Origin: Cyclobacteriaceae bacterium
Lineage (GTDB): Bacteria; Bacteroidota; Bacteroidia; Cytophagales; Cyclobacteriaceae
NCBI GenBank assembly: GCA_025350305.1
Contig: JANXYC010000024.1
Coordinates: forward strand, 1 to 39,403
Direction of reading: 5' to 3'
Length of the DNA stretch: 39,403 nt
Shown: positions 1 through 39,403 of the stretch, piece by piece
Numbering within the stretch: the first letter of the stretch is position 1
Layout of the letters: each line of letters starts with the position of its first letter
The notes under the pieces: model-generated
What the model was told of the DNA's origin: nothing
What the model saw: the letters and a program-made list of their open reading frames with translations, nothing else
Databases searched by the model: none
Program-made: the position numbers and the translations under genes

Positions 1-36
1 AGTACAGTTATAGCATGGTCAGCACCTAAAGACTGA
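1..36 (+). CDS. Possible 3' end of a gene entering from the left edge
   Basis: The first frame is open from base 1 and ends in TGA at 34-36, encoding the tail STVIAWSAPKD. Nothing can be said of function from eleven residues. The stop codon coincides with the TGAA duplication that flanks the first MITE copy, the same arrangement seen after the O-methyltransferase gene at 17362. This placement is the main reason to take it seriously; it could also be chance. Confidence 0.3.
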   Translation, partial: STVIAWSAPKD

Positions 37-37
37 A

Positions 38-125
38 GGGCATCTCTAAAAACCTTGCCTTTTATGGCCTCAACCCGTCACCCTTCTCCGGAAGAGAAGG
101 GTACAAGGAGTTTTTAGAGACGCCC
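38..125 (+). mobile_element. MITE copy 1 (88 bp), TGAA target duplication
   Basis: The element begins GGGCATCTCTAAAAAC and ends GTTTTTAGAGACGCCC, so its ends are inverted repeats with a single mismatch. An internal hairpin is formed by CCCTTCTC and GAGAAGGG. TGAA lies directly on both sides (34-37 and 126-129), as expected of a 4-bp target-site duplication. The 88 bases are identical to copy 2 at 23589-23676. The element is non-coding. It sits between a possible plus-strand gene end and the convergent aminotransferase, so it could also act as a two-way terminator. Confidence 0.8.
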
Positions 126-203
126 TGAATTTAATTTCAGAGTACTTTTCATTAGCCTGGGGTAATCGGCAATCCTTGACTGTAAAGTTTCTAAGAGATC
201 GGT

Positions 204-1259
204 TTACCGGTAAGCCTGCAGCACACTCATAAGCCTTGTGATTTCCTTCTTTTTTATGGCTGGGAAATTTGCAATACGGAACGTTTCTTTCCTTAGGCTT
301 CCATACCCCTCACCCAGCAGCATTCCATTTTTTCGAGCCACAGCTTTTATAACTTCTATTAATCTGGTGCTGCCCTTGAGAGCAAGCACGGTTTTGGAGC
401 GAACCTGCGGATTAGCGATCAGGAGATGAAGATTCTTTGAGCCGTGGAAGAAACGGATCCACACTTTTTGTCTTCGGGTAATTTTTTGATCAACCTGAAC
501 AATTTTGTTCATACTTTTCAAGGCGCATTTTAATAAATAAATTCCCAGGACATTTGGCGTGTAAGATGTCTGCCACTTATCCATCATTTCTTTCATCAAC
601 GAAAGGCTGTTGTAATGATTCTTCTCGCCGATGACCTGCATCTGTAGTATAGCACGGGGAGAACACGCCATCACTGCCAGGCCTGCCGGCAGACCAAAAC
701 ATTTTTGAACAGAGGCAAACCATATGTCGGCCGATTGGAAGTTGAGAAATATACCGGCCATGGAAGAGGTCGCGTCCACCGCGAGCAACTGGTTGGGATT
801 GTTTTTTCTGACGGCAGCGATAATCTTGTTGCGGACCTCGGTCCCGTTGGAAGTTTCGTTTTGCGTGATACAAATGACATCACCTTCATTCAACGCCAAT
901 TCGCCTGGCGTGAGTTCTTTCTCAGGATCAAAAGGCATTGACTGTGTATCCGGCCTCAACCGTTGGGTATAGTCGAACCACTTTTCGCCAAAAGCGCCAT
1001 TGTACAGGTGAAAACTTTTTGTCTTGACGAGTGATTGTGCAATCACCTCCCAGCACTCGGTGGCAGAGGAGACAAAAAAGATCATGTACTCATTTGGAAT
1101 TTTAAGTTTCCGTTTGAGTAAGGCAATTGTTTTTTTTGAAAGGTCAACAAACTCCGGGCTTCGGTGATTCATGCTGAGAATGCCTTTCTTGTGCGCCGCC
1201 TTCACCCACTTGGGTACTTGATCATGCACGCGTGAAGGACCGGGATAGAAGGAAACCAT
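204..1259 (-). CDS. Class V-fold PLP-dependent aminotransferase (SerC-like)
   Basis: This 351-residue protein is a fold-type I aminotransferase of class V. The pyridoxal-phosphate lysine is most likely K186 in SVQKCFGLPAG, and D162 in VDATSSMAG is placed to contact the pyridine nitrogen. The N-terminus FYPGPSRV and the SSATECWE segment near residue 65 resemble phosphoserine and alanine-glyoxylate type transaminases. The length is close to SerC (about 360), but the substrate cannot be fixed from sequence, so a serine-pathway role is only a suggestion. Start is the first ATG of the frame. It is followed downstream on the same strand by MITE copy 1, and lies 35 bp after aroQ, so the two may be co-transcribed. 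Confidence 0.85.
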   Translation of the reverse strand: MVSFYPGPSRVHDQVPKWVKAAHKKGILSMNHRSPEFVDLSKKTIALLKRKLKIPNEYMIFFVSSATECWEVIAQSLVKTKSFHLYNGAFGEKWFDYTQRLRPDTQSMPFDPEKELTPGELALNEGDVICITQNETSNGTEVRNKIIAAVRKNNPNQLLAVDATSSMAGIFLNFQSADIWFASVQKCFGLPAGLAVMACSPRAILQMQVIGEKNHYNSLSLMKEMMDKWQTSYTPNVLGIYLLKCALKSMNKIVQVDQKITRRQKVWIRFFHGSKNLHLLIANPQVRSKTVLALKGSTRLIEVIKAVARKNGMLLGEGYGSLRKETFRIANFPAIKKKEITRLMSVLQAYR

Positions 1260-1294
1260 TGGAGAAAATTATGATTGACGAATTAGGAATGGGA

Positions 1295-1723
1295 TTATGA
1301 ATTGCCGCGGTTCATGAGATAAATCAAGGCGAGTGCATAGCTCTGCAAACCAAACCCGGTGATGAGACCGGCACACTTGGAGGTGATGAGGCTGTGATGC
1401 CGGAATTCTTCACGCGCGAAAACATTGGAGATATGGACCTCCACTACAGGGGAAGTAATGGCACCGATGGCATCGTGGATGGCCACTGACGTGTGCGTGT
1501 AGGCACCAGCATTCAAGATCACTCCATCAAATGAAAATCCCACATCCTGAAGCTTATCAACAATCTCACCTTCCACATTTGATTGGAAGTAATGCAACTC
1601 AATGGGTGCAAAACTCTGGGTGAGTGTTTGAAAAAAAGTTTCGAACGACTGATTTCCATATACCTCCGGTTCACGCTTGCCGAGGAGGTTCAGGTTAGGG
1701 CCATTGATGATTTGAATTCTCAT
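1295..1723 (-). CDS. aroQ: 3-dehydroquinate dehydratase, type II
   Basis: This is the type II dehydroquinase of the shikimate pathway, converting 3-dehydroquinate to 3-dehydroshikimate in the cytoplasm. At 142 residues it has the usual family length. The N-terminal signature NGPNLNLLGKREPEVYG holds the catalytic Y22 and R17. The motif LNAGAYTHTSVAIHDA (N71 onward) and VEVHISN (H97) supply the remaining active-site residues, and REEFRHHS is the conserved loop that follows. It is divergent from xerD across a 360-bp gap; aroQ and xerD are commonly neighbours in Bacteroidota. The type I (AroD) alternative is excluded by size and motifs. Confidence 0.97.
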   Translation of the reverse strand: MRIQIINGPNLNLLGKREPEVYGNQSFETFFQTLTQSFAPIELHYFQSNVEGEIVDKLQDVGFSFDGVILNAGAYTHTSVAIHDAIGAITSPVVEVHISNVFAREEFRHHSLITSKCAGLITGFGLQSYALALIYLMNRGNS

Positions 1724-1823
1724 GTGATCTTAATTTTTTTGCGATGTGGTGACCGACGAGGGGTTGTAAGGATTTGTTTATTATTCAAAAAACAATTGTA
1801 TTTTTTATCAAGCTAAGGATTGG

Positions 1824-2039
1824 TTAGTCCTACTTTGTCAAGTTAGGCAATCTATTGAATAGCATAAGGTTGCAGCCCGAAGAGCGAATCAGAAGTATAG
1901 TCACGAAGAACACAACGAACCACTGCGAGCACTACGAAATCGAGTTCCAACGGATCATTGGCTCTGTTTTGTTGTGCTCGTTGTGTCATCTTCGTGCTCG
2001 TTGTGACCCCAAAAATCTAAATATGACAAAGTAGGATTA
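1824..2039. repeat. Inverted-repeat element with 16-17-bp terminal repeats (MITE-like)
   Basis: The left end TTAGTCCTACTTTGTCA (1824-1840) is matched in inverse by TGACAAAGTAGGATTA (2024-2039) with one mismatch. Inside, a second imperfect inverted repeat runs from about 1898 (GTCACGAAGAACACAACG) to about 2006 (ending GCTCGTTGTGAC), so the whole 216 bp could fold into a long stem. There is no reading frame of note. No clear target duplication was found. It fills most of the gap between aroQ and xerD; the rest (1724-1823) is A+T-rich upstream DNA of aroQ with no recognised promoter box. Confidence 0.6.
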
Positions 2040-2083
2040 GCGATCTTTACAAATGTCGTTAAATTAACAGGCTATCAAAAAGT

Positions 2084-2992
2084 ATGGCAGGAAATTCATG
2101 GGTCTTGTACGGTAAAGAATTCGGCAACTATCTCAAATTGGAGAGGTCGCTCTCCCAGAATTCCATCGATGCCTATTTGCACGATGTGGCCCTGCTTGAA
2201 CAGTATGTGGAGGTTTCAAAACTTAACCTGTCGCCGCTCGCGATTTCAACCAAACATCTCCGGAGTTTTCTCCAGCATATTAATGAACTGGGGATGAGCG
2301 CTCATAGTCAGGCCCGGATACTGTCAGGTATTAAAGCATTTTACAAGTATCTCTTATTTGAAGAACTGGTGGAAAAGGATCCAACGGCACTAATTGAAGG
2401 CCCCCGGTTGGGCCGCAAACTTCCAGACACGCTGGGCTATTCAGAAATAGTCAGGCTCCTCGAGGCCATCGATCTCTCCTCACCGGAGGGAGGTCGCAAT
2501 CGCGCCATGCTGGAAGTACTTTATAGCTCAGGCCTTCGCGTTTCTGAGCTGGTGGAATTAAAGAGGGCCAATGTCTATTTCGACCTCGGCTTTTTACGGG
2601 TGATAGGAAAAGGAAACAAGGAACGACTGGTGCCCATCGGAAGAGATGCGATGAAGTATTTGAAAATCTACCTGGAGGAAATCCGCGTCCACAAAAGCGT
2701 ACAAAAAGGTTTTGAAAGTCACGTTTTTCTCAACCGCGCGGGAAGAAAGATATCGCGGGTCTCCATCTTCCTGATCGTCAAATCCACGGCTGCCAAAATT
2801 GGTTTGAAAAAATCAATTAGCCCACACACATTCCGACACTCCTTCGCTACTCACTTAATTGAAGGTGGGGCCGATCTGCGTGCTGTTCAAGAAATGTTGG
2901 GCCATGAATCCATTACCACTACAGAAATCTATACCCATCTCGACCGCGATTATCTCAAACAAGTCATCAAAGAATTACATCCTAGGGGTTGA
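2084..2992 (+). CDS. xerD: Tyrosine recombinase XerD
   Basis: This 302-residue site-specific recombinase is expected to resolve chromosome dimers at dif together with a partner Xer protein and FtsK. The N-terminal SAM-like core-binding domain covers about residues 5-95 and the catalytic domain about 115-295. The full catalytic set is visible: R152 in SSGLRVSEL, K176 in GKGNKER, H248 and R251 in HTFRHSF, H274 in MLGHESI and Y283 in EIYTHLD. Length and N-terminus fit XerD rather than an integrase of a mobile element, and no element boundaries surround it. The ftsK gene needed to activate XerCD lies 5.3 kb downstream. A 32-bp palindrome follows the stop codon. Confidence 0.93.
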   Translation: MAGNSWVLYGKEFGNYLKLERSLSQNSIDAYLHDVALLEQYVEVSKLNLSPLAISTKHLRSFLQHINELGMSAHSQARILSGIKAFYKYLLFEELVEKDPTALIEGPRLGRKLPDTLGYSEIVRLLEAIDLSSPEGGRNRAMLEVLYSSGLRVSELVELKRANVYFDLGFLRVIGKGNKERLVPIGRDAMKYLKIYLEEIRVHKSVQKGFESHVFLNRAGRKISRVSIFLIVKSTAAKIGLKKSISPHTFRHSFATHLIEGGADLRAVQEMLGHESITTTEIYTHLDRDYLKQVIKELHPRG

Positions 2993-2998
2993 GTACTT

Positions 2999-3030
2999 GA
3001 ATTGTCACGGGTTTAAACCCGTGACAATTC
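2999..3030. repeat. Perfect 32-bp palindrome, copy 1; possible terminator
   Basis: The bases form an uninterrupted perfect palindrome with core CACGGGTTTAAACCCGTG and flanks GAATTGT/ACAATTC. It starts 6 bp after the xerD stop codon. Related copies lie at 11438-11470 and 20709-20738. There is no downstream T-run, so a role as a classical intrinsic terminator is uncertain. Confidence 0.75.
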
Positions 3031-3041
3031 AGCCGATTTCT

Positions 3042-3049
3042 TACCTTTG
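3042..3049 (+). promoter_or_regulatory. -7 promoter box TACCTTTG very close to a start codon
   Basis: TACCTTTG matches the Bacteroidota -7 consensus TAnnTTTG exactly. It ends 7 bp before the ATG of the DUF4136 gene, which would give an almost leaderless transcript. No TTTG box lies at the expected distance upstream, where the palindrome is instead. Confidence 0.4.
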
Positions 3050-3056
3050 AATCCTC

Positions 3057-3587
3057 ATGCGAAATATCCCGTTTTTACTTCTCATAAGCTTTTGTTCCCA
3101 GGCACAGGACATTAACGTTGAGTATGATAAGAGGCGCGATCTTTCCAGGTACAAAACCTTTTCCCTTGGCGGTGGAGAAGTCATCACCCCCAAAGACCAG
3201 CAACAGGGAAATGAAGCCTCTTTAAAAAATTGGGTGAGAAATTCCATTGCCGGGGAGCTGAAAGAAAAGGGATTGAAACAGGTTGATTCACTGGGGGACT
3301 TGGTTGCCTCCTATGTTATTGGCTCTAAGCAACAGAGTGACTTTGGGCAATTAGGCCCACTCGGAACCGTCCCCGGCAACACCAGTCAAAGTTGGTCACG
3401 TGACTACCGGATGGGAAGTCTGATCATCGATTTGAATGATCATAGCAACAATCTTATTTGGCGGGTAAATGCTACGACTACCTCGAGTATTTCAGATACA
3501 GAGGGTCTCATTGAGCAAGTAGTCTCCGCTGGTTTTAAAAAATTCTCCCTTAAGCCGAAGAAGCCGAAGAAGGCGAAAAAGAAATGA
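3057..3587 (+). CDS. DUF4136 family exported protein
   Basis: A 176-residue protein with a signal peptide (FLLLISFCSQA, probable cleavage after A16). The body, from VEYDKRRDLSRYKTFSLG through the segment ending GFKKFSLKPK, matches the DUF4136 pattern: an opening strand in which a Tyr-Lys-Thr-Phe motif follows a short basic run, and a final helix. DUF4136 proteins are exported and often lipoproteins; here C13 is not in a convincing lipobox, so periplasmic or outer-membrane periphery is more likely. The C-terminus is a lysine-rich tail (KPKKPKKAKKK). Function is unknown. It lies between xerD and pyrD without obvious functional link. Confidence 0.75.
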   Translation: MRNIPFLLLISFCSQAQDINVEYDKRRDLSRYKTFSLGGGEVITPKDQQQGNEASLKNWVRNSIAGELKEKGLKQVDSLGDLVASYVIGSKQQSDFGQLGPLGTVPGNTSQSWSRDYRMGSLIIDLNDHSNNLIWRVNATTTSSISDTEGLIEQVVSAGFKKFSLKPKKPKKAKKK

Positions 3588-3652
3588 CGAATCTAAGAAT
3601 AAACCGCAATGTATTAAGTTCGTCATTCGTCATTCATCATTCGTAATTTCCC
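3583..3652. repeat. 7-bp-periodic repeat and hairpin after the DUF4136 gene
   Basis: From 3618 to 3645 the sequence repeats with a period of seven bases around the unit ATTCGTC (four units). The ATTCGTCATT at 3625-3634 pairs exactly with AATGACGAAT at 3583-3592, which overlaps the stop codon of the preceding gene, giving a 10-bp stem. It may act as a terminator. Confidence 0.6.
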
Positions 3653-3661
3653 TATGTCTTC

Positions 3662-4699
3662 ATGTATAAACTTTTTATACGACCCATACTTTTCCTCATC
3701 AGTCCGGAAAACGTCCATCATTTCACATTTCGATTTCTGCAAATTATTTCTGTTGTACCGGGTGTTAAGCCGTTGCTACGCAGGCTGTTTTATTTTCAAC
3801 ATCCAACATTGGAGAGAAAAATACTTGGATTAACGTTCAGAAATCCAGTGGGCCTTGCCGCAGGCTTTGACAAAGACGCCAAGCTGATAGACGAACTGGC
3901 GTGTTTTGGTTTTGGATTTATCGAGATCGGCACCGTCACACCCCAACCGCAGTCTGGCAATGAAAAACCCCGCTTGTTCCGCCTCCCGCAGGACCACGCG
4001 CTTATCAATAGAATGGGTTTTAATAATGAAGGAGTGCTGGCTGCCGTGGCGCGGTTGAAGAAAAGGACGTCACACGTACTGGTGGGTGGCAACATTGGAA
4101 AGAATAAAACAACGGCCAACGAACAGGCGTCTGAAGATTATAACTATTGTTTCGAAGCACTTTATCCGTACGTTGATTATTTTGTTGTCAATGTGAGCTC
4201 ACCCAATACGCCTGGCCTTCGCGCATTGCAAGAGAAGGAGCCTCTTAAGAAATTATTAACGGATGTGAAAAGCTTAAATGCTGCCAAAGAGCAACCCAAG
4301 CCTATCCTTCTAAAAATAGCGCCTGATCTGTCTGTTGAGCAATTGGATGATGTTATACAAATTTTAAAGGAGACGGGCACGGATGGTATCATTGCTACGA
4401 ATACAACCCTTTCCCGTGAAGGACTCATCACGCATGATGATGATGTAAAAAAAATCGGCGCTGGTGGCCTGAGTGGAAAACCGTTGCGTGAAAAGGTGAC
4501 GAGCGTAATCCGCTATCTAAGAAGTCAGCTGGGCCCGGATTATCCTATTATTGGAGTAGGCGGCATTATTACCCCTGAAGATGCAGTAGAAATGATCAAG
4601 ACGGGCGCGAATTTAATTCAGATTTATACTGGATTTATATATGAAGGGCCTGGCTGTGTGGCGAGAATAAATAGAGTGTTGGCGAAGGTCTTGAAATAA
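3662..4699 (+). CDS. pyrD: Dihydroorotate dehydrogenase (quinone), class 2
   Basis: This 345-residue flavoenzyme oxidises dihydroorotate to orotate in pyrimidine synthesis, passing electrons to quinone at the inner membrane. The N-terminal roughly 45 residues form the amphipathic membrane-associating helices that define class 2. The barrel carries [35 protein letters not shown] (residues 177-185, with S180 the likely catalytic base), IATNTT, GAGGLSG and the FMN-phosphate loops IGVGGI and LIQIYTGF. Start is the ATG preceded by CCCTATGTCTTC. The later pathway enzyme gene pyrF is in the same window at 11491 but not in the same operon. Confidence 0.96.
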
Positions 4700-4721
4700 A
4701 GAATCAAATTTCTTCACGTTT

Positions 4722-4770
4722 GTAACCTTTGGTAAGTAACCTTTAGTTACGTACTTTTGGTTATTAACCT
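4722..4770. repeat. 7-bp-periodic repeat upstream of the P-loop ATPase gene
   Basis: These 49 bases divide into seven heptads, alternating versions of GTAACCT and TTGGTAA, so the true unit is about 14 bp. It lies directly between pyrD and the ATPase start codon and contains the predicted promoter of the latter. Similar heptad blocks occur at 3618, 15069, 20772 and 28092. Confidence 0.6.
4728..4759 (+). promoter_or_regulatory. Bacteroidota-type promoter TTTG-N20-TACTTTTG
   Basis: TTTG at 4728-4731 and TACTTTTG at 4752-4759 are separated by 20 bp, matching the Bacteroidota consensus (TTTG, 19-21 bp, TAnnTTTG). The predicted transcript would start near 4766, about 13 bases before the GTG start codon. 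The boxes lie inside the heptad repeat, so part of the match may come from repeat structure. Confidence 0.5.
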
Positions 4771-4778
4771 TTTTTTTT

Positions 4779-5921
4779 GTGGAAAAACGCTTTAAAAACC
4801 CATTTCCTGTCAACGGCTACCAGGGACAGGAGTGGTTTTGCAACCGTAAAAGCGAAACCAGCTCTATCATTAGTGCCCTGACGAATGGGAGAAATATCAC
4901 CCTTCATTCCCTGCGAAGGATGGGCAAAACTGACCTGATCCATCATGTATTTCACCAGTTGAATAAAAAAGGGTTCATTACTATTTATGTGGATGTTTTT
5001 GCCACCTCGAATCTAAAACACTTTACTGAAACCTTCGCTACAGCAATTGCCAGAGCCTATCCGGAAGAAAATACGATTGGAAAAACCATATGGAGTTTTA
5101 TTAAATTGCTTCGCCCGGTTATCTCTTATGATGACTTGTCGCAAAAACCGGAAATTACTTTTGGGCTTTCGCAGGAGGAGATCAAAAACCAAACCATCCA
5201 ACAGTTGCTCTCCATGCTGGAAAAACTACCAAAACCAGTCATCATCGCTTTTGATGAATTTCAGCAAATCACCCAGTACCCTGAGAAAAGATTGGAAGCC
5301 TGGTTACGATCCAGTATCCAATCTTTAAAAAATATCAATTTCATTTTTTCGGGTAGCCAGCAGCACCTGCTCGGCCAAATGTTCACTGAAACTTCACGCC
5401 CTTTTTTTGACTCTACCCAAATGCACAGCCTTACAAAAATCCAGGAGGAAGAATACAGCATATTTATCAAAGAAAAATTCTCAGACTCGGAAATGAAAAT
5501 CCAGGACAACGAAATCCAATTGATTCTGAAGTGGACAAGGTCTCACACCTTTTATGTGCAAATGGTCTGCAACAGATTAATCGCTTTAAATCCAAAAATT
5601 ATAAGTGAAGATGATGTGAAAAGCATTTTCACAGTTATCCTTCAGGAAAATGAGACCACCTACTTTAATTACAAAAACATTTTACCCGAAAACCAATGGC
5701 GATTGTTGAGTGCCATAGCCAAAGAAGGATCAGTTTCTTCTCCAACAGCGAATTCCTTCATCCATCAACACAGATTGGGAAGTTCATCCGCGGTTCTTAA
5801 ATCTGTTAAAGCCCTTCTTGATAAGGAATTTATTTACCAAGAAGTGTTTGACAACAAGAAAGTATTGACCGTTTATGATATCTTTTTTAGTCATTGGTTA
5901 GAGAAGCTAAAAATGAATTAA
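4779..5921 (+). CDS. P-loop AAA-type ATPase (COG1672/archaeal-ATPase family)
   Basis: A 380-residue predicted ATPase of unknown role. The N-terminus NPFPVNGYQGQEWFCNR and the Walker A variant SLRRMGKT (K50, T51) are typical of a family widespread in Bacteroidota. Walker B is VIIAFDE (D159, E160), followed by a sensor-like strand INFIFSGS. The C-terminal 90 residues (NQWRLLSAIAKEG onward) look like a winged helix. Start is GTG, with no ATG option nearer the conserved N-terminus, and no strong ribosome-binding site. It may bind DNA or a protein partner; no partner gene is adjacent. It converges on the S9 peptidase gene with only 11 bp between the stops. Confidence 0.8.
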   Translation: MEKRFKNPFPVNGYQGQEWFCNRKSETSSIISALTNGRNITLHSLRRMGKTDLIHHVFHQLNKKGFITIYVDVFATSNLKHFTETFATAIARAYPEENTIGKTIWSFIKLLRPVISYDDLSQKPEITFGLSQEEIKNQTIQQLLSMLEKLPKPVIIAFDEFQQITQYPEKRLEAWLRSSIQSLKNINFIFSGSQQHLLGQMFTETSRPFFDSTQMHSLTKIQEEEYSIFIKEKFSDSEMKIQDNEIQLILKWTRSHTFYVQMVCNRLIALNPKIISEDDVKSIFTVILQENETTYFNYKNILPENQWRLLSAIAKEGSVSSPTANSFIHQHRLGSSSAVLKSVKALLDKEFIYQEVFDNKKVLTVYDIFFSHWLEKLKMN

Positions 5922-5944
5922 GGACATCTACTTTATTCCTTAAT
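5917..5944. terminator. Possible shared hairpin between convergent genes
   Basis: ATTAAGGA (5917-5924) and TCCTTAAT (5937-5944) can pair as an 8-bp stem with a 12-base loop. The stem overlaps both stop codons of the convergent ATPase and peptidase genes, which are 11 bp apart. Stability is modest, so a terminator role is only likely. Confidence 0.35.
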
Positions 5945-8071
5945 CCCCACTAAATCCAGCATAAACGCCTGACGCCTCGCTTCATCCTTTATCGCTCGGA
6001 AACGACCAGAGGAACCTCCATGACCTGCATCCATGTTGGTATAAAGCAATAGAACATTATCGTCGGTTTTCATATCACGGAGTTTGGCCACCCACTTGGC
6101 CGGTTCCCAGTATTGCACCTGGCTATCGTGGAGGCCTGTAGTCACCAGCAGGTTGGGATAATTTTTCCTTTCTACCTGGTCGTACGGTGAGTAGGAGAGC
6201 ATGTATTCATACTGTTCCTGAATGTTTGGATTGCCCCACTCACGCCATTCAAACGTTGTCAGTGGAATGGTTTCGTCCATCATGGTGGAGATAACATCGA
6301 CAAAGGGTACACCTGCAATTATTCCCTTATATAATTCAGGACGCATGTTGGTAATGGCCCCCATCAATAAACCTCCCGCACTGCCGCCGTAGGCAAACAG
6401 TTTGTCTTTGGCAGAATACTTATTCGCGATCAGATATTCTGAACAATCGATAAAATCATTAAATGTATTTTTCTTCTTCATCATCTTTCCATCCGCATGC
6501 CACTGGCCACCCATTTCCTGACCGCCACGCACGTGTGCAATGGCGTAGACAAATCCGCGATCCAATAAACTTAAACGGTTGGAACTGAATGTTGCATACG
6601 TGCTGGAACCGTACGAACCATATGCATATTCGAGACAGGGATTGGTAGCATCTTTTTTGAATTTGTCTTTCCGGTACACTATAGACAACGGGATTTTAGC
6701 GCCATCGCGGGCTGTGGCCATGACCCGTTCTGTTTGATAGTTGGATGCATTGAATCCTCCTAAGACCTCCCGTTGCTTCAACAATTTTTTCTCGCGGGTT
6801 TCCATGTTGTAGTCGTAGGTAGAAGGAGGCGTGGTCATGGACTGGTAGTTGTAGCGGATCAAGGTGGTGTTAAGCTCAGGATTGTTGTCAATGCCCGCTA
6901 CATACGCCGGTTCACCAAAGTCGATAGTAGACTCAGACTTGTCCGACCATTTGATAAGCCGGATTTTAGTGAGCCCTTCGCTTTCATCTTCCGCGGCCAG
7001 GTAATTCTTAAACAATTCAAATCCGCGTAAGAAAATATTTTCCCGGTGAGGTATGATATCTTTCCAGTTTTCTTTTCCGGGCTTGGTCACGGGCGTCTCC
7101 ACCAGGCGGTAATTCTTTGCAGTTAAATTGGTGCGGATGTAAAATTTATCACCCGCATGGTCGACCCTATACTCGATATCATTTTGCAAGGGTTCTATCA
7201 TGGTGAGTTTGCTGTCAATGTTGTCGGCATCCAGGAACTGGGAGAAAGAGGCATCGGTGCGTCCGGAATTCACCAGAATGTATTTATGTGATTTGGTATT
7301 GTTCACATAACAGGAGAGTGTCTGATCTTTTTCTTCATAGATCAGTTTATCATTTGCCTTCGTGCCCAGGGTGTGGCGATGAACCTGGTTGGAGCGGAGA
7401 CTGGTGGGATCTTGCTTGCTGAAATAGATCGTCTGATTGTCATTCGCCCATGCCAGGTTGCCCGTGGTGTTGCCGATCTTGCCCGGCAACATTTGCCCGG
7501 TGGTCATGTTTTTAACTTTAATGGTGTAAAACCGGCGGCCGATGGTGTCAATGCAAAGCGCGACCAAATCATGTTTAGGACTGTGCTCAATAAAAAGGTT
7601 GAAATATTTTTGATTTTTTCCAAGCTCGTTTCCATTTGCGATGATTTCTTCGGCCGCTTCCAGGGATCCCTTCTTTCTGCAATAGATAGCATAGTCATAT
7701 CCTTCCTCAAAACGGGTATAGTAATAGTATTCTCCGTCTTTGTACGGAACTGATTCATCCTTCTCCTTAATACGTGACTTCATCTCCGTGTAGAGTTTTT
7801 CACGCAAAGCTTTCGTGTGGGCTGTCATCGTATCGAGGTACTTGTTCTCCGCCGTCAGGTAATTGATCACCGACGAATCTTCACGTTCCTTCAGCCAGTA
7901 GTAATCATCGATGCGTTTGTGACCATGCTTGGCTACTAATTCAAATGGCACCTTCCTGGCAACGGGAGGTTTTACATCCGGTCGTTTGGCGGTTTCTTTT
8001 CCAGGCGAACATGCTGCCAGAAGCGCGACCAAGCCTAAGAACAAATAGACTTTAAGGATGTTTTGGATCAT
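5933..8071 (-). CDS. Prolyl oligopeptidase family serine peptidase (S9A), lipoprotein
   Basis: A 712-residue oligopeptidase B-like enzyme, cleaving short peptides. The signal ends in the lipobox LLAAC (C21), so the mature protein is predicted to be a membrane-anchored lipoprotein in the periplasm or outer membrane. Residues about 45-430 form the seven-bladed propeller (DDYYWLKERED at its start). The C-terminal hydrolase domain carries S564 in YGGSAGGLLMG, D649 in TTGLHDSQVQYWEP and H684 in MDAGHGGSSGR, so the triad is complete. The HDSQVQYWEP motif favours oligopeptidase B over prolyl endopeptidase, but cleavage specificity cannot be assigned. No operon partners: neighbours are convergent (ATPase) and divergent (ftsK). 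Confidence 0.92.
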   Translation of the reverse strand: MIQNILKVYLFLGLVALLAACSPGKETAKRPDVKPPVARKVPFELVAKHGHKRIDDYYWLKEREDSSVINYLTAENKYLDTMTAHTKALREKLYTEMKSRIKEKDESVPYKDGEYYYYTRFEEGYDYAIYCRKKGSLEAAEEIIANGNELGKNQKYFNLFIEHSPKHDLVALCIDTIGRRFYTIKVKNMTTGQMLPGKIGNTTGNLAWANDNQTIYFSKQDPTSLRSNQVHRHTLGTKANDKLIYEEKDQTLSCYVNNTKSHKYILVNSGRTDASFSQFLDADNIDSKLTMIEPLQNDIEYRVDHAGDKFYIRTNLTAKNYRLVETPVTKPGKENWKDIIPHRENIFLRGFELFKNYLAAEDESEGLTKIRLIKWSDKSESTIDFGEPAYVAGIDNNPELNTTLIRYNYQSMTTPPSTYDYNMETREKKLLKQREVLGGFNASNYQTERVMATARDGAKIPLSIVYRKDKFKKDATNPCLEYAYGSYGSSTYATFSSNRLSLLDRGFVYAIAHVRGGQEMGGQWHADGKMMKKKNTFNDFIDCSEYLIANKYSAKDKLFAYGGSAGGLLMGAITNMRPELYKGIIAGVPFVDVISTMMDETIPLTTFEWREWGNPNIQEQYEYMLSYSPYDQVERKNYPNLLVTTGLHDSQVQYWEPAKWVAKLRDMKTDDNVLLLYTNMDAGHGGSSGRFRAIKDEARRQAFMLDLVGIKE

Positions 8072-8266
8072 ACTTTATGGATTTAAGCAGCGAATATTGG
8101 AAAAATACTTGCCGGTTGCAACAAACGTTTTTTAAAGATGAAGGACAATGCCGTATGATTAACGAAGATTGATGATAGAAATCTAACTCACCTGATTGTG
8201 GGTGCATTCATATTATCGCGGTCAACTATTTCATTTGGGCTAAGCCCTTTATGATAACAACCTAAT

Positions 8267-8299
8267 TTTAAGAACTTATGCAGTTTTTCTTTAGATTTG
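8267..8299 (+). promoter_or_regulatory. Probable ftsK promoter, TTTA-N21-TAGATTTG
   Basis: TAGATTTG at 8292-8299 matches TAnnTTTG exactly, and TTTA at 8267-8270 is one base off the upstream TTTG box with a 21-bp spacer. It ends 16 bp before the ftsK ATG. The rest of the 244-bp gap from 8072 holds nothing recognisable. Confidence 0.45.
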
Positions 8300-8315
8300 A
8301 ATACTTTTTAAACTG

Positions 8316-10754
8316 ATGGCTGAAAACACCTACAAGTCGAATATTTTTAAGAAGCCCGAGAAAGAGAAAAAGAGCAAGGGCGGTAAATCGAAATCACCTT
8401 TCAATTTGGATTTCTTCAGAGATCCGCGGTTCCACCTGGCGCTGGGATTTTTCCTTTTGGGTATATCGTTGTTTCTGATCACTGCATTCGTTTCTTACCT
8501 CTTTTCAGGTAAGGCCGATCAAAGTGTTGTGGAAGGATTGGGTGAATCGAGTGTATTGGATTCGGGAAATGAAACCGATAACTGGCTGGGCCTTTATGGC
8601 GCGATTGCCTCTCACTATTTTATCTTCCGCTGGTTTGGAATTTCCGCCTTCTTTATACCACCTCTTTTGTTTTTGCTCGGCTTCCGTCTGGTGTTCAAGC
8701 GAGTCTTGTTGTCATTTTTCTCAGCCTTCACCTTTTCGTTGTTCGCAGGATTATGGCTTAGCTTGCTCATGGGCTACCTCACCCATAGCATTACAGGAGC
8801 GACTGAAATTAGTTTTCTGAGCGGCGGCCTGGGGTATGAGCTGGCTTACGTTGCTGATAACTTATTGGGTTGGGGAACATTCTTATTTCTTGTCCTCACA
8901 CTTTTTATTTTCATCATTTACTTTTTTAACGTTACGGCCATCAACGCCTTCCAGGTAAAAACCCCCAAGCCGATCGGCAATGATGCCCTGCTTCCCGCTG
9001 ATCCGGATACACCCACCTACACAGACGATCGCGACAATTGGCCAGACCTGACAGTTCCGGAGCCTGAATCCGAACCAGTTTTAATTACAAAGAATTACGA
9101 AGGACAGGAAACAAAACCCGACCTGAAAGAAGTGAAACCGGAGAAGGTGGAAAAGAAACCGGAGGTTGCTTTTTTTGTAGAAGAACCAAAGAGTGATACC
9201 GATGTCCTTGCCGAGCGATTGGTAGAAGAGAAAGGTTTTTATGATCCCGCCCTGGAGCTTAGTAATTATAGATTTCCTCCCCTTGAGTTGCTGAATGAGT
9301 ATGACACGGGGAAGGTGCAGGTGACACAGGAGGAGCTCAATCAAAACAAAGACAAGATCATTGCTACGTTGGTCAATTTCAAAATTGGCATACAAAGCAT
9401 AAAGGCGACCATTGGCCCCACGGTAACACTCTATGAAATTGTACCGGATGCCGGCATTAAGATTTCACGTATCAAAAATCTGGAAGATGATATTGCGTTG
9501 AATTTGGCGGCGCTGGGCATTCGTATTATCGCACCGATCCCCGGCAAGGGAACAATCGGTATTGAAGTGCCTAATAAAAACCGTGAGATGGTCAGCATAC
9601 GATCGGTGCTGTCATCGGCGGCTTTTCAAAAAACCGACAAGGAATTACCGGTCGCGTTAGGTAAGACAATTTCAAATGAGGTGTTAGTGATCGACCTGGC
9701 GAAGATGCCTCACTTGCTCGTGGCGGGGGCCACCGGCCAGGGCAAGTCGGTGGGACTGAATGTAATCCTTGCTTCCCTTTTGTATAAGCGCCACCCCAGC
9801 CAGCTGAAGTTTGTATTGGTCGATCCGAAAAAAGTCGAGATGTCTCTTTTCAGCAAGATCGAGCGGCATTATCTGGCGAAGCTGCCCAACAGTGAAGAGG
9901 CCATCATCACCGATACGCGCAAAGTAGTGCATACTCTGAATTCCCTTTGCATTGAAATGGAAAACCGCTACGAGATAATGAAAGATGCGGGTGCAAAGAA
10001 TATCAAAGAATACAATGTAAAATTTGTTTCGCGCAAGCTGAACCCGAAAGAAGGCCATCGTTTTCTTCCCTACATCGTGCTGGTGATTGATGAATTAGCT
10101 GACTTGATGATGACTGCTGGCAAGGAAGTAGAAACGCCCATTGCCCGACTGGCGCAATTAGCGAGAGCGATTGGTATACATCTGGTGTTGGCTACCCAGC
10201 GACCCTCTGTGAATGTGATCACCGGTGTAATCAAGGCGAACTTCCCGGCGCGTTTGTCTTTCCGGGTAATGTCAAAAATTGACTCCCGCACCATCCTTGA
10301 TACAGGAGGCGCCGATCAATTGGTGGGAATGGGTGATATGCTGCTTTCGGCGGGCTCCGATATCATCCGTCTTCAAAGTCCCTTTGTAGATACGCCGGAG
10401 ATTGAAAAGATATGTGATTACATCGGGGCACAGCGCGGATATGATTCTGCATACTTATTGCCGGAGTTTGAGGGCGATGAAGAGAACGGGGCCAGTGATG
10501 TCGACCTTGCCGATCGCGACGCCTTGTTCGAAGATGCGGCCAGGTTGATTGTCGGGCATCAACAGGGGAGCACGTCACTGATCCAACGAAAATTAAAACT
10601 AGGCTATAACCGTGCGGGACGGCTGATCGATCAGTTGGAAGCGGCCGGCATCGTGGGACCTTTTGAAGGATCGAAAGCCCGCGAGGTATTAATCAAGGAT
10701 GAAATGAGTTTGGAACAATTATTGAGCAGCCTCAAAGAAAAGCACGGGCAATAA
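8316..10754 (+). CDS. ftsK: DNA translocase FtsK/SpoIIIE
   Basis: This 812-residue membrane-bound motor pumps DNA at the division septum and activates XerCD recombination. After a basic cytoplasmic start there are four membrane segments (about residues 36-62, 100-125, 128-152, 180-206), then a charged linker (about 210-300). The motor domain contains Walker A GATGQGKSVG (near residue 470) and Walker B IVLVIDELADLM (near 588), followed by QLARAIGIHLVLATQRP. The C-terminal gamma winged helix that reads KOPS-type sites is present (from about DALFEDAARLIVG to the end). The linker is short compared with E. coli FtsK (1329 residues), as usual in Bacteroidota. lolA follows 41 bp downstream. Confidence 0.97.
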   Translation: MAENTYKSNIFKKPEKEKKSKGGKSKSPFNLDFFRDPRFHLALGFFLLGISLFLITAFVSYLFSGKADQSVVEGLGESSVLDSGNETDNWLGLYGAIASHYFIFRWFGISAFFIPPLLFLLGFRLVFKRVLLSFFSAFTFSLFAGLWLSLLMGYLTHSITGATEISFLSGGLGYELAYVADNLLGWGTFLFLVLTLFIFIIYFFNVTAINAFQVKTPKPIGNDALLPADPDTPTYTDDRDNWPDLTVPEPESEPVLITKNYEGQETKPDLKEVKPEKVEKKPEVAFFVEEPKSDTDVLAERLVEEKGFYDPALELSNYRFPPLELLNEYDTGKVQVTQEELNQNKDKIIATLVNFKIGIQSIKATIGPTVTLYEIVPDAGIKISRIKNLEDDIALNLAALGIRIIAPIPGKGTIGIEVPNKNREMVSIRSVLSSAAFQKTDKELPVALGKTISNEVLVIDLAKMPHLLVAGATGQGKSVGLNVILASLLYKRHPSQLKFVLVDPKKVEMSLFSKIERHYLAKLPNSEEAIITDTRKVVHTLNSLCIEMENRYEIMKDAGAKNIKEYNVKFVSRKLNPKEGHRFLPYIVLVIDELADLMMTAGKEVETPIARLAQLARAIGIHLVLATQRPSVNVITGVIKANFPARLSFRVMSKIDSRTILDTGGADQLVGMGDMLLSAGSDIIRLQSPFVDTPEIEKICDYIGAQRGYDSAYLLPEFEGDEENGASDVDLADRDALFEDAARLIVGHQQGSTSLIQRKLKLGYNRAGRLIDQLEAAGIVGPFEGSKAREVLIKDEMSLEQLLSSLKEKHGQ

Positions 10755-10756
10755 TT

Positions 10757-10764
10757 AAATTTGC
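10757..10764 (+). promoter_or_regulatory. -7 box TAAATTTG before lolA
   Basis: TAAATTTG matches TAnnTTTG exactly and overlaps the 3' end of the ftsK-lolA gap, ending 31 bp before the lolA ATG. No good TTTG box is found 19-21 bp upstream, so it may be a weak internal promoter. Confidence 0.3.
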
Positions 10765-10795
10765 CAGCCAATTTCACCAAAATCTGCACCCATTC

Positions 10796-11437
10796 ATGAA
10801 AAAACTGTTTTTTCTTACTCTTTTCTCAAGTTTTGCCGGTGTACTTCTTGCTCAATATGATCCTAAAGCCCTTGAAATACTGGAGGCGATGGCTAAAAAA
10901 TACAGGGTGATCCCATCTTTTGAAGCGAACTTTTCATATACACTAACCAATGATGTGGAGAAGATCAACGAAGAGTTTAAGGGAAAAATGACGGTGAAGG
11001 GTGATAAATACAAATTGACCCTCCCTGAACAAGAGGTGGTAAACAACGGGACAACGTTATGGACCTATCTTCCGGATGCCAAGGAAGTGAACATTGACAA
11101 CTTCGACCCGAACTCTGATGATCTGAATCCTTCGAAGTTCTATGAGATTTATAAGAAGGGCTATAAGTATTTGTATTTGGAAGATAAAACGGAGGGAGGT
11201 GTTATGTGTGAAGTTGTGGATCTTGTCCCCGAAAAGAAGGATGCTCAATATTTTAAAGTAAGAATGAATATTGTGAAGAAAGACAAGAGCGTTCAAAGCT
11301 GGGTTATGTTTGACAAAGCCGGGAACCGTTATAAATATCTGATTACGAAATTCAACCCAACGGTGAAGGTGGATGACAGCTTTTTTACGTTTGATTTAAA
11401 AAAATACCCGGGTGTTGAAGTGATTGATCTTCGGTAA
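10796..11437 (+). CDS. lolA: Outer-membrane lipoprotein carrier protein LolA-like
   Basis: A 213-residue periplasmic protein with a clear signal peptide ([15 protein letters not shown], cleavage before QYDP). The mature part shows the LolA/LolB half-barrel pattern: an amphipathic N-terminal helix ([12 protein letters not shown]), FEANFSYTL, then strands with [14 protein letters not shown] and [18 protein letters not shown]. Its job is to ferry lipoproteins across the periplasm to the outer membrane. The ftsK-lolA gene order is conserved in Bacteroidota, which supports the call. A palindromic repeat starts at the first base after the stop codon. Confidence 0.88.
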
Positions 11438-11470
11438 GAATTGCCATGGCCTTAAGGCCGTGGCCATTGA
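11438..11470. repeat. Palindrome copy 2 between lolA and pyrF
   Basis: A near-perfect palindrome with core CCATGGCCTTAAGGCCGTGG, starting with GAATTG like the copies at 2999 and 20709. It begins directly after the lolA stop codon and ends 20 bp before the pyrF start codon, so it could reduce read-through from lolA into pyrF. A false upstream ATG for pyrF lies inside it at 11446. Confidence 0.7.
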
Positions 11471-11490
11471 CAACCCGACAAAGCTCTTAC

Positions 11491-12321
11491 ATGACACGTG
11501 CACAGCTCGTTGAGCAAATAAAGAAGAAGAAATCTTATCTATGCGTCGGACTCGACACCGACCTGGCAAAGATTCCTCAACATCTGCTGGCAGGACCCGA
11601 TCCGGTATTTGAATTCAACAAACAGATTATTGACGCCACTCAGGAATACTGCGTGGCCTACAAACCCAACCTGGCTTTTTATGAAGCACTTGGGTCGAAA
11701 GGGTGGGAGAGTTTGCGGAAGACCATTGCGTACATTCCAGATAATATTTTTAAGATTGCCGATGCCAAACGTGGTGATATTGGAAATACCTCATCACTCT
11801 ATGCTAAAGCATTTTTCGAGCAAATGAACTTTGACGCTCTGACGGTGGCCCCTTACATGGGAGAAGATTCGGTGAAACCGTTTTTAGCGTTTGAAAATAA
11901 GTGGGTGATTTTACTGGCGCATACCTCCAATCCGGGAAGCGCCGACTTTCAACTGCTTGAATCAACACCCACCGGGCGGAAGTTATATGAAGAAGTGATC
12001 ATGAAATCCCAACAATGGGGCACGCCCGATAACCTCATGTATGTGGTAGGTGCTACCCGTGCGGATAAAATTGGGGAGATTCGAAAGTGTGCGCCTGACC
12101 ATTTTTTCCTCGTTCCCGGTGTGGGAGCGCAGGGTGGAGATTTAGAACAGGTGTCGAGGTTTGGTATGAATAAGGAATGTGGATTGCTGGTTAATTCATC
12201 CCGGGGGATCATTTACACTTCATCAGGAAAAGATTTTGCGATTGCAGCAGGAAAAGAAGCAAAAAAAATGAAATTGGAGATGAGTCAATATTTGGACAGC
12301 CTTCTGCCCACTGGCTCTTAA
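11491..12321 (+). CDS. pyrF: Orotidine-5'-phosphate decarboxylase, type 2
   Basis: This cytoplasmic enzyme makes UMP from OMP, the last step of de novo UMP synthesis. At 276 residues with the motif [23 protein letters not shown] (D91, K93 and D96 form the catalytic charge network) it belongs to the longer type 2 PyrF group. CVGLDTD near residue 18 and VGATRAD and [12 protein letters not shown] mark the other barrel loops. I chose the ATG at 11491 because an in-frame ATG at 11446 lies inside the palindromic repeat and would add 15 residues without family resemblance. Seventeen bases separate it from the DUF2851 gene, so the two are probably one transcript. Confidence 0.95.
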
Positions 12322-12338
12322 TTCCCTAATTTCCGTGT

Positions 12339-13622
12339 ATGCAGGAATCGTTTCTCCATTACCTCTGGCAAATGCAATATTTTAATAAAAGGGAACTGCT
12401 AACCACAGCTGGGGAGACGATCGAAATTTTTAGCCTTGGCGTTCTGAATACGGATGCCGGCCCTGACTTTGCAAACGCACGAATAAAGATCGGTCAAATC
12501 GGATGGGTAGGGAGCGTTGAAATACATTTGCTTTCCTCTGGTTGGCTAGACCACCATCATGATGAAGACAGGGGCTATGATAATGTGATCCTTCACGTCG
12601 TGTGGCAGCATGACAAGGTCATAACCCGAAATGATAAGACACCGTTGCCAACCCTGGAATTGAAGGGCCGTGTGGACGCGACATTGATCAATACCTACCG
12701 GCAGCTCATTAATAGTTCTTTTTCTATTCCTTGTCAGCGGTCATTGCCGGGTGTTGATCATCTTATAAAACTCTCCATGTTGGAAAAAGCGCTGATGCAG
12801 CGGCTGGAGAGAAAGGCGGAAGAAGTTCAGATGCTTTACCAACAAAATCGAAGTAATTGGGAAGAGACGTTTTATCAATTATTGGCGCGTAACTTTGGTT
12901 TTAAAATCAATGCAGAACCTTTTTTTCAATTGGCCAGGTTGCTTCCACTGAAATTGCTTCTTAAGCAAGCCGACAAACAGGACCAGATCGAGGCCATGCT
13001 GTTCGGCCAGGCTGGATTTCTGGATGCTTCAAAAGGTGATGACTATTATTTGAAATTGAGGCGCGAGCATCGATTGCTGACTCAAAAGTATTCACTACAG
13101 CAAAATATGATGTCAAAAGCTCAATGGCGGTTCCTCCGATTGCGACCCGCCAATTTCCCTTCTTTGCGGCTGGCCCAGCTCGGATCCATTCTTCATCATC
13201 ATCAAAATATTTTTTCTGCCGTTCGGGAGTGTGAGAACGTAACATCACTCCTCCAACTGTTCACGGTGCGACCTTCCTACTACTGGCTCAACCATTATCA
13301 ATTTACGAAGAAGTCGAAAAATGAAGAACATGCGTTGGGAAAACCCAGTATAGAAAATATCATTATCAATACAGTAGTGCCGGTGTGGGTTGCGTATGGA
13401 AAACTGTCGGATGAACAGTCCTACATCGACCGGGCGGTTCAGGTGCTCCAACAACTTCCTGCTGAAGAAAACAAGATTACACGCGCCTGGAAAAATGTTG
13501 GCATGACACCACAAACCTCCTTTGACTCGCAGGCGCTGATAGAACTGTACAACAGCTTTTGCCAACAAAAAAGTTGCCTGAACTGCGCCATCGGCGCCTC
13601 GTTAATGCGTCCTTTATCATGA
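12339..13622 (+). CDS. DUF2851 family protein
   Basis: A 427-residue soluble protein of a family found almost only in Bacteroidota. Recognisable parts are the N-terminal FLHYLWQMQYFNK, the segment SLGVLNTDAGPDFANARI followed by GSVEIHL and a histidine-rich DHHHDEDRGYDNVILHVVW, and the C-terminal CQQKSCLNCAIGASL, where three cysteines could bind a metal. The DxGPDF and HxxxxxxYxxVILHVV pattern hints at an enzyme with a nuclease-like or hydrolase core, but no activity is established as far as I know. It lies in a row with lolA and pyrF, and its stop overlaps the start of the next membrane-protein gene. Confidence 0.85.
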   Translation: MQESFLHYLWQMQYFNKRELLTTAGETIEIFSLGVLNTDAGPDFANARIKIGQIGWVGSVEIHLLSSGWLDHHHDEDRGYDNVILHVVWQHDKVITRNDKTPLPTLELKGRVDATLINTYRQLINSSFSIPCQRSLPGVDHLIKLSMLEKALMQRLERKAEEVQMLYQQNRSNWEETFYQLLARNFGFKINAEPFFQLARLLPLKLLLKQADKQDQIEAMLFGQAGFLDASKGDDYYLKLRREHRLLTQKYSLQQNMMSKAQWRFLRLRPANFPSLRLAQLGSILHHHQNIFSAVRECENVTSLLQLFTVRPSYYWLNHYQFTKKSKNEEHALGKPSIENIIINTVVPVWVAYGKLSDEQSYIDRAVQVLQQLPAEENKITRAWKNVGMTPQTSFDSQALIELYNSFCQQKSCLNCAIGASLMRPLS

Positions 13623-14944
13623 TTGCGGCACTCACCATCCTGATTGATCTTTCGATCCTTTTTGGCGTGGCGTGGTGGGTTTACAATAAGCAACCCGAAC
13701 CGGTCAAATTTTTTTATTGGCCCGCATTAGGGTTCAAACTACTGGGGGGCCTGGCGGTGGGTTGGCTGTATTTCTATCACTACGGACAAGGCGATACAAT
13801 TTTTTACTGGTTGGATGGAAAGGTGCTTGCCGAAAAAATCATGTCAGATCCAGGAGGCGCATGGAATTTCTACTGGGAAGAAAATGCAGATCTGCAACTT
13901 ATTTCTGGTGTGGTCAATGACACGCCACGATCGCTCTTCTTCGTAAAAATAATAGGCGTACTTGCACTGATTTGTGTAGGTAATTATTGGATGATGTCGG
14001 GAATTATTTCGTTCCTTTCCTTTTTAGGGGCCTGGTATTTATTTAAAAAAATTTTACACTCCTTTCCTTCATCCCGGCAGGCTGCTGCCATTTCATTTTT
14101 ATTTTACCCATCGGTGGTTTTTTGGTCTTCTGGAATCATCAAAGAAAGTTTGGGTCTCAGCGCTTTGTTTTTTCTTGCAGGCGTTTTTTTGACATTCATG
14201 ACAAATGAAAAAATTAGTTCGTGGGAGTGGATCGTCGGTGTGCTCTCGCTATGGATTGGCTGGAACCTAAAGTATTATTGGATCGGCGTCCTGATGCCCA
14301 TAGCCATTACATCAGTTGTAGTTAGCCTTTTGAAGCGTGGACGCCCCAGAATGGTTCGGTTTGAATTAATGATCTGGATAGGTCTCTTCTTAATTTTTTT
14401 ATCTGTAGCCACTGGCATTCATCCCAATTTTTATCCCCATCGCTTTCTGGAAGTCATCGTGCAGAATAACCAGGAGTTCATGGATCTGACAGATCCAAAA
14501 AATGCAGTTCACTATCGTGACTTGCAGGCCACGGCATCCAGTGTCATAGCAAATTCACCCAAAGCTCTCGTGGCCGGACTTTTTCGACCTTTTGTTTGGG
14601 AGGCACACAATTTACTTTCCATGACGGCAGGTCTCGAAAACTTTATCTTGTTGTTGCTGGTACTGAGTGCCCTTCCCTCGCTGATTAATTTTTTTAAGAC
14701 CCCTCACCGATTGCTTGGGTTTGCGATGATTACCTACATTATTATACTCGCCACCTTTCTGGCCCTGTCAACACCTAATCTTGGAACACTCTCACGGTAT
14801 AAAATTGGGTTCCTGCCATTTTTAGTTTTTTTAGCACTTTACAAAAATCCATTGATAGTCTGGTGGAATACAGCCGGTAAATGCCACCCACAGATTGGCC
14901 CACCTTTCGCCCAAATCGGAGATCGGTCATGGAAACTTTTTTGA
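13619..14944 (+). CDS. Polytopic membrane protein, possible GT-C-type transferase
   Basis: A 441-residue protein with about ten membrane segments. The ATG at 13619 overlaps the TGA of the DUF2851 gene (ATGA), implying translational coupling; an upstream TTG at 13559 is less likely. Early on it has YHYGQGDTIFYWLDG, an acidic loop after the second membrane segment, which resembles the first-loop acidic motif of GT-C glycosyltransferases such as dolichyl-phosphate-mannose-dependent enzymes. SSGIIKESLG and NLKYYW lie in later loops. I do not recognise an exact family. The coupling suggests a product linked to DUF2851 or just shared expression. An O-antigen polymerase-like protein is an alternative. 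Confidence 0.7.
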   Translation: MIAALTILIDLSILFGVAWWVYNKQPEPVKFFYWPALGFKLLGGLAVGWLYFYHYGQGDTIFYWLDGKVLAEKIMSDPGGAWNFYWEENADLQLISGVVNDTPRSLFFVKIIGVLALICVGNYWMMSGIISFLSFLGAWYLFKKILHSFPSSRQAAAISFLFYPSVVFWSSGIIKESLGLSALFFLAGVFLTFMTNEKISSWEWIVGVLSLWIGWNLKYYWIGVLMPIAITSVVVSLLKRGRPRMVRFELMIWIGLFLIFLSVATGIHPNFYPHRFLEVIVQNNQEFMDLTDPKNAVHYRDLQATASSVIANSPKALVAGLFRPFVWEAHNLLSMTAGLENFILLLLVLSALPSLINFFKTPHRLLGFAMITYIIILATFLALSTPNLGTLSRYKIGFLPFLVFLALYKNPLIVWWNTAGKCHPQIGPPFAQIGDRSWKLF

Positions 14945-15068
14945 TAACGGCTTTACGTCCGGACCCGGCACAAAAATTGGAAGTCACTGCTTATTTGGAA
15001 ACCCGGCTCAGAAAATTAAAGACTAGATGCTTGATGCTGGGTGTTGGCTACCGATTTACTTACATGTT

Positions 15069-15089
15069 GTCACCGATCACTGATCACCG
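15069..15089. repeat. Short 7-bp-periodic repeat
   Basis: Three heptads of the type ATCACYG (15069-15089) lie between the membrane-protein gene and the end of the small minus-strand gene. The remaining 124 bp from 14945 show nothing else. Confidence 0.45.
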
Positions 15090-15353
15090 CTAAGCCGTGG
15101 TCATACTATCCATCCGGATGATATGCTTGGCAGCCTGGAGTGCATCGTTGTTATAGAAGCCCGAAAGTATCCTATGGGCGATTTGCTCTACCACCAATTC
15201 CTCCTCGTTTTTGCCTTCCTTTCCCTGCCAAAACACCCGTTTGGGGTGACTTTTCATGTCCTGGACATAGGATTTTGCATGATCGTATTGATCATCCGTA
15301 AAAACGATAGTAAAACAGGTCTTAACTTTTTGTGTTTCCATGATGATTTTCAT
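15090..15353 (-). CDS. Small conserved-looking cytoplasmic protein of unknown function
   Basis: An 87-residue protein without signal or membrane segment. It opens with KVKTCFTIVFTDDQYDHAKSY, a likely beta strand followed by a helix, has a lysine-rich middle (KRVFWQGKEGKNEEELV) and ends in a helix with the turn HRILSGFYNNDALQAAKHII. The ATG at 15341 (METQKV) is an equally possible start. I do not recognise a family. Amino-acid composition and charge look like a real protein, whereas the opposite-strand frame over the same bases is hydrophobic and cysteine-rich without pattern. It stands alone between two plus-strand genes. Confidence 0.5.
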   Translation of the reverse strand: MKIIMETQKVKTCFTIVFTDDQYDHAKSYVQDMKSHPKRVFWQGKEGKNEEELVVEQIAHRILSGFYNNDALQAAKHIIRMDSMTTA

Positions 15354-15488
15354 TTTACAAGACTAATGCCAGAATTAAAGCTCTATTTTAAAGAAAATTT
15401 TGATAAATAGTCAGGCAGCGCGACCGGATGCGGGCATTTTTGTTCGTCCTTGAGACATCCGTGTTGACGGTTAACTTGCAGATCTATT

Positions 15489-16721
15489 ATGCGTGAACAC
15501 TCCATCCATACCCTGAAAAACGGCATCCGGGTAGTCCATAACCGGGTGACGACCACCAAAATTGTTCATTGTGGCATCATGCTGGATATCGGCAGCCGCG
15601 ATGAAACGCTGGCTAACCAGGGGATCGCCCATTTCTGGGAACACATGGCGTTCAAAGGAACCCGGAAGCGGAAGGCCTTTCATATTCTAAATCGTCTGGA
15701 ATCGCTCGGAGGGGAGTTGAATGCCTTTACAGATAAGGAGAAGATTCTTTTTTATGCATCCATCCGTGATGATTACTTTGAGCGGTCCGTCGATTTGTTA
15801 ACCGACATTACCTTCGAATCCATTTTTCCATCGAACCAGATCGAACGCGAGCGTCACGTCATACTGGAAGAAATGTCAATGTACTACGATGATCCGGATG
15901 GTTCGCTGCAAGATGAATTTGATTCCGTGGTATTTGCAGGTCACCCGCTCGGAATGAATATTCTCGGTACGAAAAAGACAGTAAACTCTTTCAAACGCGC
16001 TGACTTCCGTGCATTCGTTAAAAAACATATTGACACCCGGAAGATCGTGTTTTCCTGCGTGGGCAACATCGCCTTCGAAGAGGTTATCCGGCTAGCTGAA
16101 AAGTATATGGGACATATTCCGCGAATCACGTCACGCCAAAAACGGAAAAAATTCTCCGGCTACCGGCCGAAGGAAATAACGTTGAAGCGACCCATCAAGC
16201 AAGCACGGTGCGCGATCGGCCGGACCTCGTACTCATTGGCCGATGCTAAACGCGGAGTATTTTATTTGTTAACCAATATCCTGGGTGGATCCGGCATGAA
16301 CTCACGCCTGAATCTTTCATTGCGGGAAAAGCATGGATTTGTGTATTCCATCGGCTCGCAATTTGTTCCCTTTACCGATACCGGGTTGTTTATAATATCA
16401 TTTGGCACAGAACCTTCGCAGTTGTCAAAAAGTATTAAGTTGGTCGACGAGGAACTTCGCAAGTTTCGCGAAGAAAAGCTTGGTGTGAAGCAATTGGCAT
16501 CCGCAAAGGAACAGATCATGGGCCAGGTGGCTATGGCAGATGAAAGCAACATTGGCTTTATGATTATGATGGGTCGCAGCCTCCTTGACCTTGGCAGGGT
16601 GCCATCCCTCGATGAAGTTTTTTCGCGTGTCCAGCATGCAACGGCCCATGATATCATGAAGATGGCCAATGAAATGTTTGATGAAAGGAAGATGAGTTAT
16701 TTGATGATAGAACCAGGGTAA
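15489..16721 (+). CDS. M16 family zinc metallopeptidase
   Basis: A 410-residue processing-peptidase-like protein. The inverted zinc motif HxxEH is intact as HFWEHM (H48, E51, H52), with the third ligand in VILEEMS (E127 or E128). An unusual tryptophan replaces the more common leucine inside the motif. The C-terminal half holds the R/Y-type substrate-binding segment (HGFVYSIGSQFVPFTDTG). There is no signal peptide, so it probably works in the cytoplasm, perhaps on short or misfolded peptides. The O-methyltransferase gene follows by 5 bp, indicating co-transcription. Confidence 0.93.
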   Translation: MREHSIHTLKNGIRVVHNRVTTTKIVHCGIMLDIGSRDETLANQGIAHFWEHMAFKGTRKRKAFHILNRLESLGGELNAFTDKEKILFYASIRDDYFERSVDLLTDITFESIFPSNQIERERHVILEEMSMYYDDPDGSLQDEFDSVVFAGHPLGMNILGTKKTVNSFKRADFRAFVKKHIDTRKIVFSCVGNIAFEEVIRLAEKYMGHIPRITSRQKRKKFSGYRPKEITLKRPIKQARCAIGRTSYSLADAKRGVFYLLTNILGGSGMNSRLNLSLREKHGFVYSIGSQFVPFTDTGLFIISFGTEPSQLSKSIKLVDEELRKFREEKLGVKQLASAKEQIMGQVAMADESNIGFMIMMGRSLLDLGRVPSLDEVFSRVQHATAHDIMKMANEMFDERKMSYLMIEPG

Positions 16722-16726
16722 TCCAA

Positions 16727-17362
16727 ATGGACATTGTCAGTTCAGACATCCATGCGTATTCGGAAGCTCACACCTCTGCGGAGTCTCTGTTGCTCAGACA
16801 GATCAATCGTGAGACACATGCAGTTGTGCATATGCCGCGTATGTTATCGGGTCATTTGCAGGGCAGGTTTCTTTCCATGATCAGCAAAATGATTCAGCCT
16901 AAGTCTATTCTTGAAATTGGAACATACACGGGTTATTCAGCCTTGTGTTTGGTCGAAGGGCTTGCCCCGGGAGGCACCCTCGTTACCCTGGATATCAATG
17001 AAGAATTGGAAAAACGGGTTCGGAACTACTTCCTGACAGCCGGAAAAACTGAATCAATCGATTATCGTATCGGCAATGCGTTGACAATTATACCAACCTT
17101 AACAGGAACTTTTGATCTTGTCTGGATTGATGCCGACAAAGAGAATTATTCAGGATACTTTGATTTGGTCATTGATAAGGTCCCGCCAGGTGGATTTATT
17201 TTGGCTGACAATGTATTGTGGAGCGGAAAGGTGTTGGAAGCAACACCCGACAAAGACGCGAAAGCGATTAAGGCTTTCAACATTAAAATACAGAGCGATA
17301 CACGTGTTGAAAACGTACTGCTGCCCATCCGGGATGGCATTATGGTGATGAGAAAGATTTAA
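16727..17362 (+). CDS. Class I SAM-dependent O-methyltransferase (caffeoyl-CoA OMT-like)
   Basis: A 211-residue methyltransferase. The SAM-binding motif I is LEIGTYTGYSALCLV (near residue 63), motif II includes VTLDIN, and the metal-binding acidic site is WIDADKENY followed by ADNVLWSGKV. This pattern and length match the group that contains caffeoyl-CoA OMTs and bacterial TrmR, a tRNA wobble-uridine methyltransferase; a tRNA target is therefore possible. It is 5 bp downstream of the M16 peptidase gene. Its TAA stop is part of the TTAA that flanks MITE copy 3. Confidence 0.88.
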   Translation: MDIVSSDIHAYSEAHTSAESLLLRQINRETHAVVHMPRMLSGHLQGRFLSMISKMIQPKSILEIGTYTGYSALCLVEGLAPGGTLVTLDINEELEKRVRNYFLTAGKTESIDYRIGNALTIIPTLTGTFDLVWIDADKENYSGYFDLVIDKVPPGGFILADNVLWSGKVLEATPDKDAKAIKAFNIKIQSDTRVENVLLPIRDGIMVMRKI

Positions 17363-17531
17363 GGGCGTCTCTTCCATATAACACGGTTTCAGAAAGCTTC
17401 AAAAACACCTTTTCATTGGCCTCATCCCACCTTCTCCGGAGGAGAAGAATCGAAGCCTTATCCGCGATGGTAGCGTCTAAAAACTCCTTGATGCGTTGAG
17501 GCCATAAAAAGGCATATTTTTAGAGATGCCC
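17363..17531 (-). mobile_element. MITE copy 3 (169 bp, composite), TTAA duplication
   Basis: The element begins GGGCGTCTCT and ends TTTTTAGAGATGCCC, with TTAA at both edges (17359-17362 and 17532-17535). The right half resembles the reverse complement of copy 1 (ACTCCTTGATGCGTTGAGG), while the left half contains TGGCCTCATCCCACCTTCTC, which resembles copy 1 in forward orientation. It therefore looks like two half-elements head to head. It fills most of the gap between the O-methyltransferase and transglycosylase genes. Confidence 0.7.
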
Positions 17532-17563
17532 TTAATGAATTAACCTTTACCTTTACAGCACTA

Positions 17564-19120
17564 ATGAAATTTTTTGCTCCAGCGTTTATTTTTTGCGGAG
17601 TTGCTGCGTTTGGCCAGTCTCCTCAGGTGCCCCACAAGATGCAGTTTGCCGGACTCACATTGGCCATTCGTGATGATGCCCGCCGGGAGATCCAAAAAGA
17701 TGTGGATGCCCTCACCCAGCACCCGAAATATTTCAATGTAAAGGTGGAGCGCGCGAAAACGTATTTTCCTACCATCGAGAAAATATTTGCAGAAGAGCGC
17801 CTTCCGGAGGATTTTAAATATTTGTCGCTGCAAGAAAGTGCGCTTGTTTCTGACGCCGTTTCTTCCTCCAACGCCGTAGGTTTTTGGCAGTTCAAGGATT
17901 TCACTGCCCAGGAGATGGGCCTTCGTGTAGATGCAGAAGTGGATGAGCGTATGAACATAGCAAGCGCCAGCCGGGGAGCTGCACGTTACCTGAAGCAGTG
18001 TAACCATTATTTTAATAATTGGATCTACGCACTGCAAGCTTATCAAATGGGCGCTGGTGGTGTTATGCGATTGGTTGGCGACAAGGATTTGGGCGTACGT
18101 CGTATGGAAATAACATCCGAGACGTATTGGTACGTAAAGAAATTCCTGGCTCACAAAGTCGCTTTTGAAGATGCTGTTAAAGGAAAGGCTGAGCTGGCAG
18201 TGACTCATATATATGCAGCCGGAGGAAGAACGTTCCTGGAAATTGCAAAAGAGACGTCTGTCGACGAGCAAAAACTACGCGACTTTAACAAATGGCTGAA
18301 AGCTGAGCGGGTTCCTACTGACAAACAGTATGCTGTGCTTGTTCCGAACGGCGTTGGCAGGGCTGACTTTGGCGTACTCGCTTTCGGCCCGGCTAAATTG
18401 AAACCATCGGTGGATTTTGCCCAAGCCATCATTGAAGAACAATTAGAAGTAAACGGTGTGCGCGCGATTCGGGCGAAAAAGAGCGAGACACCGGAGGCGC
18501 TCGCCAACCGTGGAGATATCGGCTTGGGTGCCTTCCTTCGTTATAATGAAATGAAAATTGATAAACAGGTTGAATCGGACCGGGTTTATTTTTTACATAA
18601 GAAGAAAAAACGTGCAGCGGAAGACCTTTACACCGTCAGGTCTGGTGAAGACCTTTGGTCCATCAGTCAGCGATTTGGCGTCCAGCAAAAATCATTGCTC
18701 CGGTTTAATCGTCTGGAGGAAAACACAAGACTTGCGGAGGGGCTTACCCTGTTTTTAAACACACGCAAGCCGACGGGAAAAGAAGTTGGGGATACCTCCG
18801 CAATCGCGATTCTGGATGAAGATGATTTTTTTAGCTGGGACCAACCAATCTTCCGTCAAAATGATAAGCAACCTGTTTTGAAGGATACCCTCATAAAAGA
18901 GGATAAAAACCCCAATCAAATGGAAGAGGCCTCACCGGAAATAACAGAAACCTTACAGAATGCTGCCCCGGCTGAACAAGTACATGAAGTAAAGTCTACT
19001 GATACACTATATAGTGTAGCGCGCCAATATGGGGTAACGATCAAGGATCTGATGGAATGGAACGACAAAAGAGATTTCGCCCTTTCTGTAGGTGAAAAAC
19101 TCAGGGTCCGGTCTCGCTGA
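17564..19120 (+). CDS. Lytic transglycosylase with LysM domains (MltD-like)
   Basis: A 518-residue exported enzyme that cleaves peptidoglycan glycan strands. The signal peptide is FFAPAFIFCGVAAFG. The lysozyme-like SLT domain covers about residues 60-200, with the catalytic glutamate E91 in LSLQESALVSDAVSSSNA, followed by GFWQFKDFTAQEMGL and the conserved YALQAYQMGAGG. Two LysM domains that bind peptidoglycan lie at about 351-396 (YTVRSGEDLWSISQRFGV) and 469-516 (HEVKSTDTLYSVARQYGV). The middle region has no recognised domain. The family is involved in cell-wall turnover and division. It is transcribed after MITE copy 3. Confidence 0.93.
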   Translation: MKFFAPAFIFCGVAAFGQSPQVPHKMQFAGLTLAIRDDARREIQKDVDALTQHPKYFNVKVERAKTYFPTIEKIFAEERLPEDFKYLSLQESALVSDAVSSSNAVGFWQFKDFTAQEMGLRVDAEVDERMNIASASRGAARYLKQCNHYFNNWIYALQAYQMGAGGVMRLVGDKDLGVRRMEITSETYWYVKKFLAHKVAFEDAVKGKAELAVTHIYAAGGRTFLEIAKETSVDEQKLRDFNKWLKAERVPTDKQYAVLVPNGVGRADFGVLAFGPAKLKPSVDFAQAIIEEQLEVNGVRAIRAKKSETPEALANRGDIGLGAFLRYNEMKIDKQVESDRVYFLHKKKKRAAEDLYTVRSGEDLWSISQRFGVQQKSLLRFNRLEENTRLAEGLTLFLNTRKPTGKEVGDTSAIAILDEDDFFSWDQPIFRQNDKQPVLKDTLIKEDKNPNQMEEASPEITETLQNAAPAEQVHEVKSTDTLYSVARQYGVTIKDLMEWNDKRDFALSVGEKLRVRSR

Positions 19121-19184
19121 TTGGATTTTTAGTGTTTTTTGATCAATACCATACTCCATTCTTTCAATTATTTTCTGAACGGGT

Positions 19185-19213
19185 TTTGTTTCTGAATAAA
19201 AAAGATAATTTTG
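19185..19213 (+). promoter_or_regulatory. Probable promoter of the response regulator gene
   Basis: TAATTTTG at 19206-19213 fits TAnnTTTG exactly; a TTTG at 19185-19188 lies 17 bp upstream, slightly shorter than the usual 19-21 bp. Transcription would start near 19220, about 30 bases before the ATG. Confidence 0.45.
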
Positions 19214-19250
19214 CGACTCCTGTCGTATATGAAGGGCGACGAATTAAACA

Positions 19251-19670
19251 ATGATGATGGATACTGCCGTAAGGACAATTGACCTGGTAATGCTGGTGGA
19301 CGACAATGACACCGATAATTTTATAAGCAAAAGAATAGTAGAGATTACAAAGTTTGCCAAACGTGTGGAGGTAAAAAACTCCGGAAAAAGTGCATTGGAT
19401 TACCTAACGGAAAATCAAAATAATCCAGAAAATCTTCCAAATATTATTTTTCTTGACATCAACATGCCCGTCGTCGATGGCTTTGTATTCTTATACGAAT
19501 TCGAAAAGTTTAAGGAACTGGTACGAACGAAATGCAAAGTGATCATTCTATCAAGTTCTGATAACAAACGAGACATTGACCGCATCGTTAATAATAACTA
19601 CGTGATCAAGTTCATTACCAAGCCCCTTACCGAGATGGCCCTGGATGAAATAAGGTTAAATAATATGTGA
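19251..19670 (+). CDS. Single-domain response regulator (CheY-like)
   Basis: A 139-residue receiver domain with no output domain. The phosphate-accepting aspartate is D69 in FLDINMP, the acidic pair is D17-D18 in LVDDND, the switch serine is S101/S102 in ILSSSD, and the conserved lysine is K124 in ITKP. Three consecutive ATG codons make the exact start uncertain by two residues. The helix-rich spacing (YEFEKFKEL) resembles the Bacteroidota group of stand-alone receivers that work with hybrid histidine kinases. No kinase gene is nearby, so the partner is encoded elsewhere. Confidence 0.92.
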   Translation: MMMDTAVRTIDLVMLVDDNDTDNFISKRIVEITKFAKRVEVKNSGKSALDYLTENQNNPENLPNIIFLDINMPVVDGFVFLYEFEKFKELVRTKCKVIILSSSDNKRDIDRIVNNNYVIKFITKPLTEMALDEIRLNNM

Positions 19671-19713
19671 CCCAGGTACGGTTTTTGTAATTGGCTCCGA
19701 AAATCGCACACCC

Positions 19714-20688
19714 ATGAAAAGCCAATTTATTTTAGTTTGTTTGTCAGGTGTTGCCATCGCAATGTTCGCCCCAGCCGGCAGCAAGGAGTTGCTAGCCCAG
19801 GCGGTACCGGTTGACTCTGTTACCAAAATTCTTATCAAGCCCGCGCCGGTCTCTAACTGGAAGAAAACCTTTCGTGCAGGGCTCAACCTCAACCAGGCTT
19901 CTTTTTCAAGCAATTGGAAAGCGGGAGGTGTTAATTCGCTCGGTTTTAATGCCCTTTTAAATTATAAGGCCAACTACAAGAAGGGAAAGGCCTCTTTTGA
20001 CAATGAAATTGATCTGTTGTATGGGATGGTAAATAATCAGGGGCAGGGTAATCGCAAAACCCTCGACCGGATATTCCTGGACACGAAATTGGGTCATGCC
20101 CTCAATGAAAAATGGGACTTATTTGTGGCATTAAATGCCATGTCGCAGTTTGCCAAAGGGTACAAATACGTAAAGGACGTAAACGGTGTTGAACAAAGTC
20201 AATTGATCTCTGACTCGTTTGCGCCCACCTTCATCACCCTATCCCTGGGCGCTGAATATCATCCTGTTGAATATTTCAAGTTACGCCTTTCTCCAATTGC
20301 TCCCCGCGTGACACTCCTCCGAAATAACGATGGCCGTTACAATGCAGTAGATTTGCTCAAGCCATATGGTGTTGAAGTTGGCAAATCTGCCCGCTTTGAG
20401 TGGTTCGCTTTCCAGTTGCTGGCGGAGTATAATAGAGATATAGCGACAAACATCAATCTAAAGTGGCGGTACATTATGTTTGCCAATTACCAAACACCTG
20501 AAGTGAAAAAAATTGACCATCGCCTTGACTTGAACCTTACAGCCAAAGTAAACAAGTTTGTGAACGTAAGCCTCGGTGGAATTTTCCTGTATGATTACGA
20601 CCAGGACATTAACTCGCAGTTCAGCCAGGCTTTTTCACTGGGTATTCTCTATGCCATCCAGAACTACAAAGACGAGAAGGAAAAATAG
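19714..20688 (+). CDS. DUF3078 family outer-membrane beta-barrel protein
   Basis: A 324-residue protein with a signal peptide (FILVCLSGVAIAMFAPAG). The hallmark of DUF3078 is the stretch WKKTFRAGLNLNQASFSSNW followed by KAGGVNSLGFNALLNY and FDNEIDLLYGMV. The rest consists of alternating aromatic strands (KWDLFVALNAMSQF, NINLKWRYIMFANY, VNVSLGGIFLYDYD), as in transmembrane barrels, and it ends near FSLGILYAIQNYK. It is predicted to sit in the outer membrane; no substrate is known. A palindrome lies 20 bp after its stop codon. Confidence 0.82.
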   Translation: MKSQFILVCLSGVAIAMFAPAGSKELLAQAVPVDSVTKILIKPAPVSNWKKTFRAGLNLNQASFSSNWKAGGVNSLGFNALLNYKANYKKGKASFDNEIDLLYGMVNNQGQGNRKTLDRIFLDTKLGHALNEKWDLFVALNAMSQFAKGYKYVKDVNGVEQSQLISDSFAPTFITLSLGAEYHPVEYFKLRLSPIAPRVTLLRNNDGRYNAVDLLKPYGVEVGKSARFEWFAFQLLAEYNRDIATNINLKWRYIMFANYQTPEVKKIDHRLDLNLTAKVNKFVNVSLGGIFLYDYDQDINSQFSQAFSLGILYAIQNYKDEKEK

Positions 20689-20708
20689 GTTGCATTTCTA
20701 ATTGACGC

Positions 20709-20738
20709 GAATTGCCACGGATTTTAACCTGTGGCATC
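20709..20738. repeat. Palindrome copy 3 after the DUF3078 gene
   Basis: A decayed copy of the palindrome seen at 2999 and 11438: GAATTGCCACGG, a TTAA-type centre, then CTGTGGC. Like the other two it lies shortly after a plus-strand stop codon, here by 20 bp. Confidence 0.6.
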
Positions 20739-20771
20739 ATTGGCTTTAATTTGTTAGGGGTGGTGTTTCCT

Positions 20772-20820
20772 GTTGCCAGTTGCCAGCCACCGGAACCTGT
20801 CAACTGGTAACCAGCAACTA
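20772..20820. repeat. 7-bp-periodic repeat with inverted symmetry
   Basis: Seven heptads (49 bp) start with two perfect GTTGCCA units. The right half (CAACTGGTAACCAGCAAC) is the approximate inverse of the left half, so the block may fold as a hairpin. It lies in the gap between the DUF3078 and ammonium-transporter genes. Confidence 0.55.
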
Positions 20821-20843
20821 TTTTTACCTACTTCAATCGAATT

Positions 20844-20880
20844 CGGTAATATTTTTACCAAATAGGGTTAATTTTTACCG
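20844..20880. promoter_or_regulatory. Nested inverted repeats upstream of the ammonium transporter
   Basis: GGTAATATTTTTACC (20845-20859) has dyad symmetry, and GGTTAATTTTTACCG (20866-20880) is a second related copy. CGGTAA on the left mirrors TTACCG on the right. The pair ends 41 bp before the amt start codon. It may be an operator for a nitrogen-responsive regulator, but no known binding motif is recognised. Confidence 0.35.
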
Positions 20881-20921
20881 TATTGTTCCGAAATTCAGCA
20901 AAATATTACAACAATAAGTCA

Positions 20922-22268
20922 ATGAGCAAACCGAAAACCCGCTGGATTGTGATTTTTGTAGTGCTGGCAGCCTTGCAACTACTGGTGGTATTTACGGGTG
21001 GCAATCCTGAAAGTACCACTGTCGACTCCATCGATAAAGCTGATACCGCGTGGATGATCGTAGCAACCGCATTTGTATTTTTCATGACACCCGGGCTCTC
21101 ATTTTTTTACGGTGGCATGGTCAGTGTTAAGAATGTAATCTCTACCATGCTTCAAAGCTTTATCACGTTAGGAGTGATTAGTTTGTTATGGTATCTGGTT
21201 GGCTTCAGCCTGGCGTTTGGCGAAAGCTGGCATGGGCTCATCGGAAACCCCACCACCTTCTTCGCGTTTCGGAACGTTGGACTTAGTCCAAATCCGGCCT
21301 TTGCCCCGACGTTTCCGTTTTTGTTGTTTGCATTGTTTCAACTGAAGTTTGCAATCATCACGCCTGCTTTGATCACAGGAAGTTTTGCGGAGCGAGTGAA
21401 ATTTACTTCCTATCTAATTTTTATGTGCCTGTTTTCGTTGTTGATCTATTGCCCATTAGCGCTCTGGACCTGGCACCCGGATGGCTTCCTGAGGCAGTGG
21501 GGCGTACTGGATTTTGCGGGCGGAACGGTTGTACACATGTCGGCAGGTTTTGCTGCGTTGGCTGGAGCTTATATTCTTGGCAAGCGCGAAGAAAAGTATC
21601 ATCAGCCTGCGAATATTCCATTTATTATTCTGGGCACAGCAATGTTGTGGTTTGGCTGGTTTGGTTTCAATGCCGGCTCCGCGTTGGCTGCAAATGGTCT
21701 GGCGGTGCAATCGTTCGCAACGACCAACTTTGCCTCTGCATCGGCGATGATCACCTGGATATTGTTTGATGCGCTGGTAGGAAGAAAGATCTCTGCCATG
21801 GGAGCCTGTATTGGAGCAGTGGTCGGGTTGGTGGCGATCACGCCAGCGGCAGGTTTTGTTAATTTGGGACAAAGTATTTTTATCGGGTTTGCAGCAGCGA
21901 TTGTCTGCAACCTGGCCGTGTACTACAAGCAACGTACGTCGCTGGACGATACGCTCGACGTCTTTCCCTGCCACGGAGTAGGAGGAATGGTCGGCATGGT
22001 GCTAACAGGTGTGTTCGCGAAAGACGTGGGTCTGGTGTATGGGCAATTTGAAACGTTCAAGTATCATATCCTCGCATTATTCATAGTAGGAGGGTTCACG
22101 TTCACCGGCTCGTTCCTCATCTTCAAAATCACAGACCTGATCACGCACCTCCGTGTTTCACCGGACGAAGAGCGGCTGGGCCTTGACCTGAGCCAGCATT
22201 CCGAGACACTTCAGGCCGACGTACAGGAAACTCCGACCGGTAACGGAAAGATGGAAGTAGCTGCCTGA
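20922..22268 (+). CDS. amt: Ammonium transporter (Amt family)
   Basis: A 448-residue inner-membrane channel for ammonium uptake, with about eleven membrane segments. Recognisable parts are FVFFMTPGLSFFYGGMV, the AMT signature region with HMSAGFAALAGAYILGKRE (first pore histidine region), LWFGWFGFNAGSAL, and FPCHGVGGMVGMVLTGVFA near the C-terminus, which contains the second pore histidine. I chose the ATG at 20922 over a TTG at 20883, which would add a hydrophilic extension overlapping the inverted repeat. The partner PII gene (glnB/glnK), often next to amt, is not adjacent here. Confidence 0.95.
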   Translation: MSKPKTRWIVIFVVLAALQLLVVFTGGNPESTTVDSIDKADTAWMIVATAFVFFMTPGLSFFYGGMVSVKNVISTMLQSFITLGVISLLWYLVGFSLAFGESWHGLIGNPTTFFAFRNVGLSPNPAFAPTFPFLLFALFQLKFAIITPALITGSFAERVKFTSYLIFMCLFSLLIYCPLALWTWHPDGFLRQWGVLDFAGGTVVHMSAGFAALAGAYILGKREEKYHQPANIPFIILGTAMLWFGWFGFNAGSALAANGLAVQSFATTNFASASAMITWILFDALVGRKISAMGACIGAVVGLVAITPAAGFVNLGQSIFIGFAAAIVCNLAVYYKQRTSLDDTLDVFPCHGVGGMVGMVLTGVFAKDVGLVYGQFETFKYHILALFIVGGFTFTGSFLIFKITDLITHLRVSPDEERLGLDLSQHSETLQADVQETPTGNGKMEVAA

Positions 22269-22371
22269 TGGTTTACACTTCGCTTGTTCCTTCAGGCAAC
22301 ATAAATCCTGACCTAATACCGCGTGAATCACCTACCTATACTCTCATCGTATCGCTCAAGCTGCGAAATAC

Positions 22372-23268
22372 TCAGTATTCTATAGTCAGGTAAGGCCTTG
22401 CCTTTTCAATCCACTGAGGGGTCAGTATTTTAATTTCATCCAGTTGATCTATGGACTTAAAATTTCCGTGTTGTAACCGGAAGGAGAGGATGGCTTGCGC
22501 GTCTTTTCTTTTGATGTATGGATGCCTGAACTCTTCCAGCGTAACAGTATTCAGATTTATTTTGCTCGGATGGAAGTTTTCAACTACCATGAATTTCTTT
22601 TTTATCTCCCTTACAACGGCAGAGTCTAACCCGTACACCTCCTGCACCTGATCCATTGAAACAAAGCCGCCGAGCTTGTCGCGGAAGGTCCGGATCCGTT
22701 TTGACAACGCTGGACCAATGCCATAGACGTTCAGCAGTTGGATGGAGTCGGCGGTGTTGATGTCAATAATTTGAGCAACCGTATTCCGTTTTTCGGTTGG
22801 AAAAGTAGGGGCGGGATTTTTGGTTTGTGCTATGGTGATCCACGGTTTAGCTTGTTCAAACCAGGCGGTGTCCAATCCATACATCTTTAACAGGGCCTCT
22901 TTCTTTTTGAATGTTCCGCCCTTTTCACGGTAGCGAACGATTCGTTTGGCTGTGAAGGATGGTAATCCAAGACGAATGAGTTCTGATTCGCTTGCGGTGT
23001 TTGGATCAAATGGAAAGAAATTGATGGCTACGGGGATTTTCTTCGCTACTGGAGCGCTGTCGGTTGTATTCCAGTGAAGGCTGGCGATCAAACTGTCGGC
23101 TATCCGTTCATCTTTTGAAAAATCCAATGGTCGGCGGATTCGCCACCAGCGATAGAGTGGTTCAGAAAAGAGAAGTACGATCATGAGTGGGAGCAAAATA
23201 AGGAAGGCATTGGTTTCCCCGCGGGAGAAGCCAAAGAAAGCTCTGATCCAGGCTTTGATTCGATGCAT
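22372..23268 (-). CDS. Helix-hairpin-helix (ComEA-like) membrane protein
   Basis: A 298-residue protein with one N-terminal membrane segment (FLILLPLMIVLLF) and three helix-hairpin-helix units in the remainder. These are LIRLGLPSFTAKRIVRYRE, LLNVYGIGPALSKRIRTFRD and a third, degenerate unit from FRHPYIKRKDAQAILSFR. Each is followed by an aromatic-rich segment with GGF/GTF/GNF. ComEA proteins bind DNA during transformation, but most Bacteroidota homologues are uncharacterised. The ATG at 23304 would add 12 residues but lies inside an inverted repeat, so 23268 is preferred. Nothing co-oriented lies upstream. Confidence 0.8.
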   Translation of the reverse strand: MHRIKAWIRAFFGFSRGETNAFLILLPLMIVLLFSEPLYRWWRIRRPLDFSKDERIADSLIASLHWNTTDSAPVAKKIPVAINFFPFDPNTASESELIRLGLPSFTAKRIVRYREKGGTFKKKEALLKMYGLDTAWFEQAKPWITIAQTKNPAPTFPTEKRNTVAQIIDINTADSIQLLNVYGIGPALSKRIRTFRDKLGGFVSMDQVQEVYGLDSAVVREIKKKFMVVENFHPSKINLNTVTLEEFRHPYIKRKDAQAILSFRLQHGNFKSIDQLDEIKILTPQWIEKARPYLTIEY

Positions 23269-23276
23269 AAGGTCTT

Positions 23277-23390
23277 GCCACGGATGGCGCACTTTGTGTG
23301 CCAAAGCCCTTCGGTGCGCAGGCCCAGATGATCACGGAAAAAAACGAACCGTGCAATCCGTGCGGCGCCGCTTTGGCACACTTCTGTGGC
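23277..23390. repeat. Inverted-repeat element upstream of the HhH protein gene
   Basis: The left arm (23277-23307) starts GCCACGGATGG and ends TGTGCCAAAGC; the right arm (23370-23390) starts GCTTTGGCACA and ends CTGTGGC. The 11-bp part at 23297-23307 pairs exactly with 23370-23380. The element is non-coding. Bases 23391-23588 show nothing recognisable. Confidence 0.5.
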
Positions 23391-23588
23391 TGTATTATTC
23401 TTTGTACACTGTAGCTGAAAGGTAGAGAGGAATTGTTGTAGCCAGGGTAAAGCCAACATCAGGAAAGCAGGATGATTTTTGTCCCGCGGGATCTCTTTTT
23501 AAAGCCAGGATTGAATGCTTGGAGGTAACTTTGTATTATTTTTTATTGAAACCGAGAATAATTGTTTTTTCACCGGAATATAAATAAT

Positions 23589-23676
23589 GGGCATCTCTAA
23601 AAACCTTGCCTTTTATGGCCTCAACCCGTCACCCTTCTCCGGAAGAGAAGGGTACAAGGAGTTTTTAGAGACGCCC
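23589..23676 (+). mobile_element. MITE copy 2 (88 bp), identical to copy 1
   Basis: All 88 bases equal those at 38-125. The left flank is TAAT and the right flank is TTAA, so no exact target duplication remains, unlike the other three copies. The exact identity suggests recent movement or conversion. After it, TTCCAGCAT and ATGCTGGAA (about 23716-23763) can form a separate hairpin in the gap before the DUF1801 gene. Confidence 0.75.
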
Positions 23677-23877
23677 TTAATGTAATTAAATTTCACTGTA
23701 AGTAAGCTATTTTCATTCCAGCATTGCTTTAATTATTGGCCCTAGCAGTAGAGTGATGCTGGAATTAGCAATAACGTATAAGAATAACAGAACTAGAAAC
23801 AATGAACCGCTTTGAGGATGGAATAATTTCGTAAGAGGCACTTATAATTTTTAACTTGTAGCATAAACTATATTCCC

Positions 23878-24276
23878 ATGGCTGAATTAAAAACAAAAAA
23901 GAACGAAGTCAGTGTTGACGCATTTATAAAAAAAGTTTCAGAGGCACAGAAACAAAAAGATGCTTTTGCAATTCTCGAATTAATGGAAAAAGCCACTAAA
24001 ACTAAGGGTAAAATGTGGGGATCATCCATTATTGGTTTTGGTGATCGGCATTTAAAATACGAAAGCGGCCGCGAACTGGATTGGTTTGTAATGGGATTTT
24101 CTCCTCGCAAACAAAACTTGGTCCTGTATATTTTCGGAACGGTGGAGAAGCAACAAGCCCTTCTGAAAAAATTGGGAAAACATAAAACAGGAAAAGGTTG
24201 TCTATATATTAATAAGCTGGAAGAAGTAGATATGGTTGTTTTAAAAGAAATAATTAATAAAGGACTTGTTAGATAA
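23878..24276 (+). CDS. DUF1801 domain protein
   Basis: A 132-residue small cytoplasmic protein. The DUF1801 pattern is visible from DAFAILELMEKATKTKGKMWG through IIGFGDRHLKYESGRELDWFVMGFSPRKQNLVLYIFG and GCLYINKLEEVDMVVLKEII. Structures in this family share the YdhG-like fold but the role is unknown. The gene is A+T-rich compared with its left neighbours and opens a run of three small genes of accessory type (DUF1801, DinB-like, cupin-like). Confidence 0.85.
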   Translation: MAELKTKKNEVSVDAFIKKVSEAQKQKDAFAILELMEKATKTKGKMWGSSIIGFGDRHLKYESGRELDWFVMGFSPRKQNLVLYIFGTVEKQQALLKKLGKHKTGKGCLYINKLEEVDMVVLKEIINKGLVR

Positions 24277-24424
24277 TCCAAGACGCATTGAACAAAGTGT
24301 GTGAAACTGTCGCTTTGGACGAGCAGCAAAGCCTGCAGGTCAGTCAGCGGCTTGACCGAATGTCATTGTCGACGATGACTCAAAATACGATTAGGATTAT
24401 ATAAATGATAATTTCAACCACACG

Positions 24425-24901
24425 ATGGATCTCTGGATAAAGGAATTGGAACAATACAATTTTATCCAGTTATGTGCTATACCTTCTCCTAATGGTTGGT
24501 CGCTTGGACAAATGTATAGGCACCTGATTGAGGACACTAAATATTATATTGAGCAAATAGAAGTTTGTGTAACGAGTAATGATCATGAGTCCGAAAATGC
24601 ATCGCCTAACGCTAGAATAATGTTTCTGAATAATGGTTTTCCGAATGAGGCGCTGGAAGGATCACCTGCCAATGCTTATATTCTGCAGCCTGATAAAAAA
24701 GAGCAGCTAATGATTGATTTACTACATTTAAAAGCGGAAATGAATCTGGTTGCAATTCGGATTTCAGAAAGTCCATTTAAGGGCAAAACAAAACATCCAG
24801 GATTAAACTATTTGGGAGCTAATGAATGGCTTCAGTTCGCTGACATGCATTTTCGTCATCATTTAAGACAAAAAAAAGAATTGATGACTTTTTGCAGGTA
24901 A
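24425..24901 (+). CDS. DinB-like four-helix-bundle protein
   Basis: A 158-residue protein of the DinB/YfiT superfamily. The likely metal-binding histidines are in MYRHLIEDTKYY and DMHFRHHLRQKKEL, the first and last helices, as expected for the three-histidine site. PNGWSLGQMYRHL matches the typical helix-1 entry. Bacterial relatives include thiol-S-transferases that use bacillithiol or mycothiol, and many of unknown activity. The start ATG lies 8 bp after CAACCACACG, without a clear ribosome-binding site. Confidence 0.8.
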   Translation: MDLWIKELEQYNFIQLCAIPSPNGWSLGQMYRHLIEDTKYYIEQIEVCVTSNDHESENASPNARIMFLNNGFPNEALEGSPANAYILQPDKKEQLMIDLLHLKAEMNLVAIRISESPFKGKTKHPGLNYLGANEWLQFADMHFRHHLRQKKELMTFCR

Positions 24902-24945
24902 ACAGATAATTGAAGTGTAACTGCTATGAGATAAAGTTGCGATTT

Positions 24946-25326
24946 ATGAAGAACACCAACGAGAATTCATGGATATGGCCGGAGGAACTGGATGCATTAA
25001 AAGCTGCTCCCCAGCACCATAAACTGTTATTTGAGAATGACGCTGTTCGGGTCATAGACGCTTGTATTCCTCCCGGTGAAACAACAAAAGTACATACACA
25101 CCGATGGCCAGCTTCTTTGTACGTCATCAGTTGGTCAGACTTTATCAGATATGACAAGGAGGGAGCTATAATCCTCGATTCCAGAAATCTTGCTGTATCG
25201 CCAGAGCCATCAACAGCATTATGGTCTGAACCACTAACTCCTCATGCCTTAAAAAACACAGGTAATAGTGACTTACATATAATCAGTGTGGAATTAAAAT
25301 TTGAAGGAGACAATACGCGGGCATAA
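24946..25326 (+). CDS. Cupin-fold small protein
   Basis: A 126-residue protein that reads as a single small cupin barrel. Motif 1 is approximated by GETTKVHTHRWPASLYVI, in which two histidines are placed to bind a metal, and motif 2 by PLTPHALKNTGNSDLHIISVEL with another histidine. The N-terminal RVIDACIPPGETT is typical of the cupin start. No enzymatic role can be assigned. The TTG at 24910 would extend the N-terminus by 12 residues but is unlikely. It ends the group of small accessory genes, and converges with the GCS2-type ligase gene. Confidence 0.65.
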   Translation: MKNTNENSWIWPEELDALKAAPQHHKLLFENDAVRVIDACIPPGETTKVHTHRWPASLYVISWSDFIRYDKEGAIILDSRNLAVSPEPSTALWSEPLTPHALKNTGNSDLHIISVELKFEGDNTRA

Positions 25327-25364
25327 ACTCCTTTCTCCGCAGAGTCCCCGAAACGGGAGACACC

Positions 25365-26609
25365 CTATCCCAAAAACATCTTGTTCTGTGCCAAACAATC
25401 TGCCAGGTGACGGTACGTATTCCTGATTGAATCCATTGAGTAATCACCATTCATCGATCGCAGAATTCGGTTGGAGAGGGTCCCTTCATTCAGGATAACC
25501 GAAATTTCCGGACTCCATTTTTCAAGTCCGGTATTTCCTTTTTTTAACAATGTGGAATGGATGTGCCGCCACAGGTCCTGAGCGGTGCACGGAGCCGCCA
25601 AGCCAAACGCGCCCGGATACTCAGAGGAAAGAATTTCAGCTTGTTGACCAACGGTTGACGTATCGTCCAGGATACCAGCGAGTATTTCCGTTTTGGCGCG
25701 AATCTGTTCTTCCATGTTGCAAAATTGCTCGTTCACCAACGCTTTGATCGTTTCAATCACCAGGGTCTGGATAGCCAGGTCCGCCGGCGGACATTCTTGT
25801 ATATCCATGATCCGAATTTCAATAGAGCCTCGGTCAAAGCGGGGAATGGCGCCGCGTGAATTTACCCAGATGGGATTCAGAATATTTTCGGGATCATGCG
25901 GTGCAATGTCATTCTTGATTCTTTCATAGATGGTATTCAAATACTGGCGCTTGGAGAACACGGCCTCCGGTACAATCTTTCCGGTGATCGAAGGAATTTT
26001 GGACTGGTTCGTTTTGTAGTAACTCATGCGCGTGTCCAGCATGCCTGTCACTTTTCCATCGAGGATGGGCGAACTTGCACAAAGCGCTGGCAGGATGGGC
26101 AACACAAGGCGAATGGCTGCGTGAAGTTTGGCAAATTCTTCGTCATCGTAAAAAGGTAAATTCAAATGCGTACTTTGTAAATTACTCCACCCGTGACCAC
26201 GGCAATCAAAAATTTTGTTGTAGATATCGTACACCTGATTGTCGCTGTCGTGGGGCCAGAGTTTTGTTTCAGTCGAAGGGTCCATCCAGGGGTGGGCTGC
26301 TGTGGGTAACAGCATTGCATCCCGTTTTTCGAGGATGGCATTAATTCTCCTCACATCATCAGCAAAAGCACTTTCCAGGGAATTGAAATTACTCTCCGGT
26401 TTAGTTGATTTCAGTTCAATCACGTGGAGGACCAGTTCATTTGACCACGTCACCATACCATTCTCAAACTCGCTTCCGTACCGACCGAGCTCATGTCTCA
26501 ACAGCTCATCCGCGATCGGCCGGATGTTCAGGGTTTTCCGGTCAACAATCATGTATTCCAATTCGACCCCGTAGGCCTGGAAAATATGTAAACGTGAGGG
26601 TTGCATCAT
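25365..26609 (-). CDS. GCS2-type carboxylate-amine ligase
   Basis: A 414-residue member of the glutamate-cysteine ligase family 2. The ligand-binding entry GVELEYMIVD (near residue 14) is the family signature, followed by HGWSNLQSTHLNLPF, which fits the substrate pocket, and RFDRGSIEIRIMDIQECPPADL, the conserved nucleotide/metal region. Such enzymes form an amide between a carboxylate and an amine using ATP. Gamma-glutamylcysteine is one possible product, but the operon context (next to a RimK-type ligase) suggests a different substrate. Its first 4 bases overlap the end of the upstream gene (ATGA), indicating coupled translation. It is the last gene of a four-gene operon. Confidence 0.88.
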   Translation of the reverse strand: MMQPSRLHIFQAYGVELEYMIVDRKTLNIRPIADELLRHELGRYGSEFENGMVTWSNELVLHVIELKSTKPESNFNSLESAFADDVRRINAILEKRDAMLLPTAAHPWMDPSTETKLWPHDSDNQVYDIYNKIFDCRGHGWSNLQSTHLNLPFYDDEEFAKLHAAIRLVLPILPALCASSPILDGKVTGMLDTRMSYYKTNQSKIPSITGKIVPEAVFSKRQYLNTIYERIKNDIAPHDPENILNPIWVNSRGAIPRFDRGSIEIRIMDIQECPPADLAIQTLVIETIKALVNEQFCNMEEQIRAKTEILAGILDDTSTVGQQAEILSSEYPGAFGLAAPCTAQDLWRHIHSTLLKKGNTGLEKWSPEISVILNEGTLSNRILRSMNGDYSMDSIRNTYRHLADCLAQNKMFLG

Positions 26610-28054
26610 TTTGCAGATTTGACTTTGTTGAGAATAACCTCCATGATGATATCGTACAGTTTGTCTTTCAGGATTTTGTCTTCCGTGCCGGCGTCAATAT
26701 TCGGATTGTCATTTACTTCAATGATATAAAATTTTCCATCGACTTCCTTCATGTCCACGCCGTACAATCCTTTGCCGATAAGTGATGTAGCCTTTAACGC
26801 GGCTTTCAATAAACCCGCCGGTGCCTGGTCTACGGCAATGCTTTCCACTTGTCCATCGCGCGACGTCTCTTTTTCAGCGCTCCAATTGACAATTTGCCAA
26901 TGTTTGCTGGCCATAAAGTATTTGCAGACGTACAGCACCTGGCCGTCGATTACGCCGACGCGCCAGTCGAAGGGTGTGGGAAGAAATTCCTGGGCAATGA
27001 TGAGATCCGATTTTTCGAACATGCCTTTGCGCTCAACCTTGAACTCCGCCAGGTTATTGATCTTGACCACACCTCGTGAAAATGCACCGTCTGGTTGTTT
27101 AAGAATGAATGGAAATGCCATTTTATCGGTAACCAAATTGCAATTCTCCATGGTAATTACGTACGACTTTGGCGTGAGGATTTTATTGGCACTTAGTAAT
27201 TCATGGAGGTACACTTTGTTCGTACATTTCAAGATTGATTCAGGGTCATCAATCACAGCCAATCCCAGTGACTCAGCTTTTTTTGCAAACCGGAACGTGT
27301 GGTGGTTGACGTTGGTGGTCTCCCGGATGAAAAGCGCGTCATACTGAATCAGCTTGTCAATATCATTTTTAGTAATAAACTCTGTATTGAAGCCCGCCTC
27401 CAGTGATGCTTTGTAAAACCGTTTCAATGCCCGGTCATCAGAAGGCGGGTAGGAATCTTCCGGATTAACAAGAATGGCAAGGTCGTATTTCTTTTTGTCG
27501 GGTCGGTAATCGCGCTTTCGCAAAAGATATTTTTCCAATGCGCTCTCCAAAATTGGCTGGTCGCTCTCCGGCATCTCGCTCAAACTGATGGGTCGGATAC
27601 TTTGCAGAACCCATTTATTCTTCTTCGAAAAACTGGCCCTCACCAGTGGAGCTTGTACGAGTTGGAAGAGTTGTAAGGCCAGCTTATTCAGGTTTTCGGA
27701 CTGGGCCGATCCAAAATAGATATTGAACTCCACGCGGTCGTACGGCTCCTGCTTAAATGTATTTTGGATGAGTGCATCAAAGTCCTGGGAGTCGTCGCGA
27801 AGGATAGACGGAAAACGGAGGTCCTGGATAGTAGAGACTTCGGGAAGCACTTTATGTCCACGTGCCTCCGCCAGTAAGGAAACATAATAACCTTCGCTTT
27901 GGTATTGATAGGATTTACAGAGGTTGAGAATCTTTAAATTCTTCACTGACTGGTACAACTCGTCAGTTATGTAGCGGTCAGGTGTGATTACCTCAACATC
28001 TTCCAGGCGGAGGTTCCAGCTTTTAGGTTTTTCTACGATGATTATTTTAGGCAC
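26606..28054 (-). CDS. RimK-type ATP-grasp ligase with N-terminal RLAN-like domain
   Basis: A 482-residue ATP-grasp amide ligase. The first about 190 residues (IIIVEKPKSWNLRLEDVEVI, then YYVSLLAEARGHKVLPE) match the RLAN type of RimK-associated N-terminal domain. The ATP-grasp part starts near ESILKCTNKVYLHELL, with PFILKQPDGAFSRGVVKI as the nucleotide loop, FDWRVGVIDGQVLY, and the metal-binding end YGVDMKEVDGKFYIIEVNDNPNID. RimK itself adds glutamate to ribosomal S6, but relatives modify other proteins or build peptides. It overlaps the GCS2 gene by 4 bp and lies 68 bp after the C39 peptidase gene. Confidence 0.9.
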   Translation of the reverse strand: MPKIIIVEKPKSWNLRLEDVEVITPDRYITDELYQSVKNLKILNLCKSYQYQSEGYYVSLLAEARGHKVLPEVSTIQDLRFPSILRDDSQDFDALIQNTFKQEPYDRVEFNIYFGSAQSENLNKLALQLFQLVQAPLVRASFSKKNKWVLQSIRPISLSEMPESDQPILESALEKYLLRKRDYRPDKKKYDLAILVNPEDSYPPSDDRALKRFYKASLEAGFNTEFITKNDIDKLIQYDALFIRETTNVNHHTFRFAKKAESLGLAVIDDPESILKCTNKVYLHELLSANKILTPKSYVITMENCNLVTDKMAFPFILKQPDGAFSRGVVKINNLAEFKVERKGMFEKSDLIIAQEFLPTPFDWRVGVIDGQVLYVCKYFMASKHWQIVNWSAEKETSRDGQVESIAVDQAPAGLLKAALKATSLIGKGLYGVDMKEVDGKFYIIEVNDNPNIDAGTEDKILKDKLYDIIMEVILNKVKSAK

Positions 28055-28091
28055 GTGGGTATTGTATTGGTTGCAATATATCTCTGTTTCG

Positions 28092-28126
28092 CTACTGCCT
28101 GCTGCTTACAGCCCACTGCCTACTAT
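28092..28126. repeat. 7-bp-periodic repeat between two operon genes
   Basis: Five heptads of the type CTACTGC run through the 68-bp gap and overlap the stop codon of the C39-like peptidase gene (28123-28125). It is the only sizeable gap in this operon, so the repeat may modulate expression of the downstream ligase genes. Confidence 0.5.
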
Positions 28127-28839
28127 TTGTTCTTAGGTTGAATAATCAACAGATTCGCATCATATGTCACAATTCCCAACATGATGCTGTTGATCAGCCG
28201 GTCGAAGGTCACACTGTAGTATTGACTTTTTAGCGGGTTGGGATTCATGGGATCGGCGAGGTAAACATAATCAGCACCTTCGTCATAGCCGTTGATGATG
28301 GCAAAGTGGCCTACGGGTTCTCCTTTGATACTGTCATATTTATTGCTCACTGAAATCTCACGCTGGGTTCCATAGAGGTAGGTGGCGCTCAGCCCCGCCA
28401 GTACGGGAATGGATTTTTTTAGGTAGCCTTTTATAAGTTTGTCGTCAAGTTCGTCGTACAACAATTTTCCCCCGGCCTCCAGAAACTTTATGTAGGCCCG
28501 GCTGGCCACCAGGAGTTTTCGGCGCTTGAATTTGTAGGCCATTTGCTTTTTTAAATTGTAAATCATCTTTCGCGAAGAAAGTTTGAACCAGGTGGGATCA
28601 AAGACATGGAGATTATAGGTGTAAATGGAGGCTTGGTACCCACGTTGAAGGGCATGATTGCCCATCATCACAGCCAATGTACCGCCAGTTTTCAATTGCT
28701 TTACCTCCCGGATCACCTGTTTGAGACTGATGGCATCGTTGTAATGCTGATACAGCGCGTGAAGACAGGTTGGGCCGCAGGTAACTTCATCAGGCTGTGC
28801 CTTTATATCAAAATTCAGAAAGAGCGCCTGACGCTGCAT
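28123..28839 (-). CDS. C39-like (papain-fold) cysteine peptidase
   Basis: A 238-residue protein with the C39-type active site: C21 in DEVTCGPTCLHALYQHY, H178 in VGHFAIINGYDE and D196 in YLADPMNPN. There is no signal peptide or membrane segment, so it is predicted to be cytoplasmic, in contrast to C39 domains of bacteriocin exporters. Length is larger than a bare C39 domain, with an inserted basic helix region at about residues 90-115. It lies 4 bp after the DUF155 gene. In this operon the natural hypothesis is cleavage of an amide or peptide tag made by the two ligases; this is inferred only from context. Confidence 0.82.
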   Translation of the reverse strand: MQRQALFLNFDIKAQPDEVTCGPTCLHALYQHYNDAISLKQVIREVKQLKTGGTLAVMMGNHALQRGYQASIYTYNLHVFDPTWFKLSSRKMIYNLKKQMAYKFKRRKLLVASRAYIKFLEAGGKLLYDELDDKLIKGYLKKSIPVLAGLSATYLYGTQREISVSNKYDSIKGEPVGHFAIINGYDEGADYVYLADPMNPNPLKSQYYSVTFDRLINSIMLGIVTYDANLLIIQPKNK

Positions 28840-28843
28840 GGGA

Positions 28844-29629
28844 TTAAAACAATTTTGGAATTAGGATGTTCAAAAGTTCAACCAAAATTAAGGCGATGAT
28901 AATCCACTCCAGAACGTTGCTCTCGCGCTGGTTCGAGATTTGGAGGAACACCTTCAGGTTATCGTCAATGATCCGAAGGGTATATTCTATTTCGCTCACA
29001 CGAACCCGCAGGTCGAAATGTTTCATTAATCCCCTATTCAATGAATCGAGGTTTTCATTCTCCCATACTTGCTCGGGGGTATCGAATATGTAAATATTAT
29101 CGACAATATCATTTTGTGTATTCAAGGCCCTTCCAATAAACTTCAGCATGTTTTTTCTGTTGATGCTGAGTTTTCCGTTCGTCTCAAGGCCGTTCGTGAA
29201 GCTTCTGACTTCCATCAGCAGGTTTTCTGAAATTGCCTGATAGTGGTCCAAGGCAATCGATTGGGCAAGGTTGAACATGGCGATGCGAATGATTTTATCA
29301 TCCACGTGGTCAACAATCAATTGATCGAATTCAAATTGCAAGGCAGCGCCGGACTGAACGCGGATATCATGATCTTCGCGCAGCCAGGGTTCAGGATTTT
29401 TCAGGTAGTTCTGAATCTTTTCGACCGCCAGTTTAATTTCTTCCTCGGTGTGCCCGGAGAAGACCACCACGCCATAGTTGAAATAGTATTGATAACTGTC
29501 CAACCCAGCACGATAAAATAGCTCATACGAACTATCGGCCACGGTCTTTAAATCAAAAAAAGCCTTGATCCCCTTCAGGTCCAATTGACTGGCTACCCGG
29601 ATTGCAGAGAGTTTTACTGTTTTTTCCAT
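28844..29629 (-). CDS. DUF155 (RMND1/Rmd1-type) membrane-anchored protein
   Basis: A 261-residue protein of the DUF155 family, related to yeast Rmd1/Rmd8 and human RMND1. The hallmark YQYYFNYGVVVFSG is at about residue 46, and the central helical part (ALDHYQAISENLLMEVRSFTNG) and DTPEQVWENENLDSLN are conserved features. The C-terminus ends in a single membrane segment (EWIIIALILVELLNILIP), so it is tail-anchored with the bulk in the cytoplasm. Its function in bacteria is not known. It is the first gene of the operon; 4 bp separate it from the peptidase gene. A -7 box ends 11 bp before its ATG. Confidence 0.85.
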   Translation of the reverse strand: MEKTVKLSAIRVASQLDLKGIKAFFDLKTVADSSYELFYRAGLDSYQYYFNYGVVVFSGHTEEEIKLAVEKIQNYLKNPEPWLREDHDIRVQSGAALQFEFDQLIVDHVDDKIIRIAMFNLAQSIALDHYQAISENLLMEVRSFTNGLETNGKLSINRKNMLKFIGRALNTQNDIVDNIYIFDTPEQVWENENLDSLNRGLMKHFDLRVRVSEIEYTLRIIDDNLKVFLQISNQRESNVLEWIIIALILVELLNILIPKLF

Positions 29630-29640
29630 GCTGCTGAACT

Positions 29641-29671
29641 CAAAGATAGTCGTAATATCATCGGATATAAA
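29641..29671 (-). promoter_or_regulatory. Promoter of the ligase/peptidase operon, TTTA-N19-TATCTTTG
   Basis: On the minus strand, TATCTTTG (29648-29641) matches TAnnTTTG exactly, and TTTA (29671-29668) is one base off TTTG with a 19-bp spacer. Transcription would start about 5 bases before the DUF155 ATG, an almost leaderless mRNA. Its upstream box overlaps the -7 box of the opposite promoter. Confidence 0.5.
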
Positions 29672-29675
29672 TTTG
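29668..29675 (+). promoter_or_regulatory. -7 box TAAATTTG for the S1/P1 nuclease gene
   Basis: TAAATTTG is an exact TAnnTTTG match, 44 bp before the nuclease ATG. No TTTG lies at the normal distance upstream. It overlaps the upstream box of the divergent operon promoter, so the two could interfere. Confidence 0.4.
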
Positions 29676-29719
29676 GGTTTATGTTGAAAAGTCTAATATT
29701 GCGACTTAGCCTGTCTACT

Positions 29720-30487
29720 ATGAAAAAGAAATTTGCTGTCCTTATTTTGGCGTGTATTACAACGGTCGAAGCATTCGGGTGGGGCACTACCGGCCATCGG
29801 GCCACCGGCCTCATTGCTGAGCAGTATTTGATCGCAAAGGCCAAAAAGAGGATCGCGCTCATACTTGAACAAGAGTCAATCGCCATGGCAAGCAACTGGA
29901 TGGACGAAATCCGCTCTGACTCCGCCTATAACTATACTACCGACTGGCACTGGACGACCATTCCGGAAGGAAAACGCTTCGAAGACGTGGAGGCAAATCC
30001 TGACGGCAAAGTAGTGATGATGATTGAAAAGATTGTCACGGATCTAAAATCGCGAAAGCTGGCGCCTAAGCAGGAAAGGGAATACCTGAAGATGCTTATT
30101 CATCTGGTGGGCGATATTCATCAGCCTCTTCATGTGGGTAAGCCCGGCGACCGTGGCGGAAATGATGTAAAAGTGAAATGGTTTGGCGCTGACTCCAACC
30201 TGCACCGGGTGTGGGACAGCGATATGATCGATGGCACAAAATTGAGTTACACCGAGTTGGCGCAGTCATTTATCAAGCCAGATAAGACCATTGTAGCAAA
30301 ATGGCAAGCATCTTCAGTGCGTGACTGGGCAATGGAATCGGTAAGTTATCGCCCGCAGGTGTATGATATCGGGAAAGGCACCCTGGGTTATCAGTACAGC
30401 TATAAATATTTCAGCATAGCCAGACAGCGTATGCTTCAGTCAGGCATTCGACTGGCGGGTTTATTGAATCAGATTTACGGAAAGTAA
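29720..30487 (+). CDS. Secreted S1/P1-type zinc nuclease
   Basis: A 255-residue exported nuclease. The signal peptide is KKKFAVLILACITTVEAFG, with cleavage predicted just before W21, which is significant because in P1 nuclease the N-terminal tryptophan is a zinc ligand. Further ligands appear in GTTGHRATG, NWMDEIRSD, WHWTTIP, HLVGDIHQPLHVG and GGNDV/LHRVWDSDMI. The family degrades single-stranded DNA and RNA, probably for nutrient scavenging in the periplasm or outside. An open frame upstream to 29585 is not used, because the signal peptide starts at 29720. It is divergent from the ligase/peptidase operon. Confidence 0.93.
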   Translation: MKKKFAVLILACITTVEAFGWGTTGHRATGLIAEQYLIAKAKKRIALILEQESIAMASNWMDEIRSDSAYNYTTDWHWTTIPEGKRFEDVEANPDGKVVMMIEKIVTDLKSRKLAPKQEREYLKMLIHLVGDIHQPLHVGKPGDRGGNDVKVKWFGADSNLHRVWDSDMIDGTKLSYTELAQSFIKPDKTIVAKWQASSVRDWAMESVSYRPQVYDIGKGTLGYQYSYKYFSIARQRMLQSGIRLAGLLNQIYGK

Positions 30488-30504
30488 AAAGATAAATAAT
30501 TTAA

Positions 30505-30590
30505 GGGCGTCTCTGGAAACTCCTTGATACCCTCTCTTGGAGAAGGGTGACGCGTTGAGGCCATGAACGGCAGGGTTTTTGGAGATGCCA
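30505..30590 (-). mobile_element. MITE copy 4 (86 bp, reverse orientation), TTAA duplication
   Basis: The element starts GGGCGTCTCTGG, ends TTTTTGGAGATGCCA, and TTAA lies on both sides (30501-30504, 30591-30594). It aligns with the reverse complement of copy 1, with several substitutions, so it is an older copy. It lies between the convergent S1/P1 nuclease and TPR genes. The rest of the 217-bp gap is A+T-rich without recognisable sites. Confidence 0.7.
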
Positions 30591-30704
30591 TTAATTCATA
30601 AAAATACTTTATCTCCTAAGGAAGTCGATTGTAATTCTTCCGTTGATTTTTTCGCTTACTCATAACGGCAATTCAATTGAAAGATGATTCTTCTGTCCAC
30701 TGGT

Positions 30705-32309
30705 TTAGTGAATTGCCTTAATTGCTTCCTTCGCCTTTTCGTGATTCGGATCGAGCGCCAGTACTTTCATCCAGTAGGATTTTGACAACCGCATTTCTTC
30801 TTTCAAAAAGTGATAGTATCCCAGGTAGGAATAAGCCTCGATCAGATCGTTCTTGCTCTTATCCGGATTGATGGAAGCAATCTCAATCAGCTTTTCGTAA
30901 AACGGCTTGGCCAATCCCTTTTCTGATTCAGGATCAAGGTTTGATTTGGTCCTGGCTTCCCATAAATATCCCACCGCCATATTGGGCTGTAACTCTATCA
31001 ATTTTAAGAATGATGAATCAGCGTTTGCGTACTGCGAATTGAAGTAATAAGCTCTTCCTATAGAATAGTAATCCTGTGATAAGGGTTTTTCATGGGATCC
31101 GATCAATTGCTTATAGAGTTCAATTGACTTCTGGTACTTTTTATGTTTCAATTGCGTTTCAGCCAGCAACCGCGTAAGTTCAGCTTGATTTTTATCCAGT
31201 GCTAAACTTTTTTCCAGGTTGATGGACGCCAGCGAATCCTCATTGAGTTTTGTAAGTAATTTTCCGTAATAACCATAGTCAGAAGCATTGAACTCCTGTC
31301 GGGTGTTTGTAAAATACTTTTCAAAGAGACCTCTACTTTGCTGATAGTCGCCGGCTTCAAACAAAGAGAAAGCAAAGTAGCGCAGTGTGATAGGGTTAAC
31401 ATCTTCCTTTTGAACCAACCCACGGAAGACTTCATTGGCTTTTGTAAAGTCCCTCGCCATAAACAAAAAGAAGGCATAACGAAGCTTATCCTTTTCTGGT
31501 TTTTCCGTCAGTAAAAGATACGTCTCATAATATTTTACAGCCTGTGTTCCATTCTTGCTTAGATAAGAAAGTTCACCTAGTTCTTTGAATGCACGTGCAT
31601 ACCCGGGGTCAATATTAATAGCTTTAAGAAATGACTCTTCAGCCATTTTATAATCTTTGATCCGCAAATAGACGACGCCAATCTTATAGTGCGGTTTTGC
31701 ATTCTTGGGATCATACTGCGCGGCCCATTCATAGTTGCTCACAGCCGAGCCTCCGTTATTTTGCATGAGGTAAGCATCGCCCAAAAGGAGATAGGTCTCA
31801 GCATTATTGGGCTCTATCAGGTTTGCCTTTTCAAGAAGGGCCAAGGCCTCTCCCGAGAATTTTGGTTCGCTCAGGTATGCCCTTGCAATCGCCTGAAGCA
31901 CGGCAACATTTTTGGACTTGCTCATCGCCAGAGCACGGTCAAAGAAGGATTTGGCTTCTGTCGTATTTTTTTTCAGAAGTAGCACATGCCCTTTGCCAAC
32001 ATAGAAAAGGGGTTGCTTATCATTTTTAACAAGACCTTTCTCGAATGACTCGAAAGCGAGATCATATTCGCCAGCCTGCAATTGAGCGTATCCGATGTAA
32101 TAATACAATATTGCGTCATCTGGATGTTCGCTGACGGCCTTGCTCAAAACTTCAATGGCTTTATTTGGTTGGTCAATGTCGATTAGCCGTAAGGAACTTT
32201 TTACTTCAACTCCCTGGGCGCGGGTAAACATGACGGCTAAGAATATAAATAAAGTACCATTAAAAATGATAAAGCCAAATCTTTTAAGAAACTCCAACGT
32301 ATTTTTCAT
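30705..32309 (-). CDS. TPR-repeat exported protein, end of TonB operon
   Basis: A 534-residue protein with a signal or anchor segment (FIIFNGTLFIFLAVMFTRA) followed by about a dozen tetratricopeptide repeats. Examples are YYYIGYAQLQAGEYDLAFESF, AYLLLGDAYLMQNNGG and YSYLGYYHFLKEEMRLSKSY. TPR arrays scaffold protein complexes. It is the last gene in a run with ExbB/ExbD/TonB and a PstS-like protein, 17 bp after the latter, so it probably belongs to the same machinery in the periplasm. No enzymatic domain is visible. Confidence 0.9.
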   Translation of the reverse strand: MKNTLEFLKRFGFIIFNGTLFIFLAVMFTRAQGVEVKSSLRLIDIDQPNKAIEVLSKAVSEHPDDAILYYYIGYAQLQAGEYDLAFESFEKGLVKNDKQPLFYVGKGHVLLLKKNTTEAKSFFDRALAMSKSKNVAVLQAIARAYLSEPKFSGEALALLEKANLIEPNNAETYLLLGDAYLMQNNGGSAVSNYEWAAQYDPKNAKPHYKIGVVYLRIKDYKMAEESFLKAINIDPGYARAFKELGELSYLSKNGTQAVKYYETYLLLTEKPEKDKLRYAFFLFMARDFTKANEVFRGLVQKEDVNPITLRYFAFSLFEAGDYQQSRGLFEKYFTNTRQEFNASDYGYYGKLLTKLNEDSLASINLEKSLALDKNQAELTRLLAETQLKHKKYQKSIELYKQLIGSHEKPLSQDYYSIGRAYYFNSQYANADSSFLKLIELQPNMAVGYLWEARTKSNLDPESEKGLAKPFYEKLIEIASINPDKSKNDLIEAYSYLGYYHFLKEEMRLSKSYWMKVLALDPNHEKAKEAIKAIH

Positions 32310-32326
32310 AGTTGTAAGGGCTAAAT

Positions 32327-33265
32327 TTATCTGCTGTCACGGTTAATTTCTACAATTCTAACAGGCATGGTTGTGGGAACCAGACCTGCTTTAAGGACAA
32401 TCCTTTGACCTTTGTCACTGGCTACAAATGCAGTAAATCCGCTTCCTAAACCTGCCCGCGCTTCGCGACTAATGATTATAGTGCCTCTGCACAACGGGTA
32501 CTGATGTAATGCTACATATGCCTGATACGGTTTAAAGTAGGAGCTGTCTCCGGCAAGACTCATCACGCGAATCGTATTCAGGAATTGATTGGCTGTAGAA
32601 TCATCATGGTCACTGATCCACTCCACCCCAATTAATCCTATAGCGCTTGCATTCTTGGAAACATACTCTACTACTGCCTGGTTAGTTTTCACGGCGAAAC
32701 AATTCGAGGGAAGCTGTTCTCCATTTGCAATGGAATCTCTTAAAAATCGGACAATTCCGGATTTTGGATTATCAAATACAATCGTTATCGAGGACGAGGC
32801 TGTTGTGGGATTGAGTTGGTTCCAGTTGGTAATTTTCCCTTTGAATATTTCTTTCAACTGGCTAATACGAAGAAGACTATCGTGGTTATTTCTATGGATG
32901 ATGAGCGCCACCGCACCCGTTGCGATATCAGTCTGAACAGGCACGATTTTATCTTTCATCAGCATACTCACCTCATCGCCCGCCAACCTGCGCGTAACCA
33001 CAGCAAGCCTAACACTATCATTAAGCAATGCCTCAATAGCTTCTGCTTCTGATGTATAATTTACCTGGACATTAGCTTGTTTATAGATTCCTTCAAAAGC
33101 ATCCACCTCAGCTTCGAGTAACGGTCTTAATGATTCATCTACCGCAATTTTAATATCTCCTGCGGTGGGAGTATCCAACGGCCGCCCTCGCTTATCTTTT
33201 TCCGTACAGGCGCAACACAAAAGCACTATGCCGAGCATCCTATTTATTATTCTAATGCGTATCAT
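32327..33265 (-). CDS. PstS-like substrate-binding lipoprotein in the TonB operon
   Basis: A 312-residue protein of the PBP-like phosphate-binding family. From the ATG at 33265 it has a short signal with a lipobox-type end (VLLCCAC), so it is probably a lipoprotein. The binding-protein fold shows in IKIAVDESLRPLLEAEV, LAVVTRRLAGDEV, the conserved DIATGAVALIIHRNN, FKGKITNWNQL and SGIVRFLRDS. The usual phosphate-loop of PstS is only partly matched, and no pstCAB genes are adjacent. Its link to TonB/ExbBD suggests a scaffold or sensor role instead of classical phosphate uptake; this is inferred. Confidence 0.82.
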   Translation of the reverse strand: MIRIRIINRMLGIVLLCCACTEKDKRGRPLDTPTAGDIKIAVDESLRPLLEAEVDAFEGIYKQANVQVNYTSEAEAIEALLNDSVRLAVVTRRLAGDEVSMLMKDKIVPVQTDIATGAVALIIHRNNHDSLLRISQLKEIFKGKITNWNQLNPTTASSSITIVFDNPKSGIVRFLRDSIANGEQLPSNCFAVKTNQAVVEYVSKNASAIGLIGVEWISDHDDSTANQFLNTIRVMSLAGDSSYFKPYQAYVALHQYPLCRGTIIISREARAGLGSGFTAFVASDKGQRIVLKAGLVPTTMPVRIVEINRDSR

Positions 33266-33458
33266 GATTAGTCCTATAATATTTTTGATAAACTTTGTAT
33301 GCCCTGAAAATCCCGTAGCCAATAAGCACAATGCCCATGGTAAGCGAATACTTCTCAGGAATATGGAACAGCGTATTGTATCCGTCCACTACGGCTACAC
33401 CAATAGATATGTAAAGGATGACCATCAGAATACTCAGATATTGCACCGTCCTTCCCAT
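33252..33458 (-). CDS. Small two-helix membrane protein in the TonB operon
   Basis: A 68-residue protein with two predicted membrane segments (YLSILMVILYISIGVAVV and YSLTMGIVLIGYGIFRAY) joined by a short loop, and a basic C-terminus (KYYRTNHDTH). It overlaps the PstS-like gene by 14 bp and begins 5 bp after tonB, showing that it belongs to the operon. I do not recognise a named family. Similar small proteins occur at this place in other Bacteroidota TonB operons, as far as I recall. Confidence 0.7.
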   Translation of the reverse strand: MGRTVQYLSILMVILYISIGVAVVDGYNTLFHIPEKYSLTMGIVLIGYGIFRAYKVYQKYYRTNHDTH

Positions 33459-33463
33459 AACAT

Positions 33464-34261
33464 TTACCCTAATTTAAATTTTAGCGGGAGTGTATAACGA
33501 ACTTTCACGGGTCTGCCCCTTTGCTTACCCGGCTTCCAGGGAGGTAGCAATTGGACCACACGCTTGGCTTCTTCATCACAACCGGATCCGATACCTTTCA
33601 TTGTCTGAACCTCGCTAATTTCCCCATTGGCACCCACAACAAAACTTATATATACAGTCCCTTCAATTCCCATGCGGCGGGCCTGAGCCGGATACCGTAT
33701 TGTTTTATAAATGAACTTGTATAAAGCCTGAAGACCGCCTGGAAATTCAGGGGGCTGCTCCACTACCAGAAATACCTGATTGGGATCAATGTCTTCTATT
33801 CCTACTTCCTTTACTGGCTCGTCAAAGATTACTTCACCGGTTCCTTCAGTATTCTGTTTGCCGGTATCATTTGTTTTGATCTCCTCAACGGTAGGCATCT
33901 CTTCTTCAACAATCTGCTTGTCTGTTACCTTGGGTGGAAGAAACTTGATAATGGTTTTTATGGGAGGTGGAATATCCAATTTTGGAGGTGGTGGTTGGTT
34001 GGGAATAATCGGGGGTGGTTGGTCGAGGTTGACAGTAAGTAGCTTAACCTCATTGACAGGACCGGTATTTTCGCGTGACTTGAAAAAATCAATTATGGAA
34101 GGATAAGCAAACACAAGGGCCATCACCAGCAACGTTATAATCAATGATCTCACCAGATTTCGTGAGTACACTTTACGAATAAGGTAAGCGCCGTAATCTT
34201 TGTTACGATTTTCAAATACGAGATCGTCCCAATGTGAAGGAACTGCTGCTTCATCCTTCAT
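33464..34261 (-). CDS. tonB: Energy transducer TonB
   Basis: A 265-residue TonB. A cytoplasmic N-terminal segment (VPSHWDDLVFENRNKDYGAYLIRK, a Bacteroidota feature) precedes one membrane helix (LIITLLVMALVFAYPSII). Then comes a proline-rich periplasmic arm (QPPPIIPNQPPPPKLDIPPP) and the C-terminal TonB domain with PEFPGGLQALYKFI, YPAQARRMGIEGTVYISFVV and LLPPWKPGKQRGRPVKV. It uses the proton gradient through ExbBD to drive outer-membrane receptors. Its start overlaps the end of the second exbD gene by 4 bp. Confidence 0.95.
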   Translation of the reverse strand: MKDEAAVPSHWDDLVFENRNKDYGAYLIRKVYSRNLVRSLIITLLVMALVFAYPSIIDFFKSRENTGPVNEVKLLTVNLDQPPPIIPNQPPPPKLDIPPPIKTIIKFLPPKVTDKQIVEEEMPTVEEIKTNDTGKQNTEGTGEVIFDEPVKEVGIEDIDPNQVFLVVEQPPEFPGGLQALYKFIYKTIRYPAQARRMGIEGTVYISFVVGANGEISEVQTMKGIGSGCDEEAKRVVQLLPPWKPGKQRGRPVKVRYTLPLKFKLG

Positions 34262-34770
34262 AACTGTAATTCTTTAATGAGTTCATTGTCCACAGGAGTA
34301 ATATCTACAAGTGCATATCGCGGTATGCTGCTGATGTTCATCTCATCAAGTATGTCTACCATATTCCGGTATTTTGCATCGTTAGTAGCTTTGATGAGGA
34401 TTACCAACTTCGGTAGTTCGGCCTTTTTTTCAAGCAGCACTTTACGGATGCCATCTTTGGAAAAATCAGTCAGTACTACTTTAGGATCAGTTATTCCCAT
34501 ATACCAAAACACCTTGTTATTCTTACCTAACACGAGCGTTAGCACATTCTTTTCATTAATCTCAGGAAGTTTATCTTCTTTATTCGGTTTTTCAGGCATG
34601 GTAATCTCCATCGTCTGAGGTTTGTTCAGTGTAGTGGTCATTACAAAAAAAGTAAGTAGAAGAAATGCCAGGTCGACCATGGGCGTCATATCAATCCTGG
34701 TAGAAGTCTTTTTGCTTCTCACTTTCTCGTTCTTTTTCCCACCACTGCCTTGTTGACTTATCTCTGCCAT
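34258..34770 (-). CDS. exbD: ExbD-type biopolymer transport protein (second copy)
   Basis: A 170-residue ExbD/TolR protein with a basic cytoplasmic N-terminus, then the membrane segment with the proton-channel aspartate (RIDMTPMVDLAFLLLTFFV), and a periplasmic domain that ends in YALVDITPVDNELIKEL. This is the second of two exbD genes in the operon, 38 bp after the first and coupled by a 4-bp overlap to tonB. Two ExbD genes beside one ExbB are common in Bacteroidota. Confidence 0.93.
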   Translation of the reverse strand: MAEISQQGSGGKKNEKVRSKKTSTRIDMTPMVDLAFLLLTFFVMTTTLNKPQTMEITMPEKPNKEDKLPEINEKNVLTLVLGKNNKVFWYMGITDPKVVLTDFSKDGIRKVLLEKKAELPKLVILIKATNDAKYRNMVDILDEMNISSIPRYALVDITPVDNELIKELQL

Positions 34771-34808
34771 TTTGTTTTTTTAAAAGTTAGAAATGCGATA
34801 CGCAGCCA

Positions 34809-35405
34809 TCATACTCCTTTTTCCATATTGGTGATCAAATTGAATCTATTCACCTTTCTATCGATCATTGTGTCAATCACTTTCTTTACTACCGGGTAGT
34901 CTGAATCACGGTCACCTTTTATGGCAATGCGCAACCTGCGGTTGGAAAGTCTTGCCTGTAAAACCCAATCAGCCAATTCATTGTTTGCAGAATCGCATGG
35001 GATTCCCGGTTGGTGCAATAGCTTTCTTTCCTCCGTAGTCATTGCGAGAAATTGTTTAAGATTGCCAATAGGTACACCCATGCTGGACATGATAGCAAAT
35101 CGGTGAGTCTCTTCAGTTGTGAATGAAATGCCGTATTTCTCCCCAATCTTTGCAAGTAGATCGGCGCGAGTAAATTGGCCATCCACATTAAAAAAAACTC
35201 TTCCGTCCTTGCCGATGGAGATTGTTAAAATATCAGTGTCTGGAATCTTTATTTCTGACACCGACGTCGGCGTATCTATTGCCAATGGTTCCTCAGGTGC
35301 AAACTTGGTGGTGAGCATAAAAAATGTCACTAACAAGAATGCCAGGTCAACCATGGGAGTCATATCAATGGATGGTGAGCTTCGATGAACTTTTACATTT
35401 CCCAT
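34809..35405 (-). CDS. exbD: ExbD-type biopolymer transport protein (first copy)
   Basis: A 198-residue ExbD/TolR protein. The membrane segment SIDMTPMVDLAFLLVTFFML keeps the functional aspartate. The periplasmic domain is longer than in the second copy: an inserted region around residues 115-145 (FLAMTTEERKLLHQPGIPCD, with a lone cysteine) precedes LRIAIKGDRDSDYPVVKKVI. The gene starts 20 bp after exbB. Confidence 0.92.
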   Translation of the reverse strand: MGNVKVHRSSPSIDMTPMVDLAFLLVTFFMLTTKFAPEEPLAIDTPTSVSEIKIPDTDILTISIGKDGRVFFNVDGQFTRADLLAKIGEKYGISFTTEETHRFAIMSSMGVPIGNLKQFLAMTTEERKLLHQPGIPCDSANNELADWVLQARLSNRRLRIAIKGDRDSDYPVVKKVIDTMIDRKVNRFNLITNMEKGV

Positions 35406-35425
35406 AAAAAGTTGACTTTATGTAG

Positions 35426-36238
35426 TTACGCCTTTGTCGTTGCGGTGAAATTCTGAATGATACTATAGCTTGCCTCGTCTATGCCATACGTGAGAGCATC
35501 AATCTTTGTTGTAAAGTAATTGTAGAAGACAATGGCCAACGCTGATGTACCGATCCCAAGTGCTGTATTGATCAATGCTTCGGAAATTCCATTTGCCAGA
35601 GCGACTGCATCGGGTGCTCCAGCCGTTGCCAGTGCCGCGAACGCCTTGATCATACCCAAAACTGTTCCTAATAATCCCAGCAGTGTGGCGATGGAAGCTA
35701 TAGTGGCAATGATGACAAGATTTTTTTCCAGCATCGGCATTTCAAGCTGTGTAGTTTCCTCAATGTCTTTCTGTATAATGAGGATCTTCTTGTCTGCGTC
35801 AAGGTTGCTGTTTTTAGCAAGCTCTTTGTACTTTTGAAGTCCTGCTTTTACCACATTGGCAACAGAGCCTTGCTGCCGGTCACATTCGCTTACAGCCTGA
35901 TCCAGGTCATTGGCGGACACAAATGATTTGATCTTGCGTACAAATTTTGGGATACCCCCCTTTCCCTTAGCTCTGCCGATCGTTAAGCCGCGCTCGATGG
36001 CAAAAGTCAAAGTCATCATCAATAGTGAAAGGAGTAGTGGTACAATGAAGCCGCCTTTATAAACGATCCCCAGATAATTTCCGGGAAGCGGATGGTTGAC
36101 AGGATCATTGCCCTGGAAATTGGATGGATCTCCCAGAACCAAATAATACACGGCATAGGCAATTACAATTTCCAATGGAATAACAACTGAAGTAAACCCT
36201 GACTTTACATTCTCAATGAGTGAATTGGACGTTTTCAT
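35426..36238 (-). CDS. exbB: ExbB/TolQ/MotA-type proton channel protein
   Basis: A 270-residue channel protein with three predicted membrane segments: about residues 20-38 (VVIPLEIVIAYAVYYLVLG), about 60-80 (GGFIVPLLLSLLMMTLTFAI) and the C-terminal pair from LVIIATIASIATLLGLLGTV and TALGIGTSALAIVFYNYF. The conserved TLLGLLGTVLGMIKAF loop is the MotA_ExbB signature. The ATG at 36238 (MKTSNS) is preferred to one at 36319, because it places the start just before the first membrane helix. It is the first gene of the seven-gene operon, 93 bp after DedA, with no clear promoter box seen. Confidence 0.93.
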   Translation of the reverse strand: MKTSNSLIENVKSGFTSVVIPLEIVIAYAVYYLVLGDPSNFQGNDPVNHPLPGNYLGIVYKGGFIVPLLLSLLMMTLTFAIERGLTIGRAKGKGGIPKFVRKIKSFVSANDLDQAVSECDRQQGSVANVVKAGLQKYKELAKNSNLDADKKILIIQKDIEETTQLEMPMLEKNLVIIATIASIATLLGLLGTVLGMIKAFAALATAGAPDAVALANGISEALINTALGIGTSALAIVFYNYFTTKIDALTYGIDEASYSIIQNFTATTKA

Positions 36239-36331
36239 AAAATATATTTTGTTGAAGGATGGTTTTGAAAAATGAATGACTCTATAGATAGTTGGTTGTC
36301 TTGCGTAATCAATCCACATATCCGGGTGAGT

Positions 36332-36988
36332 TCATCTAACTTCTTGCTTTGACCTATTGAGGCGATGACGTGTCAACGTTAAAATGACCGGAACAGCAGA
36401 CACCATTACCATGCCACCAATAATTATTTCCAGATAATCTGTTACTTCTGGAAACATATTACCTAACCAATACCCCGATAGGACCATCACCACTACCCAG
36501 ATCGTTGCTCCCATTATGTTGAATAGTAAGAATTTAGGAAAATTGAGTCGTGCCATGCCCGCCAGTATCGTTACAAACGTCCGGATGATTGGTAAGAATC
36601 GACCCAGAATGAAAGTCATCATTCCGTGACGCTCATAAAAGTCGCTCGTCATGTCGATATACCTCTTTTTGAAGATTAAGCTTTCATTTCTGTTACGGAG
36701 ATAGCGACCTGCCCACCGCCCCGTGAAATAGCCAGTCGTAGAACCTGCGACAGCTACGAGTATCAAGGCAGGAATTAATAAAGAAAGGTGAACGTCAAAA
36801 TATTCGGTATCTGAGAATAAACCAGCGACAAATAACAAAGAGTCTCCAGGTAGAAAAAATCCAAAAAACAGGCCGGTTTCAGCAAAAATGATAACCAGCA
36901 GCAAGGTTAGCCCGCCATATTGGATTACATTTTCCGGATTCAGAAAATTCAGGAATAAAATCATATTGTTTACCATGTGACTTTCCAT
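36332..36988 (-). CDS. DedA family membrane protein
   Basis: A 218-residue inner-membrane protein of the DedA/VTT family, whose members flip lipids such as undecaprenyl phosphate. The signature FAETGLFFGFFLPGDSLLFVAG and the motif ILGRFLPIIRTFVTILAGMARL (in the loop with the essential arginines) are present. Other membrane segments are LLFNIMGATIWVVVMVLSGYWLG and IIIGGMVMVSAVPVI. I used the ATG at 36988; longer frames start far upstream and add a region without family match. ATG at 36976 is another option. No operon partner. Confidence 0.9.
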   Translation of the reverse strand: MESHMVNNMILFLNFLNPENVIQYGGLTLLLVIIFAETGLFFGFFLPGDSLLFVAGLFSDTEYFDVHLSLLIPALILVAVAGSTTGYFTGRWAGRYLRNRNESLIFKKRYIDMTSDFYERHGMMTFILGRFLPIIRTFVTILAGMARLNFPKFLLFNIMGATIWVVVMVLSGYWLGNMFPEVTDYLEIIIGGMVMVSAVPVILTLTRHRLNRSKQEVR

Positions 36989-37106
36989 ACTTGCTAAAGT
37001 ATGGAATGAAATTCCAGAGGTATAACGAATTGAATAAACAGAATGAAAGTAATACCCAATCATGCAGGTACGCCACATAGCGCTTTCATTAAAACCGGGA
37101 GGGAGA

Positions 37107-37448
37107 TTAGGGAGCGTGAATGCTGGGTAATGCGTAAAAGGCATTGCGGATATGGCCATTAACAAAAAGAGCCTGACAGGTCTTATATGCTACGAAAGGA
37201 ATATCAGGATTGAAAAAATTGATGGCTACTTCCAGGCGTTGAATATGCACTACACAAGGACTCATATCATCCAGGTTTTCCTGAGGAGCAATCCTATTAG
37301 AGGTACCATTGGACCAAGAGAATTGATTGTCTGAAGAAATAGTATTTGCGTTAGGCTCAGTCCAGGAATTGCCTATGCTGAACAGAAATAAAACGACTGC
37401 AAAAAGTAATCCGGTAACCTGGCTCAATTTTGTAGTTCCGTTTTTCAT
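37107..37448 (-). CDS. Small exported protein of unknown function
   Basis: A 113-residue protein (start ATG at 37448, or 37460) with a probable signal peptide (LSQVTGLLFAVVLFLFSIGNS) and a mature part of serine- and asparagine-rich start (SSDNQFSWSNGTSN), followed by CVVHIQRLEVAINFFNPDIP and YKTCQALFV. Two cysteines could pair. No family is recognised. It lies between the DedA gene and the AraC remnant, in a region of decaying sequence, so it may also be a chance frame. The signal peptide is the main support. Confidence 0.4.
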   Translation of the reverse strand: MKNGTTKLSQVTGLLFAVVLFLFSIGNSWTEPNANTISSDNQFSWSNGTSNRIAPQENLDDMSPCVVHIQRLEVAINFFNPDIPFVAYKTCQALFVNGHIRNAFYALPSIHAP

Positions 37449-37624
37449 AATGCTGTACAAAGTAAACGGATTTCATATGAAAAAAGATCAGTTTCTTCAA
37501 GTTTATTGCCCAGATGAGGTTAGCGGAGAAAAAAGAAGTTGCCAGAAGTTGGGTTAAGAGCTTTTTTCACCATAAAACCACTCGTACGAATAACTCCCCT
37601 CAGGATGCCACAGAACTGTATGAT

Positions 37625-37750
37625 TTACAGCTTATCGATGGAGCGTCTTTTTTCCGCACCCACTTTTCTGAAATAAGTAGGGGTTAATCCGGTGACTTTC
37701 TTGAATTGATAGGACAAATGCTGTATGCCGGGAAAGTTATCAAAAACGCT
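37625..37750 (-). pseudogene. Remnant of an AraC-family regulator (C-terminal HTH)
   Basis: On the minus strand, the frame from 37750 to the stop TAA at 37625-37627 reads FDNFPGIQHLSYQFKKVTGL and continues TPTYFRKV. This is the second helix-turn-helix of AraC proteins (typical FSRQFKKVTGLTPSEYR). An in-frame stop (TAA) lies right upstream at 37751-37753 and no AraC-like sequence continues in other frames, so only the last about 41 residues survive. There is no start codon. The flanks 37449-37624 and 37751-37933 show no other gene. Confidence 0.65.
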
Positions 37751-37933
37751 TTATTTTTTTCACTAATCCAATTTGTCATGTTCTTGAATTACATGGCTTA
37801 CCGATGAAAATTATGTGTCCTGTGTTCTCCCGACAGCCATCTGCATAGTTAAATTATTGTGGCTTGGATTTTAACTTAGAAGTAGGACTAATTCCCAAAG
37901 GGTTTATACCTTTAAGGTTTTTAAATCAGCAAT

Positions 37934-39403
37934 ATGGCGGAGGAAAAGAGTTTGAACTTCCTGGAGGAGATTGTCGAAAGTGACCTAACATCCGGAAAAT
38001 ATAAGAGCATTATTACCCGGTTTCCTCCCGAACCGAATGGGTATTTGCACCTGGGCCATGCGAAGAGTATTTGCCTCAACTTTGGCCTGGCCCTCAAGTA
38101 CGGTGGTAAAACCAACCTTCGGTTTGATGACACCAACCCGATAACCGAAGAAAACGAGTATGTCGATGGCATAAAAAACGATGTTCGCTGGTTGGGCTTT
38201 GAATGGTCCAATGAATTTTATGCCTCCGACTACTTTGAGAATCTCTATGAGTTTGCAATTACGCTGATCAAAAAGGGGTTGGCTTATGCAGATGACAGCA
38301 CGAGCGAGGAGATCGCCACGCAAAAGGGAACACCCATAAAACCCGGGACCCCCAACGTTTACCGAAGCAGGACCATCGAGGAAAATCTTCGCTTGTTTGC
38401 AGAAATGAAAGAGGGTCGTTATAAGGATGGTGAGAAAGTATTGCGTGCCAAAGTGGATCTTGCAAGTCCGAACATGCACATGCGTGACCCAATTATATAC
38501 AGGATCAAACATGCCCATCACCATCGCACTGGTGACACCTGGTGTATTTATCCGATGTACGATTTTGCTCATGGACAAAGTGATGCCATTGAAAATGTCA
38601 CCCACAGCATTTGCACTCTGGAGTTTATTCCACACCGCGAGCTGTACGATTGGTTTATTAAAAACCTGGAGATATATTCATCACGTCAGTACGAGTTTGC
38701 CCGACTAAACGTGACATACACCATCATGAGCAAACGCAAGTTGCTGCAACTCGTGAATGAAAATCACGTGAGCGGATGGGATGATCCACGCATGCCAACG
38801 ATAAGCGCTATGCGCAGAAGAGGATATACACCGGAGAGCATTCACGAATTTTGTGATAAGATCGGAGTCGCCAGGCGGGAGAACCTGATTGATATCGGGC
38901 TGTTGGAATTTTGTGTACGGGAGCACTTGAATAGAATTTCGTGGCGACGGATGGTAGTTTCTGATCCATTGAAAGTGGTGATCACGAACTACCCGGAAGG
39001 AAGAATGGAACTGCTGCCCAGTGAAAATAATGCAGAGGATCCAACGTCCGGTACGCGGGAGATACCGTTCAGCCGTGAACTTTATATTGAGCGGGACGAT
39101 TTCATGGAGGTGGCGCCAAAAAAATATTTTCGTCTGGCTCCGGGACAAATGGTGCGGCTGAAAAGCGCATACATTATTAAGTGCGAGGAGGTGGTGAAAG
39201 ACAGCACGGGTGGCGTTACCGAACTTCGATGTACGTACATTCCTGAAAGTAAAAGCGGATCGGATGTTTCGGGGATAATCGTGAAGGGTGTTATTCATTG
39301 GGTAAGCATTCCGCATGCATTAAACATTGAAGTGAGGCTATACGATCGTCTGTTCAAAGTTGAGGACTTGAACCAACTTCCGGATGATTTCAAGACGTAC
39401 CTG
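37934..39403 (+). CDS. glnS: Glutamine-tRNA ligase, 3' end cut by the window
   Basis: The first 490 codons of a GlnRS run in one open frame to the window's last base. It charges tRNA-Gln with glutamine in the cytoplasm. The class I HIGH motif is LHLGHAKSI (about residues 38-46) in [14 protein letters not shown], typical of GlnRS/GluRS-type enzymes, with the KMSKS-like IMSKR near residue 267 in [12 protein letters not shown]. The LRFDDTNP and EFARLN motifs are conserved in GlnRS. The roughly 50-60 C-terminal residues of the anticodon-binding region lie beyond the window. TACCTTTA at 37907-37914 is a one-off match to the -7 box. Confidence 0.95.

Follow-up and report, generated by a model that had tools for sequence, protein, structure and literature searches.

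Two predicted amide-forming ligases, a papain-fold peptidase and a DUF155 protein are encoded by adjacent genes in the 39,403-nucleotide stretch of Cyclobacteriaceae DNA that was analysed here (the window). This raises the question of what such a set of proteins makes, and whether the DUF155 protein is part of the machinery. One DUF155/RMND1 protein causes human mitochondrial disease. The molecular role of the family is unsettled, and a recurrent neighbour of well-defined chemistry, the RLAN ligase described below, is a concrete candidate partner.

The operon and its three enzymes

According to the open reading frame calls the four genes span positions 25365-29629 of the window, with spacings along the operon of 4 bp and 68 bp followed by a 4-bp overlap. 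Coordinates and Pfam families agreed with an earlier note on this DNA, which had described four packed genes on one strand. All Pfam matches of the four proteins exceeded the curated cut-offs (Table 1).

Table 1. Genes of the operon, with positions in the window and supporting matches.
Feature	Position	Strand	Support
DUF155 (RMND1/Sif2-Sif3 family) protein, 261 aa	28844..29629	-	PF02582 9.2e-31
C39-like (papain-fold) cysteine peptidase/amidase, 238 aa	28123..28839	-	PF13529, PF03412
RLAN-RimK ATP-grasp ligase, 482 aa, GTG start	26606..28054	-	RLAN + RimK Pfam matches
GCS2-type carboxylate-amine ligase, 414 aa	25365..26609	-	PF04107 1.6e-22

The first ligase contains an RLAN domain at about residues 27-170 (PF14401; 2e-44, 151.8 bits against a cut-off of 25) and a RimK/LysX-like part at about residues 190-480 (PF08443; 1e-8, 35.5 bits against a cut-off of 21), and with both domains above cut-off it belongs to the RLAN-RimK class. 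With the NCBIfam RimK family TIGR00768 it scored 82 bits, under the cut-off of 143.4. The best fold matches of the ligase model, for its catalytic half, were LysX/ArgX and RimK, enzymes that join amino acids to C-terminal glutamate. The second ligase matched GCS2 with 80.7 bits (cut-off 21) and has the motif G14-x-E16-x-E18 (GhExE), which places it in the GCS2 superfamily. GxExE was invariant in 23 of 23 aligned GCS2 proteins. The protein remained under the NCBIfam cut-offs of every named ligase listed, and the top score among named GCS2 enzymes (YbdK, cyanobacterial GshA, EgtA) was 45.2 bits (cut-off 176.4).

The third enzyme matched Peptidase_C39_2 (2e-10) and Peptidase_C39 (6e-6), and its profile was related to DUF3335 peptidases (E 1.8e-13). 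The complete C21/H178/D196 triad read in the earlier note was borne out, as these residues and Q15 were unchanged in 20 of 20 Bacteroidota proteins; Pfam match and triad together identify a C39/C39-like cysteine peptidase. Over all loci, 98 of 98 long homologues had the triad, in a set that still contained duplicates and loci retrieved because they carry DUF155; the GCS2 motif was likewise present in 98 of 98. The peptidase had also been called signal-less, and the active cysteine at residue 21 indeed leaves a signal peptide no room. Bacteriocin-processing C39 peptidases are fused to an ABC transporter; the window protein is a stand-alone protein of 238 aa.

An ATP-grasp enzyme next to a C39-like peptidase is also the combination expected if the operon matured a RiPP or graspetide, with the C39 protein as leader peptidase, and an ABC-transporter ATPase cluster was found near the core genes at three loci (L058, L060, L131). 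However, a precursor gene was not found within the operon gaps, the C39 protein has no ABC-transporter fusion, and the ligase is RimK/LysX-like and carries RLAN. We consider this reading highly improbable.

An order-conserved core of three genes

The genes for C39, RLAN and GCS2 were found in this order at 21 of 34 Bacteroidota RLAN loci and, among the 80 named loci with ligases most similar to that of the window, at 65. Wherever all three were present, order and strand were kept (21 of 21 and 65 of 65, respectively). C39-RLAN-GCS2 is an order-conserved unit beyond chance, and the core of two ligases and a hydrolase occurs in many bacterial phyla. The next gene often encoded an N-formylglutamate-amidohydrolase-like protein (FGase, PF05013; 15 of 34 Bacteroidota and 46 of 80 named loci), which the earlier note had overlooked and which was not found adjoining the window's operon. 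Ten Bacteroidota RLAN loci encode a ligase with a GNAT-type domain in front, and all ten are without an adjoining DUF155. DUF155 is not alone in recurring near the core: two common families do so across phyla as well, a PAS/histidine-kinase cluster (13 loci, of which 6 have it on the same strand) and a cluster of DnaJ-domain proteins (6 loci, always on the same strand), both given as raw counts. The ten annotated recurrent neighbours included a cation exchanger (4 loci), no thiol genes and no ribosomal or translation genes.

These neighbours bear on a pathway resembling glutathione or phytochelatin synthesis, in which GCS2 would form gamma-Glu-X, the ATP-grasp enzyme would add a third residue in the manner of glutathione synthetase and the papain-fold enzyme would act as transpeptidase, yielding a thiol- or metal-binding peptide. 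Enzyme classes and reaction order match, the RLAN profile also reached glutathione synthetase weakly (E 4e-4), and the gamma-glutamyl ligase superfamily includes GCS2 in the available text of its description (PMC2588565). However, the ATP-grasp part is nearer to LysX/RimK than to glutathione synthetase, GCS2 falls far under all named glutamate-cysteine ligase models listed, and the ten annotated recurrent neighbours offer a single cation exchanger and no thiol gene. Such a pathway is therefore unlikely in our judgement.

DUF155 as an accessory neighbour of the RLAN ligase

The DUF155 protein matched PF02582 with 107.7 bits (cut-off 27), and its predicted structure had a pLDDT of 82. Simple hydropathy reached a maximum of 2.56 over 19 residues from residue 239, within a hydrophobic C terminus of about residues 239-260, as compared to maxima of 1.77, 1.68 and 1.06 for GCS2, C39 and RLAN in the same scan. 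By this measure the protein has the C-terminal membrane segment of the RMND1 family, which is drawn for RMND1 and plant RRL in the accessible portions of the literature. E241 and E251 were unchanged across 19 aligned DUF155 proteins. A second DUF155 was not found in the window's genome (92% complete). A further, DUF155-like family aligned with DUF155 in hhalign (prob 97.9, E 3e-13; prob 73, E 3e-5 without the membrane segment), and five such comparisons with core proteins gave a prob of 0.1-0.3. As judged from these profiles, the DUF155-like family is homologous to DUF155.

At 31 of 34 Bacteroidota RLAN loci an adjoining DUF155 was absent. The earlier note had proposed a unit of four genes: C39, RLAN and GCS2 do stay together, and separation in most relatives, named there as the finding that would speak against the unit, is true for DUF155 and false for the other three. 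DUF155 is an accessory and not a fixed part of the core. In one genome (G070) DUF155 and RLAN were on different contigs; given this and the many RLAN loci lacking DUF155, DUF155 is dispensable or replaceable. Moreover, 15 of the 22 DUF155 genomes in the window's order were without RLAN; DUF155 therefore has other roles.

In genomes with both genes, proximity recurs. Within the window's order (148 genomes, both proteins over cut-off) all seven genomes with both, which fall in three families, have them on one strand and no more than 5 kb apart. DUF155 was within 8 kb of RLAN in 6 of 16 genomes with both in the gammaproteobacterial class (203 genomes), and the DUF155-like family was adjacent to RLAN in 6 of 17 genomes with both in Acidobacteriota (199 genomes). 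The remaining 10 and 11 genomes, respectively, did not have them close, mostly with the genes on different contigs of draft genomes; in three genomes (G712, G803, G843) both were on one contig yet more than 150 kb apart. The proximity is far above random placement in several phyla, as estimated by rough binomials that ignore relatedness. On a tree of RLAN proteins (107 labelled rows, sampling enriched for adjacent loci) adjacency of DUF155 or DUF155-like genes changed at least 12 times, and at least 8 times for Pfam DUF155 alone. DUF155 or its relative was beside RLAN at four loci where GCS2 and FGase were not found (L234, L235, L229, L169; L235 ends at a contig edge just after), which makes the RLAN ligase probably the partner of DUF155.

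It is also conceivable, though we find it doubtful, that C39-RLAN-GCS2, with or without FGase, acts alone in the cytosol as a soluble peptide-synthesis operon and that DUF155 is an uncoupled passenger. The many Bacteroidota loci that do without DUF155 are in line with this, as are two near relatives (L098/L099) that lack DUF155 but retain the same divergent S1/P1 nuclease neighbour. The placement and strand of DUF155 vary as well, the gene being upstream, downstream or divergent, and at L140/L237 other reading frames intervene. A passenger is, however, harder to reconcile with proximity that recurs across phyla above random expectation, with the involvement of two diverged DUF155 subfamilies, and with pairs that overlap or are tightly spaced (L229, L234, L235). 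We found no report of a DUF155-RLAN ligase link, or of any bacterial partner gene for DUF155/RMND1, in the literature searched. The recurrence of DUF155 next to RLAN ligases of distantly related bacteria hints at the function of the poorly understood RMND1 family.

A putative ligate-and-trim module and related systems

Our favoured reading, to which we give an even chance, is a cytosolic module that ligates and trims amides on a glutamyl or C-terminal carboxylate and is docked at the inner membrane by DUF155. GCS2 would activate a carboxylate with ATP, by family the gamma-carboxylate of glutamate, and couple it to an amine. Either this product or the C terminus of a protein would next receive an amino acid through the RLAN-ATP-grasp enzyme, and the amide would be cut or trimmed by the C39-like enzyme, in many relatives also by an FGase-type hydrolase. 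DUF155 would be held in the membrane by a C-terminal helix, its domain facing the cytosol, and may bind the RLAN ligase and so place the reaction at the membrane. A small glutamyl peptide is somewhat likelier as product than a protein tag. The make-and-cut cycle proposed in the earlier note is reasonable, since two predicted amide-forming enzymes and an intact peptidase share a conserved operon, to which many relatives add a second hydrolase, FGase. The suggested tethering by DUF155 fits the hydrophobic C terminus and the recurrent RLAN neighbourhood.

The product could instead be a modified protein, with RLAN acting as RimK does on RpsF, DUF155 recruiting it to membrane ribosomes and the hydrolases reversing the reaction. 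The nearest matches of the catalytic half are LysX/ArgX and RimK, whose targets are the C termini of proteins, the operon gaps are too small for a precursor-peptide gene, and a role in anchoring or stabilising the mitoribosome is proposed for RMND1 in the available text of one report (PMC5264221). None of the ten annotated recurrent neighbours is ribosomal or translational, however, and GCS2 and FGase are better suited to small molecules; we hold modification of protein C termini or ribosomes at the membrane to be improbable. Equally speculative is a wider extension of the docking model, that DUF155 is a membrane receptor for RLAN/RimK-type ligases and that ribosome anchoring by RMND1 is a remnant of ancestral ligase recruitment. 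If true, a bacterial ancestor of RMND1 recruited a C-terminal-glutamate ligase to the inner membrane, possibly for ribosome-linked or newly made proteins. Solving one member of the core would explain a common yet obscure pathway; we know of no product for this core of two ligases and one or two hydrolases.

Iyer et al. 2009 (Mol Biosyst) reportedly described predicted operons of amidoligases whose members include RimK-like ATP-grasp, GCS2, GNAT and C39/DUF3335 peptidases. The window core resembles them in its enzyme families and in the idea of pairing ligases with peptidases; DUF155 as a component, the related DUF155-like family and the replacement of GCS2 plus FGase by GNAT may be additions to that work. 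RimABK of Pseudomonas shares with the window operon a RimK/LysX-type ATP-grasp ligase and a counteracting protease. Its protease RimB is described as an aspartic retropepsin in the accessible text (PMC12239564), whereas the window operon has a papain-fold protease and additionally GCS2, the RLAN domain and DUF155. Neither a RimB-type retropepsin nor a LysW-like carrier of LysX/ArgX systems was matched among the four operon proteins with Pfam. RloABC of Pseudomonas aeruginosa, according to the same partial source (PMC12239564), combines an ATP-grasp protein, a membrane protein and a protease in one operon, as does the window operon. By that account RloA is secreted and RloB, a transglutaminase without activity, has seven membrane helices, and GCS2, C39 and DUF155 are not named for RloABC in that text. 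The eukaryotic RMND1/Sif2-Sif3 proteins, which act in mitochondria and for which the available descriptions mention no ligase partner, belong to the same Pfam family as the DUF155 protein of the window.

The operon and its conserved core

The earlier note had described four closely packed genes, and the ORF coordinates matched both the genes and their spacing, with all four family identities borne out by Pfam scores above the curated cut-offs: DUF155 (PF02582), a C39-like peptidase, an RLAN-RimK ATP-grasp ligase and a GCS2 ligase. The closest named relatives among the matches listed were Flammeovirgaceae/Cyclobacteriaceae MAGs and Chryseolinea serpens, which places the window in Bacteroidota and, by inference, in the order Cytophagales. 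The active cysteine of the peptidase is residue 21, which leaves no space for a signal peptide. DUF155 was detected as one copy in this genome (92% complete), and hydrophobicity at its C terminus clearly exceeds anything in the other three proteins (2.56 vs at most 1.77; simple hydropathy, 19-residue window). The alignment showed an invariant glutamate within the C-terminal helix, and the DUF155 structure model bore, along most of its length, a non-significant resemblance to the stalk-and-membrane layout of CorA/MRS2. Divergent from the operon lies an S1/P1 nuclease gene (Pfam), retained in nine relatives, two of them (L098, L099) without DUF155.

Among 296 Bacteroidota genomes 35 had RLAN, including that of the window, leaving 34 other loci. 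The earlier note had treated the four families as one unit; this held for C39, RLAN and GCS2, which were found together at 21 of the 34 loci with order and single strand kept in all 21, but not for DUF155, present at three. An N-formylglutamate-amidohydrolase-like gene (FGase, PF05013) was found at 15 loci, and 10 had no partner among C39, GCS2 and FGase. We also compared the best 80 named loci by likeness to the window's ligase among the matches listed, a non-random set with one genome per species, from Spirochaetota, Planctomycetota, Pseudomonadota, Verrucomicrobiota, Acidobacteriota, Nitrospirota and others. C39 was present in 69, GCS2 in 70, FGase in 46 and DUF155 in eight, one of them (L163) of the diverged DUF155-like kind; the complete core occurred in 65, always in the same order. 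Catalytic residues were invariant in the aligned core proteins. DUF155 is an accessory to the core. Alongside the operon, no FGase was found in the window or in the relatives nearest to it (L031, L095, L096, L232); L097, L032 and L033 have one there. The one FGase detected in the window's genome is on another contig and fits the operon-type profile poorly (4e-6).

Recurrence of DUF155 beside RLAN

The placement of DUF155 beside RLAN recurs repeatedly. In the Bacteroidota draw DUF155 was found in 16 genomes, a rarity that makes chance proximity to RLAN less likely; both genes occurred in five and were adjacent in four, all of family f1 and counted again in the set from the window's order; in the fifth, G070, the two genes were on different contigs. 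That set (148 genomes) had RLAN in 10, DUF155 over the cut-off in 22 and both in seven, in each of which they lay at most 5 kb apart on the same strand (families f1, f59 and f64). The chance expectation under random placement is well below 1% per genome, and the proximity binomials are approximate, since related genomes do not count as independent cases. Among 203 Gammaproteobacteria (RLAN 46, DUF155 over the cut-off 29, both 16), DUF155 was within 8 kb of RLAN in six of the 16. It was immediately behind RLAN in G772 and G765, divergent in G470, and downstream of FGase on the opposite strand in G676; in G450 and G841, with near-identical ligases, other ORFs separate the two. DUF155 was found in seven of 44 named genomes and near RLAN in four (L101, L106, L140, L169), but the 44 were hand-picked from the 80, loci with DUF155 already seen among them, and do not make an independent test.

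When flanking genes were clustered, a PAS/histidine-kinase cluster covered the most loci, 13, and DUF155 followed in second place with 10. Like the PAS/histidine-kinase cluster, one with a DnaJ domain (6 loci, same strand in all) crosses phyla; annotation covered ten cluster representatives, and these two are common families, from which DUF155 differs in its rarity.

The DUF155-like family

Among 199 Acidobacteriota genomes RLAN was found in 53, DUF155-like in 37 and both in 17, with adjacency in six; most members were not found beside RLAN. The proteins are ~360-400 aa, and the four tested had no Pfam match. They align with DUF155 across 258 columns at an hhalign E of 3e-13, or 3e-5 once the membrane segment is left out, and control hhalign comparisons gave nothing. 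On the RLAN tree (124 rows, 107 labelled) proximity to DUF155 or DUF155-like switches at least 12 times, and at least eight times for Pfam DUF155 alone. Since the sample is enriched for loci with such proximity and losses also count, this shows scatter, not an exact gain count.

Positions of features in the window and in compared loci (L)
Feature	Sequence	Coordinates	Arrangement
Operon	window	25365-29629	minus strand
DUF155	window	28844-29629	minus strand
S1/P1 nuclease	window	29585-30487	
DUF155-like	L163	4911-6089	upstream of or divergent from core
DUF155-like	L159	840-2051	upstream of or divergent from core
DUF155-like	L195-L197, L201		upstream of or divergent from core
DUF155-like	L229		behind RLAN
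RLAN and ATP-grasp genes	L050	4068-6689	
RLAN ligase and GCS2	L053	3779-6480	

Alternative partners of RLAN

As to the enzyme that DUF155 accompanies, DUF155 or DUF155-like also adjoins RLAN at four loci in which neither GCS2 nor FGase turned up (L234, L235, L229, L169), and RLAN is the member in common. At L234, GNAT-DUF3335, RLAN and DUF155 stand in one row; L235 ends at the contig end. L169 had no C39, GCS2 or FGase match, but does have a GNAT-type gene at a distance of 2.4 kb. Both L169 and L239 have an RLAN ligase with a divergent DUF155 nearby, and no match to C39, GCS2 or FGase in the 15 kb examined.

A fusion of GNAT acetyltransferase and DUF3335 peptidase takes the place of GCS2 and plain C39 at L050, L234, L229 and L235, the last two additionally carrying DUF2817. 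Core C39 proteins are homologous to DUF3335 (hhalign E 1.8e-13). By Pfam typing an acetyltransferase is fused ahead of RLAN in three of the 10 partnerless Bacteroidota loci, and a profile made from known GNAT examples placed a GNAT-type domain immediately ahead of RLAN in all 10. GCS2 and a GNAT-type gene shared a locus in two of 125 distinct loci. At L050 the RLAN and ATP-grasp domain are separate neighbouring genes beside the fusion, and at L053 the RLAN ligase and GCS2 are both broken across frames, through decay or sequence errors.

No link of DUF155 to RimK/RLAN or GCS2 was found in the titles and abstract openings searched, a scope outside which most subscription papers fall; DUF155 appeared as a whole word in nine papers. 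For the C39-RLAN-GCS2 core, the likely source is Iyer et al. 2009.
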